From Hexactinellida sp. DTS-2022 (taxonomy: Eukaryota; Porifera; Hexactinellida): 64,000 nt of DNA. The DNA is taken from positions 1,798,001 to 1,862,000 of the forward strand of contig JAPNXP010000006.1 of assembly GCA_028753945.1 (NCBI GenBank), in the 5' to 3' direction. Both the position numbers and the translations under genes were made by a program. The notes beneath the pieces are model-generated. The model did not search any database and was not told where the DNA came from. It saw nothing but the letters and a program-made list of their open reading frames with translations. Below, in pieces: positions 1 to 64,000 of the stretch (positions within the stretch are counted from its first letter, which is position 1; each line of letters begins with the position of its first letter).

Positions 1-374
1 ATTGTATAGTTGTGAATAGCGCTTGTGATTGTGGGTAATTGTATATATTATAAAACCGCTAACCTTAAAGCCATTCAATTCGTCTATAAAAGTTTGCTTC
101 TCAATCCCGTAGATCCAAGTTGTAGTGTCTTCATCAATTGTTTCAATCTAAATTAGAATTAGATAAGATTATTATTAAATATTCATTAGATGGCGGTCAT
201 TACGGTCTAGATCGCTAAAGTTTATTATGGCAGTAGTGCATATTGTTGCTATGGTCTGTTTTGGACAAAAAAAAAAAAAAAAAACACAAAGACGAATCGA
301 GTTTTATGTAATTAAAATAATTAAGCCAATCAACCAAAAATTAATAAAATCAAATACAAACAAATGAAGTTTAC
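1..374. other. No recognised feature; downstream side of Ginger-like gene
   Basis: AT-rich DNA with an oligo-A run near 269-285. The Ginger-like gene next door (minus strand) ends its last visible exon at 375 with a splice donor, so this stretch is probably its next intron or beyond. I see no further exon, RNA gene or terminal repeat here. Confidence 0.4.
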
Positions 375-1296
375 CTTAGTGGTCTTTGGTTTCTTTAATG
401 GCCTAACGGTTGATGGTAAATCAGTTTTCATTCTCTTATTGTCTTGGGTTGGTTCAGAACGTGGATGATATAAACGTGCGATTTCAATTGGTACTTTTTG
501 GCTTTTAGATTTTTTATTTCGATCTAATATGACATGGGTATCAGTCACTTCTTGTGCGACTAGAGGACCAATGTACTTGGCTTGATCTTTAGTACCTGGA
601 ATTTTCTTACTCTTTGGCATGTTGCGATAAATAATTAAATCACCTGTATTTATCTCAGAACTAAAGGTATAATTTACATAACTAATGCAAACAGTTAATG
701 TATTTATTCTAACTATATATACATACCTGTTCGTTTTCAATTTCTTGTCAAAGATACATTTTTGAATTAGTTGTTCAGCTTGAATGTTTTCTCTAGCATG
801 TTTTTGATAAAATTTTTGATTATCAAGATGATCAAGACTTTCATCTAAGTTGACTGGAGAATTTGGTATTGTGCAAATGGAGTCATCTAAGAAATCTTGG
901 AATTCCATATTGCGAACTTTGAATAAGTGAGCCGAATTGGCGTTGCGACCATACATCAAGTAAAACGGAGTATATTCAGTAGACCGTTTCCAACATGTAT
1001 TCGCGGCAAGGAGTGCAGGTTTTAGCAAAGTTGGCCATTCGCTACCAGACTCTACCATCATTTTGTTGAGTTTCCTAGATAATTAAATGTCAATCCTAAG
1101 TTTCTACTAAATACGCAAATCCTTACGTTTTAAGAATTTTGTTGTGTGCCTCAACTAAACCGTTACTTTGAGGATGGTAGGCAGCCGTTGCACGATTATC
1201 TGTCTGCAAGCTCTGATGAAATTCTCTAAATTCCTAATAATGTGCATTACTACATCATTCATTTGTTGGTAATATACTATGTACGTATGTATATAC

Positions 1297-1681
1297 CAGG
1301 CATGGGGTCAAGCCCCAAAGGGCTTAAGCCCTTTGGACTTAAGCCCATTTTTGAGAGGGCTTAAATCCGGACTTAAGTCCTCCTTTAATAAAAGGGCTTA
1401 AGTCCGGACTTGGACTTAAGCCCTTTATAGATGAGCTTCAAGCCCTTTTCAAGCCCTTTTCAAGCTCTTTTCAAGGCACTTATTCAATAAAATACGGTAT
1501 GGATTTCTAAATAATTAGAGTAAAAGACTTAAGTCCGGACTTTAGCCCTATATTAAGGGCTTGAGCTTGGACTTAAGCCCTTTTTGAAAAAGGGCTTAGA
1601 AAAAGGGCTTGGGCTTAAGCCCTTCTGATAAGGGATGGGCTTGGACTTAAGCCCTTTTGAAAGGGCTTGACCCCATGTCTG
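1297..1681. mobile_element. hAT-like MITE built from GGGCTTAAGCCC repeats
   Basis: The termini are inverted repeats starting CAGGCATGGGGTCAAGCCC and ending in the near-complement. The element is flanked on both sides by the 8-bp direct repeat GTATATAC (1289-1296 and 1682-1689), as expected of hAT transposition. The interior is almost entirely runs of GGGCTTAAGCCC-type palindromic units. It lies in an intron of the Ginger-like gene. It has no coding capacity. Confidence 0.9.
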
Positions 1682-2034
1682 GTATATACTATGTATATTC
1701 AGTGATCAGATTTGAACATACCTTACTCCTAAATTCTGGACCTTGGTCATGCTGGATTATTTTCGGGACTCCTAATGTCAGGTATATATCTTCTAGCATG
1801 CTTAACACTTCTTTTGTTGTTTTGGTTTTTAGAGGACGTGCTGCAGTGAATTTTGTCAAATAGCAAGTTGTAACAAGAATATGTTTAAATCCTTGACTAT
1901 TGATGGGTAGGTCACAAACAAGGTCAATACCAATGTGTGTCCACTGTTGGTTCGGAGGCGGTATTGGCTGAAGTTTTCTTTGTTGGTTGAGGAGGTAGGA
2001 TTGCAGTTATCTGGCATGAATGGCACGATTTGAT

Positions 2035-2542
2035 CTATAATTTATAAATATAATTTACGAGCCCTTCGGTCTGGGAACCTCGGCAGCTTCCAGACGGATC
2101 AATCACCGTTACACGTTTTCGCTTGTTTCAATTGTAAACAACAACAATGCAAATCATATTAAAATTTGTATAGTATTCGAAATTCGTGTTGATTGTTAAG
2201 CATACTCGCTTACATATTATTATATTTGCAAGTTGGTCTCCACTCAAATATAAATGCTCAATGCTCAATAGAACTTTAGTATTGAAAAATTTGTTTGTTG
2301 TTACTTTAAATAAATAAATAATAGGGAATTCTTATGCACCGATGATCGGTGCTACCGATGATCGGTGGATAAGTATTCTCTAAATAATAATATGATATAT
2401 ATTTTAATGAATACAGAGAGACCGCATATCAGTGGAATTATCCGTCACGAAGAGACTGACCCCGAAGGACTCGTATAAATGACCGGTAGTTTTCGATTTT
2501 AGCATTTTGAAAATTATTAATATGGTAGATAAATATACTCAC
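2035..2542. other. Ginger intron with a dispersed-repeat fragment
   Basis: Intron between the two halves of the Ginger zinc finger. At 2058-2076 it carries the short motif ACGAGCCCTTCGGTCT, which recurs near 10242, 20275 and 34330. Near 2338-2363 there is a small tandem of the block accgatgatcggtg. Confidence 0.5.
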
Positions 2543-3462
2543 ATGATCCTTAACTTCTTTACTAAGTCCGCACCAATAATACTTCTCTTGGATTGACCTA
2601 ATAGTTGAGTTCATCCCAGGATGTCCTGCATGGTCATGATAAATGCGTATGATCTCAGCAACATCGCTCGCTTGTACCACTTCAAGAGGCTTCCCTTCTT
2701 TTCCTTTAATCACCTGGAAAATATAGTAAGAATTACAAGGATTTTTGCATATAATACATGTATAAACGAGGTGTAAACGAATCAAACATTCTAAAGAAAA
2801 ATAATTTGAAAATTCAGTATAATAATGTACAAACCAACAATAGAAGCTATTACGAAATATGATAGACTGTTTTTAAAACATTATACAGTTCTGTACGGTC
2901 TACAAATATGATTATTCTCAATAAACGTAAATTACTAGAAATTTAAGGGAAATTCCCAAAAATACTTAAGTTTTTTAAAAAGAAATCCAAATCTAAGCAA
3001 CTTTCTAATGACAATATAAAACTAGATCTTTCCTAATCTAATAAGTTTTACAAAATAATTCAAATTAATGTTATTGTTGTTCGTCTATTAGTAACCTTGT
3101 GTAGCTGAAAGTGAACATAACTGCTTACCTTGAAAAGTTTATTCTCACAAACTTGATATTGTGAGGCTTTGAGCCGGAAATTTCTCCTAGAGTGGCACTG
3201 GCTTTCCTTTTTGAGTTGGTTAATATACAACGGATATTCTTCAGTTGATGGAAACCGTAAGATTTCAGAGTATTCGTCACTGTTCATTATAAAGGAAATG
3301 CGAAGACGAATAGAGAAATAAAATACAATGCAAATAAAATTCGTAGCTTCTAGATCCACATATCTCAGATATTTATAACTACTTAACACATACATGCGCC
3401 ATCGGCACTTAAGATATGACATATTTTAACAGTTAACCATGGTAAGTAAATAAGTATTTTTT

Positions 3463-3760
3463 ATTGAAAAATGATCATTACGTTATTGAATTAATGAGTA
3501 AACGATATTTGTGTTATAACAGAGTATGATATTGCAAAACAATATAACTTAACTTTTTCTACATTCTGATCTAACAGTCTGTCTTTGGACAGTAATTGTA
3601 CGATGTTTACTGAAATAGTGATCACGACAGTTATTGAATGAATAAGTAAACGATATCTGTGTTCTAAGCGAGTAACACTGAGTATGAGTATGACCTAACA
3701 TTTTCTACATTATGATCTAACAGTCTGTCTTTGGATAGTAATCGTACGATGGATGGTAAT
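3463..3760. repeat. Imperfect tandem duplication, about 140-150 bp unit
   Basis: The blocks around 3467-3604 and 3624-3752 share long stretches, for example gagtaaacgatat, gatctaacagtctgtc and a closing block with tcgtacgatg. The second copy is followed by three short repeats of taatcgtac. The repeat overlaps the 3' tail of the neighbouring Ginger/KRBA2-like gene and may explain the low-complexity end of its last exon. Confidence 0.7.
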
Positions 3761-5429
3761 CGTACAGTGGATTGTAATCGTACGAAACAGGACTATTATT
3801 AGGGGTATAGGTATAGAATGATTACGAGATGGCGGATTAGATAATGGAGTTAATAAATCTGACTCGTGTGTTGGTGAATTAGCCTGATGCCAAACTGGAG
3901 TATCAATGGGACAAATATTTACAATATTGAATTTGCTATAGATGTTTGGGTCACTTATCTCTCCCATATTGGAATCTTGAGAGTCATGGTAGGTAGGGAT
4001 CTCAGGAATGCTATCGATTTCTACAGCGGGAGGTTCTAAGATAGTCTGATGGTCTTCCACCTCTTCAACATGTGCAAGGAACCTGGAGGAGAGTTTAAAT
4101 TACACAATGTTAAAGTAAGTTAAATAATTTATTTTATTTTAAAGTGTCTCAAAAATTACTGCCTCGCATTGGGGATACAGAACCAGTTACAGGCTGTTCT
4201 CTTTAATTGTCCACTTCTGAGAGAACAGTGTGTAGAACAATTGTCCTCGCATCTAGAGGATAAGGGTCATAATTTGTATATTTCGTTTATTAAGAGCAGT
4301 AATTCGTTGGTATATTATGGAATTTTTGATTATATCCTCTTCGAAATTGTAAAATGTATAAGTTTGGTATGAGGCAGTAATTTTGAGACACCTTAGTTGC
4401 AAAAGAAATTAACTTACTGATTCATTTCTTCCTCTGTAGTTACATCTGCAGCAATCTCTTCGGGGATACCAAAGTGTTCCAATCCTTGAACAGGCTCCCT
4501 GCCGAAGAGAATTCTGTAAGGTGTATTGTTCTGTAATGTGGAGTGAGGGCTAGTATTTATAGAGTATTGGGCAACGTTAACGAACTTAACCCAGCACGGA
4601 TCATTTGTTTTACGCATAAGAGATCCTAATACCTTTTTAATTTCTCTATTAACTCGTTCAACAGAGCCTTGAGATTGGGGATGTCTTGCTTTCCCATGAA
4701 TTATCTTACAATCGGGCCATTTCTCCCAGATCATGGTGGCAAGATTAACATTCCTGAATTCCCTACCGTTATCGCTCTGTAGGATATGTGGAGGCCCGAA
4801 CAAGCAAAATATATCCAAGAGATTGTCAGTTACTTCTACAGCAGACTTGTTTCGCAATGGACGGAGGATAACAAATTTGGTCAGGTGATCTTGATAGACC
4901 ATTAAAAAATTGTAAGGGCGGTTATTTCAGGAGTGTTTTGGAAATCAATTAGATCAATTTGACCTCTTGAGGCAAAGTTTGATGATCTTATGGGTTTAGT
5001 TACCGTGCTTTTCAATTGTTTTTTACATTTTTGTAGTTGGCACTCATTGCACGAGTTCAGAAAGACTTGGATTAAATCCTTAGAAAACCCGGAATACTTT
5101 TGCTTTAGCACAGCAAATAGTCGATCTCTTCCAAAGTGTTTCCCTCCTTCTGTATGGATATTCTCCAACAAATCAAAGAGTGACTCTTTGGCTACAACTC
5201 TTAACAAGATTTGTGAGTTTGCTACAACTTCATACAGATATTTGCAGGAGTGAGACTCTTTTACTGAATATCTGTTCTTAATTCTGTAGAATCTCTGGCG
5301 GTCAGCTCCTTTATTAGATGAACAAGGTCCACAGTGAATGTTGACGATCTCTGATATCTCATCAGAGGTGATGACCGATTTCGGACATTGACTAGATTGA
5401 AGATAGTCGTTGAATTGACGTGACAACAT
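3710..5429 (-). pseudogene. KRBA2-like Ginger integrase, frameshifted
   Basis: A second integrase-type transposase, diverged from the one at 375-3287. From the ATG at 5429 the protein shows the HHCC zinc finger (HTEGGKH, then CNECQLQKC) and the first Asp in GQIDLIDF. A frameshift near 4905-4925 follows. The other frame then gives YQDHLTKF, the second Asp in QSDNGREF, and the catalytic Glu in HPQSQGSVERVNR. All catalytic residues are present. The core exon ends at a GTAAGT donor (4418). The sequence rejoins at an AG acceptor at 4082 and continues as a Pro/Ser/Ile-rich tail to 3710. The intron carries a MITE (4142-4393). The family resemblance is to vertebrate KRBA2 and Ginger2 integrases. The single break means it is probably inactive, although a sequencing indel is not excluded. 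Confidence 0.8.
4142..4393. mobile_element. Tc1/mariner-type MITE (TA target)
   Basis: Inverted termini of about 23 bp, starting AAGTGTCTCAAAAATTACTG on the left with its near-complement on the right. They are bounded by TA dinucleotides (4140-4141 and 4394-4395). It is 252 bp with no coding capacity, and lies in the intron of the KRBA2-like pseudogene. Confidence 0.85.
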
Positions 5430-5974
5430 GTCAACAACACAGAGTTACTTTTTTGAAAAGAGCGATGAGTTCAAGATTCACTTCTTCGAAAAGACCATTG
5501 CAGTCTCGTTATATAGGCTGGTTGAGTTGTTTATTTAAGAGCCTATTATGCTCTCATGGACTTCAATCAAAAGACGAATTCCAATTTCAGCTGTTCCAAT
5601 TTCATAACAAGAATTGCAGATCAAGATTCAGCTTTGTAGTAATGCATTAATTGATTTAGAACTATGTTTAGTTACGAATTGATTTAGGGGAAAAATATAG
5701 TATATTTATATTAAATTTAATTCATTTCAAAATTTTCCAAATCTATGGTGTTAATAATTGTAATTCAAATGGTAAACCACTTTTTGACCCTCAGATTAAT
5801 TAACTTAAGTTAATTTAAGCTAATTAAATACGTAATTTATTTATTTAGTGAAACTTATTAATACATACCCATGATAAATAAATAATAATGGAAACGCGTT
5901 TCGACTAGAAAAGCAGTCGAAACGCGTTTAGACTGGAAACGCCTTCTGACTGCAACACCAATACCCATTCACAC
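5430..5974. other. Gene-poor spacer with a small palindrome
   Basis: Upstream side of the KRBA2-like gene. It is mostly AT-rich without recognisable coding. A short inverted repeat around 5890-5930 contains two copies of GAAACGCGTTT separated by about 20 bp. I cannot assign it. Confidence 0.4.
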
Positions 5975-6163
5975 CAGAATTCCATACGAGGAGGCACTTA
6001 TTATTCAGAGAGAATTAGATTATAACGTTGATGAGCAGATAGCAATTGTTGCTCATGATGTTCCTTCTCTTAATTCAGATCAGCTTAGTGTGTTTTCCTC
6101 TATAATAGCAGCGGTAAATGATTCTGAGCAGTATCCCAAAATATTCTTTGTAGATGGTCCCGG

Positions 6164-6642
6164 TGTCGGAGTGCCAGCGGTCCCCCCGTGTCAGATGTCC
6201 CCCCAGACCTGTGGCCCTAGTGTCAGCTGTCCCCGGACATGTACCCCTAGGGTCAGATGTCCCCTTAGGATCAGATGTCCACCCCTAGGACTCCTCACCC
6301 TAGGGCCAGCTGTCCCCCTGGACCTGTTGCCCTAGTGTCAGCTGTCCCCCCTCAGGGTTAGATGTCCCCCAATCGGACTACTTTAAATGTAGAATATGAA
6401 ATATAGTATAGTGATGTGCATTATGAAATTTATTGTTCTGGGACCCTAGTGTGAGATTTCTGAGGGAAGACATCTGACCCTGATGGGGACATCTGACACT
6501 AGGGCCACTGGTCCGGGGGGACAGCTGGCCCTAGGGTGAGGAGTCCGAGGGGGGACATCTGACCCTGAGGGGGGACAGCTGGCCCTAGTGCAATAGGTCC
6601 GGGGGGGGACATTATTTAGGGGGGACCGCTGGAACTATGGCA
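6164..6642. mobile_element. GC-rich MITE inserted in helicase Walker A, CCGG target duplication
   Basis: Termini TGTCGGAGTGCCAGCGGTCC and the near-complement of the same on the right. It is flanked by CCGG on both sides (6160-6163 and 6643-6646). Removing the element plus one CCGG gives back the codons for GPGGTGKT, which confirms the boundaries. The interior is made of alternating degenerate CCCCTAGGGTCAGCTGTCC-type blocks whose orientation flips halfway, so the whole element can fold back. The palindromic 4-bp target is unusual among the 8-bp duplications elsewhere in the window. Confidence 0.85.
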
Positions 6643-7131
6643 CCGGGGGCACAGGGAAGACATTCCTTTATAATACACTTTTGGCTCAGTTCGCTCGCAT
6701 AGTAAATTTCCCTTGGGTTAGCTAGCAGTGGCATAGCCGCTCTCCTCCTCGCAGGAGGGTGCACTGTCCACTCTAGGTTGAAAGTTCCTATTGATATCAA
6801 TGAGTTATCTGTATATAACATTTTGAAACAGAGTGCTTTGGCACAGCTAATTAAGCGTACAAAACCTTTGGTATGGGATGAAGCGTGCATGTCAAATACT
6901 CATGTAGCTGAGTGTGTTGATCGCAGTTTGAGGGATATATGTTCCTGTGATCTCCCCTTTGGTGGAAAAGTAATGGTTTTTGGAGGCGACTTCCGTCAGA
7001 TACCCCCTGACAGTCTGTACTGATGTCAACTCAATGAATTGGAACATTCTCCCTAACTATTTACACAATCAGTTAGACACTCCTATTGAATGTGATCCGA
7101 TTTTTAATGCACATAAAGTATGCATTTTACA

Positions 7132-8182
7132 CATAGACTCCTTAAGATAAGGACTGGAACGTCGCGATCTCGGGGGTTTTTAACTTGAGTCTGAGAGGCT
7201 CCAGTTATAATAATTGAAAAAGCATTAGGTTTCCAGTTTCCAAATGTGATTTTGGAATATAAGGGTAACTTTTGGCACCCGTCAACAATTTGAGGTTTTC
7301 ACTCAAAATTTCTCACACCTCGACAAGTTATGACGTCATTGTCACATTTCGAGAACCCTGAAAATTCACTTAATCGCACATAATTCGCGCCCTCTAAGAT
7401 ATAAAACCTGAAAATTTTAATGTACGATGCGGACACGTTGGTCACACCAGATCGTCACTATGCTAACTCATTATCACATGATGACGTAATCAATAAAATT
7501 TCACATTGTTAAATTTGACTATTTAGGACTATTTACGCTTTATAATCAATGTTAGAAGTGTATAAACCATACACCAACCGCGAAGCGGTTGGTGTGTGGT
7601 TGGGTTCTGCCGAAAAGCGACCTAGCAAACGAGGCGCCCTAGTCTATATAGATATACTGTAGCATCAATATATAGATACTAGCGCGCTTCGCGGCAGAAC
7701 CCAACCACACACCAACCGCTCGCGGTTGGTGTATGGTTTATACACTTCTAACATTGATTATAAAGCGTAAATAGGCCTAAATAGTCAAATTTAACATTGT
7801 GAAATTTTAGTGATTACGTAATCATGCGATAATGAGGAAGCATATTGGCAATCTGGTGTGACCAAAGTGTCCGCATCATTAATGTGCATGTTCTATTAAA
7901 TTTTCATAATTTTATCTCTTAGAGTGCGCGAATTATGTGCGATTAAGTGACTTCAGGGTTCTCGAAATGTGGCAATGACGTCATAACTTGTCGAGGTGTG
8001 AGAAATTTTGAGTGAAAACCTCAAATTGTTGACGGGTGCCAAAAGTTCCCCTTATATTCCAAAAATCACATTTGGAAACCGGAAACCTAATGCTTTTTCA
8101 ATTATTATAACTGGAGCCTCTCAGACTCAAGTTAAAATCTCCGAGATCGCGACGTTCCAGTCCTTATCTTAAGGAGTCTATG
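7132..8182. mobile_element. 1.05-kb foldback element with 8-bp target duplication
   Basis: Two arms of roughly 500 bp are inverted complements, starting CATAGACTCCTTAAGATAAG. They are flanked by ATTTTACA on both sides (7124-7131 and 8183-8190). Each arm includes an ACCAACCGCGAAGCGGTTGG-type palindrome near the centre. There is no ORF. The 8-bp duplication fits P, hAT or MULE mobilisation. A single diverged arm of the same family is at 53058-53490. It sits inside the Helitron helicase remnant. Confidence 0.9.
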
Positions 8183-8534
8183 ATTTTACATCATAGACTT
8201 AGCCGTCTTGAAGGGAGTGAACATTTTGATTCCTTATTTTTTGCTTAGTAATGTTTCATCGCATTGATGAATATTACGTCGGCTGCTTACAGTCAGGCTC
8301 TAAGTCAGAACTAGCGTGCATCTTGATGAGTTCATAACTTATAAAATTCTTTCATACTAAGAAAATTATTTTAGTAACTTTTGATACTATGATGGATCCT
8401 CAGGGGTACATGAGGTTGGGAGCCTTGTGTAGGTGGCAGTGTACGGGACACTACATGAGTAGTCTGTAGATGATCCGGCAGTACGGCTGGTAACCTAGAT
8501 TAGCGACACTAGGTTGGCGAGAGGCGCAATACGA

Positions 8535-8584
8535 GTGGTCGAGGGTTATCCTCCTGATGAGTCCTTGTGATAGGACGAAACCAC
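8535..8584 (+). ncRNA. Hammerhead ribozyme motif, type III topology
   Basis: All core elements are present in order. Stem III strand GTGGT (8535-8539), cleavage nucleotide C8540 (a GUC site), then stem I GAGGG-TTA-TCCTC (8541-8553, with one G-U pair). The core CTGATGA follows (8554-8560), then stem II GTCC with an 8-nt loop and GGAC (8561-8576), the core GAAA (8577-8580), and CCAC (8581-8584), whose pairing with GTGGT closes stem III together with the last A of GAAA. Stem III is only 5 bp before a mismatch. By the known hammerhead consensus, cleavage is predicted between 8540 and 8541. Confidence 0.88.
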
Positions 8585-8654
8585 ACACGTAACATCCCTA
8601 TGAGATGGGGTCGGCTAGAGCGGCTAGTCTTCATACTAGTGCGTGGCCTCATCT

Positions 8655-8701
8655 CATAACATAATAACCCCGGCGTTAACGTCGGAGGTTATTATGTTAT
8701 G
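8655..8701. repeat. 47-bp near-perfect palindrome
   Basis: Arms CATAACATAATAACC (8655-8669) and its exact complement (8687-8701) enclose a centre that is itself almost self-complementary around CGTTAACG. It sits between the two ribozyme arms and is followed by a small hairpin, GTCGGCTGTGCCGAC. It would form a strong hairpin in RNA or cruciform DNA. Confidence 0.9.
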
Positions 8702-8970
8702 GTCGGCTGTGCCGACTGGACTCGCGAGCGTAGGGCTCTGAGGTCCGGTTGGTTAGTCGGGCAGTCGACACCTGTGGCGTCGGGCGCACCAGTTACGGCG
8801 CGGCTGCAGGTTGTGTGGAGGATCTTACCAGCCGGCTCGAGGAGCCTGAAGGCGTGGTAATGTGACGGATCCTCAGGGGTACATGAGGTTGGGAGCCTTG
8901 TGTAGGTGGCAGTACGGGACACTACATTAGTAGTCTCTAGCTGACCACATCTCATAGGGATGTTACGTGT

Positions 8971-9020
8971 GTGGTTTCGTCCTATCACAAGGACTCATCA
9001 GGAGGGTAACCCTCGACCAC
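8971..9020 (-). ncRNA. Second hammerhead ribozyme motif, minus strand
   Basis: Read on the minus strand: GTGGT (9020-9016), cleavage C at 9015, stem I GAGGG-TTA-CCCTC (9014-9002), CTGATGA (9001-8995), stem II GTCC/GGAC with the same 8-nt loop (8994-8979), GAAA (8978-8975), CCAC (8974-8971). Compared with the plus copy, the only change in the fold is the stem I closing pair (G-C here, G-U there), so pairing is kept. Predicted cleavage is between 9015 and 9014. Confidence 0.88.
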
Positions 9021-9168
9021 TCTTATTGCGCCTCTCGCCAACCTAGTGTCGCTAATCTAGGTTACCAGCCGTACTGCCGGATCATCTACAGACTACTCAT
9101 GTAGTGTCCCGTACACTGCCACCTACACAAGGCTCCCAACCTCATGTACCCCTGAGGATCCGTCACAA

Positions 9169-9547
9169 TACTCATCATTTTTGCGACGTCTATCATTTCA
9201 ATCCATTTTACAACAGGTAGCTCTAAGGAATCTTGCTGTGCGACACTTTCAGATATTGTATGATAGTGGCGCCTCAGGTGAGACGTTTAGGTAAGAATGG
9301 CTGACCGTACTACTGAAGTAGTGCTAACATGACTTCCTATTTCTGGCTCCCAGTGCTGACACCTTCATAATGATAGTACACTATAATGATGATGGTGGCG
9401 CCTTATGATTCTATTTTAAGCTACTTTGTTTCAAATTGGCAAATGAATTGAGACGCTATTAACCATATTGAATACTAAACACATGTGTCATAAAGAATAA
9501 TATCTTTCATCTACTATTTTCTCGATGAGAGGAGGTTTCTTGGAATA
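9169..9547. other. No gene seen
   Basis: AT-rich DNA downstream of the ribozyme element. It has scattered short GGCGCC-containing segments (about 9268 and 9398). No ORF, terminal repeat or RNA motif could be supported. Confidence 0.3.
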
Positions 9548-9806
9548 CCGTATTTACTCGAATAGTAGCCTAGGCGATTATTGTTTTTTACTCCATTTTT
9601 GGACCAATAATTTTGAGCAATTTTCTAGAATATCACATTTTATTACAATTTATTTATGATAATCGGTTGATAATCGTATTGTGAGTTATATTAGATATAA
9701 ATGTTTACTCCGGGTAGCAGTAATAAATTTTTATTTGCTACTTTAGGGGGCGATTATTGGAGGTAGGCGATTATTCGAACAGAGGATACTGTTCGAATAA
9801 ATACGA
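9548..9806. mobile_element. MITE with TA-flanked termini
   Basis: Left end CCGTATTTACTCGAATAG and right end GTTCGAATAAATACGA form imperfect inverted repeats. TA lies at both outer edges (9546-9547, 9807-9808). The interior repeats the phrase gcgattatt in both halves. There is no coding capacity. Confidence 0.75.
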
Positions 9807-10284
9807 TATTTAATTTGGTGAGTATACTTTTTATATGTACTAATTGTTATTTAATACTTCAGATATTAATTCCTTATAATTTCCAAGACAATCAACAATA
9901 CTTTAATTGGACATTTATTAATTGGGATCAAGAGATGACCAATCATAATCATGATGCGACTCATTGGAATGGATTTGAAGACATATTAATAGTGAGAATG
10001 TAGAGATATTTAGTTTCACTATCTTAAACGTTGTTGTAGATTAGTAATTTCACCATTAAATCAACTAAACTAACAGAATAGTTGGGATTTTGGAATAATT
10101 AATTAATTTAGGCATGATTTCTCTTATTGTGAAGATAATTAGCTAATACCCGAAACAAAGGATATTTAGTACTACATTCTTCAGATTTTATAAATTTTAC
10201 ACTTAAAGGACTGACTTTCAGTTTCAATTTAAGAGAAAACGAGCCCTTCGGTCTCGGTCGCTTTGCGACAGATTGGTACTAAGC

Positions 10285-10604
10285 CAGGGTTCCGCAAACT
10301 AGGTTTTTCAGGCCGCATGCGGCCTGAAACAACCTTATGTGTGCCCTGATAGCCCAATGGCTTTCAGGCCACACATAAGGACAGATCCACCCTTCTCATT
10401 AAATAGTATTGTCATTACTTTTATCATAACTGTATAACCTTTTGACTATAATCTTTTGTGCACTTTTTGCATAGTATAGTTATAGTATTCAACAACTTAA
10501 TAGTTTTGTTATAAATTTCGAAAATTTCCGAAATTGTTTGCGGCCTGAGGAAAATTTTGTTAAGATTATGTGGCCTGATATAAATGAAAGTTTGCGGAAC
10601 CCTG
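10285..10604. mobile_element. hAT-type MITE, TACTAAGC target duplication
   Basis: Termini CAGGGTTCCGCAAACT and its complement, with the exact 8-bp duplication TACTAAGC on each side (10277-10284 and 10605-10612). The CAGGG start and 8-bp duplication are classic hAT. The interior contains a GGCCGCATGCGGCC palindrome. The site of insertion is next to a fragment of the dispersed repeat with ACGAGCCCTTCGGTCT (10238-10275). Confidence 0.92.
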
Positions 10605-10689
10605 TACTAAGCAGACATCTTCATATAAATTTGCTCTGTAAACTTTGGTATTTTACTATTTAAAAATTGAGAATTCCTGGGACCAATAA

Positions 10690-11385
10690 TCATTTAATTA
10701 ATACTTTAGACATTATTTCTTAAGATTAATTAGTTAAGATAACTTTGGTATTTAAGATTAGAGAATGTTCTAGATCAGTTAATTAATACTTTAGACATTA
10801 TTTCTTAAGATTAATTAGTTCAGTTAACTTTGGTATTTAAGATTAGAGAATGTTCTAGATCAGTTAATTAATACTTTAGACATTATTTCTTAAGATTAAT
10901 TAGTTCTGATAACTTTGGTATTTAAGATTTGAAAATGTTCTAGATCAGTTAATAAACAAAACTTAGAGATTATTTCTTAAGATTAATTAGTTCTGTTCAC
11001 TTTGGTATTTAAGATTAGAGAATGTTCTAGATCAGTTAATTAATACTTTGGTATTTAAGATTAAAGAATGTTCTAGATCAGTTAATTAATACTTTGGTAT
11101 TTAAGATTAGAGAATGTTCTAGATCAATTAATTAATACTTTAGACATTATTTCTTAAGATTAATTAGTTCTGATAACTTTGGTATTTAAGATTTGAAAAT
11201 GTTCTAGATCAGTTAATAAACAAAACTTAGAGATTATTTCTTAAGATTAATTAGTTCTGTTAACTTTGGTATTAAGATTAGAGAATGTTCTAGAACTTCT
11301 GGTAGTACCAGAATAAAATATTTTATACTTTAGACATTATTTGTTCAAATAAATTAGTTCTGTTAACTTTGGTATACATACAGTA
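10690..11385. repeat. AT-rich tandem repeat, about 86-bp unit, roughly eight copies
   Basis: Tandem copies of a unit containing ctttagacattatttctt, aagattaattagtt, aactttggtatttaag and gaatgttctagatca. Some copies lack the first half (about 11040-11110), so the array mixes full and shortened units. No coding. Confidence 0.9.
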
Positions 11386-11860
11386 ACATGGTTTAAATTT
11401 ATTTCCCATTAGGTCTCCTAAAATACCCTAAAGAAAGGCGTATCATCTAGAAACTCTCAGGACAGAATACATATTACAAAGATGTTACTGAATTCAATCT
11501 CACGAGTCACGATGCATATCTGACTTTTGAAATTCATACAGGAGCTGACGATTTACTAAAATAATAGCCGAGTTGGATCTCAATTGTACAGATTCCATTG
11601 GCAATATATTGAGTTGTATAAATTCCTAGGGTCTCAATTAATTATGCAAAATTATGTATCCAAATAATAACAACCACTATTGTACATTATAGCAGGGTTT
11701 TATTTAAGGTTGAGACCTTGGTGTAACTCAGCGTGGCCTTGGTGTAACTCAACAATCCAGCGGCCGCGGCCAACCGATACACTTGGTGTAACTCAACACT
11801 GCAGAGCTGAGGCCGCGGCCGACCCGAATCGTGGTGTAACTCCAAAAAATCTTGGTACAA
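11386..11860. other. Spacer before the hairpin satellite
   Basis: No recognisable gene. Around 11710-11860 there are three short direct repeats of ttggtgtaactc separated by GCGGCCGCGGCC-type palindromes. An ORF running from 11680 into the first hairpin is a by-product of these repeats. Confidence 0.4.
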
Positions 11861-11883
11861 AATTTACACCAAAATCGGCCTTA

Positions 11884-12010
11884 AAAAATCCAAAATTGCA
11901 GCCTGTGCCGCGGCATGATCCTTTGTTGGTACTATATTTTGATGGTAGTTTATTGATAGTGCCTCCAAAGGAACATGCTGTCGGCACAAGCTGCAATTTT
12001 GGATTTTTTT
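11884..12010. repeat. Hairpin copy 1
   Basis: Inverted arms AATCCAAAATTGCAGCCTGT and complement, extending about 50 bp each around a short loop, then a run of seven T. This is the most diverged left arm of the set (CGGCATGATCC in place of CGACGCATGTTCC). Confidence 0.85.
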
Positions 12011-13148
12011 ATTTCGCCTAGTCATCATCACTATGAAGGTGTTAAATTATTTCAGAAAGGTGTTTCAGTAGGCAACGACACTTAGTAAGTTGGAAGTTTC
12101 CATTTAGCTCACTTCATTTGATAGATATTCAAGTTTCAGTAGAATATAATCTGTGATGACTCAGCATTTTTTAAGTGCGTGTTTGGTATTCACCCAACTC
12201 CAACCAACCCATGCGAATTATTTAATTAACAAAATTGTAAAAATACATTTTTTTGACGATGTCATCAACACCTCAAGGTGTCAAGACTCACTTGTATAGG
12301 TGGTACGTGGCATAGGGACCAATTGATAAATTGAAAGTTTGTTTCTATCTTGTATCATCTCTAAGATTAATGAAATTTAGCTAATTAGTATAAATATTTA
12401 ATTAATAAATTAATATTTTAACACCATTATTATGTACAGCAAAATAAATTAAGTTCTATTATTTGCACTTATTAGTAATTTAAATCGAATTTCACTATCA
12501 TATTTGAATTCAGCGCACTCGATAACCCCAATAATCTAATTGGAACCGTCTCTATAAGTTAAACACAGAGCAAATTAATTAGAATTAAATATGTCATGTA
12601 TCCATTGTGCAAGCATATTCTTGTTGAAGTAAATATAATCACATAATCTGTCGTTGTTGTGAAATATATAATCTTTTTTTTCAATTGGAAAATAGAAGCC
12701 TACTCGATCTCACAAGTTGAATCAATATAAGAATAACGAGTTGAAACAATAGAATTAGATTTAACACTTTCAATAGAACTGAAGTGTTAGTAAACAAAGG
12801 AAACTTGCAACTCAATTATGGCACAAACGAAACCCAATTTAAAAATTCGTGCACTATGAAAAGGTGTAGAATTTAATTCTCTATCGAATGCATATAAATT
12901 AAATATACGCGCACTATTTATTGTACGTTTTCTAATATTAAATAGGTGTAAAATGTGGCCAAATAAATGTGATAAAATATCGTGACCCCAGGTGCACATC
13001 TGTAACCCATGAGACACGTATCCTTAAAATTTGGGCTCTTAGTTAGTAAAACTCTGTTCAGTAGAGCGGCTACGGACTAATAACTAACCAAGGCAGTAAG
13101 ATTAGAACTGGGCCACTATACTATAGTATAGTCGGCACAGTAAAAATA

Positions 13149-13276
13149 AAAAAATCCAAAATTGCAGCCTGTGCCGACGCATGTTCCTTTGGTGGCACTA
13201 TATTTTGATGGTGGTTTATTGATAGTGCCTCCAATGGAACATGCTGTCGGCACAGGCTGCAATTTTGGATTTTTTT
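13149..13276. repeat. Hairpin copy 2
   Basis: Same hairpin as the other units. The arms pair over AATTGCAGCCTGTGCCGAC and again over the ATAGTGCC core next to the loop, followed by an eight-T run. It is preceded at 13104-13145 by one copy of the 62-bp repeat that is tandem at 18060-18309. Confidence 0.88.
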
Positions 13277-14355
13277 TAGCCAAGTCATCATCACTACAAA
13301 GGTGTTAAATTATTTCAGAAAGGTGTTTCAGAAGGCTACGACCCTTAGAGTGGTGGAAGTTTCCATTTTGCTCACTTCGTTCCAAATATATTCAAGTTTC
13401 AGTAGAATATATTAAGTGATGAGTCAGCATTTTTTATGTGCGTGTTGGGTGATCACCCAAAACCAACCGACCCATTTGAATTATATAATTCACAAAAATG
13501 TGAAAACACATTTTTTTACGATGTCATCAACACCTAAAGGTGTCAAGACCCATTTGTAGAGGTGGTACGTGGCATAAGGATCAATTGATAAATTGGAAGT
13601 TTGTCTCTATCTTGTATAATCTCTGAGATTAATCAAATTTGGCTAATTAGTCTAAATATTTAAATTCTTTATTAATAATTTAACACCATTATTATGTACA
13701 GCAAAATAAATTAAGTTCAATTATTTGCAATTATTACTAATTTAAATTTAATTTCACTATATCATATTTGAATTCTGCACACTCGATAACCCCAATAATC
13801 TAATTGGAACCGTCTCTATAAGTTAAACACAGCGAATTTATTACAATTAAATATGTCATTGTGCAAGAATATTCTAAGCAGAAATAAATATAATCACATA
13901 TCTATCGTTGTTATGAAATATATAATCTTAGTTTTCAATTGGAAAATAGAAGCCTACTCGATCTCACAAGTTGAATCAATATAATTATGACAAGTCGAAA
14001 CAATAGAATTAGATTTAACACTTTCAATTGAACTGAAGTGTTAGCAAACAAAGAGATTTCAACCCCCATTTATGGCATGAATTAGCAATTTTAAAAATTT
14101 GAATTTTTTCCCATCAGACGCAGAATTTTAACGTGAATCCAATAGTGAAAAAAATTGAGGCTTTAATATAACATTTTTTGAGTTAAGAACCAGACTAATT
14201 TTGAAAGGTGCTAAAAAATTTTTTAATAAAAAATCATAACCCCAGGTGCACATCTGTAACCCATGAGACACATATCCTGAAATTTGGGCTCTTAGTTAAT
14301 AAAACTCTGTTCAGTAGAGAGGCTACGGACAAATAATAATAATAATAATAATAAT

Positions 14356-14482
14356 AATCCAAAATTGCAGCCTGTGCCGACGCATGCTCCTTTGGTGGCA
14401 CTATATTTTGTTGGTAGTTTATTGATAGTGCCTCCAAAGAAACATGCTGTCGGCGCAAGCTGCAATTTTGGATTTTTTTTTC
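14356..14482. repeat. Hairpin copy 3
   Basis: Same palindrome preceded by an (AAT)n microsatellite (about 14331-14358) and followed by a T run. The microsatellite produces poly-Tyr reading frames on the opposite strand that are not genes. Confidence 0.88.
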
Positions 14483-15559
14483 CGCCAATTCATCATCACT
14501 ATAAAGGTGTTAAATTATTTCAGAAAGGTGTTTCAGAATGCTACGACCCTTAGAGTGGTGGAAGTTTCCATTTAGTTCACTTCATTTTAGAGATATTCAA
14601 GTTTGAGTAGAATATAATAGCTAATGACTCAGCATATTTTATGTAAGTGTTGGGTCATCACCCAACATCAACTAACCTATTTTAAATATCAAATTAGCAA
14701 AATTGTAAAAACACATTTTTTTAACGATGTCATCATCACCTCAAGGTGTCAAGACCCACTTGTAAAGGTGGCACGTGCCATAAGGACCAATTGATAAATT
14801 GAAAGTTTGTTTCTATCTTCTATGATCTCTGAGATTTATGATATTTAATTAATTAGTATAAATAATTATTAATAATATTTATAATTTAACACCAATTTCA
14901 ATGTCAACTTATATTTATTAAGTTTAATTATTTTGTCATAAATAATTAATTAAATAATTTGGCTATCAAATTTCAATTCCGCACACTCGATAACCCCTAA
15001 TAAACAAATTGGGAGCATCTATATAAGTCATATACTGACTTAATTAATTAATATTAATTACGTCAGTATATTAACAGTGCAAGAGTATTCTTGCAGAAGG
15101 AAATATAATCACATAATCTGTCGTTGTTATGGAATGTAGAATCTTAGTTTTCAATTGGAAAATAGAAGCCTACTCGATCTCACAAGTTGAATCAATATAA
15201 TAATAACGAGTTGAAACAATAGAATTAGATTTAACACTTTCAATTGAACTGAAGTGTTAGTAAACAAAGGAAACTTGCAACTCAATTGTGGCACAAACTA
15301 AGTACAATTTGAAAATTCGTGCACTGTGAAAAGGTGTAGAATTTAATTCTCTATCGAATGCATATAAATTTAATTTTCGGGTACTATTTATTGTTCCTGT
15401 TTCAATATTAAACAGGTGCAAAAATGTGTCCAAAAAAATGTAATAAAAAATCGTGACCCCAGGTGCACATCTGTAACCCATGAGACACATATTCTGAAAA
15501 TGTAGGCTCTTAGTTAATAATATGTTCTGTGGAGAGGATACGGAAGGATAATAATAATA

Positions 15560-15776
15560 AAAATCCAAAATTGCAGCTGTGCCGACGCATGTTCCTTTGG
15601 TGGCACTATATTTTGGTGGTGGTTTATTGATAGTGCCTCTGTCAGCACAGCTGCTGCTCAGCACAGCTGCAATTTTGGATTGCAGCTGTGCTGAGCAGCA
15701 GCTGTGCTGACAGAGCACAGCTGCTGAATTTTTGGATTGCTGCTGTCAGCACAGCTGCAATTTTGGATTTTTTTTC
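15560..15776. repeat. Hairpin copy 4, expanded by nested palindromes
   Basis: The right arm is replaced by several back-and-forth copies of CAGCACAGCTGC and its complement between about 15640 and 15765, giving nested hairpins within the hairpin. The copy ends with TTGCAATTTTGGA-like sequence and a T run, like its relatives. Template switching within the palindrome is a likely cause. Confidence 0.88.
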
Positions 15777-16846
15777 GCCATGTCATCATCACTATGAAGG
15801 TGTTAAAATATATCAAAAGGTGTTACAGAAGGCATCGACCCTTAGAGTGGCGGAAGTTTCCATTTAGTTCACTTCATTTTAGAGATATTCAAGTTTGAGT
15901 AGAATATAATAGCTGATGACTCAGCATTTTTTATGTGAGTGTTGGGTCTTCACCCAACTTCAAATAACCCATTTTACATATCGAATTCACAAAATTGAAA
16001 AAATACATTTTTTTGACGATGTCATCATCACCTCAAGGTGTCAAGACTCACTTGTATAGGTGGTACGTGGCATAAGGACCAATTGATAAATTGAAAGTTT
16101 GTTTCTATCTTGTATCATCTCTGAGATTAATGAAATTTAGCTAATTAGTATAAATATTTAATAAATAAATTAATAATTTAACATCATTATTATGTACAGC
16201 AAAATAAATAAAGTTCAATTATTTGCACTTATTATTAATTTAAATCGAATTTCACTATCATATTTGAATTCCACGCACTCGATAACCCCAATAATCTAAT
16301 TGGAACCGTCTCTATAAGTTAAACACAAAGCGAATTAATTAGAATTAAATATGTTATGTATCCATTGTGCAAGAATATTCTAAGCAGAAATAAATATAAT
16401 CACATAATCTGTCGTTGTTATGAAATATATAATCTTAGTTTTCAATTAGAAAATAGAAGCCTACTCGATCTCGCAAGTGGAATCAATATAATTATTACAA
16501 GTTGAAACAATAGTATTAGATTTAACACTTTCAATTGAACTGAAGTGTTAGTAAACAAAGGAAACTTGCAACTCAATTGTGGCACAAATGGAACCCAATT
16601 TAAAAATTCGTGCACTGTGAAAAGGTGTAGAATTAGATTCTCTATCGAATGCATATAAATTTAATATTCTCGCACTATTTATTGTGCTTTTTCTAACATT
16701 AAACAGGTGTAAAAATGTGTCCAAAAAAGTGTTATAAAAAATCGTGACCCCAGGTGCACATCTGTAACCCATGAGACACATATCCTGAAAATTTGGGCTC
16801 TTAGTTAGTAAAACTCTGTTCTGTGGAGTGGCTACGGATAAATAAT

Positions 16847-16972
16847 AAAAATCCAAAATTGCAGTCTGTGCCGACGCATGTTCCTTTGGTGGCACTATAT
16901 TTTGTTGGTGGTTTATTGATAGTGCCTCCAATGGAACATGCTGTCGGCACAGACTGCAATTTTGGATTTTTT
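16847..16972. repeat. Hairpin copy 5
   Basis: Nearly symmetric: the change GCAGTCTGTGCC in the left arm is matched by GGCACAGACTGC in the right arm, so both arms changed together relative to copy 2. Confidence 0.88.
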
Positions 16973-18061
16973 TTCGCAAAGTCATCATCACTATAAAGAT
17001 GTTAAATTATTTTTGAAAGGTGTTTCAGAAGGCCACGACCCTTAGAGTGGTGGAAGTTTCCATTTTGCTCACTTCGTTCCAAATATATTCAAGTTTCAGT
17101 AGAATATAATAAGTGATGAGTCAACATTTTTTATGTGCGTGTTGGGTGATCACCCAACTCCAACCAACCCATGCGAATTATTTAATTCACAAAATTGTAA
17201 AAATACATTTTTTTGACGATGTCATCATCAACTCAAGGTGTCAAGATTTACTTGTATAGGTGGTACGTGCCATAAGGACCAATTGATAAATTTAAAGTTT
17301 GTTTCTATCTTATATCATTTCTGAGATTAATGAAATTTAGATAATTAGTATAAATATTTAATTAATCTGTTTATAATTTAACACCAATATTATGTACATC
17401 AAAATAAATTTAGTTCAATTATTTGCAATAATTATTAATCTAAATTGAATTTCACTATCATATTTGAATTCAGCGCACTCGATAACCCCAATAATCTATT
17501 TGGAACCATCTCTGTACGTTAAACACAGAGCGAATTAATTAGAATTAAATATGTCATGTATCCATTGTTCAAGAATATTCTAATCAGAAATAAATATAAT
17601 CACATAATCTGTCGTTGTTATGGAATGTAGAATCTTAGTTTTCAATTGGAAAATAGAAGCCTACTCGATCTCACAAGTTGAATCAATATAATAATAACGA
17701 TTGAAACAATAGAATTAGATTTAACACTTTCAATTGAACTGAAGTGTTAGTAAACAAAGGAAACTTGCAACTCAATTGTGGCACAAACTAAGTACAATTT
17801 GAAAATTCGTGCACTGTGAAAAGGTGTAGAATTTAATTCTCTATCGAATGCATATAAATTTAATTTTCGGGTACTATTTATTGTTCCTGTTTCAATATTA
17901 AACAGGTGCAAAAATGTGTCCAAAAAAATGTAATAAAAAATCGTGACCCCAGGTGCACATCTGTAACCCATGAGACACCCATCCAAAAAATTTAGGGCTC
18001 TTAGTTAATAAAACTCTGTTCTGTGGAGTGGCTACGGATAAATAATAATAATAATAATAAT

Positions 18062-18309
18062 AATATACCAAAGCACTAAGACCAATACTGGGCCACTATA
18101 CTATAGTATAGTCGGCACAGTAATAACTAACCAAAGCACTAAGACCAATACTGGGCCACTATACTATAGTATAGTCGGCACAGTAATAATATACCAAAGC
18201 ACTAAGATTAGAACTGGGCCACTATACTATAGTATAGTCGGCACAGTAATAACTAACCAAGGCACTGAGATTAGAACTGGGCCACTATACTATAGTATAG
18301 TCGGCACAG
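18062..18309. repeat. 62-bp tandem repeat with ACTATACTATAGTATAGT palindrome, four copies
   Basis: Four copies of a unit containing taccaaagcactaag or a variant, then ctgggccactatac, a perfect 18-bp palindrome and cggcacagtaat. A single copy precedes hairpin copy 2 (13104-13145). It lies immediately before hairpin copy 6. Confidence 0.92.
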
Positions 18310-18428
18310 TAAAAATCCAAAATTGTAGCTGTTCCGACGCATGTTCCTTTGGTGGCACTATATTTTGGTGGTGGTTTATTGATAGTGCCTCCAAAGCAAC
18401 ATGCTGTCTGCACAGCTAGAATTTTGGA
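18310..18428. repeat. Hairpin copy 6, decayed right end
   Basis: The arms still pair around the loop, but the right arm ends early (cagctagaattttgg) and the T run is gone. The rest of the unit runs to about 18765, where the satellite stops. Confidence 0.8.
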
Positions 18429-18929
18429 AATTGTGGAAACACATTTTTTTACGATGTCATCATCACCTCAAGGTGTCAGGAGCCATTTGTAGAGGTGCTA
18501 CATGGCATAAGGATCACTTGATACATTGGAAGTTTGTTTCTATCTTGTATCAACTCTGAGATTTATGATATTTAATTAATTAGTTTTTAATTAGTTTAAA
18601 TAATTTATTAATTTATTAATAATTTAACACCATTATTATGTACAGCAAAATAAATTAAGTTTAATTATTTGCAAAATTAATAATCTAAATTGAATTTCAT
18701 CATAATATTTGAATTCAGCGCACTCGATAACCCCAATAATCTAATTGGAACCCTCTCTATATAGTCCAGCCGCTTACAACATTAATCATGCATTTTTATA
18801 TAGAATTTTCAGACTTTGTAGGTTTGTTCTTTCATGCAAATAGTGTATTTTTGGATATAGTGCCAACTCCAAATTCCAATGTGTCGGCCACAATTGACCA
18901 CTTAAGGGACACATTTTGAAGGTGTAGAA

Positions 18930-19170
18930 CTCATCTAACTTCCTCAAATCAAGTCCAATCCAATTTTTATGCCGATATTCGTAATCAACACTAAATTTGG
19001 CGTCATTTAAGTGGTCACCTGAGACAATTTTCCTTGACGACGCAGGAATGTTGTAGGATTTAACAACATTCCATTCTCAAATTTTATTCGACCACTATCG
19101 AGTGACCCCTTGTTCGACTCCACTCAGCTTCCTGAAGCTTGTTAGACACATGCGGACCCTCTCAAAAGTC
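18930..19170. repeat. Dispersed repeat family, copy 1 of 3
   Basis: Shares blocks such as gatattcgtaatca, ccttgacgacgc, aacattccattctca and atcgagtgacccct with copies at 54930-55200 and 59455-59760, in the same order. No ends were defined and there is no coding. Confidence 0.75.
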
Positions 19171-19319
19171 ATTTGGTGCAATTGTACTGTTCTGACATAC
19201 TATTTGTTCCGGCTGCAAAATGGTTCCGGCCGGTACCAATTTGTCATAAATTGTTCATTTAACAAATTAGTTCCGGGCTAAATTTAGAGTGTTAATCATT
19301 TCTATGGGTTTTTATATTT

Positions 19320-19462
19320 CAGTGGTTCTCAACCTTTAATGCTCCGTGGCCCCCCTACCGAGACCTTCAGTACCCGTGGCCCCCTACCCTTCAATAAAAA
19401 GTCTCGTGGCGAAGGGCTCGTTGCCCCCCAGGGGGGCCATGGGGCCCGGTTGAGAAACGCTG
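19320..19462. mobile_element. Short hAT-type MITE
   Basis: Ends CAGTGGTTCTCAACCT and AGGTTGAGAAACGCTG-like (GGTTGAGAAACGCTG at the right). Flanking octamers TTATATTT and GTCTATTT match at six of eight positions, a decayed target duplication. The interior is C-rich, of the type ccgtggcccccta. Confidence 0.8.
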
Positions 19463-19713
19463 GTCTATTTCATAGCAAATTCGTTCCAGATTAATTTATA
19501 CCAGTAATCACACTTAGACCGTTCCTTATGCAACACTTAAGTAACACTTCAAACCAAGTTTATAAAATAGAAGGCAAATACAAATATATTTTTATCTAAA
19601 TAGGGCTTAGAATCCCGGGAATTCTTTCTAAATCCCAGGTTTCAATACTTCATTTGTTAATAGTTTTCTGTTATACGATATATACGTTATACGTATATAC
19701 GGTATATTCGTAT

Positions 19714-19821
19714 CCCTTCGTTGCCCCAGGTATGTGAATGTCAAACTGAAACTAAATTCAATTTCAATTGAATTGAAATGGAATTTTTCTATTTGTACCT
19801 TTTACCCCAGGCAACGAAGGG
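19714..19821. mobile_element. Small MITE-like inverted repeat
   Basis: Ends CCCTTCGTTGCCCCAGG and CCCCAGGCAACGAAGGG are inverted complements around an AT-rich 70-bp centre. No clear target duplication. Confidence 0.7.
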
Positions 19822-20751
19822 TTTAATTGACCTAACAACAGTTAGAATATTGAATAAGTATCAAAATCTCAATTGTAAGATCACTCAACCGTTACCCGCT
19901 CTCGTTTATTCATCAAAATATGGCTCATTATTAGTTGTTTCAACTTAACAACAAACAGTGGCGGCGCCAGGGGGGGCCATGGCCCCCTCTTTTGAGGCTG
20001 GCCCCCCCCTAGAATAACAATGTTGTACACAGTCATGTGCTCCGTTACTAAATCTTCCGTTTACTCCGTTACCGTTACTTTATATCTCCCGTTACCGTTA
20101 CTTTATTTCTTCCGTTCCCGTTACTCCGTTACTTTTGTTAACTTTCAACGGGTATTATAAGTATCTAACTCTGACAAATATTACTAACTATGTAATAATT
20201 TGTTTAGTGAGGAGTAAGGCCGCTACGCAGCCGTTACCTTGAGGTGCGTAGCACCGATCTGTTGCAAAGCGACCGAGCCGAAGGGCTCGTTAATTAGTAG
20301 AATATTAATATTTCGGAGTTCCACTACATAAAGGTTATAAAAATTCCCGGCTAGATCCCGGTAAATTTAGGTGTTCCCGGCAATAACAGGGATCCCTGCA
20401 AAATAACCAAATCCCGGCAAAACCTGGAATTAACCGGGATTCCCGGTCGATCCCTACCTGTGGGGATTCCCATAGGATATCGAATATGGTTTCATTTGGT
20501 CATCCTTAATTAATATAGGCTTTACTATTGATACGAATCTGCTTTAGTAATTAAATTCGTTTTTATGTGTATATTATACTCAATGGGAATTCCTATGGGG
20601 ATTCTCACAGGATTCCTATGGGAATGGGATGGGAAATTCCATTCCCACGGCAACCGTGGGCTAATAATGCTGTTACCAGATAATTATGGCTTTATCAGTG
20701 TGTAAATACATAATTAATATATTATCCTAAAATCTACAATACAGTAGAAAC
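19822..20751. other. Repeat-rich spacer
   Basis: Contains a hAT-like left end (CAGTGGCGGCGCCAGGGGG, about 19958) without a partner, a run of ccgttacc/cgttact repeats (20042-20145), a short dispersed repeat (20213-20292), and repeated tcccggcaa and gggaattcc phrases (20340-20645). No gene. Confidence 0.5.
20213..20292. repeat. Short dispersed repeat ending CCGAAGGGCTCGTT
   Basis: Block gtgaggagtaaggccgc, then gttaccttgaggtgcgtagc, gatctgttgcaaagcgaccg and a small hairpin-like end. A longer matching copy is at 34257-34360, and the last 20-40 bases recur at 2058 and 10238. It could be a SINE or Helitron terminus; I could not find tRNA-type internal promoter boxes. Confidence 0.65.
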
Positions 20752-20914
20752 TCGTTTGTACGAACACCAGTGGACCGTTGAAATATGTTCTCCTTATCGG
20801 GTATTCGTTTCAACTAATATCATTTATATTGAAAGTTCTTGAATGAGACTGAAATAGTGTCTTTAGTAACCTGAATCTCGTATTAACCGTGTTCGTACGT
20901 ACGAGGTTCTATTG
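20752..20914. mobile_element. Tc1/mariner (Tigger-like) MITE
   Basis: Ends CAGTAGAAACTCGTTTGTAC and its approximate complement, with TA on each side. It belongs to the same family as 26917-27084, sharing the phrases gtacgaacacc and tattaacc. Confidence 0.8.
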
Positions 20915-21063
20915 TAGTTAAAAATGAAGTTTGGTAGAAAAAAAAATGATACGGGCTGTGGATCTCAAACATGCTTGCCATGAACAGTAGTAGCCTTGAT
21001 AAGCAGAAAATTTATTCGTTATTTCCCTTTATTCAATCCCTTACATAGCTATTTTTAAGAGCT

Positions 21064-21672
21064 ATGTTATACAATTTTCAACTTAAACTAGTGATCCTAT
21101 TTATTATTTTCCACAATAATGCTTGCGATTTTGCCTGTGTCACAGACTCCGACTGTTTTCATGAATTGGATCCTAACACAAGTCTAGTTAGATGTGAGAG
21201 CTCTACACAGATTTGTAACTGTACGGAGTGTTTAGAGAAAACAGATGACGGATTATGCTTGTTGAATCCATGTTTTACAATTCTCAATAGTACTTGCTTA
21301 CCTCTTGACCGAAGATCTAGAGCTGTGACTATAGTCCTAGCAATTTTTTTCACATCTTTAGGAGCAGCTAATTTTTACATTTCGCATTGGCTTTTGGGTG
21401 GTTTACAGCTGGTCATTAGTTTGTTTACTTGGGGACCTGTAATATTTTTTACAGCATGGGATCTAGGATTGTTTACTATTTTGGAAAAGAAAATAATAAA
21501 ATGTTCGATGAAAACTCGTCAAAGAGCAGTAATTTGTTCCTTTACGAACTCTGTCATTTTCCTAGTACTCGTTATCGTACTTGGTGTCACTATTGTAATT
21601 TGGTGGTTTGTAGATGTGATAACATTTATTACGGACGGGAGGATGGATGGAAGAGGATGCGCTCTCATGTGA
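21064..21672 (+). CDS. Cysteine-rich TM2-domain membrane protein
   Basis: A 202-codon single-exon gene. Residues 1-20 form a hydrophobic signal peptide. Residues 21-79 form an ectodomain with ten cysteines, including a CNCTEC cluster. Residues about 87-190 are strongly hydrophobic with a TM2-like pattern: LAIFFTSLGAANFY, then a second membrane hairpin ending WWFVDVITFITDGRMDGRG, which matches the WW.VD...G.....G consensus of TM2 domains. The predicted topology is secreted ectodomain plus about four hydrophobic segments. The start is the first ATG before the signal peptide. The family is known from invertebrates, but I know no function for it. No neighbouring host gene suggests a role. The absence of introns is unusual if it is an old host gene. 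Confidence 0.75.
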   Translation: MLYNFQLKLVILFIIFHNNACDFACVTDSDCFHELDPNTSLVRCESSTQICNCTECLEKTDDGLCLLNPCFTILNSTCLPLDRRSRAVTIVLAIFFTSLGAANFYISHWLLGGLQLVISLFTWGPVIFFTAWDLGLFTILEKKIIKCSMKTRQRAVICSFTNSVIFLVLVIVLGVTIVIWWFVDVITFITDGRMDGRGCALM

Positions 21673-21875
21673 ACTTTAAATTATTTAATAATTTATTTAA
21701 TTCCTTGTTGCTTTGGTATTGGCTTGAAATATTATAATATATTAAATTTTATATAAATTATGATTTCATTGATAGGAAGGGAATCTCTAACGGGGGAATC
21801 TAGAACGATAGCAATTAGTTAATTTGTAGTTTGTCGTGTCGTTGCTAATAATGGTAATATGACGTGACCAACATG

Positions 21876-22114
21876 CATGGGCGCCGAAACTCTCCAAGGC
21901 TAGGGGGGGTGTGACGTAATATTCAAATCTAAAAGTTCAAAAAACTACACCTATGGTGAATAGAATCAATGTTGGACGGGTTTAATTGTATAGATACATA
22001 CATCATCTACTGATATTTATACAAACTCACTATGGAAGCATTATTTTTCCATTTTTATTCCCTGACTGCTCCTCGGCCAGGGGGGTGACACCCTCCCCCC
22101 TTTCGGCGCCTATG
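21876..22114. mobile_element. MITE with CCAACATG target duplication
   Basis: Ends CATGGGCGCCGAAA and TTTCGGCGCCTATG, flanked by CCAACATG on both sides (21868-21875 and 22115-22122). The internal G-rich and C-rich stretches at either end are complementary. Confidence 0.88.
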
Positions 22115-22301
22115 CCAACATGTCAGCATCATGAATCCGCATGTTGAATTATAATTACTTTTTATTATCTCGTAGTAGTGTGCGAACTTTAAGTTGTTAA
22201 TTAACAGTTTAGATATTTCTTAAAGTGAGTGAACAAAATATATTAACACCTCAATTATGGCAAAAACAAAGTAAAATTCTAAGTTCGTGACTGTTGTTAG
22301 G

Positions 22302-23026
22302 TGAGAACATGGCCTACGATAATACGGCTATACATGCTGCCGAATCATAGTAGGAAATAAAAGTCCATTGATAAATAGGTTATTTATATTTATCTCCATA
22401 ACAAGTAATGATGGACGTCATAAATGTACTATAACTATATAGGAACTTGGTATCAAGGTATACATAGCATCCTATGATGACGTAATCGATATTTTGGGTG
22501 CGAAATATCGTGTTTTTATAACCTTCTTTATCATAGTTAAACTCGTTATGAATGTTCAAGATTGGAACATGATAATGCCAATAACTAGTTGAATAAAATA
22601 TATCGAAATTATAAATGGAATGTTGACACATTCCTCGGTTACCATGGAAATGTATATTTCCTAAAATGAGTCATAACTCAGAAACTATCGATTTTATGTA
22701 AACTGGGCTAGTTCTGATCTATCCGGAATAGGTAACTTCCTATTCATTGATAATACATAAATTATGCTTAACTTCATTAACCTTTGAGATAATGAGATAA
22801 TTAGCTTAGAAAAAGCTAATAATTTTTCTAAGCTAATTACACAATTCTGAAGGATGCCATGTATACCTTGATACCAAGTTCCTATATAGTTATAGTACAT
22901 TTTTGACGTCTATCATTACTTGATATGGAGATAAATATAAATAACCTATATATCAATGGACTCTTATTTCCTAATATGATTCGGCAGCATGTATAGCCAT
23001 ATTATAGTAGGCCATGGTGAGAATTA
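22302..23026. mobile_element. Foldback element, about 180-bp arms
   Basis: Arms 22302-22481 and 22851-23026 are inverted copies, sharing for example catggcctac, ctatacatgctgccgaatca and actataactatataggaact. The unrelated centre contains its own small hairpin, ttagcttagaaaaagctaa (from about 22800). No target duplication was found. Confidence 0.85.
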
Positions 23027-23272
23027 AATTCACCACGATAGCATGTTATTTGAATATTTGTTTTTATGCGTTGGGATTTGGGGGAATAAATACTACAATT
23101 TATACTGTTTTCAATCAGACGTATGAATATGCACCCATATTTAGTTGGTGTTTGGTAAGTAACAAACACCACAATAAACCATAATAGCTAATATTCAATA
23201 AGAAACAAAGTAACAAACATATATCGGTTTTCAATATTTAGGACAAATTCCAAATATATTTATGGCATGAAC

Positions 23273-26200
23273 CATAGCCTACTCTATATAAGGCCTGACT
23301 ACTACTTTAAATTTCGGCACCAGGGATGCACTAGTAGATGGGAGATAAAAATTAACCATAACTTTTATTTTTATTAGTTTTGATAATAATCAACCATCAG
23401 GTTTAAATATTGTTTCGTTACCACCTATTGACTTTGATATTTTATTTAACTAAGTAGCTTATTTTCTCAAAATGCCGAACAGTTGTTCAGCACCCGGGTG
23501 CAAAAGTAATTATTCTAAAGAGGAACATATTCCCACTTTCAAGATGCCTGAAAATCCTCCAGACTTGAGACATGCATGGATACGAGCTCTTCACAGAGAA
23601 GATATTGGTCATCTGAAGGCAGTGTATGTGTGTTTGAAGCATTTTCACGAGGAGGATATCTTGTCTACCCACAAAGTTCCAAGCGGAGACGGAACATTCA
23701 CAGAAATTCCCCGCGCCAGGCCAATGCTCAGAGAAGGTGCCATTCCTAGTTTACTACCTGGGTGCCCATCTTACTATTCTAGTTCCAGTTCTAAGAGAAC
23801 TCGTCTGTCATTCGACTCAAAAGAGGAAGATTTCATAAACCAGGCTCTGCATCTTAGCTTACAGTCTGAAGAAGAAGAGAAAGAGAAGTATAATGTCAGA
23901 ACGATACATGATCTAAAGGATAAGTTGAATTTAATTTCTATACCTGTTAATTGGTCTATATTATCTCCCAACGACCATTGTGTTAACTTTGTCCACATTG
24001 AAATTGTCAATCATACTGTTTCTGCCAACATGTATCTAAATATTGACTCGAGTTTAAACACAGCTGCCTTTGTATATGGCAAAAATATTTCATTGTCACT
24101 TCACAGCATAAATGATATTCGACAAGTTGAAACAGTTTTGTGTGAAATTGCTCTTATATTTACACACAAGGGAAGTGATTCCAAACGTTCATTTCATCTA
24201 ACCCGATCTAAAGAGCATATTCAAGAAATAATGAATGATTTGTCATTAGTTAGCAATTGCGACGACAGTACAAGTACGAAGTTTCTCGATCTAGGTCGAC
24301 TTCAATTTATTATGTGTCAGCTTGAGAATTGTTTTATTCCCAAAACAAGACGTAGATACAATGTAATTACACAAATTATTGCGTTAAAAACTCATCTAAT
24401 TTCACCTTCTTGTTATAACTACCTCCAAAGTTTAGACTATATATCTCTTCCACATTACCACACTTTAGAAAAACTTTATTCTTCATTTGGCCTTGAAAAT
24501 GAATTCACTAGTTATCTTATTCAGGCTACATCCTTTTTTTCTCAAGAACAAAAAAATGTAATAATTCAAATGGATGAAATACATATAAAATCTGATATTT
24601 CTTACAAGGGTGGTAGGATTTTTGCCTCAAATTTAACCCCGGAAGATCCGACAAAGACTGTTTTTGCGATAATGGTTTCAAGTTTGCATAAAAAATGGTC
24701 TAGCATCGTTCGTTTACTTCCGTGTGGATCAATAACTGCTGGAAGAATATTCCCAATTATTAAATCCTGCATTTTAGATCTTGAAAATTGTGGTTTACGG
24801 GTGCAAGTTATTTCAACAGACAATTACCCTTTAAACGTGAATATTTTTAAACTTTTTTCACCCAATGGCAAGTTAGAAACACAAGTTCCACACCCATATG
24901 ATGAAGACAGGAAACTTTTCCTCACTTTTGACTTCGTACACATACTTAAAAGTATTCGTAACAACTGGCTTAATCAGAAAAATTATAACAAAACGTTTGA
25001 ATTCCCCGACCTAGGAAATTTTAAAGTTGATTGTTGTAGTTTTCCACTTTCACTTTGTTCAGCATCTATTGAGGATGTACGACTTCTTTATAATTCTGAG
25101 CGCGAGAGTTTAGCTAAACTTGCTCCTCATTTGACGGTAAAATCATGTTATCCTTCAAGCATTGAACGTCAAAATGTGAAATTAGTTTTAAAGGTCATCA
25201 ACGAACTGACATGTGCTGGATTAAAAGTACAGAATGAACAGCGTGATCAACAATACCAAAATTGTACATCAGAATTTGTGAGTATTATTCTTAGTGTCTG
25301 GAAAATATTTAATGTAAATACACCATATAAGGACATCCGTTTGAACGATGATTTATGTCGACCTTTGACTTATAATGACGATCGATTTGCTTTTCTAACT
25401 AAAATTGTCTTTTGGCTGGATGCTTGGCAGGCTTTGGCCCCCAAAGTTGGGAAATTAACCAAACAGACTTTTACTAGCTTTAGGCATGCGTGTATTGCTT
25501 TACAAGAGATTACTAACTATCTAACTGGCTGTTGTGATTTTGATTACTTATTGACTTCATTTTTACAAACAGATCCATTAGAACATCACTTTGGACTTTA
25601 CCGAATGATGTCTGGCTCTAATTATCATATTTCCTACCTGCAAATTCTTGAGACTGAACGCCGGATTAAGGTTTCTAGTATCTTAAGTATGTTCTCAAGC
25701 CAACATCTATCTAGCCAACAATCAATTCACACCTTTATCCAGTCATTTTCATCTCCAAGCGATAATAACAACGATCAGTTCTGCTTGGAGCCATTCTTAA
25801 ATGGCATTCCCGATCTCTCAACCATACATTGTAGTAATCAAGTTATCCAATCTCTATCCTTTATTGCTGGTTATTCCACGCATCAGTACCTTAAACGATC
25901 TCAAAACTGTGATATTTGTTTGAATTTTCTAACAATTGATAAGACATTACTCATCGATGGTCTCTCTCAATCAGATTTTAAACTTTTAGAGTTAACTGAC
26001 CGTGGTTCTCTTAAATATCCTTCTGAGCCTGTCTTCGAGTCTATTCTTACTCTTTGGAAGTTATTTTCTGCTATCGAAAATGATCGTCAGTTAATGACAA
26101 TACTTGTTGATGGGCCAGCTAGGAATATCTTGGTTGAGCTTGCTATAATTTACACAGAGGATAGTTGTGATTCTGATGTGTGGATATCTAGTTGTCCTAA

Positions 26201-26720
26201 ATGTAGGATTCTTAAACATAATATTCTACGGAAACTTGTATTTGTTGCGGCTAACTGTTTCATTGCGAATAAGGTCAAGAACTATAATTCTATGGTCATT
26301 ACTAAAAATTGTGAGAAACGTAAATTGAAAAAGTTTAACCAATAATTCTTCCTGTTTAAAAAGATTACCTCAATTTGTAGTAACCATTATTTATGTTAAT
26401 CTCTATTTTTTATTTAATTTTATGTGTTAGTTTAGAATTCGGCAGTATGGTGACAGTCTAAGAAATGTTTCAACTACTTTCTGATGTTTTGTCAGTATTC
26501 TTATAATTGTCTTTTGTATGTAATGTTTATTATATAGTTGATAAAGAATGTTATTAAAACATATATCAGTTACTTGTGACATTATTTACTATATTTCAAC
26601 TTCAGAACAGGAAAATCTTGGAATATTTAACTACTAGTAATATTAGTATAATTGAAGACAAGCCATCTACTAACGCATCCATGGTTCGTTAGTAGTCAGG
26701 CCTTATATAGAGTAGGCTAT
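23273..26720 (+). mobile_element. P-type transposon, apparently complete
   Basis: Perfect 32-bp terminal inverted repeats, left 23273-23304 (CATAGCCTACTCTATATAAG...) and right 26690-26721. They are flanked by GCATGAAC on both sides (23265-23272 and 26721-26728), the 8-bp duplication expected of P elements. The right copy's first G is shared with the repeat. Inside is one uninterrupted 957-codon transposase gene with about 170 bp of leader and 340 bp of trailer. It is inserted in DNA with reiterated ggacaaattcc phrases. Perfect termini, a clean duplication and an open frame point to recent transposition. Confidence 0.93.
23472..26345 (+). CDS. P-element/THAP9-type transposase, intact
   Basis: 957 codons without introns. 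The N-terminus is a C2CH THAP DNA-binding finger: C5, C10, W36, C54, H57 and the closing IPSLLP near residue 91. A charged linker with acidic coiled-coil character follows (about 115-155). The RNase H-like core has the first Asp at D368 (QMDEIH) and the second at D450 (STDNYP). A GTP-binding-type insertion begins at FDFVHILKSIRNNW. The last acidic residue is E704 in the conserved TDPLEHHFGLYRMMSG. A C-terminal region with CxxC pairs (CDICL, CPKC) may bind zinc. By family knowledge the protein binds the element's terminal repeats and cuts the DNA, with GTP as cofactor in the Drosophila enzyme. There are no stops or frameshifts. A decayed relative lies at 38730-41187. Confidence 0.95.
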   Translation: MPNSCSAPGCKSNYSKEEHIPTFKMPENPPDLRHAWIRALHREDIGHLKAVYVCLKHFHEEDILSTHKVPSGDGTFTEIPRARPMLREGAIPSLLPGCPSYYSSSSSKRTRLSFDSKEEDFINQALHLSLQSEEEEKEKYNVRTIHDLKDKLNLISIPVNWSILSPNDHCVNFVHIEIVNHTVSANMYLNIDSSLNTAAFVYGKNISLSLHSINDIRQVETVLCEIALIFTHKGSDSKRSFHLTRSKEHIQEIMNDLSLVSNCDDSTSTKFLDLGRLQFIMCQLENCFIPKTRRRYNVITQIIALKTHLISPSCYNYLQSLDYISLPHYHTLEKLYSSFGLENEFTSYLIQATSFFSQEQKNVIIQMDEIHIKSDISYKGGRIFASNLTPEDPTKTVFAIMVSSLHKKWSSIVRLLPCGSITAGRIFPIIKSCILDLENCGLRVQVISTDNYPLNVNIFKLFSPNGKLETQVPHPYDEDRKLFLTFDFVHILKSIRNNWLNQKNYNKTFEFPDLGNFKVDCCSFPLSLCSASIEDVRLLYNSERESLAKLAPHLTVKSCYPSSIERQNVKLVLKVINELTCAGLKVQNEQRDQQYQNCTSEFVSIILSVWKIFNVNTPYKDIRLNDDLCRPLTYNDDRFAFLTKIVFWLDAWQALAPKVGKLTKQTFTSFRHACIALQEITNYLTGCCDFDYLLTSFLQTDPLEHHFGLYRMMSGSNYHISYLQILETERRIKVSSILSMFSSQHLSSQQSIHTFIQSFSSPSDNNNDQFCLEPFLNGIPDLSTIHCSNQVIQSLSFIAGYSTHQYLKRSQNCDICLNFLTIDKTLLIDGLSQSDFKLLELTDRGSLKYPSEPVFESILTLWKLFSAIENDRQLMTILVDGPARNILVELAIIYTEDSCDSDVWISSCPKCRILKHNILRKLVFVAANCFIANKVKNYNSMVITKNCEKRKLKKFNQ

Positions 26721-26916
26721 GCATGAACCTAATTTGATATTTAGAACATATTCCAATTATATTTAGGACAGAATCCAATTTCAATATATAGGACAAATTC
26801 CGATTATATTAAGGACAAATTCAGGTTTCCCTCTAAATCCAGTCCATAATCCATAGCTGATTTTCAAATCCTTATAGAATCCATACGATTACAAAATCCT
26901 TATATATTTGCATATA

Positions 26917-27084
26917 CAGTAGAACCTCATTAATGCGAACACCAAAGGACGGTAAAAATGTGTTCGCGTTATCCGGAGTTCGTATTAACCGAGTAATACC
27001 CGTTGAATAGCTATTGTAGGAACATAATTTTGTGGAACTGTTCGTTCGTTTTACCCGTAATTTCGTACTAACGAGGTTCTACTG
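26917..27084. mobile_element. Tc1/mariner (Tigger-like) MITE
   Basis: Ends CAGTAGAACCTCATTAATGC and complement ACGAGGTTCTACTG, with TA on both sides (26915-26916 and 27085-27086). Single or decayed ends of the same family are seen near 30595, 41402 and 54520. Confidence 0.85.
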
Positions 27085-27399
27085 TACATATGTATATACA
27101 GATTTATAGATCCTAATGTTTGGTTAAAAATCTTTCTAGTTAGTATTAGGCCAGTGTTAATGGTAATTTTATTTCAGCTCCAAGGAAGTCTATCTGAGGA
27201 TGCGGGCGGGATGGCATTTCATTATCATTATCTCATTATTGATGACGACATAGTTAATATTATCTGAGCAAATATTCCATTTGTGAGGCTTATTGATAAA
27301 AATATGAATTGTTATGTAATAATGCTTATCATAGTTTCTGATTTTGTTACTAGCCAATTATGGCTGTTTTAGTGTGTTAATAGTTAATCTTGCCACAAA

Positions 27400-27550
27400 A
27401 TTGGCAACGAACAGTGGCCTTACTTTGAAATGTAGGTGGAATAATGAAAATAATTATAATAATGACAAAATTCGTGCGGGAATGATATCTGACGCGGGCG
27501 GTGGAGCTGTAACAAGAATTCAACTAACAGTGGCCATATTTAAATTTAGA
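27400..27550. repeat. Dispersed repeat, partner inverted at 46200-46335
   Basis: The blocks gcgggaatgatatctgacgc, acaagaattcaactaac and agtggcca have close reverse-complement matches at 46230-46320. The translated frames look similar but no protein family is recognisable. Confidence 0.7.
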
Positions 27551-27589
27551 TGGTACAAAGAACATTATCAATCCAAAAATCCATTAAAC

Positions 27590-28195
27590 CAGCGATTCCC
27601 AACCTTTTACAACCGTGGACTCCCTATAGCAAATGTTAGGCACTCTGTGGACCCCCTCCCCAAGGGGTCCTTTGACCAGGGGGGGGGGGGTCAATCTTAA
27701 GAATACTAACCCATAGGTGACTTCATGGAAAAATATATTTTTAGGGCATACCCACCACTCCCCCCTAACGAAGTACCAAGTATTTAACGAATTTATTGCT
27801 TTTGGACCCCTCACCCATTCAGTATTTGCCACAAGTGACACTCTGTAGTTGTCACTTATGTCAGATTAGCATAAATTGAGACGAAGTTAACTACATCTGG
27901 TCCCCGAAGTCCTATGAGCATTTTTACCCAAAACACACTTTAAAAAAAATAATTCAGTTTTAATTAGTCAGCAATTCTCACCTTTAGGTGTGATAAGATT
28001 AAAAAAAATTACCCTTAGTGTAAATTCTTGATAATTTGCTGCAAAATTTCGCAATAATATTGATTCGTTCCCTCCATGAAGTACCAGGGACTTCATGGAT
28101 GCACCTTTCAAAATGGGACCCACCACCTGGCTATGGGTCAAGTATCTGCCGATTGACCCCCCCCCCCTGCTTTGACCCCAGGTTGGGAACCACTG
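27590..28195. mobile_element. hAT-type MITE, 606 bp, CATTAAAC target duplication
   Basis: Ends CAGCGATTCCCAACCTTTT and AGGTTGGGAACCACTG, with CATTAAAC on both sides (27582-27589 and 28196-28203). The interior has poly-G near 27680 and poly-C near 28160, so the ends fold back extensively. No coding. Confidence 0.93.
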
Positions 28196-28706
28196 CATTA
28201 AACAATCCGTAATTTATGGATTTGAGAATTTTCCAAATCCATTCCAAAATCCACAAATTACGGATTAGGAGAGTATTCCAAATTTTGTGCTCTTAATTAA
28301 AATTTTCCAAAAAATCATGCTCCAAAGGAGCGTCTCTCGCTCCTGGAAAATTCCTTGTGTCTGCAGTCTCTTAAGTTTAGCTCTGGGTGATTAGTTGTAA
28401 TCGATGAAATACAATATTTTTGGTTTGTAACAATATTTTAATATTCAACGATGGTTATTATTCTAATATCTTGAACATGGGGAAGATTTCGTAAAAGTCC
28501 AGTTCCCAAGGGATATAAGGATTTATACACTCATGTAAAGGGGGTAGATGTTTACTGAATGTAATTATAATGTGTAATAGAACTCATATAAACCTTAGAT
28601 CACTTTTAATAGCATAGCTGTCTCTGGTGCATCACACTAAATAACTTCTGAATTGTACAAAACTAACTTCCTTCAATTTCAAAAACCCAATATGAGTTCA
28701 TAATTC

Positions 28707-29057
28707 GTTGCTCTGATTAAATCAATGATTTTTATTAATAAAAATCATGATTTAAATAAAAAATCTGATTTTAATCAAGAAGTCTGATTTAAATTAAAAA
28801 AAGTCGGACTTTTTTGATTTAAATCAGATTTTTTATGTCTATTGTTTTATGCGAAAATAAAATAAATACATTGATAATGAGTCAAATTTCATTGATAATG
28901 AGTCATTAACAATGTAATTAATCTATTAGCCAAATAATATACGCCAGTGTGATATAGGTTGCAAGAAAAACAATTAAAATCAAAATTCTGATTTAAATCA
29001 AAAAAATCGGATTTTTTGATTTTTTTAAAAAAATCATCATTTTTATCAACCCTGAGT
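28707..29057. mobile_element. AT-rich foldback MITE, probably hAT
   Basis: Dense inverted copies of aaaatctgatttaaatc. The right end, TTTTTATCAACCCTG, looks like the complement of a hAT start (CAGGGTTGATAAAAA). The left end is decayed and no duplication is clear. Confidence 0.65.
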
Positions 29058-29551
29058 CTAACTAGTGATGATGGTGCAATTAAAAATTGATTTCAAATAT
29101 CTAATAATGTATTGTGGACATTAATTAGGATATGATTGTCAGCAAATTGATATCTTCAGAATTTTGAAAAGTTAAAAATAGAGAGTAGAAATTGACACAT
29201 TTAAAGATATGTGTTCTGTAATAGTCGAATTTAGCTTGTATGCACAAGTGTAACTGTAATAGCATAATTGTTTACACTATAAAAGGATTCTGTGATGTTA
29301 TCAATTTTCTCCATATGATTTGGCTCATAAGTGATTTTGGCCGTATCTTTTTGCAATTATTCTCCGATTTTATAGTTCTATTGGTCTATCTTCATAATTT
29401 AGCGAGTTCTAGACGTGTCCATATAGCGTTTTAGCCTAACTCCACTAAATCTAGGAGGTGTTTATTACTGAAGTTGCACCCTAAATCTTTAGTCATCAGC
29501 TTTGACGATTATTTAATTTGAATAAATTGTTCAAAACCACTATTGTACATT
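29058..29551. other. No gene seen
   Basis: AT-rich DNA between two MITEs. The reading frame at 29240-29434 shows no domain or conserved feature and I do not call it. Confidence 0.3.
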
Positions 29552-29986
29552 CGGGGAATGAAGGTTCACGAACGGACTGAATAAACCGAATTTAGTTCAT
29601 TTCAAATTAAAGCACGTTCATTTCGTTCATGTTCACCTCCTAACTTCAACACCAGTGCAGCGTTCGTTCAACGGGCTGACCGACGTTCGTTCAGTTCGTT
29701 CGTTCGTTCAGTTCAGATGAGTTGGCTGTGGTGGTTAGGTATGACAAGCAGTTATGAGTAGTGATCTATATATTTTTTACTTTCCTAGTGATATATTTAT
29801 ATTCTACGTATGGATTAATTAATGATTCAGTATTTCTTTTATCGATATTCAGTTAAGTTCTTTCAGTTCGTTACTACAGTTCGTTCACTTCGTTCGTTCA
29901 GCTCTTTCGTTCGTTCGTTCAGTTCGTTCTTCGTGAATGCCATAAAAGTCCTGCGTTCTGTTCGTTCGTGAACCTTTCATTCCCTG
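29552..29986. mobile_element. hAT-type MITE rich in GTTC repeats
   Basis: Ends CGGGGAATGAAGGTTCACGA and complement GTGAACCTTTCATTCCCTG, with near-identical octamers TGTACATT and TGTACAGT outside. The interior is built from ttcgttcgttca-type repeats. It lies about 90 bp upstream of the COPS2 start codon. Confidence 0.85.
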
Positions 29987-30074
29987 TGTACAGTATATTT
30001 CACAATGATTATCATTTCACTTCTTTTTTAGAGATAATTTTGTTTAATCTTTTGATATCAATTTCTTAAAAGCT

Positions 30075-30359
30075 ATGTCTGATGATGAACTTATGGACAA
30101 TGATGATTATGATTTGGAATATGACGATTCAGAACCAGATGTAGAAGCTGATTTGGAAAACCAATATTACAATAGCAAGACTCTCAAAGAAGAAGATCCT
30201 GATGGTGCTCTAGCTGCCTTCACACGAGTCTTGCAGTTGGAGGAAGAAAAGGGAGATTGGGGGTTCAAGGCATTAAAACAGATAATGAAATTAGAGTTCA
30301 ATCTCGGAAGATACACCCAAATGATGGAGCATTATCATCAATTACTGACATACATTAAG
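30075..30359 (+). CDS. COPS2: COP9 signalosome subunit 2, first coding exon
   Basis: 95 codons from the ATG at 30075. The acidic start (MSDDELMDNDDYDLEYDD), LENQYYNSKTLKEEDPDGAL, GDWGFKALKQIMKLEF and HYHQLLTYIK follow the N-terminus of animal CSN2 closely. The exon ends in phase 0 at AAG with the donor GTTCAG (30360), a weak but usable site. CSN2 is a PCI-domain scaffold of the nuclear and cytosolic complex that removes NEDD8 from cullins; this exon encodes the start of its helical N-terminal repeats. Reading on into the intron as far as 30440 would give an unrelated hydrophobic tail, so the splice is preferred. Exon 2 lies 15.5 kb downstream. Confidence 0.92.
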
Positions 30360-30874
30360 GTTCAGTTATTTATTCAAAATATCAATAATTTGTGTTTAAT
30401 TAATACTGTTTTCATCCCTATATTATATTTTTTGCTTTAATTAATTTACTTTTCCCGTGGCCTCCTTAATTAATACGAATGCGAATTTTCGGTTAATACG
30501 TAAACTATTTCAGTTCTCTTCAAAGCATCTTTAGTACAAATAACACCGGTTTATACGAATTACGGATGAGTACACGTTTTAACGGTTCCTTGGTATACGT
30601 ATTAACGAGGTTCTACTGTATATAGAATGTTTTTATAGAATTATTATTCTGGTGTTATTTCAACAAACAATATTAACCGGAGTAAATATTCCTAACTACA
30701 TACATTGTCATTATCGCATTCCCCTTCTGTATTTATGTATTTAATTGAGTTCCATTGAGTGTACTACTAAATGCGTACAGAGCAGCGATTCCCAACTTCT
30801 GTAAATCTCTTTCTTAATGAATATGCAGAGAACACGCTATAATATAACAGTGCATAGTCTAGGAGCTACAAACT

Positions 30875-31531
30875 ATGAAATTCACTTCGTATCTCTTCCT
30901 ATTCTGTTTCCTATCGCTTGTACAGACTAAACACTATACTTTTGATAGATTTGTTTTCGCTCAGTTCTGGGCTCCACAGTCCTGCCGAGACCTGGGTTCC
31001 CGCTGTAAGTTCCCCCGTGTCTCTCCCGTGTGGACAGTGCACGGACTGTGGCCCAGCAGTGGAGATAGCGCTAAGTACCCGTTCTATTGCAGCGGTGAGG
31101 AGTTTAACTCCAGTATACTTACAGGCCTGGAGGGGAGGATGAATGCGTACTGGTTTACGTATATTAAGGGCAGTGTTAATTCTGAGCTCTGGAAGCATGA
31201 GTGGGATAAACACGGTAGATGTGCTGTGTCAGGCGACACGCGTAACGTCCCAGACCAAAGGGCTTACTTCTCTAGAGTTATAAGTCTCTACACGCAGTAC
31301 AATGTGTCTGCTATCCTAGAGAAATCCGGGATCAAGCCGGGTAGCGAGTACAGCCTAGAGAGGTTCATGAGTGCATTCAGCGCTACGTTAGGAGATAGTG
31401 TTGCATTGAGGTGCACTGGTAAAAGTGTTAGCGGAGTTGAAATGTGTCTGGACATAGATTTGCTTCCAATTCAATGCAAGCTTTCTAACTGTCCGAACAC
31501 AGGCAATATATCATATAAAGTGTATCCATAG
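30875..31531 (+). CDS. Secreted RNase T2
   Basis: 218 codons, single exon. Residues 1-18 are a signal peptide (MKFTSYLFLFCFLSLVQT). The two catalytic blocks of the family are intact: WTVHGLWPS with H56, and ELWKHEWDKHGRC with H108, E109 and H113. Cysteines at 37, 44, 72 and 116 and further ones near the C-terminus fit the usual disulfides. By family knowledge it cuts single-stranded RNA through a 2',3'-cyclic phosphate, outside the cell or in lysosomes. It lies in COPS2 intron 1 on the same strand, 516 bp after exon 1. A TATA-like ctataatataac occurs about 40 bp before the ATG. Its GC content and codon use are visibly richer than the surrounding DNA, mainly in the first half. A retrocopy or horizontal transfer are possible explanations for the lack of introns; neither is proved. 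Confidence 0.93.
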   Translation: MKFTSYLFLFCFLSLVQTKHYTFDRFVFAQFWAPQSCRDLGSRCKFPRVSPVWTVHGLWPSSGDSAKYPFYCSGEEFNSSILTGLEGRMNAYWFTYIKGSVNSELWKHEWDKHGRCAVSGDTRNVPDQRAYFSRVISLYTQYNVSAILEKSGIKPGSEYSLERFMSAFSATLGDSVALRCTGKSVSGVEMCLDIDLLPIQCKLSNCPNTGNISYKVYP

Positions 31532-31937
31532 TATTAATCTATATAATACTATAATACAACTTTCCCATCCTAAAGGTATTAACTGATACTCCTTAGAGCA
31601 CAACAACGCTCCTATTGCGAAACTTACCCAAGTAGGGGACAAGGCGAATTTGTATAGTAATATTGCCAAAATGGGATACCGACTTTCGATACACGACAAT
31701 TCGGTATGGACAATTCGGTACGCGACAATTCTGTACATGGACTATTCGGTACATTTCCAAAACTCAATGGAGCAATTCGTCCTGAGGGTTATAGTTTATT
31801 TAAAGTTACTAAAGTCATTGACAGTGGAATTATGCAGTTACAGATATCTACTATTTGTGTATCGTTAAATGTCATAACTGTGTTAATTATTTTATTTATT
31901 TATATTCATGATATGGAATTAGAATAACGAAATTAGT

Positions 31938-33300
31938 TTAGTGTGTTTCCATTCCTATTTGATGAGTTACTCCTCGAAGAAATTCCATTTTTGGCCTGTG
32001 GAGGTATCCCATAACCAGACCCCTCAGAGCCATTTCTTTGTTTTGATATTTGCGTCTCTTGGTAGGTTTTTTACCAGCAATAAATTTTGCTTGTCTAACT
32101 TCAACAAGTCCTTGTTCTTTCTTTAGAGCAGTAATGAATTTCCCTATGTTGGATGATGGCAACCGACAGTAGAATTGTAAGAACGGTGCCATTCTTCAAC
32201 CGAATTTGTTGTTTTTGGAAATCCTTGGGGCACTTCATGATGGTGATTCCAAAATTCTATCGGGAAGAGAGGTTCACGAAAAGTACCACCTGGTAGAGTA
32301 CGTCCTATATATGTTCGCTCGAAATATAGGACAAGACCTTGTGCAGCAGGCATAGGGAGTTGTTGTACTACATCTGCGAATAGTTCGGGCACATCAAACG
32401 GAGAAGCATATGCAAGGGCGGGCAAGAGGCGAATCTTGAGAGCAATTTCTTCATTCTGATTATAATCAGCTTGTAATCCCTTGGCCTGTACCTTTCTCCA
32501 TATATTCTGGGTCAGATTGAAAAAGCAACCCTTTACGTTTGTGTTAGGCCAGTAAACTTTAAAACTCTTTATTGCTGCCAGTTCAAAATCCATTTACATA
32601 TGAGTCGGTTGTACATTTGGACAAAGTAGTTGAATCTGTTGCCACATCCTCATATATGTATCTTGGGTCTTATTCGGTAGTAACGCGAATAGACTAGGTA
32701 GCAAGTGGCCGCCTGATTAAGTTCTGGTCCTCCTCGAAGTCCATGGATGACGTAAACCTGTCCAAATAGTGCCGGTGCCGTTTTGAAGGTTTCGTCAGCC
32801 AACCAGACCTGGGATGCCGCTAGCATTTCGATATTGTGATGCGTCCCAATAATTAGAATACGATGGAGATGAGGCCCGGAGTCATATGGTAAAAATATCT
32901 CCCTTCCCAGATTTTGTATATTCCAAAGGAATTACAAGCTCTTCTAAACCCGTCGTTTGAGCTGGAGCGGCATTGTCCTTATCCCGCTGGCGCTGAATAG
33001 TAAGTTTCAAACTATCCAATTTTGGTAGTTTAGCAGATGTGCCCTCAGAAAGTTCCAAACCATTTCGCCTATAATGTGATGTGAAGTCTCATGAGTAGTC
33101 TGCGCACTCCTTTTGATTCCAATTTTTGTTTCGAAACATGTGACCTTTGTGTTGTCTGGACCGTGGAGATGCTCATTTGATCGTATCACTATCTGATCCT
33201 CTTTGGTGTGTAGCCTTGCTTTACATTATGATTTCTTCTCACATTGCCAATCTGTAATTTCTCCACAAACTCTGCTTATCGTAAATATAGCCCCCTTCTG
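31938..33300 (-). pseudogene. MULE transposase, broken
   Basis: Minus-strand fragments in several frames. The region 33189-33007 resembles the end of a FLYWCH finger (LHGPDN). About 32840-32740 reads LADETFKTAPALFGQVYVIHG, containing the first catalytic Asp of MULE transposases. The segment 32593-32144 reads MDFELAAIKSF then GCFFNLTQNIWRKVQ, the second Asp and the C/H block, followed by NSVEEWHRS, which holds the catalytic Glu. The tail 32192-31938 is basic. At least two frameshifts and stops separate the parts, so no functional protein is expected. Confidence 0.85.
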
Positions 33301-33654
33301 TGAGCTTAAATTCCCCTACTTGATTTGATGAGTCGATACATATTGATTCAATAATGTTTAATGATTATGTAAATATACTTGTATTTAAAGTATATTTGAG
33401 GGACATATTGTTTATAGACTTAGACTATTGGCATATTTTGTTTTAACATAAATGATTTGCATTTAAGGTTTGCATCTGAACAAGTCAACAAGCCGCTAAT
33501 TAAATCCTATTTACAGGTTCTCACCCAAGGTTCAAATAATCAACATCTATATTATTAAATCTCGATTGTTGTGTGTTTGTTTGTGTGTTTGTCCGGATTG
33601 CATTAAAGTGATGGGGAATAGAAACAGCATTTATATATGAGATAAAACTAACTT

Positions 33655-34250
33655 TCAAATGTTATAATTGGTAAACAAATGTTATAATAGGTAAACAAGT
33701 ATGCTGAACACGAATTTCGCGTTTATAAATTTATAATATGAATATTTGTTGTTGTTGTTTACACAAAATAGGTAAACAAATTAGGTGAAAATTCAAAATC
33801 AACCCAGAAGTTAGCTTTCACCGGGTATTATAGGTAAACAAGTATGCTGATTTCGAATTTCGCGTTTATAAATTTGTAATATGAATATTTGTTGTTGTTA
33901 TTTACACAAAATTGGTAAACAAATTAATGAAAATTCAAAATCAACCTAGAAGTTTGCTTTCAACGGGTATTTTAGCTTAACAAGTATGCTGAACACGAAT
34001 TTCGCATTTATAAATTTATAATATGAATATTTGTTGTTGTTGTTTACACAAAATACGTAAACAAATTAAGGAAAATCTAAATCAACCTAGAAGTTTGCTT
34101 TCAACGGGTATCATAGGTAAACAAGTATGCTGAACACGAATTTCACATTTATAAATATATAATATGAATATTTGTTGTTGTTGTTGACACAAATAGGTAA
34201 ACAAATTAATGAAAATCAAAATCATAACGTCCCTATCTACCATTTCCATG
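33655..34250. repeat. Tandem repeat, about 150-bp unit, four copies
   Basis: Units contain ggtaaacaagtatgctga, acgaatttcgcgtttataa, gaatatttgttgttgtt and caacctagaagtttgctttc. It starts after a stretch tctatattattaaatctcga (33547-33566) that resembles a Helitron left end. A further one to two diverged copies are at 63765-63965. Confidence 0.88.
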
Positions 34251-34256
34251 GTAGAA

Positions 34257-34360
34257 AATGTGAGGAGTAAGGCCGCACAGCGGCCGTTAACTTGAGGTGC
34301 GTAGCGCCGATCTGTCGCAAAGCGTCCGAGACCGAAGTGCTCGGACGCTTTGCGACATAT
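34257..34360. repeat. Short dispersed repeat, long copy
   Basis: Matches 20213-20292 over gtgaggagtaaggccgc, aacttgaggtgcgtagcgcc and gatctgtcgcaaagcg. It ends in a strong hairpin, GTCGCAAAGCGTCCGAG paired with CTCGGACGCTTTGCGAC. Origin unknown. Confidence 0.75.
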
Positions 34361-34671
34361 TTTTTGTAAAATTGAAACTTCTTCTATCAAGTTCATGTTT
34401 ACTCGATGCTGAATAGTAATTTACGGTATGTACCGAATTGTCTAGTACCGAATAGTCTATTTACCGAATTGTCGCGTACCGAATTGTCGTGTAACGAAAA
34501 GTCGGTATCCCGCCAAAATGACTGAATGATGCTCCGTAATGAAAACTACAAACACTGAAATTGTAAACCATATGTATATGGTTTCCTATATTTTGGGGAA
34601 ATTACTTTCTCCTAATATTTTTAAACTAATGATTGTTTTTTAGAAAAACTAGTATTTTTCAAATGTATATA

Positions 34672-35235
34672 CACCGACCAGCCAAAAGTATTTGAACAAT
34701 AGGGATGTTAATGCACACACAATATTCATCCGGTAACTTATTAACGGCTATCTAAACTACTCTGAAATGACTATAAATAACTTATTATAGATATACATAA
34801 GAAAATATTGTGATTTCAATTAAATTTAGAAAATATTCACGAAGTGGCATAAGTGTTTCTGCCACGTGCCACTTGTGGCATAAGTGGCACAAATGGAAAT
34901 GTGGCTGTATAATAGTAGAAGATATTGGGATTAATTTGAAATTATGCACTTAGAGTAATTTAACTATGTGGAATTCAAATCTGCTATCAGAATTAATATA
35001 TCAACATAGCATCTTAATGATCACAAATTATTTATTTAATTAGCTGATTATATATTTAATGAGTTTAACGCCTCCATAAAAATGAAAATTCGAAGATTTT
35101 GCAGTTTTAACATACTTTTCATATCGTTTCATGAAAATAGCCATTTTGTAGAATCTACTAATGTTATTATGCTGGTATAACCTCAAATGTCTGAATACAA
35201 ATTATTGCTGTTCAAATACTTTTGGCCAGTTAGTG
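34672..35235. mobile_element. Tc1/mariner-type MITE
   Basis: Ends CACCGACCAGCCAAAAGTAT and its near-complement, continuing as TTTGAACA in both, with TA outside each. Related in its first bases to 45139-45606. No coding; the interior has repeated tgccac(a)agtggca phrases near 34850-34890. Confidence 0.85.
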
Positions 35236-35394
35236 TAGTACATATTCTTTTATCTAATCTGACGTTTAAGCTATGATTTAGATCAATAAGCCAGGTTCTA
35301 GCTCTTTTAGTTTTCTTAATGTATAAATAAATGAGGAATTTGGCATTTAGCTTTGTCAAAATTTAGCTATTAGTCCATTATTTCACACTGTGTG

Positions 35395-35650
35395 TGGGTC
35401 GTTACCTTCAAGCATCTTTCTGAAATTTTTAACACCTTTATTGCGACGAAGTCATGAATAAAATCAGAATTTCAGCTGTTACGACACCATATTCTTTTGG
35501 TGGCACTATATTTTCTTGATTTTATTGTTAGTGCCTCCATGAGAAATTGCTGTAAGCAAAGCGGAAATTTTAGATGTTTTCTTCGTGTCATCATGAAAAT
35601 ATAACTGTTAAACCATTTCACTATGTGTTTCCGAATGTAAATTAAATTGT
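35395..35650. repeat. Solitary copy of the satellite hairpin, extended arms
   Basis: The core cctttggtggcactat/atagtgcctcca-type palindrome of the 1.2-kb satellite occurs here alone (35492-35570). Unlike the satellite copies, both outer flanks also pair (tttctgaaatttttaacacc against the right-hand gttaaaccatttcac region). It therefore looks like an older foldback element from which the satellite hairpin may derive. Confidence 0.75.
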
Positions 35651-35987
35651 TAACTTGTTGTTTCAGGATATTATAAAAACAAATTTTCGAACGATTTTTG
35701 TAAAATTTTCGATATATAAAATACTCATCGAGAGCTTCTAAAAATTCAATTTAAATAAATCAAATACAACCAAGGAAATTAGTGATTTTTATAATTAACT
35801 ATTCTCCCATTAATTATTCTACATGATTAAAGGGAAGGATCCGCTTATATCATTTTGCTTCGATTTATGCCAAATTTCTTTGAAATTTAGGATTTTTAGC
35901 CATAAATTTGTTTAATTCAAATAATACAAGGATGGTAGTAATTTCTTCTATTCAACTTGATGATTGCTGCGAGAGCTGTTGAAAAAC

Positions 35988-36031
35988 CAGGGGCGGCTGC
36001 CCCCCCCCGGGTCCCCCTCACGCCACCACTG
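35988..36031. mobile_element. Very short hAT-like insertion, 44 bp
   Basis: Starts CAGGGGCGG and ends CGCCACCACTG. The flanking octamers TGAAAAAC and TTAAAAAC differ at one position. Probably a deletion derivative. Confidence 0.55.
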
Positions 36032-36079
36032 TTAAAAACGTTTAGTTTTTTTAATCTAAGAGTTGAATGTACTAGCTCC

Positions 36080-36237
36080 CATAGGCGTCGGACCCACCCG
36101 GCCACCCGGCATGGGCCGGTCAGCCCGAAGTGTCTACCCGGCCCATAGTTGTGTTAGTGATGCCGTGAATGTAGCGGCCCCGGAGCCTTCGGGCCGGGCG
36201 GCTCGAAGGGCCGGCGGGCCCATTTCCGCAGCCTATG
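36080..36237. mobile_element. GC-rich MITE, CTAGCTCC target duplication
   Basis: Ends CATAGGCGTCGG and GCAGCCTATG, flanked by CTAGCTCC on both sides (36072-36079 and 36238-36245). 158 bp and far richer in GC than its surroundings. The terminal CATAGGCG resembles the 21876 element. Confidence 0.85.
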
Positions 36238-36245
36238 CTAGCTCC

Positions 36246-37290
36246 AATTGTAGACCACCACTTATTTAGTCGAATAACTCGAATTGCACTTTGTTTGATA
36301 GATTGATACCTTATAGAACATACTTGAAGGTCAATGTAATTGAATAACCCCAAATCTTTTATCACCCCCCTTAAAAAATTGACCTTCCTTCCAAATGCTG
36401 AGGTTCATGTGATCATTTTACCTCATACATACCAAAACCTACATAGTGCTTATGTTTTAAGTATAATTTATACAGTAACGAAATACTAGTTTATAACGAA
36501 ATGGAGATTTTCCTCAAGAGTACTAAATGCACTAATTATTATCCGCTTATAACGAATATCCGGATATAACGAATAAATTTACATGTCCAGAGCACTTCGT
36601 TAAAACGAGAGTTGATTGTATCTAATAGTTAGAATACTCAATTATAAGTTATAATTAAGTATTCTAATACTTAATTATTAGTTATAATTAAGTATTTTAT
36701 AGTTATAATTTATAACTATGTCCTACATTCGTCCAAACAATGAATGTTTAACAGAAAATGTCCCCCCCCCCCCAACTGTTCCCCCAATATTTCTTCCCAT
36801 TTTCCGATCCAAAAATTTTCTTAGCCAGTTTACATAGAATCTCAACCAATAGTCCCATTTACGAGAAAGTTTTTTTATAGATCTCGAAAGACACGATTTT
36901 GTAAGTCACCTTTTTCCCTAGTATATATTGCAAATTATTATTTATCTGAATCTCAAATTTTGTGATATTTTTTCCCCAAGGTTCAGGCACCGGGCAATTT
37001 GTATATTTTCAAATCAAAATTCGCTCGACTTAGTTGATCAATTGTTTGATGAATAATCCATTTCTGTACAAATAACAACTTGTAAGATAGTTTTGTTATT
37101 TCAGAAATTCCGCTGCAAACTCACTTTAAACAAATTAATTAGTAGTTTGAGTTAATTTATTGGTTTGGAGTTTTTCTGCTTTCCGAATACACTCAGAAAA
37201 TTTCAATTCCAAAATTTCAAATTCCAAAAATCTCGTAAAACTTTCGATTTTTTTGTTTGCGAGATATAGCTGCATTTTCAAAATATCTCT
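36246..37290. other. Gene-free intron DNA
   Basis: AT-rich. Probable MITE at 36473-36618 (TA, CAGTAACGAAATAC... and ...GAGAGTTGATTG, TA). A short tandem of attaagtatt/ttataa phrases lies at 36630-36715 and poly-C at 36764. No coding recognised. Confidence 0.45.
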
Positions 37291-37294
37291 CATA

Positions 37295-38640
37295 TCAATG
37301 TGGCGTTGGAAAGTTGCATAAAAGGTGGCTCATTTGTAAGTGAATTAATATTTTGCCGTGAAATTTGTTGTGGACCCTTATATGAAGGTATGCTATCCAT
37401 AAATACTTCTTTAGAAGCACACTATCTCCTGCTCTAACTCCCTTGTCTTTCTTCCCTTTATCGTAATAAACTTTCGAATCTTTTGTGCTCTTGCTTCGAT
37501 TAATCCGTGCAGTTCCTATAAGCTCCTCCAGTCTAATGGAGAGTTCTTGAAAAACATTAATCCTTAGATGTCTCCTTTCTTGATTCATTAGGTGAAGGGA
37601 TTTCCGTGGGTACCCGCGGGCTTCGGCCAAATGTGAGCATATTTGGCCATATTAAAATTTTGGCGCAATACTATTAGTGGACGCTTTCGTGACACTATTC
37701 AGGAGAAAACTCACTCTGAGAGGATTCTCGGCTATGCTCCATGGCCATCTTCCTTTCAAGGAAAGGCAATTACAACGGATAGTTGCTTAACAGTTCCATT
37801 ACCACGTTCTCACATACCATCAGCCTTCGGATGATAAGCTGTCGTGTGGCGTTTCTCGATGCCCAAGGCATTGCACATTGTGCGTACTCCACAGCCGCAA
37901 CATTAGTCCTTGATCTGTAAGCAATACTTCGGCTACGTCATGCCCCTTGTAAATCCAAGATTAAACTCGCGAACTATCGTTTCAGATGTATGATCGTGGA
38001 GTGCTGCTAATTCAATGTAATTAGAGAACTAGTCAATCATCAGCATAAAATAACGATATTCTCCATCTCCCCACGGGAAAGTAGCCACATCCATAGAACT
38101 GCTTCTCCAGGCATCCAGTTTTCGTCCTTAAACACTTCCATCCAGGGGCGGATCTAGGTGGGGGGGGGCAAGGGTGGCCCGGCTCCCCCTGAGATTTTTC
38201 TCAAGGGGGGAATTTGTCTAATCTTAGTCATTTAGTAATAAAATGGTAATATATCAATATCTGACTTTCAAAGGGTTATTTTTTCTGGGAGGCAAGCCCC
38301 TCAGACCCTCCTTACCGTCGCTCGTTTTACTCGCTCCATATCCTTCCAAATTTGGGCCCCCCCCCTGAGTCGAAGGGCTGTATCCGCCCCTGCTTCCATC
38401 TGCTGCCCCGGGCACGACTTTGCCTTTGCCTTTTGGCAAACTAAACAGCCATTGCAGAAAATTTTAATATCCCTGGCCATTCAAGATCAGAAGTAACTTC
38501 TCTTCATCATTTCTATTGTCTTTGATTGACCAAAGTGTTACTCTTGATGAGTCCGTTGAATTGCTTCTCTTCTAAGAGCCGTCGGAATTACAATTCGATC
38601 GTCAAAGTAAAGGGCATTGTTAATATCTGTAAATGACAGG
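37295..38640 (-). pseudogene. Ty3-like retrotransposon integrase remnant
   Basis: Minus-strand pieces in order: an integrase zinc finger around 38600-38400 (THQE, then CNGCLVCQKAKAK), disrupted core sequence, RHTTAYHPKADGMWERGNGTVKQ-like coding near 37850-37780 with the catalytic Glu region, and a C-terminal stretch 37540-37400 with RVRAGDSVLL-type residues. Multiple stops, and a MITE inserted at 38143. No reverse transcriptase or LTR was seen in the window. Family assigned from the HPxADGxxER pattern. Confidence 0.8.
38143..38392. mobile_element. hAT-type MITE, CTTCCATC target duplication
   Basis: Ends CAGGGGCGGATCTAGG and TATCCGCCCCTG, flanked by exact CTTCCATC (38135-38142 and 38393-38400). 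Poly-G near the left end pairs with poly-C near the right. It is inserted in the integrase remnant, so it is younger than that element. Confidence 0.92.
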
Positions 38641-38729
38641 AAAACCTCTTCAGCTGGCCGTGTTCAATCCACCCTGTGTCTGACAGCTGACGCCTAGAGT
38701 CCAGAAAGACATCATCCCCTGTTCATGAG

Positions 38730-41187
38730 CTATTCGGATTGAACATCATGAAACTCGATAACCTTGTCTTCCGTTAGGTCTGTAAGGCAATCGGAACATT
38801 TCATTTTGGAACGCTTAAAAATTGAGTGAATTGCATATCCCCCAAAAAAAGCCAGAGATTGAAGAATGGGAACAGGTGCTTCTACTGTATCTTCTTCGAG
38901 GATAGACAGAAACATATCTAAATTAACATTTGAATAATCACCTTTGACTACTGAAGAGAATGTATCAAGAAATTCTTTTAGTGAGAGGTTATTGAATGAA
39001 GATTGTTTCGAAAAGAGTTTTAATATGCTAGAGAGTTTGAGACGTCGTTCACTTTCATAAATTTGACAAGCTGTGACTTGGTACTGTGCACCTGATAGCA
39101 TCATATAAAGCCCAAAATGATGTTCAATGGAATCATTCTGCAAAAAAGCACTGAGAATGTAATCAAATCCACAATCTTGGGCTAAATAATTGACGATTTA
39201 GGAAGACAGTTACAGCTGTCGTGGAAACTATTAAAAGTTTGTGTAGTTAGCTTTCCCATATTTTCCAGAGAGTTCTTTCAAATGCGAGAGCCAGTCTGCA
39301 ATACGAGAAAGTAATGTGAACCTCGAGTCTGTGTAAATCCAAGGAAGTGATAAATCATCTCGGAGACGTTTTTCTTTAGTAGGTGTATTTGCATTGAATT
39401 CTTTCCAAACGCTCAAATGATTTTAATAAAATCATGTGTTTGAGATTTACAAGTTTCTCGGATCGAATTTTGTATTTGAAGAGCGGCAGCAGTTTGGTCA
39501 TTAAATGTCTTTAAGGCAAGGTGAACATTCTGACATTCAATCTTGTGGGCCAGCATGTTTTTGCAGTTAACTTTGGTGCTTGTTTCACTGGGCGAATTGT
39601 TCAGATTTGAATAATAGTCTGACATCTTCCAAAGTGGCTTTGTTTGTAATAGAGAAGTCGTCAAAAGAAGGAAAAGTGAATGTTTTATTGTAAACCGTTT
39701 GATTAAGCCAATTGTTTCGGATAGTTTTTAAATGTGAACAAAATTAAAAAGCAGGAATAAGCTTCTATATTAGTCAACGGGATGGGATACATACTGAACA
39801 AGTTGTAATTCAGATGAGAATAACTTGAAGAGATGAAAGTTTATATGATGATTATCAGTTATGATAGCCACAACAGATAAACCACATCACTCGATATCAG
39901 ATATAACCTTCTTCGTGATAGTAATATTTTTGACTCACTAGTTTACGAACAAGGGAGAAGTCGGAAAATTGTAGACCATTTGTAAATAGACTTGAAATCA
40001 TAAAACCTAGTATGGTTCTTGCTGCTTTGTTGGGATTATTCGACGGTCCCATAATTTTTCAACCTTTGTATGTATATTCAGCTTTCAAATGAATCTCATC
40101 CATGTGAAGAGAAATATAGCTTTGCTGGTATTTAAATCCGGGTGTTAAATTTCTAAGGTAGGAAATATGATCATTTTCTAAACCAATGTTCTCTGAGAGA
40201 CGTCGGAGGCTTTAGTGATATGGTAGAGAAATGCATTCAAGCGGTTGTAATTACTTCAATAAGCACAGAGATTTGAAGAACATCATCTATTTTACTGATA
40301 AAATTAGGAATTTGAATATTGAGATGAAAGCTTTCGTATTCAAGTGAAAATCTATTTTCAAGTAAGATTTGATTTGTACTTGGTCTTGAGATAGAGACGG
40401 GTGTTATATGTGCAAGATAGAAGGGATTGGATACCAGAGAAGCCAGTAATTTGAAATATTAGTTTTCTCCAATTTGTACACAAGCTCAGCGAAAGTACTA
40501 TTAACACCAAATTCTTCCTTTTCTTTTTTTACATTGGAGGGCACTTTCTTCTAAAACCTTTCTTAGTTGGGTACTCTCCTTCAGATTAAAGTCGAGACGC
40601 TTTGGCTTTTCAACAGTTTTTTTGAAGATACGTATGAGGGACTTTTGGGTAGTATCGTGGGAGTAGCACCATCAACAAGTCCGGGTCTTCGATATGCCTA
40701 TTAAAAGAAGAGCTAGTATATACTTATTAGTGAGGCCTCTTAATTAATTAATAGGAAATTAGGAATATAAACAAATTATTGATAGATAAGTTTCAAATCA
40801 GTAGGAACATTATAACTTTTGCAATGGGTTGCCAAATGTATTTGAGAGTACCAAGAACATAGTTATAATTTAAGCTATAACTATAAGGGATACCGTTAAA
40901 ATGCGATGGATTAGATAAGAATGTGAAATGTAATACCTACAATGTGCACCCAGTCCTCAGGTAGTAGAGCTTCACATGTATAGAGATTAGAGAATTTCCC
41001 AAGGTCGGAAATGCTTAGCACAAAGGTAGACTTGCTTTAGAGAATAACAATCATCTCTATGGAGAAACTTTCTCCACTCATCCTTTTGTTCCTGATAAAA
41101 TTATTCTCTCAATTTGAAAATAGGAATAGGTTCTTCGCCATCATAACAGCTACGACAGTTAGGAGCTGAACATCTAGCTGGCATAAT
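38730..41187 (-). pseudogene. Decayed P-type (THAP) transposase
   Basis: Minus strand, in the same order as the intact gene at 23472. The THAP start is near 41187 (MPARCSAPNC, then LCAKHF). Core remnants lie around 40150-39720 with many stops. ECQNVHLALKTFNDQT (about 39540) and MSVWKEFNANTPTKEKRLRDDLS (39416-39231) follow. The last catalytic region is NDSIEHHFGLYMMLSG (39137-39090), then CSDCLTDLT. The residues agree with the intact copy but are clearly diverged, so this is a different, older P subfamily. No termini were identified. Confidence 0.88.
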
Positions 41188-41189
41188 GC

Positions 41190-43955
41190 TATAATTATCT
41201 AGCTACGTATAGTATAAAGTTAAAGCGTGAACGGTTAAAGTCAATTTGGAGGATTTATTTAATTAATGGATAAGTGGTGGATTATATAGAATGAAATTGT
41301 AGTATTTACTTGTACAAACTTAGGTCTTATACTTTTAATAATTTATTTGGATTATGGTTTATTAAAAATTAGAAATTATATGACCTACAGTGCATGATAC
41401 ATTAGAACCTCGTTATTATGAACACATAGGGACCGTCAAAATTTGTTCACCTTATCCGAAATTTGTATTAACTGGTGTTATTTGTATTGAAAACCAGAAA
41501 TTCATATCGTTAGACCGAAATAGTACATTAGCATCACCAGACAGATCCCCCACAGTATATGTATAGGTTTTCACATAGCACTTGTATGTATATATATTTG
41601 GATTCATTTAGCTAGTAGTAATTACATGACAACAATATTTCTACTGTTCTCAATTAGACATCATTTTTGAAGATAATTGCACGCACTTTCGTACTGTATA
41701 TTCACGCCTACCTGATCGCCAATTCTACTGTACTAGCTAAATTCTATATTAGTATTCCAATATTTAAATGGTATTGGTTTACCGCTATTTTGGCGCTCAA
41801 ATTGCAGCCAATCAAATTTGCTAAACTGACCAGACCTCAAACAATCCTTCGTGTGGTATTCTATTGACTTGTGAATAGTCCTGTATATCGTAGTTCACGG
41901 CTTATCACTTAATAAATTTCAAAACTTTATAAACTGATTTATGTATCTATAGCTGCTAATAATTTTTATTACATTTACCTAGTACCTATATGTATTCCAA
42001 ATAGCAGAACTTCGGAAAAATAATTATTGAAGTTTGTTTACAAGATCAGTATTTTTAAGCGGTGGAGATGCGTTTAAGTTTGTCTATGGGATAATTTTGA
42101 ACCAAGGCTTCATCTAGCTCTAAGATTTCCGCTCACCCTAGGTGATGTAGATTTTAATCTCGTGCCAAAATTTCCCATCGTGCCATCTTTTCACAGAGTT
42201 GTTTGTCCTAGCGACCTTTAAATTTCATCCTTGTGTAAAAAAGTCGAATTGGAAATGGTGGTGTTCTTCGAGTATGATTAGGGAGCAATCTTCCTGTACC
42301 TCTCCTCGAAATATTCCGCAATTTCGATGGAAAATGTTGGAAATTCTTACATTTATATATTTAAATAATGGATAACTTGGGATTCGGAACAATGGCTAAG
42401 CGCGGTAGAATTTTCATTAGGAGAGCAAAAGCTGCGTTTTCAGTGTAATAATTTCTAAAACCTGCTAGCTGGCTCTTCCTATAGATGTTTTGTGACAGGT
42501 GAAAAAAACATCCGGATCAAGAATATAGGTTCTATAAACTTCTATTGCATTAATAGCCGCTTTCCACAGTTGGCATTTTCAGGGGTGTAAGTGGAAATAG
42601 GAAAAACTATGCTAGATAGAATCTAATGAAGTATTATTGACATATAGGTTATCGATAGCTGCAAACTGAATGGCAATATCAAAAATTATATATGTAGTCT
42701 CCTAAACGCAGTTCTATACGATTAATGATAAATCAGTCATAAATTATATTTAGGTTTGTTAACAAAAATTTATTGTTCAACCATGATTATTGATTATAAT
42801 TCTTGAACCTGATATAATTTTTCAAAAATCGTTAAAATCCTAATACAGTACATAATAGATATAGTGATATTGGATATAGTGATATCTGGATATATTGGAT
42901 ATAGTGATAATTTGCCCACAAAACAGATGTCCCCACCATTATCACTATATCCAATATGACTGTATATTATGTTTAAAAGTCATTAGATGACCCCAGTCGC
43001 GCCCTTTCGCGCATCTAGAATACTTTTTAATTTGAAGGTATCATCATAACATTTCATTTAAAATGTGAAAACCAATGCCGCATGATGGCTCTCAATAGTT
43101 CTTAAACAATATCGGAAATTAGTAAATCGCCCGAATCATATAATACTGGTCTGAATGTATTATATATTTAGACTATATAAGAAGTTAAAATATATTCAAG
43201 TACATTGATTTCAATACATGCCAATGACAATGTAAACTTCGTGACACTGATAAAGCTAACTTGAATATAAACATAATATAATTTGTTGAATTTTGTACGA
43301 CTTTGATACTGCAATTCTGAAACCACAAAAATTGCTTTTTATTGAATTGTTTTAACATGATGATCTCCTTACACATGACTCTTGATCTCGAATATTTCTC
43401 AGAACAATAAATTGGATTTTTAGGTCAAATTTGATGACGCCATAATTACAGATATTGAAGCTATACAGTAATTCTGATTACACCAATCACTTTCTTAGGG
43501 TCGATAACCCATTCCCAAATAATACATTCTAAGTGCCTAGGATGTGTAAAAATGCCTATTCGAAGATAATCGCCATTCTGGACCGCGTCCGCATACCAAC
43601 TTTAAGATTCTACCAGCATTGGTAGCATTTAGGCGCACAAAATAGATATATTCGATTTTTATCTCCCAGTCCAGAGAATTAATTAAAAATGTTTCTTCTT
43701 TTAAGGTGATTCTGTGACTATGAGGTACTTGCAATTCAAGAGCAGAATCATGGTTGATACCATCTTCTTCATATAAACACTTATTACGGCTTATTGTACG
43801 TTTATCTGTTAATGTTAGCACAAATTACTATGCTTAACTCATCTAATCCTGCAAGACCTTTTAAAAAAATATTTCCTGTTACTCTCCAGAAACCGATGCA
43901 CGGGCTTTCATCAATTGATATGGTACTTGCAACATTTGGGAGCGAGATAGATCAG
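41190..43955. other. Gene-free intron DNA with small repeats
   Basis: AT-rich. Contains a left end of the Tigger-like family near 41402, the MITE 42846-42962, and no convincing exon. Open frames at 41667-41867, 43185-43376 and 43537-43821 show no domain. I see no RNA gene. Confidence 0.4.
42846..42962. mobile_element. Short TA-flanked MITE
   Basis: Ends CAGTACATAATAGATATAGT and ATATCCAATATGACTG, with TA outside both. The inside is a palindrome of tatccaatat/atattggata phrases. Confidence 0.7.
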
Positions 43956-43956
43956 G

Positions 43957-44760
43957 TTGAAGTTGAAGTTGAAGTTTAATTGTAGACGGGGGCCATTTAT
44001 GGTTCAGGCAGCGTAAGCCTTCCGTACCCTGACCATGGATACCGTCAGGAAAGTACATTTTTAAAAAAGTGCAGAAACAAGAACAGAAAAACAAAAAAGA
44101 GATTAAAGAGAGGTAATAGGGCGATATTTTTAAAGTTCGACTTCCTCTGTCTTCTTTTTCGGATGGCCTCCCAGCTGTTGTATTCCCCTCGGAACCCTTT
44201 TAGTGTTTGTGCTTTGCGGATTTTGGGTGGGACACTGTTCCACTCTGAAGGGCCCTGAACGCTAAATGCCTTCTGCCCAAAGGTTGTCTTGCTCCACGAC
44301 GGTTGTTCCAAGGTGTTGGAGTAGGCGGCCCGAGTATGTATGTATTGAGCCTCTCCGCTGTTCTGGCAGTTGCTTCGTCTGCGGCCAAAGTGGGTCGTTG
44401 CATGATGACCATACCTGGCCTAGTCAAGTGCATGTGCCGCTTCTCCGATAGAGGAACCCACCGGAGCTGGGCGATGCGTTCACAGCCGTTGCAGCAGATG
44501 TTCCAGCAATATGATTTGCCTGAGATGGTTTCAACGTTGTCTGCGGGGGCGCGTTGGCGATCCTACCACGAACCTAGCGGCACCGCGCTGGATTTCGTCA
44601 AGTTGCTTCAGCCAGGGTTGGTTGATGTTGCACATAGCTGCATCGCAGTAAGTTAACGTCGGGTAGACCAGGGCATAGGCAGGGAGGATCTGTGCCCTGA
44701 GGGAAGTCTGCGGGCCGTACGAATGAGGAAGCGGAGGCGACCCGCAGCTCTGCTACAGAC
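43957..44760 (-). pseudogene. 3' end of a CR1/L2-like non-LTR retrotransposon
   Basis: Minus-strand coding for the C-terminal part of a reverse transcriptase protein: AQILPAYALVYPTLTYCDAA near 44680, then frameshifted sequence, and TTFGQKAFSVQGPSEWNSVPPKIR at about 44290-44215. The last matches the GP.xWNxLP..iR signature that closes CR1, L2 and Jockey ORF2. The segment is GC-richer than the flanks. On the low side it ends near a short tandem of TTCAAC (43957-43980), as such elements often end in small microsatellites. Broken by at least two frameshifts. Confidence 0.8.
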
Positions 44761-45138
44761 TGACTCCATGTGTGGGGTGACAGCTAATTATTCTGTAAGT
44801 TGTGATGGCATTAATACTGCTCCTTCTGGGGATGTAGTCGTTAGTACCTTACACGTTCCACGCTTCTCCTACAGCCAGTATTGTTATCTGCTGAACTTAA
44901 CCCATTGAGAGTATACAAAATCCATTTATATGATTTTTTCTTGCTTTGGTTGACTAAGTATGTTCAATATCATTTGACATGCTATTTCTTATTTCAAATT
45001 GATAATTCCCTTGCACAGTTGTTTTGTATATTTAATTTGTTTTGACACGAAATAATTAAAATGGAAATATAGCAGTCAACAATTACAAACTTCAGTTCTA
45101 TAATAATAATGCGGGTGTTTTGCAATATTCTATATATA
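44761..45138. other. No gene seen
   Basis: AT-rich spacer between the non-LTR remnant and a MITE. Nothing recognised. Confidence 0.3.
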
Positions 45139-45606
45139 CACTAACCGGACAAAAGTATTCGACCACCCAACATTTTCCAATTGAAAATAGTACTATAGTA
45201 GGTTTAACAATGGAAGATAGTGTATTCAAATTACATGAGAAATTCCTATTTGGATTACAAATTGGTATTCTGCGCATTAGAATTATCAGTTCATATTCAA
45301 TTGTAGAAGCTTTCAAATCAATCCCTTTATGATTTGGTTACAAATTCTCATCCTGTGCCACTATGCACCTCTTTTCCCAAATTTCCACTATGGCAGAGAT
45401 GGGAACAGGTGGCACATGTTGCCATTTGATAATATATTTCAACCGAATTAATGTAATCAATTTGAAAACATCTACAATTGTAATTAGATGCGTAGAATAC
45501 GATTCTAAATTCAAAATAGCATTATGTCATAATGTTTTATTACTTTGATCAATATTATATTATTTTCAAAGGGAAAATGTTGGGTGGTCGAATACTTCAT
45601 TACGTG
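45139..45606. mobile_element. Tc1/mariner-type MITE
   Basis: Left end CACTAACCGGACAAAAGTAT, right end complementary after a small difference (AATACTTCATTACGTG). Both ends share TCGACCACCCAACATTTTCC over the next 20 bp. TA on both sides. Confidence 0.88.
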
Positions 45607-45907
45607 TACTGAAAGATTTCGGGGTATTGACGGTAACATATATTTACGTATATATACGTATATATATACCGTATGTAGGTGTGTGTAGTATTAGATTACA
45701 TACTATTTTGACGAAATGTCCCCTATGCGAGATTTCCATTTTTTGATTTGTCCATTATCCAAAAAGTCCATTATACCAATTGTCCGTTAGACGAATTGTC
45801 CATAGATGAAGTTCAGATTACAGTTTGCTAGATATCCCAAATTTTGAGTTGAGAAATTTTGAAGTTTACTATTAGTTGGGAATTAAGATAGGAATTTGGC
45901 TCCATAG

Positions 45908-46073
45908 GTTGCCGTAACCAGGAACTACTCTGAAAAGTCTATTAATTCAATTTTGGACTATGTATCTACAGCTAGTCAACAGGAACTTCTTGCAAATTTT
46001 TATCAGACCACTCTTGAAGCTCTCAAGAATGCAAAGAATGAAAGATTATGGTTCAAAACTAATCTAAAACTAG
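45908..46073 (+). CDS. COPS2: COP9 signalosome subunit 2, second coding exon
   Basis: 166 nt after the acceptor ccatag and before the donor GTATGT. Reading in phase 0 from exon 1 gives [48 protein letters not shown] and FKTNLKL, then the first base of a Gly codon. This matches the animal CSN2 segment that follows the first exon's LLTYIK almost residue for residue. Too short to be seen as a long ORF, it is recognised only by homology and splice sites. No third exon was found in the rest of the window, so intron 2 exceeds 17.9 kb. Confidence 0.93.
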
Positions 46074-47800
46074 GTATGTTTCTCGAATTACTTTTCGATA
46101 TATTTTAATCATAATTTACTATTATAGTATTTTTTTTGTGGCGGTCCATTATTACTTTTATTTTAATCATGACCTAACAGTTGTGTTTGAAATACTTAGA
46201 AACGAAAATATATATACTCGCATTCGCTTAATTGGTCAACTGTTTTGGCCACTGTTAGCTGAAATCTTGTTTTAACTCTTCCTTCGGCGTCAGATATCAC
46301 TCCCGCGCGAATATTATAATTACAGCACACCCTCGCTATTCCGATCCAAAGAATTCTGTTTAGATTATTGAAGTAATACATTTTCCATTTGCCTCTATAA
46401 AATGATCATCGATAAACCGAATCAAACTTGTCCAAATAATTCCATTGTAATATACAGTGATTTAAGTCCCCTCCCCCCAAAAATTTATACCTATATATTT
46501 TTGGATCTTCTGTTCTGATTACCCAGGTTCGGAATAGCGAGAGGGTACTGTATTTCAATTATTTCACCTAATTTTCATTGTAAAAAATACTACAGTAATG
46601 TGTTTATTACGAAAATGTTACAGGAATCAGTGGCGTTCTCATGGGGGGCATTCGGGACAAAAAGTCCCTGGTTTTCTATTCTGTCCCGGATTACAGCCTA
46701 GGTTGTCTGTTTAATTAATTCCTCGGGAAATGCCCCGGATTTCTACTAAAACTCCTCCCTCCCCGATTGGCGAGTTCCTGCAACAGCCCCTAATAGGAAT
46801 TAATTCTTGAATCTACATTATTATGATTTTTGTCAGCGATTCTATCTTTTCGAATTTAGTTTATTAGTCACAGTGGAAAACAGTGAATTATACAGCCATT
46901 TGTAAATAGGCTCCTAATCCTGGCGATCCAATTTTCACACGCCTAAATCACAAATTCATGTTACGGTATTGGGGAGGATTTCAAATTTTCGCGCTCCTAA
47001 ATTCAAATTTTCCAAAAATCATACTCCTAAGGAGCGTCTCGCTCCTGGAAAATTCCTTGGTGAGAAAACCAAGGAAAATTGTTTGCAACATTGTAAATCT
47101 ATTTCCTAATACTTTTTTGTATTCGATATATTGTAAAACCTCTAATACTAAATTTTCAAGCCCCACAATGTATTTAGAACCATGAGTACTGTGATAAGAA
47201 TGTGTAGTGTAATGCTCATTTTCAAAATAGAATTTTGAGGTTACGAAAGCTTTTGAATTGTATTAACCATAACTAAACTAATATCTAATAGTGTATGCTA
47301 ATCTGAAGAGGCAATTGCAGTTCTGTCTTACTAATGTTCTTACGGGGCTCATTATGTAATCAAGTTTATATTGATTTTGATTGAGTCATGAAGTTGACTG
47401 TAATATTGAGAGAGATTATCTAATGATCAGACACTATTTGATTTTCACAAATGTTCAAAATCTTTGGGTGATCCATACTAGTCACTTATTTCAATGACTC
47501 TAATTAGTCTAAATACTTATTGACTTGAATATATCATACATTTAGATTCCCCAAGCCTCTCCCTCTAATTATTTTTTCAACTTACCATGTCACCTCAGAA
47601 TTCATATACTGTAAACTCAATTTATCACTCCCATTATTTTATTTTTATTCTTCCATAAACTGATTGTGATAATTAATAATAGAGCAGCTTATGATATTTT
47701 AATTTAAATTTCTCAGTCAGCAAATTTAAGTAATATTATTTTGTGAGATTCGGAAGAATTTAGGCGCTAGCAATGTAGCACATTAGACAACTATGCTACC
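46074..47800. other. Start of COPS2 intron 2, repeats only
   Basis: Contains an inverted copy of the 27400 repeat (46200-46335) and the MITE 46323-46550. An unpaired hAT-like end CAGTGGCGTTCTC lies near 46628. Around 46990-47060 are phrases (tttccaaaaatca, ggagcgtctcgctcctgg) also present at 28305-28350, so a further dispersed repeat is shared. No exon seen. Confidence 0.5.
46323..46550. mobile_element. TA-flanked MITE
   Basis: Ends CAGCACACCCTCGCTATTCC and GGAATAGCGAGAGGGTACTG are inverted complements with one or two differences. TA outside both ends. Confidence 0.88.
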
Positions 47801-47807
47801 AAAAACA

Positions 47808-47992
47808 TTCTGATCGAATCGATCCGTACATTCTGGTCGAATTGATGTAGAACTTTGATCAAATTTTTATATTGAAAGATGCGTAGAACTTTGATCTTTT
47901 TAATGTAGAACTTTGATCGAATTGATATAGAACTTTGATCGAATGTGTAGAACTTTGATCGAATTCTTGTAGAACCTTGATCTCTTTGAAAA
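47808..47992. repeat. Outlying array of the GTAGAACTTTGATC motif
   Basis: At least six copies of GTAGAACTTTGATC or a close variant, all in one orientation, starting with CATTCTGATCGAAT like the ends of the element at 48677. Either part of a longer terminus or a separate solo end. Confidence 0.85.
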
Positions 47993-49195
47993 GAGTAATG
48001 CCAGGTTAGAATGGAGATGCCTTATGGCAAGGATGGCGTGTAACGTCACACTTACGTACGTCCGCGCGATCCTGAAGAATATTGTGAACTGATTTGTAAC
48101 AGATTCGGACAGAAAATATATTATATAGTGGAAGGTACACCTGTAGTAACGATTGATCATACTTCCGCACCTAAACTTTAAGTATAATAGATAACCTACC
48201 AAATTCTGTATAAATAATAAACTGGAAACAATATATTATAATAATACTTTCCTAAAAACGGATATCAAGATGAATCCTGAAACTAGAACAAGGATATTAC
48301 TTGTATTAATAGCCACGATAGGGCTAATTTAGGTTCATTTGTGCTCGGATTTAACGATATGCAATTGTTCTGACCAATCAATTTAAGAAATTTAGTACAA
48401 TGCAAGTGCAGTCCATTCTAATAAATTTATAGAGCATCGAAATTGCATTTTTGATTACTCGATTAAAGTATTCGATGATAATTTTACATGAATTCGATTA
48501 AAGTTCTACACATTTGATCTAAGTTCTACATCAATTCGATCAAAGTTCTACTCATTCGTTCAAAATTCTACATCAATTCGATCAAAGTTCTACATCAATT
48601 CGATCAAAATTATACATGCTCCTATTGAAGTTGACTTAGATCAAATTCGATCAAAGTTCTACATCAATGCGATCAGAAGAATCTGTACATTCTGATCGAA
48701 TTTATTGTAGAACTTTGATCGAATTTTCAGATGTCGAACTATGATCAACTGATCAAAAATGCCAATTTCGATCAAAGTTCTACTTGAACAACCCATGTAG
48801 AATTCTGATCGAATTCATGTAGAACTTTGATCAAATATTTAAAATTGAAAGATGCGTAGAACTTTGATCGAATTTGATCAAAGTTCTACTTCAATTGGAG
48901 CATGTAGAATTCTGATCGAATTCATGTAGAACTTTGATCGAATGTGAAGAACTTTAATCGAGTGATCAAAAATGCTTTTTCGTTGTTCTATAAATAATTA
49001 GAGCGAACTGCCCTTGCATAAGTGTACGACAAATTAGGTGGTTTGGTTGAGTTAGCCACCAAACATCTTTCTTAAGCCACCAAATTTTGCCTTTGGTGGC
49101 TTGACTAATCCACCATAAATTGTGGATTATTTGAATTTGTGTTAATTGTATTTTTTGTTGCATCATTTGTTATTAACATTAGTGTTGTTTTACGG

Positions 49196-49451
49196 CACGG
49201 GTGCCCAACTCAATTTTAACTGCGGGCCACAATGGTTTCCTCAAATATTTAGGTGGTCCATAAAGGCCAATTGATAAATTTCAGATATTTTAGGGAGAGA
49301 TAGTTAGGGGTATCCAAGCGGAAATGGAACAGAAAAGGTTAAGAAACACATCTAAAATCATTACAGACTACATAAAATGATCAAAAATATTAACCGGATT
49401 AAATTTACGCGGGCCGGGTCCGGCCTGTGGGCCGTATGTTGGGCACCCCTG
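49196..49451. mobile_element. hAT-type MITE, TTTTACGG target duplication
   Basis: Ends CACGGGTGCCCAACTC and GTTGGGCACCCCTG, flanked by exact TTTTACGG (49188-49195 and 49452-49459). Same family as 55545-55783 in opposite internal orientation (shared phrases gcgggcc, cctaaat). Inserted downstream of the RING transposase gene. Confidence 0.93.
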
Positions 49452-49864
49452 TTTTACGGCATCAGAACTTTGTTAATTAAAATCCGAGGTTGCCATTGGG
49501 TTCAAAGATATAAAGTGAAAAATCCCATTTTCACTTTCACTTTAATTTAAAGTGAATTACGTAATTTTCAATTTCACTTAAACATTCCTGGGCAGCTATG
49601 AGTTAATAGAAGCTGCACTAAATGTTAGATTATGTACAAAGTCAATAATAGTTTGTCCTTTGATAGCGATAGCAAAGTTCACAAAATGCAACTTATTATT
49701 TTAAAGTAAATCACTCTAATAACATATGATAAATATAAATATACGGTGAAATTCCTTAGCTATATTTAGCTAATATAGCATCACTAAACTATACTAAACA
49801 CTAAACTATACTAATAAATCTAATTTTGGCATAAAACTGAGATGTCAAATGTTGGGTTGACTTG

Positions 49865-51472
49865 CTATTGGAAAATCTGTATCTTGTTCGTTATAATAGC
49901 ACGACAGAAGGGGCATATATTACCGGGATTAAAATTCGATACACAATTTCCACATACTTGTGCATGTCCACACGGTATGAAAGCAAAGGTTGAATCTCTA
50001 GTGATCAAACAAATAGCACAAGGATTTATCACCAAAAGTTCTTGATCGCTTGTACCTTCAGAATCTTCATCATTACTTTCGTCCAATTCTGTAGATTCAG
50101 AGTAATTATGAAATTGAGGATTACCAATAGTATTTGAAATTTCTTTAATATATTCTAGTGCTGTGCATTCTTTTCTTTCAAGTTTTTCTTTACATTCAAT
50201 TCTCTTTTTCTCATTATTTATATCCTTTGTGTTCCGCTCGCCAATATCTAAACCATTCTTTAATCTCTGATATTCAAGATCATATTTTTTCAGCGTCTTT
50301 TCGAGAGATTCCATGAAAGCCCATATATTAGGCTTCTTCACACGGATGAGAGATTTCAGACCCCGATGATATACTTCAGAACAGTTATTTGTTTTCTGTA
50401 TAGAATGGTATATTGATAAATCATTTCTTTTGATCCATTCTCTCTTTATGTAACTTTTAAGCTTTTGAAGGTTAATAATTTCATTGTCATTCAGATTTAT
50501 TGGTGTAACATCAGATAGCAATCTGTAGACTGATGCAATTTCTTCTCCAGGTAACATGGGAAGTACCATAATAGACCTTATCCATCCATTAAACTCAGAT
50601 TTTTTTGCATAAGTGGAAGAAAGATGTAATTTTGTTAACTTTTTCCAAATAGCCTTTGAATAATGAAAAAGACATCCAGATAATTCTATTGAATTGAAAG
50701 CTGTACGAAATGAATTTCTTGATGCTTTTTCATAGTCACCCACTGCTAATTTTGGTTTGAAATCAGGCATCAATTCTATTTCCTTTTGCAGAACAGCATC
50801 ATAGAGAGATTCAGATTTTTTTGACATTAATATATGTATGGCTGGCATAGCATGATGACCTTCTTGTAGGAAAATAGTGAACAACTGGTAGAATAATTTC
50901 GGGACGACATAAAATGTTGCGTCAAAATTTATAGCATCAATATTTTTGAGAGAATCAAGCATTAGATCTGACCAGAATAGAGCAGCGAAACCTTCTAATG
51001 AAATTACCATTGATCGAAAAAAGCGTGAAAAACGTGTTTGTTTGATCATTACTTCAAATTGTTCAGGCGTTTTAGGATTGCCTGGTAATTCAAGTCTTCT
51101 TCTTTTCACCATCGTATTGCGGACGCTTCGATAACTCAATAATGCACCTGCCTGATCTGTAGAAGTCACTTCATCAAAAATTTGCCTAAGATTATCTGTT
51201 GACGATTCTGCAGCACGTTTGATTTTATTATTGAGAATAATTACACTGGATTTATAAGAGGCTTCTGTGTGATTATGAAATTGTTTTGAGTAAAAAAGAT
51301 TGCATATGAGATCAATTCGCCCTGTACCAAGACAATTTATTCCATTACTCCTCCAAAGAGTACACCTCAAATGAATGGATGTTGAGGTCGATGAGGATTT
51401 AATATATCGAAAACTTTGACATTCATAGTTAACAGAACCAATCTTTTTACCTTCAATAATTATAAATTCCAT
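49865..51472 (-). CDS. FLYWCH-MULE transposase with C-terminal RING finger
   Basis: 535 codons, open throughout. Residues about 20-68 resemble a FLYWCH zinc finger (C37, C47, HNH at 66-68). The MULE core follows: D184 in INFDATFYVVP, D246 in AVGDYEKAS, then GCLFHYSKAIWKKL, and E366 in NNCSEVYHRG, which completes the DDE set. A lysine/glutamate-rich helical stretch (about 385-440) and an acidic Asp/Glu/Ser stretch (about 455-475) lead to a C3HC4 RING: C485, C488, C501, H503, C507, C510, C520, C523. The spacing and the FIPCGHAQVCGNC text are close to IAP-type RINGs, which recruit ubiquitin E2 enzymes. The first two modules are usual in animal MULEs; the RING fusion is uncommon to my knowledge. 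The intact frame suggests recent activity or selection. Confidence 0.9.
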   Translation of the reverse strand: MEFIIIEGKKIGSVNYECQSFRYIKSSSTSTSIHLRCTLWRSNGINCLGTGRIDLICNLFYSKQFHNHTEASYKSSVIILNNKIKRAAESSTDNLRQIFDEVTSTDQAGALLSYRSVRNTMVKRRRLELPGNPKTPEQFEVMIKQTRFSRFFRSMVISLEGFAALFWSDLMLDSLKNIDAINFDATFYVVPKLFYQLFTIFLQEGHHAMPAIHILMSKKSESLYDAVLQKEIELMPDFKPKLAVGDYEKASRNSFRTAFNSIELSGCLFHYSKAIWKKLTKLHLSSTYAKKSEFNGWIRSIMVLPMLPGEEIASVYRLLSDVTPINLNDNEIINLQKLKSYIKREWIKRNDLSIYHSIQKTNNCSEVYHRGLKSLIRVKKPNIWAFMESLEKTLKKYDLEYQRLKNGLDIGERNTKDINNEKKRIECKEKLERKECTALEYIKEISNTIGNPQFHNYSESTELDESNDEDSEGTSDQELLVINPCAICLITRDSTFAFIPCGHAQVCGNCVSNFNPGNICPFCRAIITNKIQIFQ

Positions 51473-52173
51473 CGATAGAAACTAATATAATGTGTATGTT
51501 TTGATAAAGAAAAGTAGTTGAGAAAAATACAAACTACTGATTGAAACAAATATATAAGGGAGCATCTATGCATATACGATGTTGTTTGAAAATGAACACA
51601 CACGTTGAATCCCAAAATAAATTTGCGATCGTAATAACAACAATGGTGTCTAAAAACAAGATCATTTTGGATCAAAGTTCTACATGAATTCGATCAGAAT
51701 TCTACATGCTCCAATTGAAGTAGAACTTTGATCAAATTCGATCAAAGTTCTACGCATCTTTCAATTTTAAATATTTGATCAAAGTTCTACATGAATTCGA
51801 TCAGAATTCTACATGCTCCAATTGAAGTAGAACTTTGATCAAATTCGATCAAAGTTCCACGCATCTTTCAATTTTAAATATTTGATCAAAGTTCTACATG
51901 AATTCGATCAGAATTCTACATGGGTTGTTCAAGTAGAACTTTGATCGAAATTGGCATTTTTGATCAGTTGATCATAGTTCGACATCTGAAAATTCGATCA
52001 AAGTTATACAATAAATTCGATCAGAATGTACAGATTCGATCAGAATTCTACATTGTTTTGTTCAAGTAGAACTTTGATCGAAATTGGCATTTTTCATCTA
52101 CTTGATCAATGTTCGATATCAGAAAATTCGATCAAAGTTCTACAATGAATTCGATCAGAATGTACAGATTCTT

Positions 52174-52904
52174 CCTAAGAGTAATAACAACTTCGATAGT
52201 TACACTCAGCATCCATCGACCCTGTATGATGCCATTCGGTTTGCACTTTGCAGCTATCAATAACTTATATGTCAAATATCCTTCATTTGTGGCTGTCTGC
52301 TACCAAAATATCTATTTCCTCTAAACTGTCCTTCATAGGCTCCGATATTGTAGGAATTAAATATTTCCTGGGGAGGGACAACTTTGGGGCCAACCTTTTC
52401 GACCTTGGCCTTCCGAGGTCGAAGGTCGATCAGAAAGTTCAATTCGTTCCAAGATCGAGATTACTGTGTGCTGCGTCCGCTCCCGAATGCACATCAGCAT
52501 AATAGTGACTGGAGCATTCGGAGGCATGAAGCTACTAATGAATTAAACAAATAAAGTACATTAGATTTATACCTTATGGCATGAGTAATCCTTCACTCCA
52601 CAGGATGCTAGCACATCAACGACTTGGGGTGTCCTGAGTCCCCAGAGCCCGCCATGGATAGGTACATTCGCGCGTATGGTTGTATTTATAATCTTATATA
52701 CAAACAGGGGTTTATCCAGGAGCGCGGCATACGCCTAGAGGCGTATAAATTGGGATATGTTTGCGTTTAGGAGCGCGAAAATTGGCGAAAGTCCCCATAG
52801 AGTAATACAAAACTAACCTTTTAGGCGTACATAATTCATACTTTAATGACCTTAAGGACAGTTAGGAGTGTTCAATTCTACTCCTGTATAATACCCTGTA
52901 TACA
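52174..52904. other. No gene seen
   Basis: Outside the right end of the MULE. Contains a palindromic ccttccgaggtcgaagg region near 52410 and repeated aggcgta/gagcgcg phrases (52718-52780) of unknown origin. Confidence 0.35.
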
Positions 52905-53057
52905 AACTTAGTTTTCAAATTGAAAATGGAAGCTATAATATGTCACTTTGTGAGATCAAGTAGCTTCTATTATAAATTCCATAACAACGACAGATTATGT
53001 TGACATATTTCTTTTGCACGAATATAATTGCACAATTTATATACTGTGCGTATTTAA
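52905..53057 (-). repeat. Inverted fragment of the 1.2-kb satellite unit
   Basis: The complement of cataatctgtcgttgttatg and of neighbouring blocks of the satellite (compare 16400-16470) is found here, so pieces of the unit are dispersed outside the array. Confidence 0.75.
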
Positions 53058-53490
53058 TTTTAACTAGCGCACTTCGCTTGCTAGGTCGCTTCTCGACAGA
53101 CACAACCACATACCAACCGCGAAGCGGTTGGTGTGTAGTTATATACTTCTAACATTGATTATAAAGAGTAAATAGGCCTTAAATAATTAAATTTAACAAT
53201 GTGAAATTTTATGATTACGTCATCATGCGATTATGAGTTAGCATATTGGCAATCTGCTGTGACCAAAGTTTCCGCATCATTAATGTACATGTTCTATAAA
53301 ATCTTCAGATTTTAAATATCTTAGAGGGGGGAATTATGTGCGATTAAGTGAATTTTATGGGTTCTCGAAATTTGACAATGACGTCATAACTTGTCGAGTT
53401 GTGAAAAATTTTGGGTGGAAACCTCAACTTCTTGGCGGGTGCCAAAAGTTACCCCTATATGCCAAAATCACAATTGGAAACCATCCACTT
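53058..53490. repeat. Single arm of the 7132-8182 foldback family
   Basis: Shares accaaccgcgaagcggttgg, taacattgattataaa and gacaatgacgtcataacttg with the right arm of the complete element. Only one arm is present and the outer end is lost. Confidence 0.85.
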
Positions 53491-54140
53491 TCTCCATTTA
53501 ACTCGTAACATACAAACAAATATATACGTACGTATTTACACCCAGCCTTGTGTTTTAATAGTATAAATAAATTTAGTTTATACTTCGCATATAATGCGCT
53601 TTACTTTTGTTTTAGGGATACTAAATGTGCTGAATTTTGTAGCACAATCTATTTTATATTCTTATTAATAATTAATAAGCAAGGATAATTGAAATACTTC
53701 ACACAGATTACTCTCGCTAATACGAACACCAGGGGAAGGTCGAAACTTGTTCGTTTTATTTGCAGTTCACTTGCATGTATTTAGAGGCCAGAGGACTGGT
53801 TTCAATTGGGCTTCGTTGAAACTCAGTGTTATGCAAGAAATTTTCAATGGTTCCGCATAATATTTGTTAGCTCATTGTAAAATTGTTTTCTATACAAAGT
53901 ACACCAGAACTAACAATGGTCTTCTGTATTATTAATATCGATTATTGTGTGTTTGTTTGTGTTTGTTTATGGGTTCCCCCAGTTACTCCCAAGTGGACCC
54001 CTCCAGCACCCACCAATTTTTCTACTTGGGGTTCCGGGCTCCCCAAAACCCCAACATCGGCGCCTATGCTGTCCTTTATGCCCACTGTGCTAGTTAACGA
54101 TCTTTTAATTAATATAATACTCTTTGCTTAGCTGAACATA
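53491..54140. other. No gene seen
   Basis: AT-rich. A stretch attattgtgtgtttgtttgtg (53941 onward) parallels the possible Helitron start at 33566. A ggcgcctatgctg phrase (54060) resembles the right end of the 21876 MITE. No coding. Confidence 0.35.
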
Positions 54141-54325
54141 CAGTCAACTCCGCTTAATAGAGCCACCGGTTAATCGATTTCTCCGCTTAATCGGGTCAAA
54201 ATTTCACAGGATTTATAGGACAGAATTACAGTTTGGCTTACAATATTTTCGGTTAATCGGTTTCTCCGCTTAATCGGGTCAAAACAACCTGGTCCCGAGG
54301 TGGCTCTATTAAGCGGAGTCGACTG
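54141..54325. mobile_element. Tigger/pogo-like MITE
   Basis: Ends CAGTCAACTCCGCTTAATAG and complement CTATTAAGCGGAGTCGACTG with one difference, TA outside both. The interior repeats ggttaatcg and tccgcttaatcgggtcaaa. A related left end (AGTCAACTCCCGTTATAACG) follows at 54375. Confidence 0.9.
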
Positions 54326-54929
54326 TATTGCGTAAGTGACTCCTCCATTGTTTATATATCCAATTATGTAATTCAGTCAACTCCCGTTATAACGAAGTGC
54401 TCGGGACCTTGGTTTCATTTCGTTATAACCGGAGTTTGTTATAAGCGGCTCACTTAAAATATTTTTGAGCACTTAAACTAAATACATCCAATTAAATACA
54501 AAAATTGAAATAAAAAATATAACCTCATTAGTACGAACACGGATAATGCGACTTTACGGTTACTATGAACACAATTTTTGGACGCTTCAAAGGATCTTCA
54601 ATTCGAATAACACCGGTTGATACCAATTTGTTATCGTGACACAGTGGGAAATCACGTGAATTAGAGTCAATTCGTAAAATGTAGCTTCAAGAGTAGAAGT
54701 GACTTTGACGGTAGATGCGCGTGCAGAAAAGCGCGTTGGATATGAACAGAACTTTGTAGTTGTAACTGTGAGAAGCAATATTTTTAGTGACATGGTAAGA
54801 ACCATAATTTTTGTGTACCATTACAGTATTTACACAATACTCACTTTATTACATTTAGTAGTTGATCATTAAGCACTAAATGTAATATATCTTTTCAAGT
54901 GATATTTATTCCAATCTGGAAATAAATAT

Positions 54930-55200
54930 TCGTAATTAGCATGGAATTTCCGTTAATTAGAGGGGTCACATGACCATATTCAGATTAAAAAGTTTCCTTG
55001 ACAACGGTGGATGTTGAACATTCCATTCTCAGAAATTATAGCAACCCTACCAAGTGACACATCTTTCGACAGCGCACACTGTTCTGATCACAACTATGCA
55101 TATAATAATCTTATACGAAGTCATTTGACATGAGTTCGTGAGTGCGGACTTTTGTCCGAATAATATTAAAGTGGTCATTTTGAAAATGCCTGATGGAGGT
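54930..55200. repeat. Dispersed repeat family, copy 2 of 3
   Basis: Shares aggggtcacatgaccatatt, ccttgacaacg, cattccattctcag and cggacttttgtccga with 59455-59760 and partly with 18930-19170. Confidence 0.78.
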
Positions 55201-55329
55201 CATAATGTATCCGGCGGAAGTGGATCCTACCAATAATCGAGTGCCCAAGCAATGGTCTATATGTGGAAAAATTTGGTGCTTTCGTCCGGGATGTCCACAT
55301 CCTTCCAAAATATGGGCTTAAGCTGCCCT

Positions 55330-55998
55330 ACTAATTTCCCATGTATTTGAGATGTATTTAAATACTTTTTATATTTTTGTGAAAGTATTTGTATTGTAGT
55401 TAAATACTTTTGAAATGTATTTGTATTTTGTTCAAATACATTCAAATACTTTATATTCAACAACACTAGGCAGTCGGCATAGTATTAGGGAATAATATTG
55501 AACTTGTATTAGTTACTAGTAGTGGTCTATTCTACTGTGTAGGTCAGGGGTGCCCAACCTACGGCCCGCGTAAAATTTATTTCGGTTAATATTTTGATCA
55601 TTTTATGTAGTCTGTCATGATTTTTGATGTTTTCTTAACCATTTCTGTTCCAATTTCGTTTGGATACCCCAACTGATCTCTCCCTAAATATATCTGAAAT
55701 TTAGCAATTGGCCTTTTTGGACCACCTAAATAATTGAGGAAACCAATGTGGCCCGAAATTAAAAATCGATTTGGGCACGCCTGGTGTAGGTCAACTACAT
55801 ATAGCTATCCTTATTTAATTTTTTACTGCATTTAGAACTTGATTGTTTGTAGTAGTATTTGTAGAGTATTTAAATACTTTCGGAAAGTATTTGTAAGTAT
55901 TTAAATACTTTTGTAATTATTTCCAAAGTAATTGTATTGTATTTAAATACATTTTGAAAAGTATTTGTAATGTATTTTAATACATTTGAATGTATTTG
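55330..55998. repeat. Low-complexity TTTAAATAC repeats around a hAT MITE
   Basis: Stretches 55340-55455 and 55845-55990 are built from gtatttaaatac/tttgtatt phrases. The right border TTTGACCCCACGCCTG (55994-56009) resembles the terminus of the 1297 MITE (CAGGCATGGGGTCAA in complement), so this is probably another element of that hAT-like type, inserted at the end of the neighbouring transposase gene. The left end was not found. Confidence 0.6.
55545..55783. mobile_element. hAT-type MITE, GTGTAGGT target duplication
   Basis: Ends CAGGGGTGCCCAACCTACGG and TTGGGCACGCCTG, flanked by exact GTGTAGGT (55537-55544 and 55784-55791). Same family as 49196-49451. Confidence 0.93.
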
Positions 55999-58500
55999 AC
56001 CCCACGCCTGCTTTGGGTGAATTCAAATTAGGTGTTCTTTTATGTAGATTGGACATTAATGAATTATTGCAATATTGCAGAGTATTTTCTAGTTGGTCTT
56101 TTACAAACCTTTTAGTCACGTTGCTACAATGTCGTTTTGTGGGAAATTGTCCAAATGCTTTCTTAATTTTATTTATCTGAGGGTATATATAACTTGAATT
56201 GCATTTCTTTCGTTTAGACCATTTTTCATAACAAAGTTCCTCTTCAGGGATAACTTTTGATAACTTCCTCTTCTTAGATACAAATACCTTTGTCGCTATA
56301 GCCTCAAAGCCATAATCTAAATGCCCCAACTCGCTTTTAATAATGGATATATTTGTCGAATAAAATCTGCAGCTTTAATATTTACTCTGCCATCAAAGCA
56401 CTGTATTTAACAATCCTGAACAAATTTGGAACAGGTGCATTACTATCTGTAGGTTGATTATCAGGTTTTATATTATTAAGAATTAGCCCACTCCACAAAG
56501 GAACTAATGGCATGTAATAAGTGAGGATATGTTTTAGGATATTAGGATTAAAACAGGTATTATAATTAGATTTGGTTTAGATAGATTTTTCATAATTCTG
56601 TATGTGATTAATACATTTATTCCACATTGAACTAAAATGTCGACCAAATCGCGATTTTTCTTTATATGTTTTAGCATTTTCATTGGATTCGTTTTCTTTA
56701 TCAATGTCCTCTACATCCGAATCAAAGGAATACTCCCCCTGTATTAATGATTCTAGGACAATCAAATGTTCACTCACTGAAGGAATAATATATTCACTAC
56801 CTAGCACATAGCATAATGAGGTGAACAAAGTATCAAGTTTTGAAATTGTTTACACGAAATCATTGATCCTAAAACATAAAGTATCAATGATTTTAATTTC
56901 TTGTCAACTTTGAATTTCTTAGCTATTTGATGAGAAAATCTATGCATAATGTGTGCTGAACAAATATGAAGGACTGGCTCTAAATTAAGTTCTTCTTTGT
57001 TGACGATAATACGCCAGCACTTTTCTAGGTAATCAACCATGCTAGATCTATTAAACACAGTACATGTGCTATGTAAAATAGCCCAACTGTAATCCATTTC
57101 AACTTGGGCTATATTTAGGTATTTGGAAATAACTTTTTTGCAAGTTAGAAACCATCTGTATAGGAAATGTGTAATTTCTGCTGTTGTATGGTCATTACTT
57201 ATCATTTCCGCAACTGGAACCGGAGTAATTTTATACTTTGGGTGTTGCAAAGTTAAGGCATAGTAAAATATTCTTGTAGAACCAGGAAAAGGGTTACTGA
57301 TAATTGATCCAGTCGCATCTAAATTAAGTACTACCATATCTTTTTTATAGCAATTAAATAACCTAATCTGTTCTTCTGTGTGCATATGTATTACAAAAGG
57401 ATGTTGAGCAATGTATTGTATATATTCTGACATTAGGCTACCGGGTAATAATTGACAAAAATCTGACCGTGTTTCTGAAATATTAACTAACTGATCAGTA
57501 GAAAATCGTGCTTGCATGTCTTGTTCCGATTTAACTCTACTTAAACATGTTTGTGATTTTAAGCGAGTTAAATCACCGTATTTAAATTGAGATACTTCAA
57601 ATGGATCGCCAAATTGGGAATAGTAATACTTACTCAGGGCCGTAGCCGCCACCAAAATCAAAGTGATCAGGTTATCCTGACCAACCTGACCAGTGGCTAC
57701 GGCCCTGTAACTAGAAAAATTATACAATTTTTGAGCCGCCTGATAGCGTAAATTACCTGATAGATGTCTCGAATGAGCAGTTTTTTCTTCAAAATGTTGA
57801 GAAGATATCACCCCTCGGGTAGAATAGATAACTCTAACCCAAGTATTTAAAGGATCTGGTCTATCTTGAATACAAAAATGAAATGAAAGGCAGTTTTCAG
57901 ATTTACAATAAGCACGAGCCTGAAAATAAGCACAGTTATGTTTACGACTATTCAATTTGCTAAACCAGTGAATCTTGAACACTAACACACAGTACGGGAC
58001 ACATTCTAGTAATTTTTCTGCAAAAATACTGGTCCAGTTTTGATTACATTTAGTATTACCTTCGGAATCCGTTGAAGTAATATTTTGCCATTCTTCAAAA
58101 TTTAAATTGAATTCGCCATTTTCATTGATTTCCAATTTATCTAATAACCCTAACAAATTTGCAGAGTTTGAAGAAATATCAAAGTCAGCACTACATAAAG
58201 AGGTATGATCATCTCGGTTAGAGATATCTACGCATGAATCATTACTTTGATGTTTTTCTAAATCTATGCATTTTGATTCGGAAGAATCCATGAGAAAACC
58301 AGAGTTATTATTGATCTTAGTAATAATTTCAATATACACATGCTTCTTAATCTTTCTCTATAGAAAATCTCATTTTTCTCTCTTAGTCCATTTATCCATC
58401 CAAAAAAGTTAGCTATTTCATATTGCGTGATCCAGATATTATATTTACCCCATAAATAAACATAATTAGGATTATATATGTTTTGTTCATTAGTCATAAT
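55999..58500 (-). pseudogene. Transposase-like protein of uncertain family
   Basis: Main open frame 58339-56801 (512 codons). An upstream frame (58497-58264, VYLWGKYNIWITQYEI) joins near 58340 by frameshift. Downstream pieces 56828-56577 and 56329-55999 (basic, YEKWSKRKK) look like the C-terminus after further frameshifts. Residues resembling a DDE fold are LNLDATGSIISNP, MISNDHTTAE and QVEMDYSWA, followed by CSAHIMHRFS. This text pattern occurs in transposase-like proteins of several invertebrates. I suspect a MULE-type (NOF-like) enzyme but cannot prove it. The N-terminal half has a cysteine/histidine cluster (CAYFQARAYCKSENCLSFHF) that may be a zinc finger. A 73-bp palindrome is inserted in frame at 57635. 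Inactive as it stands. Confidence 0.6.
57635..57707. mobile_element. 73-bp palindromic insertion within an open frame
   Basis: Ends CAGGGCCGTAGCC and GGCTACGGCCCTG, with an inner palindrome around ccaacctgacc/ggttatcc. It looks like a minimal hAT-type MITE. The flanking octamers TACTTACT and TAACTAGA match poorly. With an 8-bp duplication the insertion would be 81 bp, that is 27 codons, which explains why the surrounding frame stays open. Confidence 0.75.
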
Positions 58501-59454
58501 GACATTATTTGAGATCTTTCTAATAGCTTCGATTTATATTTTCCAATAAAAACATTTACAAAATTTTGTATTACATCGAAAATGTAATCTTTCTTGAATA
58601 ATATGAAACCATTTTTGAAATGAATATTTTCTTCATTTGTACATTCGTAATGTTTAATACCGTCGAACTAAATTTGGCTATTGCAAATATTAAAATAGGC
58701 AAGATTATCTCCATGATCTATCTCTCTTTCGCTAAGGCGCCTTTTAACATCTTTAACAGATTCCAAATACGAATCTATATTACATGATCCTGATGCCCAT
58801 AAAGTGGAGTGATAACCATTTGTTAGCTCCTATTCTACACATTTAGGTCGAAAAATTGGATTAAATTTGATACAAAATTCAAATTAGAATTCACGGTAGT
58901 GGTATTAATATCCTTCAATATACGTTTAGAAAATAGAGATGTTCTAAATTGTACAGTTAATCGATCGAGTTCATACCTTATTTGTAAATCTTCGTTACTA
59001 GGCAGATATTGTGGGGGTTGAATAATCAAAACGGAACGAACTTGCTCCGTTTTACAAGTTCATGGAAGATTTTTATTATTCGCTGGAACAGAAACATTTA
59101 GTTTAGGGTGGATTGTAACAGCCTCAAAATGCTTGTTTACACAATCCTGTATTTAGAAACATTCTTCACCCACTTGAGATAAATCTTCTTCTCTCAACAA
59201 TGGACGATTTCGGCTGGAATTTTAGGACGGAATGACATTTTGGCTTAAAATTGAACTCCGTTAGTATGTAACCCCTCGGGAGAGAAAATTTGTGCATATT
59301 ATCCAAGTGTACTTTCTAACTGACTTTACATTATATTGGGATACATATAAATTATTAATTTGTTAAAGAAATTAGTACCACAAAGCCGAAGTACTTACTA
59401 ACCGAGTTATACTCTAGTACATATATGTATACAAAAATCACTTGAAGTTTAATC
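58501..59454. other. Possible upstream part of the 55999-58500 pseudogene
   Basis: The minus-strand frame at 59029-58835 (QIRYELDRLTVQFRTSLF) and scattered frames to about 59250 have codon-like composition but no recognisable domain. They may be the 5' end of the transposon's coding region or a second gene of it. Confidence 0.35.
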
Positions 59455-59760
59455 AGTGTTTAATGCTGATATTCGTAATCAGCATGATATTTCCAGTCAT
59501 TATAGGGGTCACATGACCATATTTTGGAGGGAGGACATTCCTTGACAACGCTGGATTGTGACACATTCAATTCTCAAATATTGTTTCTACCCTATCGAGT
59601 GACCCCTCTTTTTTCATCAAACAGTCATTTGAGAATAACTATGCGCATATAAACAATCTACGAGGTCATTTAACAAGTAATCGCGAGAGCGGACTTTTGT
59701 CCGACACTTTCCGACAATTTTTAGCCGCCATCTTGAAAATGTTAAAATTTCGTGATGTCT
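59455..59760. repeat. Dispersed repeat family, copy 3 of 3
   Basis: The most complete copy: gctgatattcgtaatcagca, aggggtcacatgaccatatt, ccttgacaacgctggatt, cctatcgagtgacccctc, gcggacttttgtccg. No ORF and no terminal inverted repeat seen. Confidence 0.8.
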
Positions 59761-60487
59761 CCATTTCTATATCACTTTATTATATATTAATCTACGTCTG
59801 TGCCAATTTTCATGCTTGTATCAAAAATTAAACAATTCGCTCCAATATGGCTGTTATGTTGCCCACTACTAGTTTTCAAATTGAACTAATTGTGTATTTT
59901 TTTCTTAATAATTTTTCTATTTTTGCTTTTTAAAAAAGCAAAAATAGCAAAAGCCGCATTGTGGAAAATAAAAATCTTTAATGCGAAAAATTGCGAGCTG
60001 ACTAGTTTCGTTTTGATATTGTCTATTAATCTATGTATGTTTAAATTTAAATTATTTCTACGCCCACGAAAGGCACCTATATATATTTTGGGATAATTTA
60101 AAGAATGGGTCAAAATATCGGATGGTTTTTCAATTTTTCTCATTTTTCTCATTTATCTTGATTAACTATTTCGCTTCTAGTTGTTGACGAATAAAGATTT
60201 AGAATAATATTAATTGATTTCGCTTGAATAATATCTATTATATACTATGTACTAGCTCTCCAAATTTCACAAAATTAGTGCATTTGTTTCTGATAAAGAC
60301 GCATTTGTTACTTATGTAGCTAAAGACAGGTATGACTGTATCTCTACTAACTGTAATTATAATTAATCCGTATATTGTGTAATAGCGATCCTGTACTGGT
60401 AGAAAATTGTACATATCTACAAATGTATACTTATAAAGAGACACATTATAAAATAGTTCACTGATGGAAAGCTATCAATAAATGTAT
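59761..60487. other. No gene seen
   Basis: AT-rich. A small inverted repeat near 59900-59950 (tttttgctttttaaaaaagcaaaaa) is visible. Nothing else is supported. Confidence 0.35.
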
Positions 60488-61790
60488 ATTACTATAACCA
60501 TATCATTATATCCATTCATCAATGGATATATTCTGATAGCTTTTGCTAGCGACGGTGCCAGCGTAATGCTTGGGAAAAATCGCGGTTTTGGGGCACGTAT
60601 CGCTAAAAAATACCCAAATACCATTTTATGGCATTGTTTGTATCATCGTCTGGAATCATCGTCTATCAATGTCTGGCGCCAAAAAAAAGAGTAAATTCCA
60701 TAAACCATTTCATAATATTTTTCGACAAGTTGTATTTAATGTATTTGCGTTCTTCAAAACAAATGGAACTTAATGAGTGTTCTTCAAATGTTTGTGAACA
60801 AGTTAAAATAATAGGACGTCTCCTAGACACACACGATGAGTTGCCAGCTCATACAGAACTGTTAAAGTTGTTTGGTATAGCTATGAATCTTTGTGCAAAC
60901 ATTTGAAACAGCGGCACAAGACCATTATAGAGATTCAATTGATAGAGCAATGTTCAATGAGATGCTAAAAAGGATTCATTCGCCACAATTTTTTATTGAT
61001 TAGGTATGATGTTTGATATATGAACTTTCATCGCTTTCAGAGTTGTTACAACATCGTGCTACTTCAATTATGTACGCAGACCAAATGATTAGGAGGACAA
61101 TTGGACGTTTTGAAAGCTTGAGTATTAATACTGGTACAAAATCACTCGAGGCAGAACGCAGCAAATGAATTGAAATTTATTCAAACAGATCTTAAAATAA
61201 TTCCAATAAATCAATTGTAAATATTGCTAAAGAAAATTTTCCACGCTTCTTAATAAAATCAATGAAGAATCGTTTATTTACAATTACTAATGCAGATGAT
61301 TCATCACTGATAAAGGATTTTCAAAATTGAAAACAAGGAAAGTCGACCATTATAATATACACCTGGATTTTGAGAAAAGGATATTAGAAACTTATGTAAA
61401 CGGTTTGTTTTACCAGAGATAGTCACAGTTAGTGCATTATGTGATTATTATGACAATATCGGCATTAGAATTCTTTCTGATTTAAAGCCATTGATCAATT
61501 GCATAGAAGGAGTTCCATGCAGTTCATCGGCGAGAAAGAGGGTCTAGCCAAATGAATTTAATATTGGATGAAAAACGAAACCGGCTTACGATTGAGCATG
61601 TTAATTCGCTGCTTTTTATCCAGCTTCATGGTACACCATTAGCAATTTGGAAACCTTTGGACTATAGCAAGTCTTGGCTATTACATCATCATTCTGTCCA
61701 AAATAAATGTGGAGTAAAACCAGTAATTCCCAATGTCAGGAATTTAATGAATATGGAAGTACTATTAGTTTTGTCACTTTGTGAGTAATT
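60488..61790 (+). pseudogene. hAT transposase (KIAA1586/ZBED-like), decayed
   Basis: Plus-strand fragments in order: AFASDGASVMLGKNRGFG then NTILWHCLYHRLE (60540-60660), the conserved hAT block with catalytic Asp and CxxH; a middle part VKIIGRLLDTHDEL and HYRDSIDRAMFNEML; and the C-terminal dimerisation part MNLILDEKRNRLTIEHVNSL then LHGTPLAIWKPLDYSKSWLL (61552-61690). At least five frameshifts or stops. The zinc finger and termini were not found. It may be the source family for some of the 8-bp-duplication MITEs, but no shared ends could be shown. Confidence 0.85.
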
Positions 61791-62113
61791 ACTTAATTAG
61801 TTACTTGTCAATTTATTGAATTTCTTGGAAGGGATTTCAACATTACCGCTCCCATAGTTTTCCTTAGTGATTTTAATTTTCTATTTGGTGTCGGTTTATT
61901 ATTATACACGGACAAGCTTTAATATCTACAAAATTGTCTCTTCTAATTAGCATAAATTTTCAACAATACCGGCGCTGATTATTATTTCCCCATTTTTTTG
62001 CTCTGTCCTTATACGTATATACCTATGGCTGGGCCCACCCATATAATGGACTGGTTAGGGGCGACACAGTCCTACTCTGAAACAATAGCATTACTATTTG
62101 TGGGTCACTAGCA

Positions 62114-62587
62114 CAGGGTTGTATCAACTCATTTTGAGTTGGCAGAATCAACTCATTTTCTTGAATGAGTTGAATGAGTTGGTGACAGCAAAATGAATGA
62201 GTTGAATGAGTTGGTAACAGAAAAATGAATGAGTTGAATGAGTTGGTAGACAAAAAATGAGTTGATACAACCCTACTCCCGACCATGGCCAGACAACTTT
62301 CACTTTGTCGTAACATTAATGCGGATCCAAATTTGGTCGGATCACTTTTGAGAGCCGACCGACGCAGCTGTAAATGTATTATTAAACTGAAGATTTAAGA
62401 TATACGTTAGTTACAGTTAGTTTAATAAAAAATGAGTTGGCAGAATCAACTCATTTTCTTGAATGAGTTGAATGAGTTGGTAACAGCAAAATGAATGAGT
62501 TGAATGAGTTGGTGAAGGAAATTTGAATGAGTTGGTAGACAAAAAATGAGTTGTTTAGCCAACTCAAAATGAGTTGATACAACCCTG
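62114..62587. mobile_element. hAT-type MITE with CACTAGCA duplication and internal end copies
   Basis: Ends CAGGGTTGTATCAACTCATT and complement AATGAGTTGATACAACCCTG, flanked by exact CACTAGCA (62106-62113 and 62588-62595). The interior is rich in aatgagttgaatgagttggt repeats. A second copy of the right end occurs inside (atgagttgatacaacccta, 62257-62275) and the left-end block ttgagttggcagaatcaact recurs at 62432, suggesting two elements fused head to tail. Confidence 0.93.
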
Positions 62588-62595
62588 CACTAGCA

Positions 62596-63560
62596 GTCAC
62601 CTAAATATTATGCTGATGATTCCCCGTAATATAACCGACTTGTGTATAGCGCCTTTGATATTATCTAATGCTCAAGGGGTAAGTGTCACAACCCGTCCTT
62701 TTCTATTACAAAATGGCTAAAAGTGTGATGTAGGAAGGGGGTGTATAATCTTTGTTAATTTTTCGTTACATAACCGACATTTTTTTTATTGGAGTACAAA
62801 TTCAGTTTGAGCTCAATCATGCCCATAAATAACTCAATTTGCATTAGGTTTATTTGAATATGTAATGGAACATTAAATTTGTTCAGGCATATGTTTCAGA
62901 TACTAGGGAGGGCCGCAGGCCAGAGTGTACATATGTTGTAAAACGCGTTTAGTGCGATGAGCAGCTTGTTGTGATAATTTGGCTAAAAATCCCATGTCCC
63001 CCCCCCCATGGCCCACTTAATAACGGCCGTTTATGTCACCGAGAAGGCCAAAAAAATAGAAGGCCAGTTTATAAATTTAATTCTAGGATAAACTATGCCT
63101 CATATTGTTATTATTTGGGTTGTATATTGGGTAATCAACCATTGCGAGTCCAATGGAACCACTTTTGAGAATCTCAGATTTGTGGTTAAGCTGTTTAGGC
63201 GCCATTTCATGGTGACGGTAACAATTTATGGTAAATGAAAAAAATTCAAATACAGTATCGTAAATTCTTTTTCTTCCTACTTTATAATAATTTACAACAG
63301 GAATACTAAAATAGGGATATATTTTAAAATTCCCCAAAGGCTACTAAATCACAAAATGGCGACATTCTAAAATTATACAAAATTATAAAGCAACCACGTG
63401 CTAAAATACAAGTGTAACCGAGTTACAACATTCTATTTTCGTCCATAAAACGTATATAATTGCTGGTTTACATATATTCCTCCTCATTATATATTCGGAA
63501 ATCTCTAAGCATATTAGCAAAATATCTTCATTTTCTCGTAGTTCTTTAAACTCGAATTGT
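62596..63560. other. No gene seen
   Basis: AT-rich, with a C-run near 63001. Open frames at 62971-63168 and 63083-63337 show no features. No exon of COPS2 recognised. Confidence 0.3.
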
Positions 63561-63564
63561 ATAT

Positions 63565-63665
63565 GTTGTAGGCGAATTGAGTTTCAGGCGAGATTGAGTC
63601 TCATTTTCGCCTGAAACTCATTCTCGCCTAGGCGAGATTGAGTACCAGGCGAGATTGAGTAATAC
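63565..63665. repeat. Short inverted and direct repeats of GGCGAGATTGAGT
   Basis: Four copies of aggcgaRattgagt (R = a or g) in direct order, plus two complements (actcattctcgcct type), forming a compact hairpin-rich cluster. Confidence 0.8.
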
Positions 63666-63764
63666 TTATATAGAAAATGTTTGACTAAATATTATGGGTT
63701 GTTAAAAATTAATTATATCCCAGATCTAATCCCTTTATTTGTTCACTTCCAAATGTTAATACTA

Positions 63765-63965
63765 GGTAAACAAGTATGCTGAATACGAATTTGACACTCA
63801 CAAATTTATATTATGTCTATTTATTGTTGTTATTGACAATATAGTAATGAGTAACAACGGGAATTTGAAAACGATTGACCCATTTACAAATTTATAATAC
63901 AAATATTTATTCTTGTTATTGTTATTGACAATATAGGCAACAAGTTTGCAGAATACAGTAGATTT
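63765..63965. repeat. Diverged copies of the 33655-34250 tandem unit
   Basis: Contains ggtaaacaagtatgctgaa, acgaatttgacactcacaaa and ttgttgttattgacaatata. One full and one partial unit. Confidence 0.75.
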
Positions 63966-64000
63966 CGGGTATAAGCACACAGGTTATAAGAACATATCGG

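Follow-up and report, generated by a model that had tools for sequence, protein, structure and literature searches.

Retrozymes fall, in the portions of the literature available, into plant LTR elements with type III hammerhead ribozymes and animal non-LTR elements with type I hammerheads (PMC7229834, PMC7761336, PMC4918200). Here we compare with these an element from the genome of a glass sponge. It has in common with plant LTR retrozymes, as the latter appear in the available text, a type III hammerhead in each LTR and 4-bp duplications (Cervera et al. 2016, PMC4918200; PMC7761336), together with a non-coding and GC-rich sequence, a purine tract, a circle-sized unit, and both solo and multimeric copies; mobilization by Ty3 elements has been proposed for the plant elements (PMC4918200). 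The host here is an animal, however, the unit measures 473–486 nt rather than 600–1000 bp, a covarying hairpin takes the place of the tRNA-Met primer site, and mirror-image copies are common among the insertions inspected, in contrast to the plant elements as covered by the accessible sections of that report (PMC4918200). Metazoan non-LTR retrozymes are likewise non-coding hammerhead retroelements of animals with a unit of a few hundred nucleotides, but they are described, in the excerpts available, as tandem repeats with type I hammerheads, longer duplications and low GC, and with neither LTR nor purine tract (PMC7229834).

Self-priming Ty3 elements of the Tf1/sushi type resemble the system proposed here in that no tRNA is involved and the primer comes from the element's own RNA, and three Ty3-like elements of the same genome share their layout, as given in the available part of the source (PMC7175516). 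The Tf1 primer is the 5' end of its mRNA, whereas the strand proposed here would lie just 3' of the primer site (PMC7175516, in part), a position suited to a circle, which lacks a 5' end. Fungal GalEa Copia elements, through their Conserved Hairpin Site (PMC5445492), and bivalve TRIMs (PMC6934838) likewise have a hairpin where the internal region begins and show no recognizable tRNA primer site. Those hairpins differ in having short arms of 9–10 nt and in belonging to Copia or unassigned elements; the available text of both reports mentions no hammerhead and describes no turned-back products, and it treats the function of the hairpin as unproven in both groups (PMC5445492, PMC6934838). Our search of open-access full-text literature, sponge (Porifera) hammerhead elements included, found no animal LTR retrozyme.

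Anatomy of the element

The element lies in a stretch of 64,000 nt, referred to below as the window, and its parts are listed in Table 1. The ends of its LTRs were set by repeat spacing and by solo copies with 4-bp duplications. The original prediction had placed the limits of the element at 8390–9168; the LTR ends and the ATAC duplication give 8388–9167, a shift of one or two bases. Its description of a compact, GC-rich element agrees with a GC content of 0.54 versus 0.38 in the measured flank (7000–8380). The turn-back of this copy falls within LTR 2, in a 10-nt stretch common to LTR 2 and the inverted LTR; U3 stands at both outer ends.

Table 1. Features of the element and its two hammerhead ribozymes, in window coordinates
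Feature	Position	Strand	Details
Left target-site duplication ATAC	8384–8387		Identical to 9168–9171
LTR 1, 274 bp	8388–8661	+	Starts TATGATGG (probably a drifted TGTGACGG), ends ...CTCATAACA
Type III hammerhead ribozyme	8533–8586	+	Full-length RF00008 match, 55.7 bits, E 1.2e-9; predicted cleavage 8540/8541
Primer-site hairpin	8655–8701	+	Final 7 LTR bases and those that follow pair with GGTTATTATGTTATG; fold, covariation over 10 loci
Internal region between LTR 1 and LTR 2, 199 bp	8662–8860	+	No coding frame seen
Second small hairpin GTCGGCtgtGCCGAC	8702–8716	+	Fold; immediately behind the primer-site hairpin
Purine-rich stretch before LTR 2	8841–8860	+	Weak polypurine tract, from sequence; clearer in L064 and L082
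LTR 2 start (TGTGACGG...), 84 bp, then broken off	8861–8944	+	Direct repeat of LTR 1
Inverted LTR, LTR positions 233 to 1	8935–9167	-	Alignment to reverse complement
Type III hammerhead ribozyme, second copy	8969–9022	-	Full-length RF00008 match, 59.1 bits, E 1.4e-10; predicted cleavage 9015/9014
Right target-site duplication ATAC	9168–9171		Identical to 8384–8387

The unit measures 473 nt in the window copy and 486 nt in L064. When the window unit was folded as a circle (with 475 nt, the boundary having later been set at 473), the paired fraction was 0.74 and the minimum free energy -201.9, whereas 30 mononucleotide shuffles averaged -167.3. A GC-rich, strongly self-paired unit of circle size would also be expected if an infectious, viroid-like circular RNA had become integrated. 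The LTR ends, purine tract and 4-bp duplications, however, mark the copies as insertions made by an integrase, and many diverged subfamilies of the family occur within this one genome, so that we regard a viroid-like origin as extremely unlikely. Exact matches to a 28-nt hammerhead pattern were absent from IMG/VR.

Type III hammerhead ribozymes

The original prediction was of one complete type III hammerhead on each strand, and both were recovered as full-length matches to RF00008 (Hammerhead_3) above its gathering score of 48.5, with the cleavage sites at the same positions in the Rfam alignment as those proposed. At the gathering threshold both are of type III and neither is of type I, and no other Rfam family was matched at that threshold in the whole 64 kb. 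Type III had rightly been called unusual for an animal, type I being typical there in the available text (PMC7229834, PMC7761336). The type I model RF00163 had no matches in the genome, and none in the control genomes either.

The inverted arms described in the original prediction are 97% complementary, as measured over 8385–8620 and 8935–9170, and the hammerheads within them therefore represent one motif copied in inverted order. The predicted pair stands as far as completeness is concerned but is not a pair of independent ribozymes: the second belongs to a copy of the first LTR in reverse complement, and the two are one ribozyme present twice as a by-product of the inverted duplication of one LTR. 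In a read-through transcript, mutual masking of both predicted ribozymes is plausible, judging from the pairing of the arms.

A genome search gave 12,319 first-look candidates, and 64 of the 68 scored exceeded the RF00008 cut-off. Lack of conservation of the core relative to its surroundings had been named beforehand as evidence against the ribozymes; among 52 distinct 54-mers we found a majority identity of 0.90 within the hammerhead, versus 0.37, 0.48, 0.63 and 0.51 in four 30-nt flank blocks, values that are depressed by alignment of the blocks without gaps. Fourteen core positions (one of them two-way) were fixed by the search pattern and are thus conserved through the selection of sequences, but the 17 nt GGTCGAGGGTTACCCTC lie outside the pattern and reach at least 0.92 at every position. 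From position 3 inward, the stem pairs are formed in 48–52 of the 52 hammerheads. Pairing was maintained through changes on both sides in stem II (third pair, CG to UA) and likewise in stem III (UA to GC). Of the stem III pairs in the Rfam model, the outermost two are formed in just 14 and 23 of the 52, and stem III is therefore in effect five pairs long.

Type III hammerheads with otherwise little in common with the window element were present at L030:1013, L035, L038, L042, L044, L055, L057:134 (-) and L072; several diverged retrozyme families apparently coexist in this genome. An additional hammerhead-like core with a different stem II (GGCC...GGCC) was observed at L004:2504–2530 (+), approximately 1 kb from a copy of the family, and no LTR end of the window-element family was recognized after it; this core perhaps represents another retrozyme family.

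A dispersed family of LTR retrozymes

The genome comprises 112.4 Mb in 18 contigs and contains seven matches to Ets-domain exons (best, 127.8 bits) and 16 to homeodomains (best, 81.9 bits); a Wnt search gave no matches in the genome or in the controls. The Ets domain is specific to animals, and the Ets and homeodomain matches, like a THAP-domain protein encoded in the window, are what an animal host would show. The family occupies at least 103 sites when the searches with the window element, RF00008 and L082 are merged at 1.5 kb, a count in which not every site was checked for a hammerhead. The window element as query matched at least 58 stretches (40 of 327 candidates scored), and the related copy L082 at least 54 (40 of 873 scored).

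Many of the fetched copies are single LTRs with one ribozyme. In a young subfamily (L027–L030, L057, L061, L069), a 325-bp unit TGTGACG...CATAACA is present in seven copies, each framed by an exact 4-bp repeat (TTAT, TTAG, ATTA, GCAT, AGTA, CTAT and GTAC); in L062, of the same subfamily, the predicted LTR start has no exact 4-bp repeat. Such a duplication is present at that position in 13 of the 59 copies with a recognized LTR end (L019, L021, L027–L030, L046, L047, L056, L057, L061, L069 and L074), the other 46 including old, truncated, mirror-image and misparsed copies, with L076–L080 among the misparsed ones. Matches of 4 bp that occurred only at other starts in L004, L005, L018 and L024 were put down to chance. 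The arrangement LTR–internal region–LTR is seen in L064 and L024, and in L082 with a truncated second LTR; the polypurine tract before the second LTR reads AAAGGGAAGGTGA in L064 and GCGGGAGTGA in L082 and is weak in the window copy.

Because of the solo LTRs with TGT...ACA ends, the 4-bp duplications and the LTR–internal–LTR copies, the family is, by its sequence organization, a non-coding, non-autonomous LTR retroelement, that is, an LTR retrozyme, and its closest kind is therefore the plant LTR retrozyme. In keeping with that class, a type III hammerhead lies inside the LTR, and LTRs and 4-bp duplications accompany a non-coding internal region; the absence of LTRs and the duplications longer than 4 bp that characterize non-LTR retrozymes were not found. 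Palindromes framed by 4-bp duplications (the window copy, L007, L048, L064 and L071) could also be read as foldback or MITE-like DNA transposons in which the palindrome is the true element, the arms are terminal inverted repeats and the hammerheads are there by chance. We consider this very unlikely, given that many copies are single LTRs with 4-bp duplications and with differing U3 and U5 ends, not copies bounded by inverted repeats, and that direct LTR–internal–LTR copies with a purine tract exist.

Internal regions used as queries each returned five places, mostly known copies, and no coding partner. L076–L080 (C1, 13.0–13.9 Mb) were considered as an autonomous carrier on the strength of 1–2 kb of similarity and of short frames in L078, one motif of which resembles a zinc knuckle when inspected by eye. 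The carrier reading was dropped on inspection by eye, the hammerhead LTR there being a solo LTR with CATG on either side within a larger repeat; apparently, one solo hammerhead LTR has been multiplied inside that repeat.

Hairpin at the primer-binding position

The 3' end of the LTR and the next ~8 nt pair with a downstream arm, at the place where plant retrozymes have their tRNA primer site. In 16 of the 59 copies, which derive from 11 insertions, the final 7 LTR bases have their reverse complement within 90 nt. The 43 copies lacking it appear for the most part to be single LTRs that run into host DNA; in L070 and behind one LTR of L009, element sequence is retained with no exact complement of the LTR end. 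The LTR ends CATAACA, CATGACA, CGTAACA and CATCACA are each matched by their own complement.

Over ten loci (the window, L003, L007, L009, L024, L025, L048, L064, L071 and L082; L004, with a nested hairpin, was left out), 99.3% of the 15 pairs are formed and eight show changes on both sides. None of 500 shuffles gave covariation as high, and slid structures scored far lower. Pairing of the outer seven is built in, since exact complementarity to the final 7 LTR bases was the criterion by which the 3' arm was picked; the free test is provided by the inner eight pairs, six of which show both-side changes, with one unpaired cell of 80. Four of the hairpins (L007, L025, L048, L071) are in mirror-image copies, where copy-back itself could have perfected the pairing. 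The other six (the window, L003, L009, L024, L064, L082) are followed by internal sequence and are not turned back at that point. In L003, L009, L024, L064 (represented by the repeat that runs on into internal sequence) and L082, pairing reaches no more than a single pair past base seven of the LTR end. The second small hairpin stands directly behind the first in four of these six copies, with GTCGGCtgtGCCGAC present also in L009 and other letters in L024 and L082; as such it was not found in L003 or L064. A 7-nt pairing between the cleaved 5' end and the post-LTR bases of the window copy was within the shuffle range and was not kept in L064.

A primer site complementary to a tRNA typically begins with TGG. 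Judged by sequence, no tRNA-Met primer-binding site follows the 5' LTR, hairpin sequence being found instead, and in none of the 11 hairpin-bearing insertions does the post-LTR sequence begin like such a complement. This finding argues against a reading in which a tRNA or some other RNA primes the LTR retrozyme, packaging or dimerization is the function of the hairpin, and the palindromes arise when the reverse transcriptase switches template at any snap-back, as does the fact that the post-LTR sequence changes together with the 3' arm. The unproven role of the primer-site hairpins of fungal GalEa Copia elements, in the available text of that report, lends this reading some weight (PMC5445492).

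Mirror-image insertions

We inspected 12 insertions that retain at least the hairpin, or else further internal sequence (the window, L003, L004, L007, L009/L015, L024, L025, L048, L064, L070, L071 and L082), a sample of fetched loci that does not give a genome-wide rate. L005 had been a candidate for a copy keeping internal sequence and was rejected, its post-LTR bases failing to match any of five internal regions. An inverted LTR follows in nine of the 12 (the window, L004, L007, L009/L015, L025, L048, L064, L070 and L071), and in six of these nine it begins directly at the end of the hairpin (L004, L007, L025, L048, L064 and L071). In L004 it comes after the outer arm of the nested hairpin, the left side being truncated, and L025 retains ~15 nt of it and no right end. 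In L064, the same hairpin arm leads into internal sequence in one repeat and into the inverted LTR in the next.

The turn-back lies away from the hairpin in the window copy, L009/L015 and L070. The flanks of L009/L015 are unequal (L015 has no matching repeat) and its LTRs belong to two subfamilies, and it may therefore be a rearranged or double insertion. L070 skips part of U5, with a flank repeat of 3 of 4 at best. The turn-back of the window copy at a 10-nt common stretch implies that other template switches occur too, and this turn-back and the skipped U5 part of L070 speak for priming by a tRNA or other RNA with template switching at any snap-back. The turn-back of six of the nine copies exactly at the hairpin end speaks against it, and on balance we judge that explanation rather unlikely. 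Frequent turn-back at this point is what copy-back from a hairpin primer would give; the mirror-image copies suggest that the element starts its own copying from a built-in hairpin, with no borrowed tRNA.

An exact 4-bp duplication surrounds the whole palindrome in five of the nine mirror-image copies: ATAC in the window copy and in L007, CGTA in L048, CTAT in L064 and TGAA in L071. Self-complementarity is 99.2% over 494 nt in L048 and 93.9% over 553 aligned nt (gapped) in L007. Fold-back artefacts exist in long-read data, and the palindromes might in principle be artefacts of assembly or sequencing from such reads. The arms, however, differ by approximately 2% in the window copy, 0.8% in L048 and 6% in L007, and the five exact duplications framing palindromes likewise tell against an artefact, for which we see scarcely any probability.

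Ty3-like elements in the same genome

Three elements, L084, L085 and L086, were taken from 150 scored integrase matches for their long frames (1407–1499 aa), not for relatedness. They have 4-bp duplications (ATAG, ATAC and AAAG), LTRs bounded by TGT...ACA and 149–184 bp long, and a tract whose last bases are GGAGGAGA, GGAGTGA or GATAGTGA. Searches with 300-residue pieces revealed H2C2 and integrase core domains, or RNase H and H2C2 domains. Starting 1–2 nt past the LTR, the bases are exactly complementary to LTR-internal stretches of 12, 14 and 13 nt, a result matched by none of 500 shuffles for each element. This is a predicted Tf1-like self-priming layout. In the four retrozyme copies tested, no primer site of the Tf1 type was found: the longest match to an LTR-internal stretch was 5–7 nt, within the shuffle range, and the hairpin was present instead. 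Conversely, L084–L086 lack the hairpin, no downstream complement of the LTR's own end being found in them; they represent the type of element to which the autonomous partner of the retrozyme family may belong. Broken integrase pieces of an LTR retroelement, with weak PF00665 and PF17921 matches below the Pfam cut-offs, lie in the window at 4414–5429 (-), ~3 kb from the element; kinship to the element is not implied.

Proposed mechanism

Starting from the observed anatomy, conservation, covariation and insertion products, we consider it probable that the window element is an insertion of an animal LTR retrozyme family that would form circles with its predicted ribozymes and prime reverse transcription in cis from the hairpin. 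A transcript through two LTRs would be cut by the hammerheads into an RNA of ~473–486 nt, which would be closed to a circle. The hairpin would be nicked after its 3' arm, much as a Tf1-type RNase H nicks its own RNA primer, and the 3' arm would then prime the minus strand, with a Ty3-type reverse transcriptase as the putative enzyme and the purine-rich tract as the putative plus-strand start. Were the primer left attached, the plus strand would run round the hairpin to yield a mirror-image cDNA with two U3 ends, which integrase would insert; the window copy may be such a product with another turn-back point, at the 10-nt stretch inside LTR 2. Since a circle has no 5' end, Tf1 priming as such cannot work on it, and the corresponding solution would be to have a hairpin on the opposite side of the primer site. 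We put forward more tentatively, and lean slightly against, a further version in which the hammerhead circle is primed by a snap-back start at the hairpin and the mirror-image two-U3 cDNA is a regular, integration-competent product rather than a rare error.

An animal LTR retrozyme that carries type III hammerheads breaks the division between plant LTR and animal non-LTR elements. The mirror-image copies in the genome are candidate fossils of the priming step, and this makes two questions directly testable: how self-priming machinery could prime a circle without a 5' end, and what purpose is served by a primer-site hairpin, which the available text of the fungal GalEa report leaves open (PMC5445492).

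Elsewhere in the window, a frame of 957 aa at 23472–26345 (+) has THAP and TNP-like RNase H domains, as in a P-element-like transposase.
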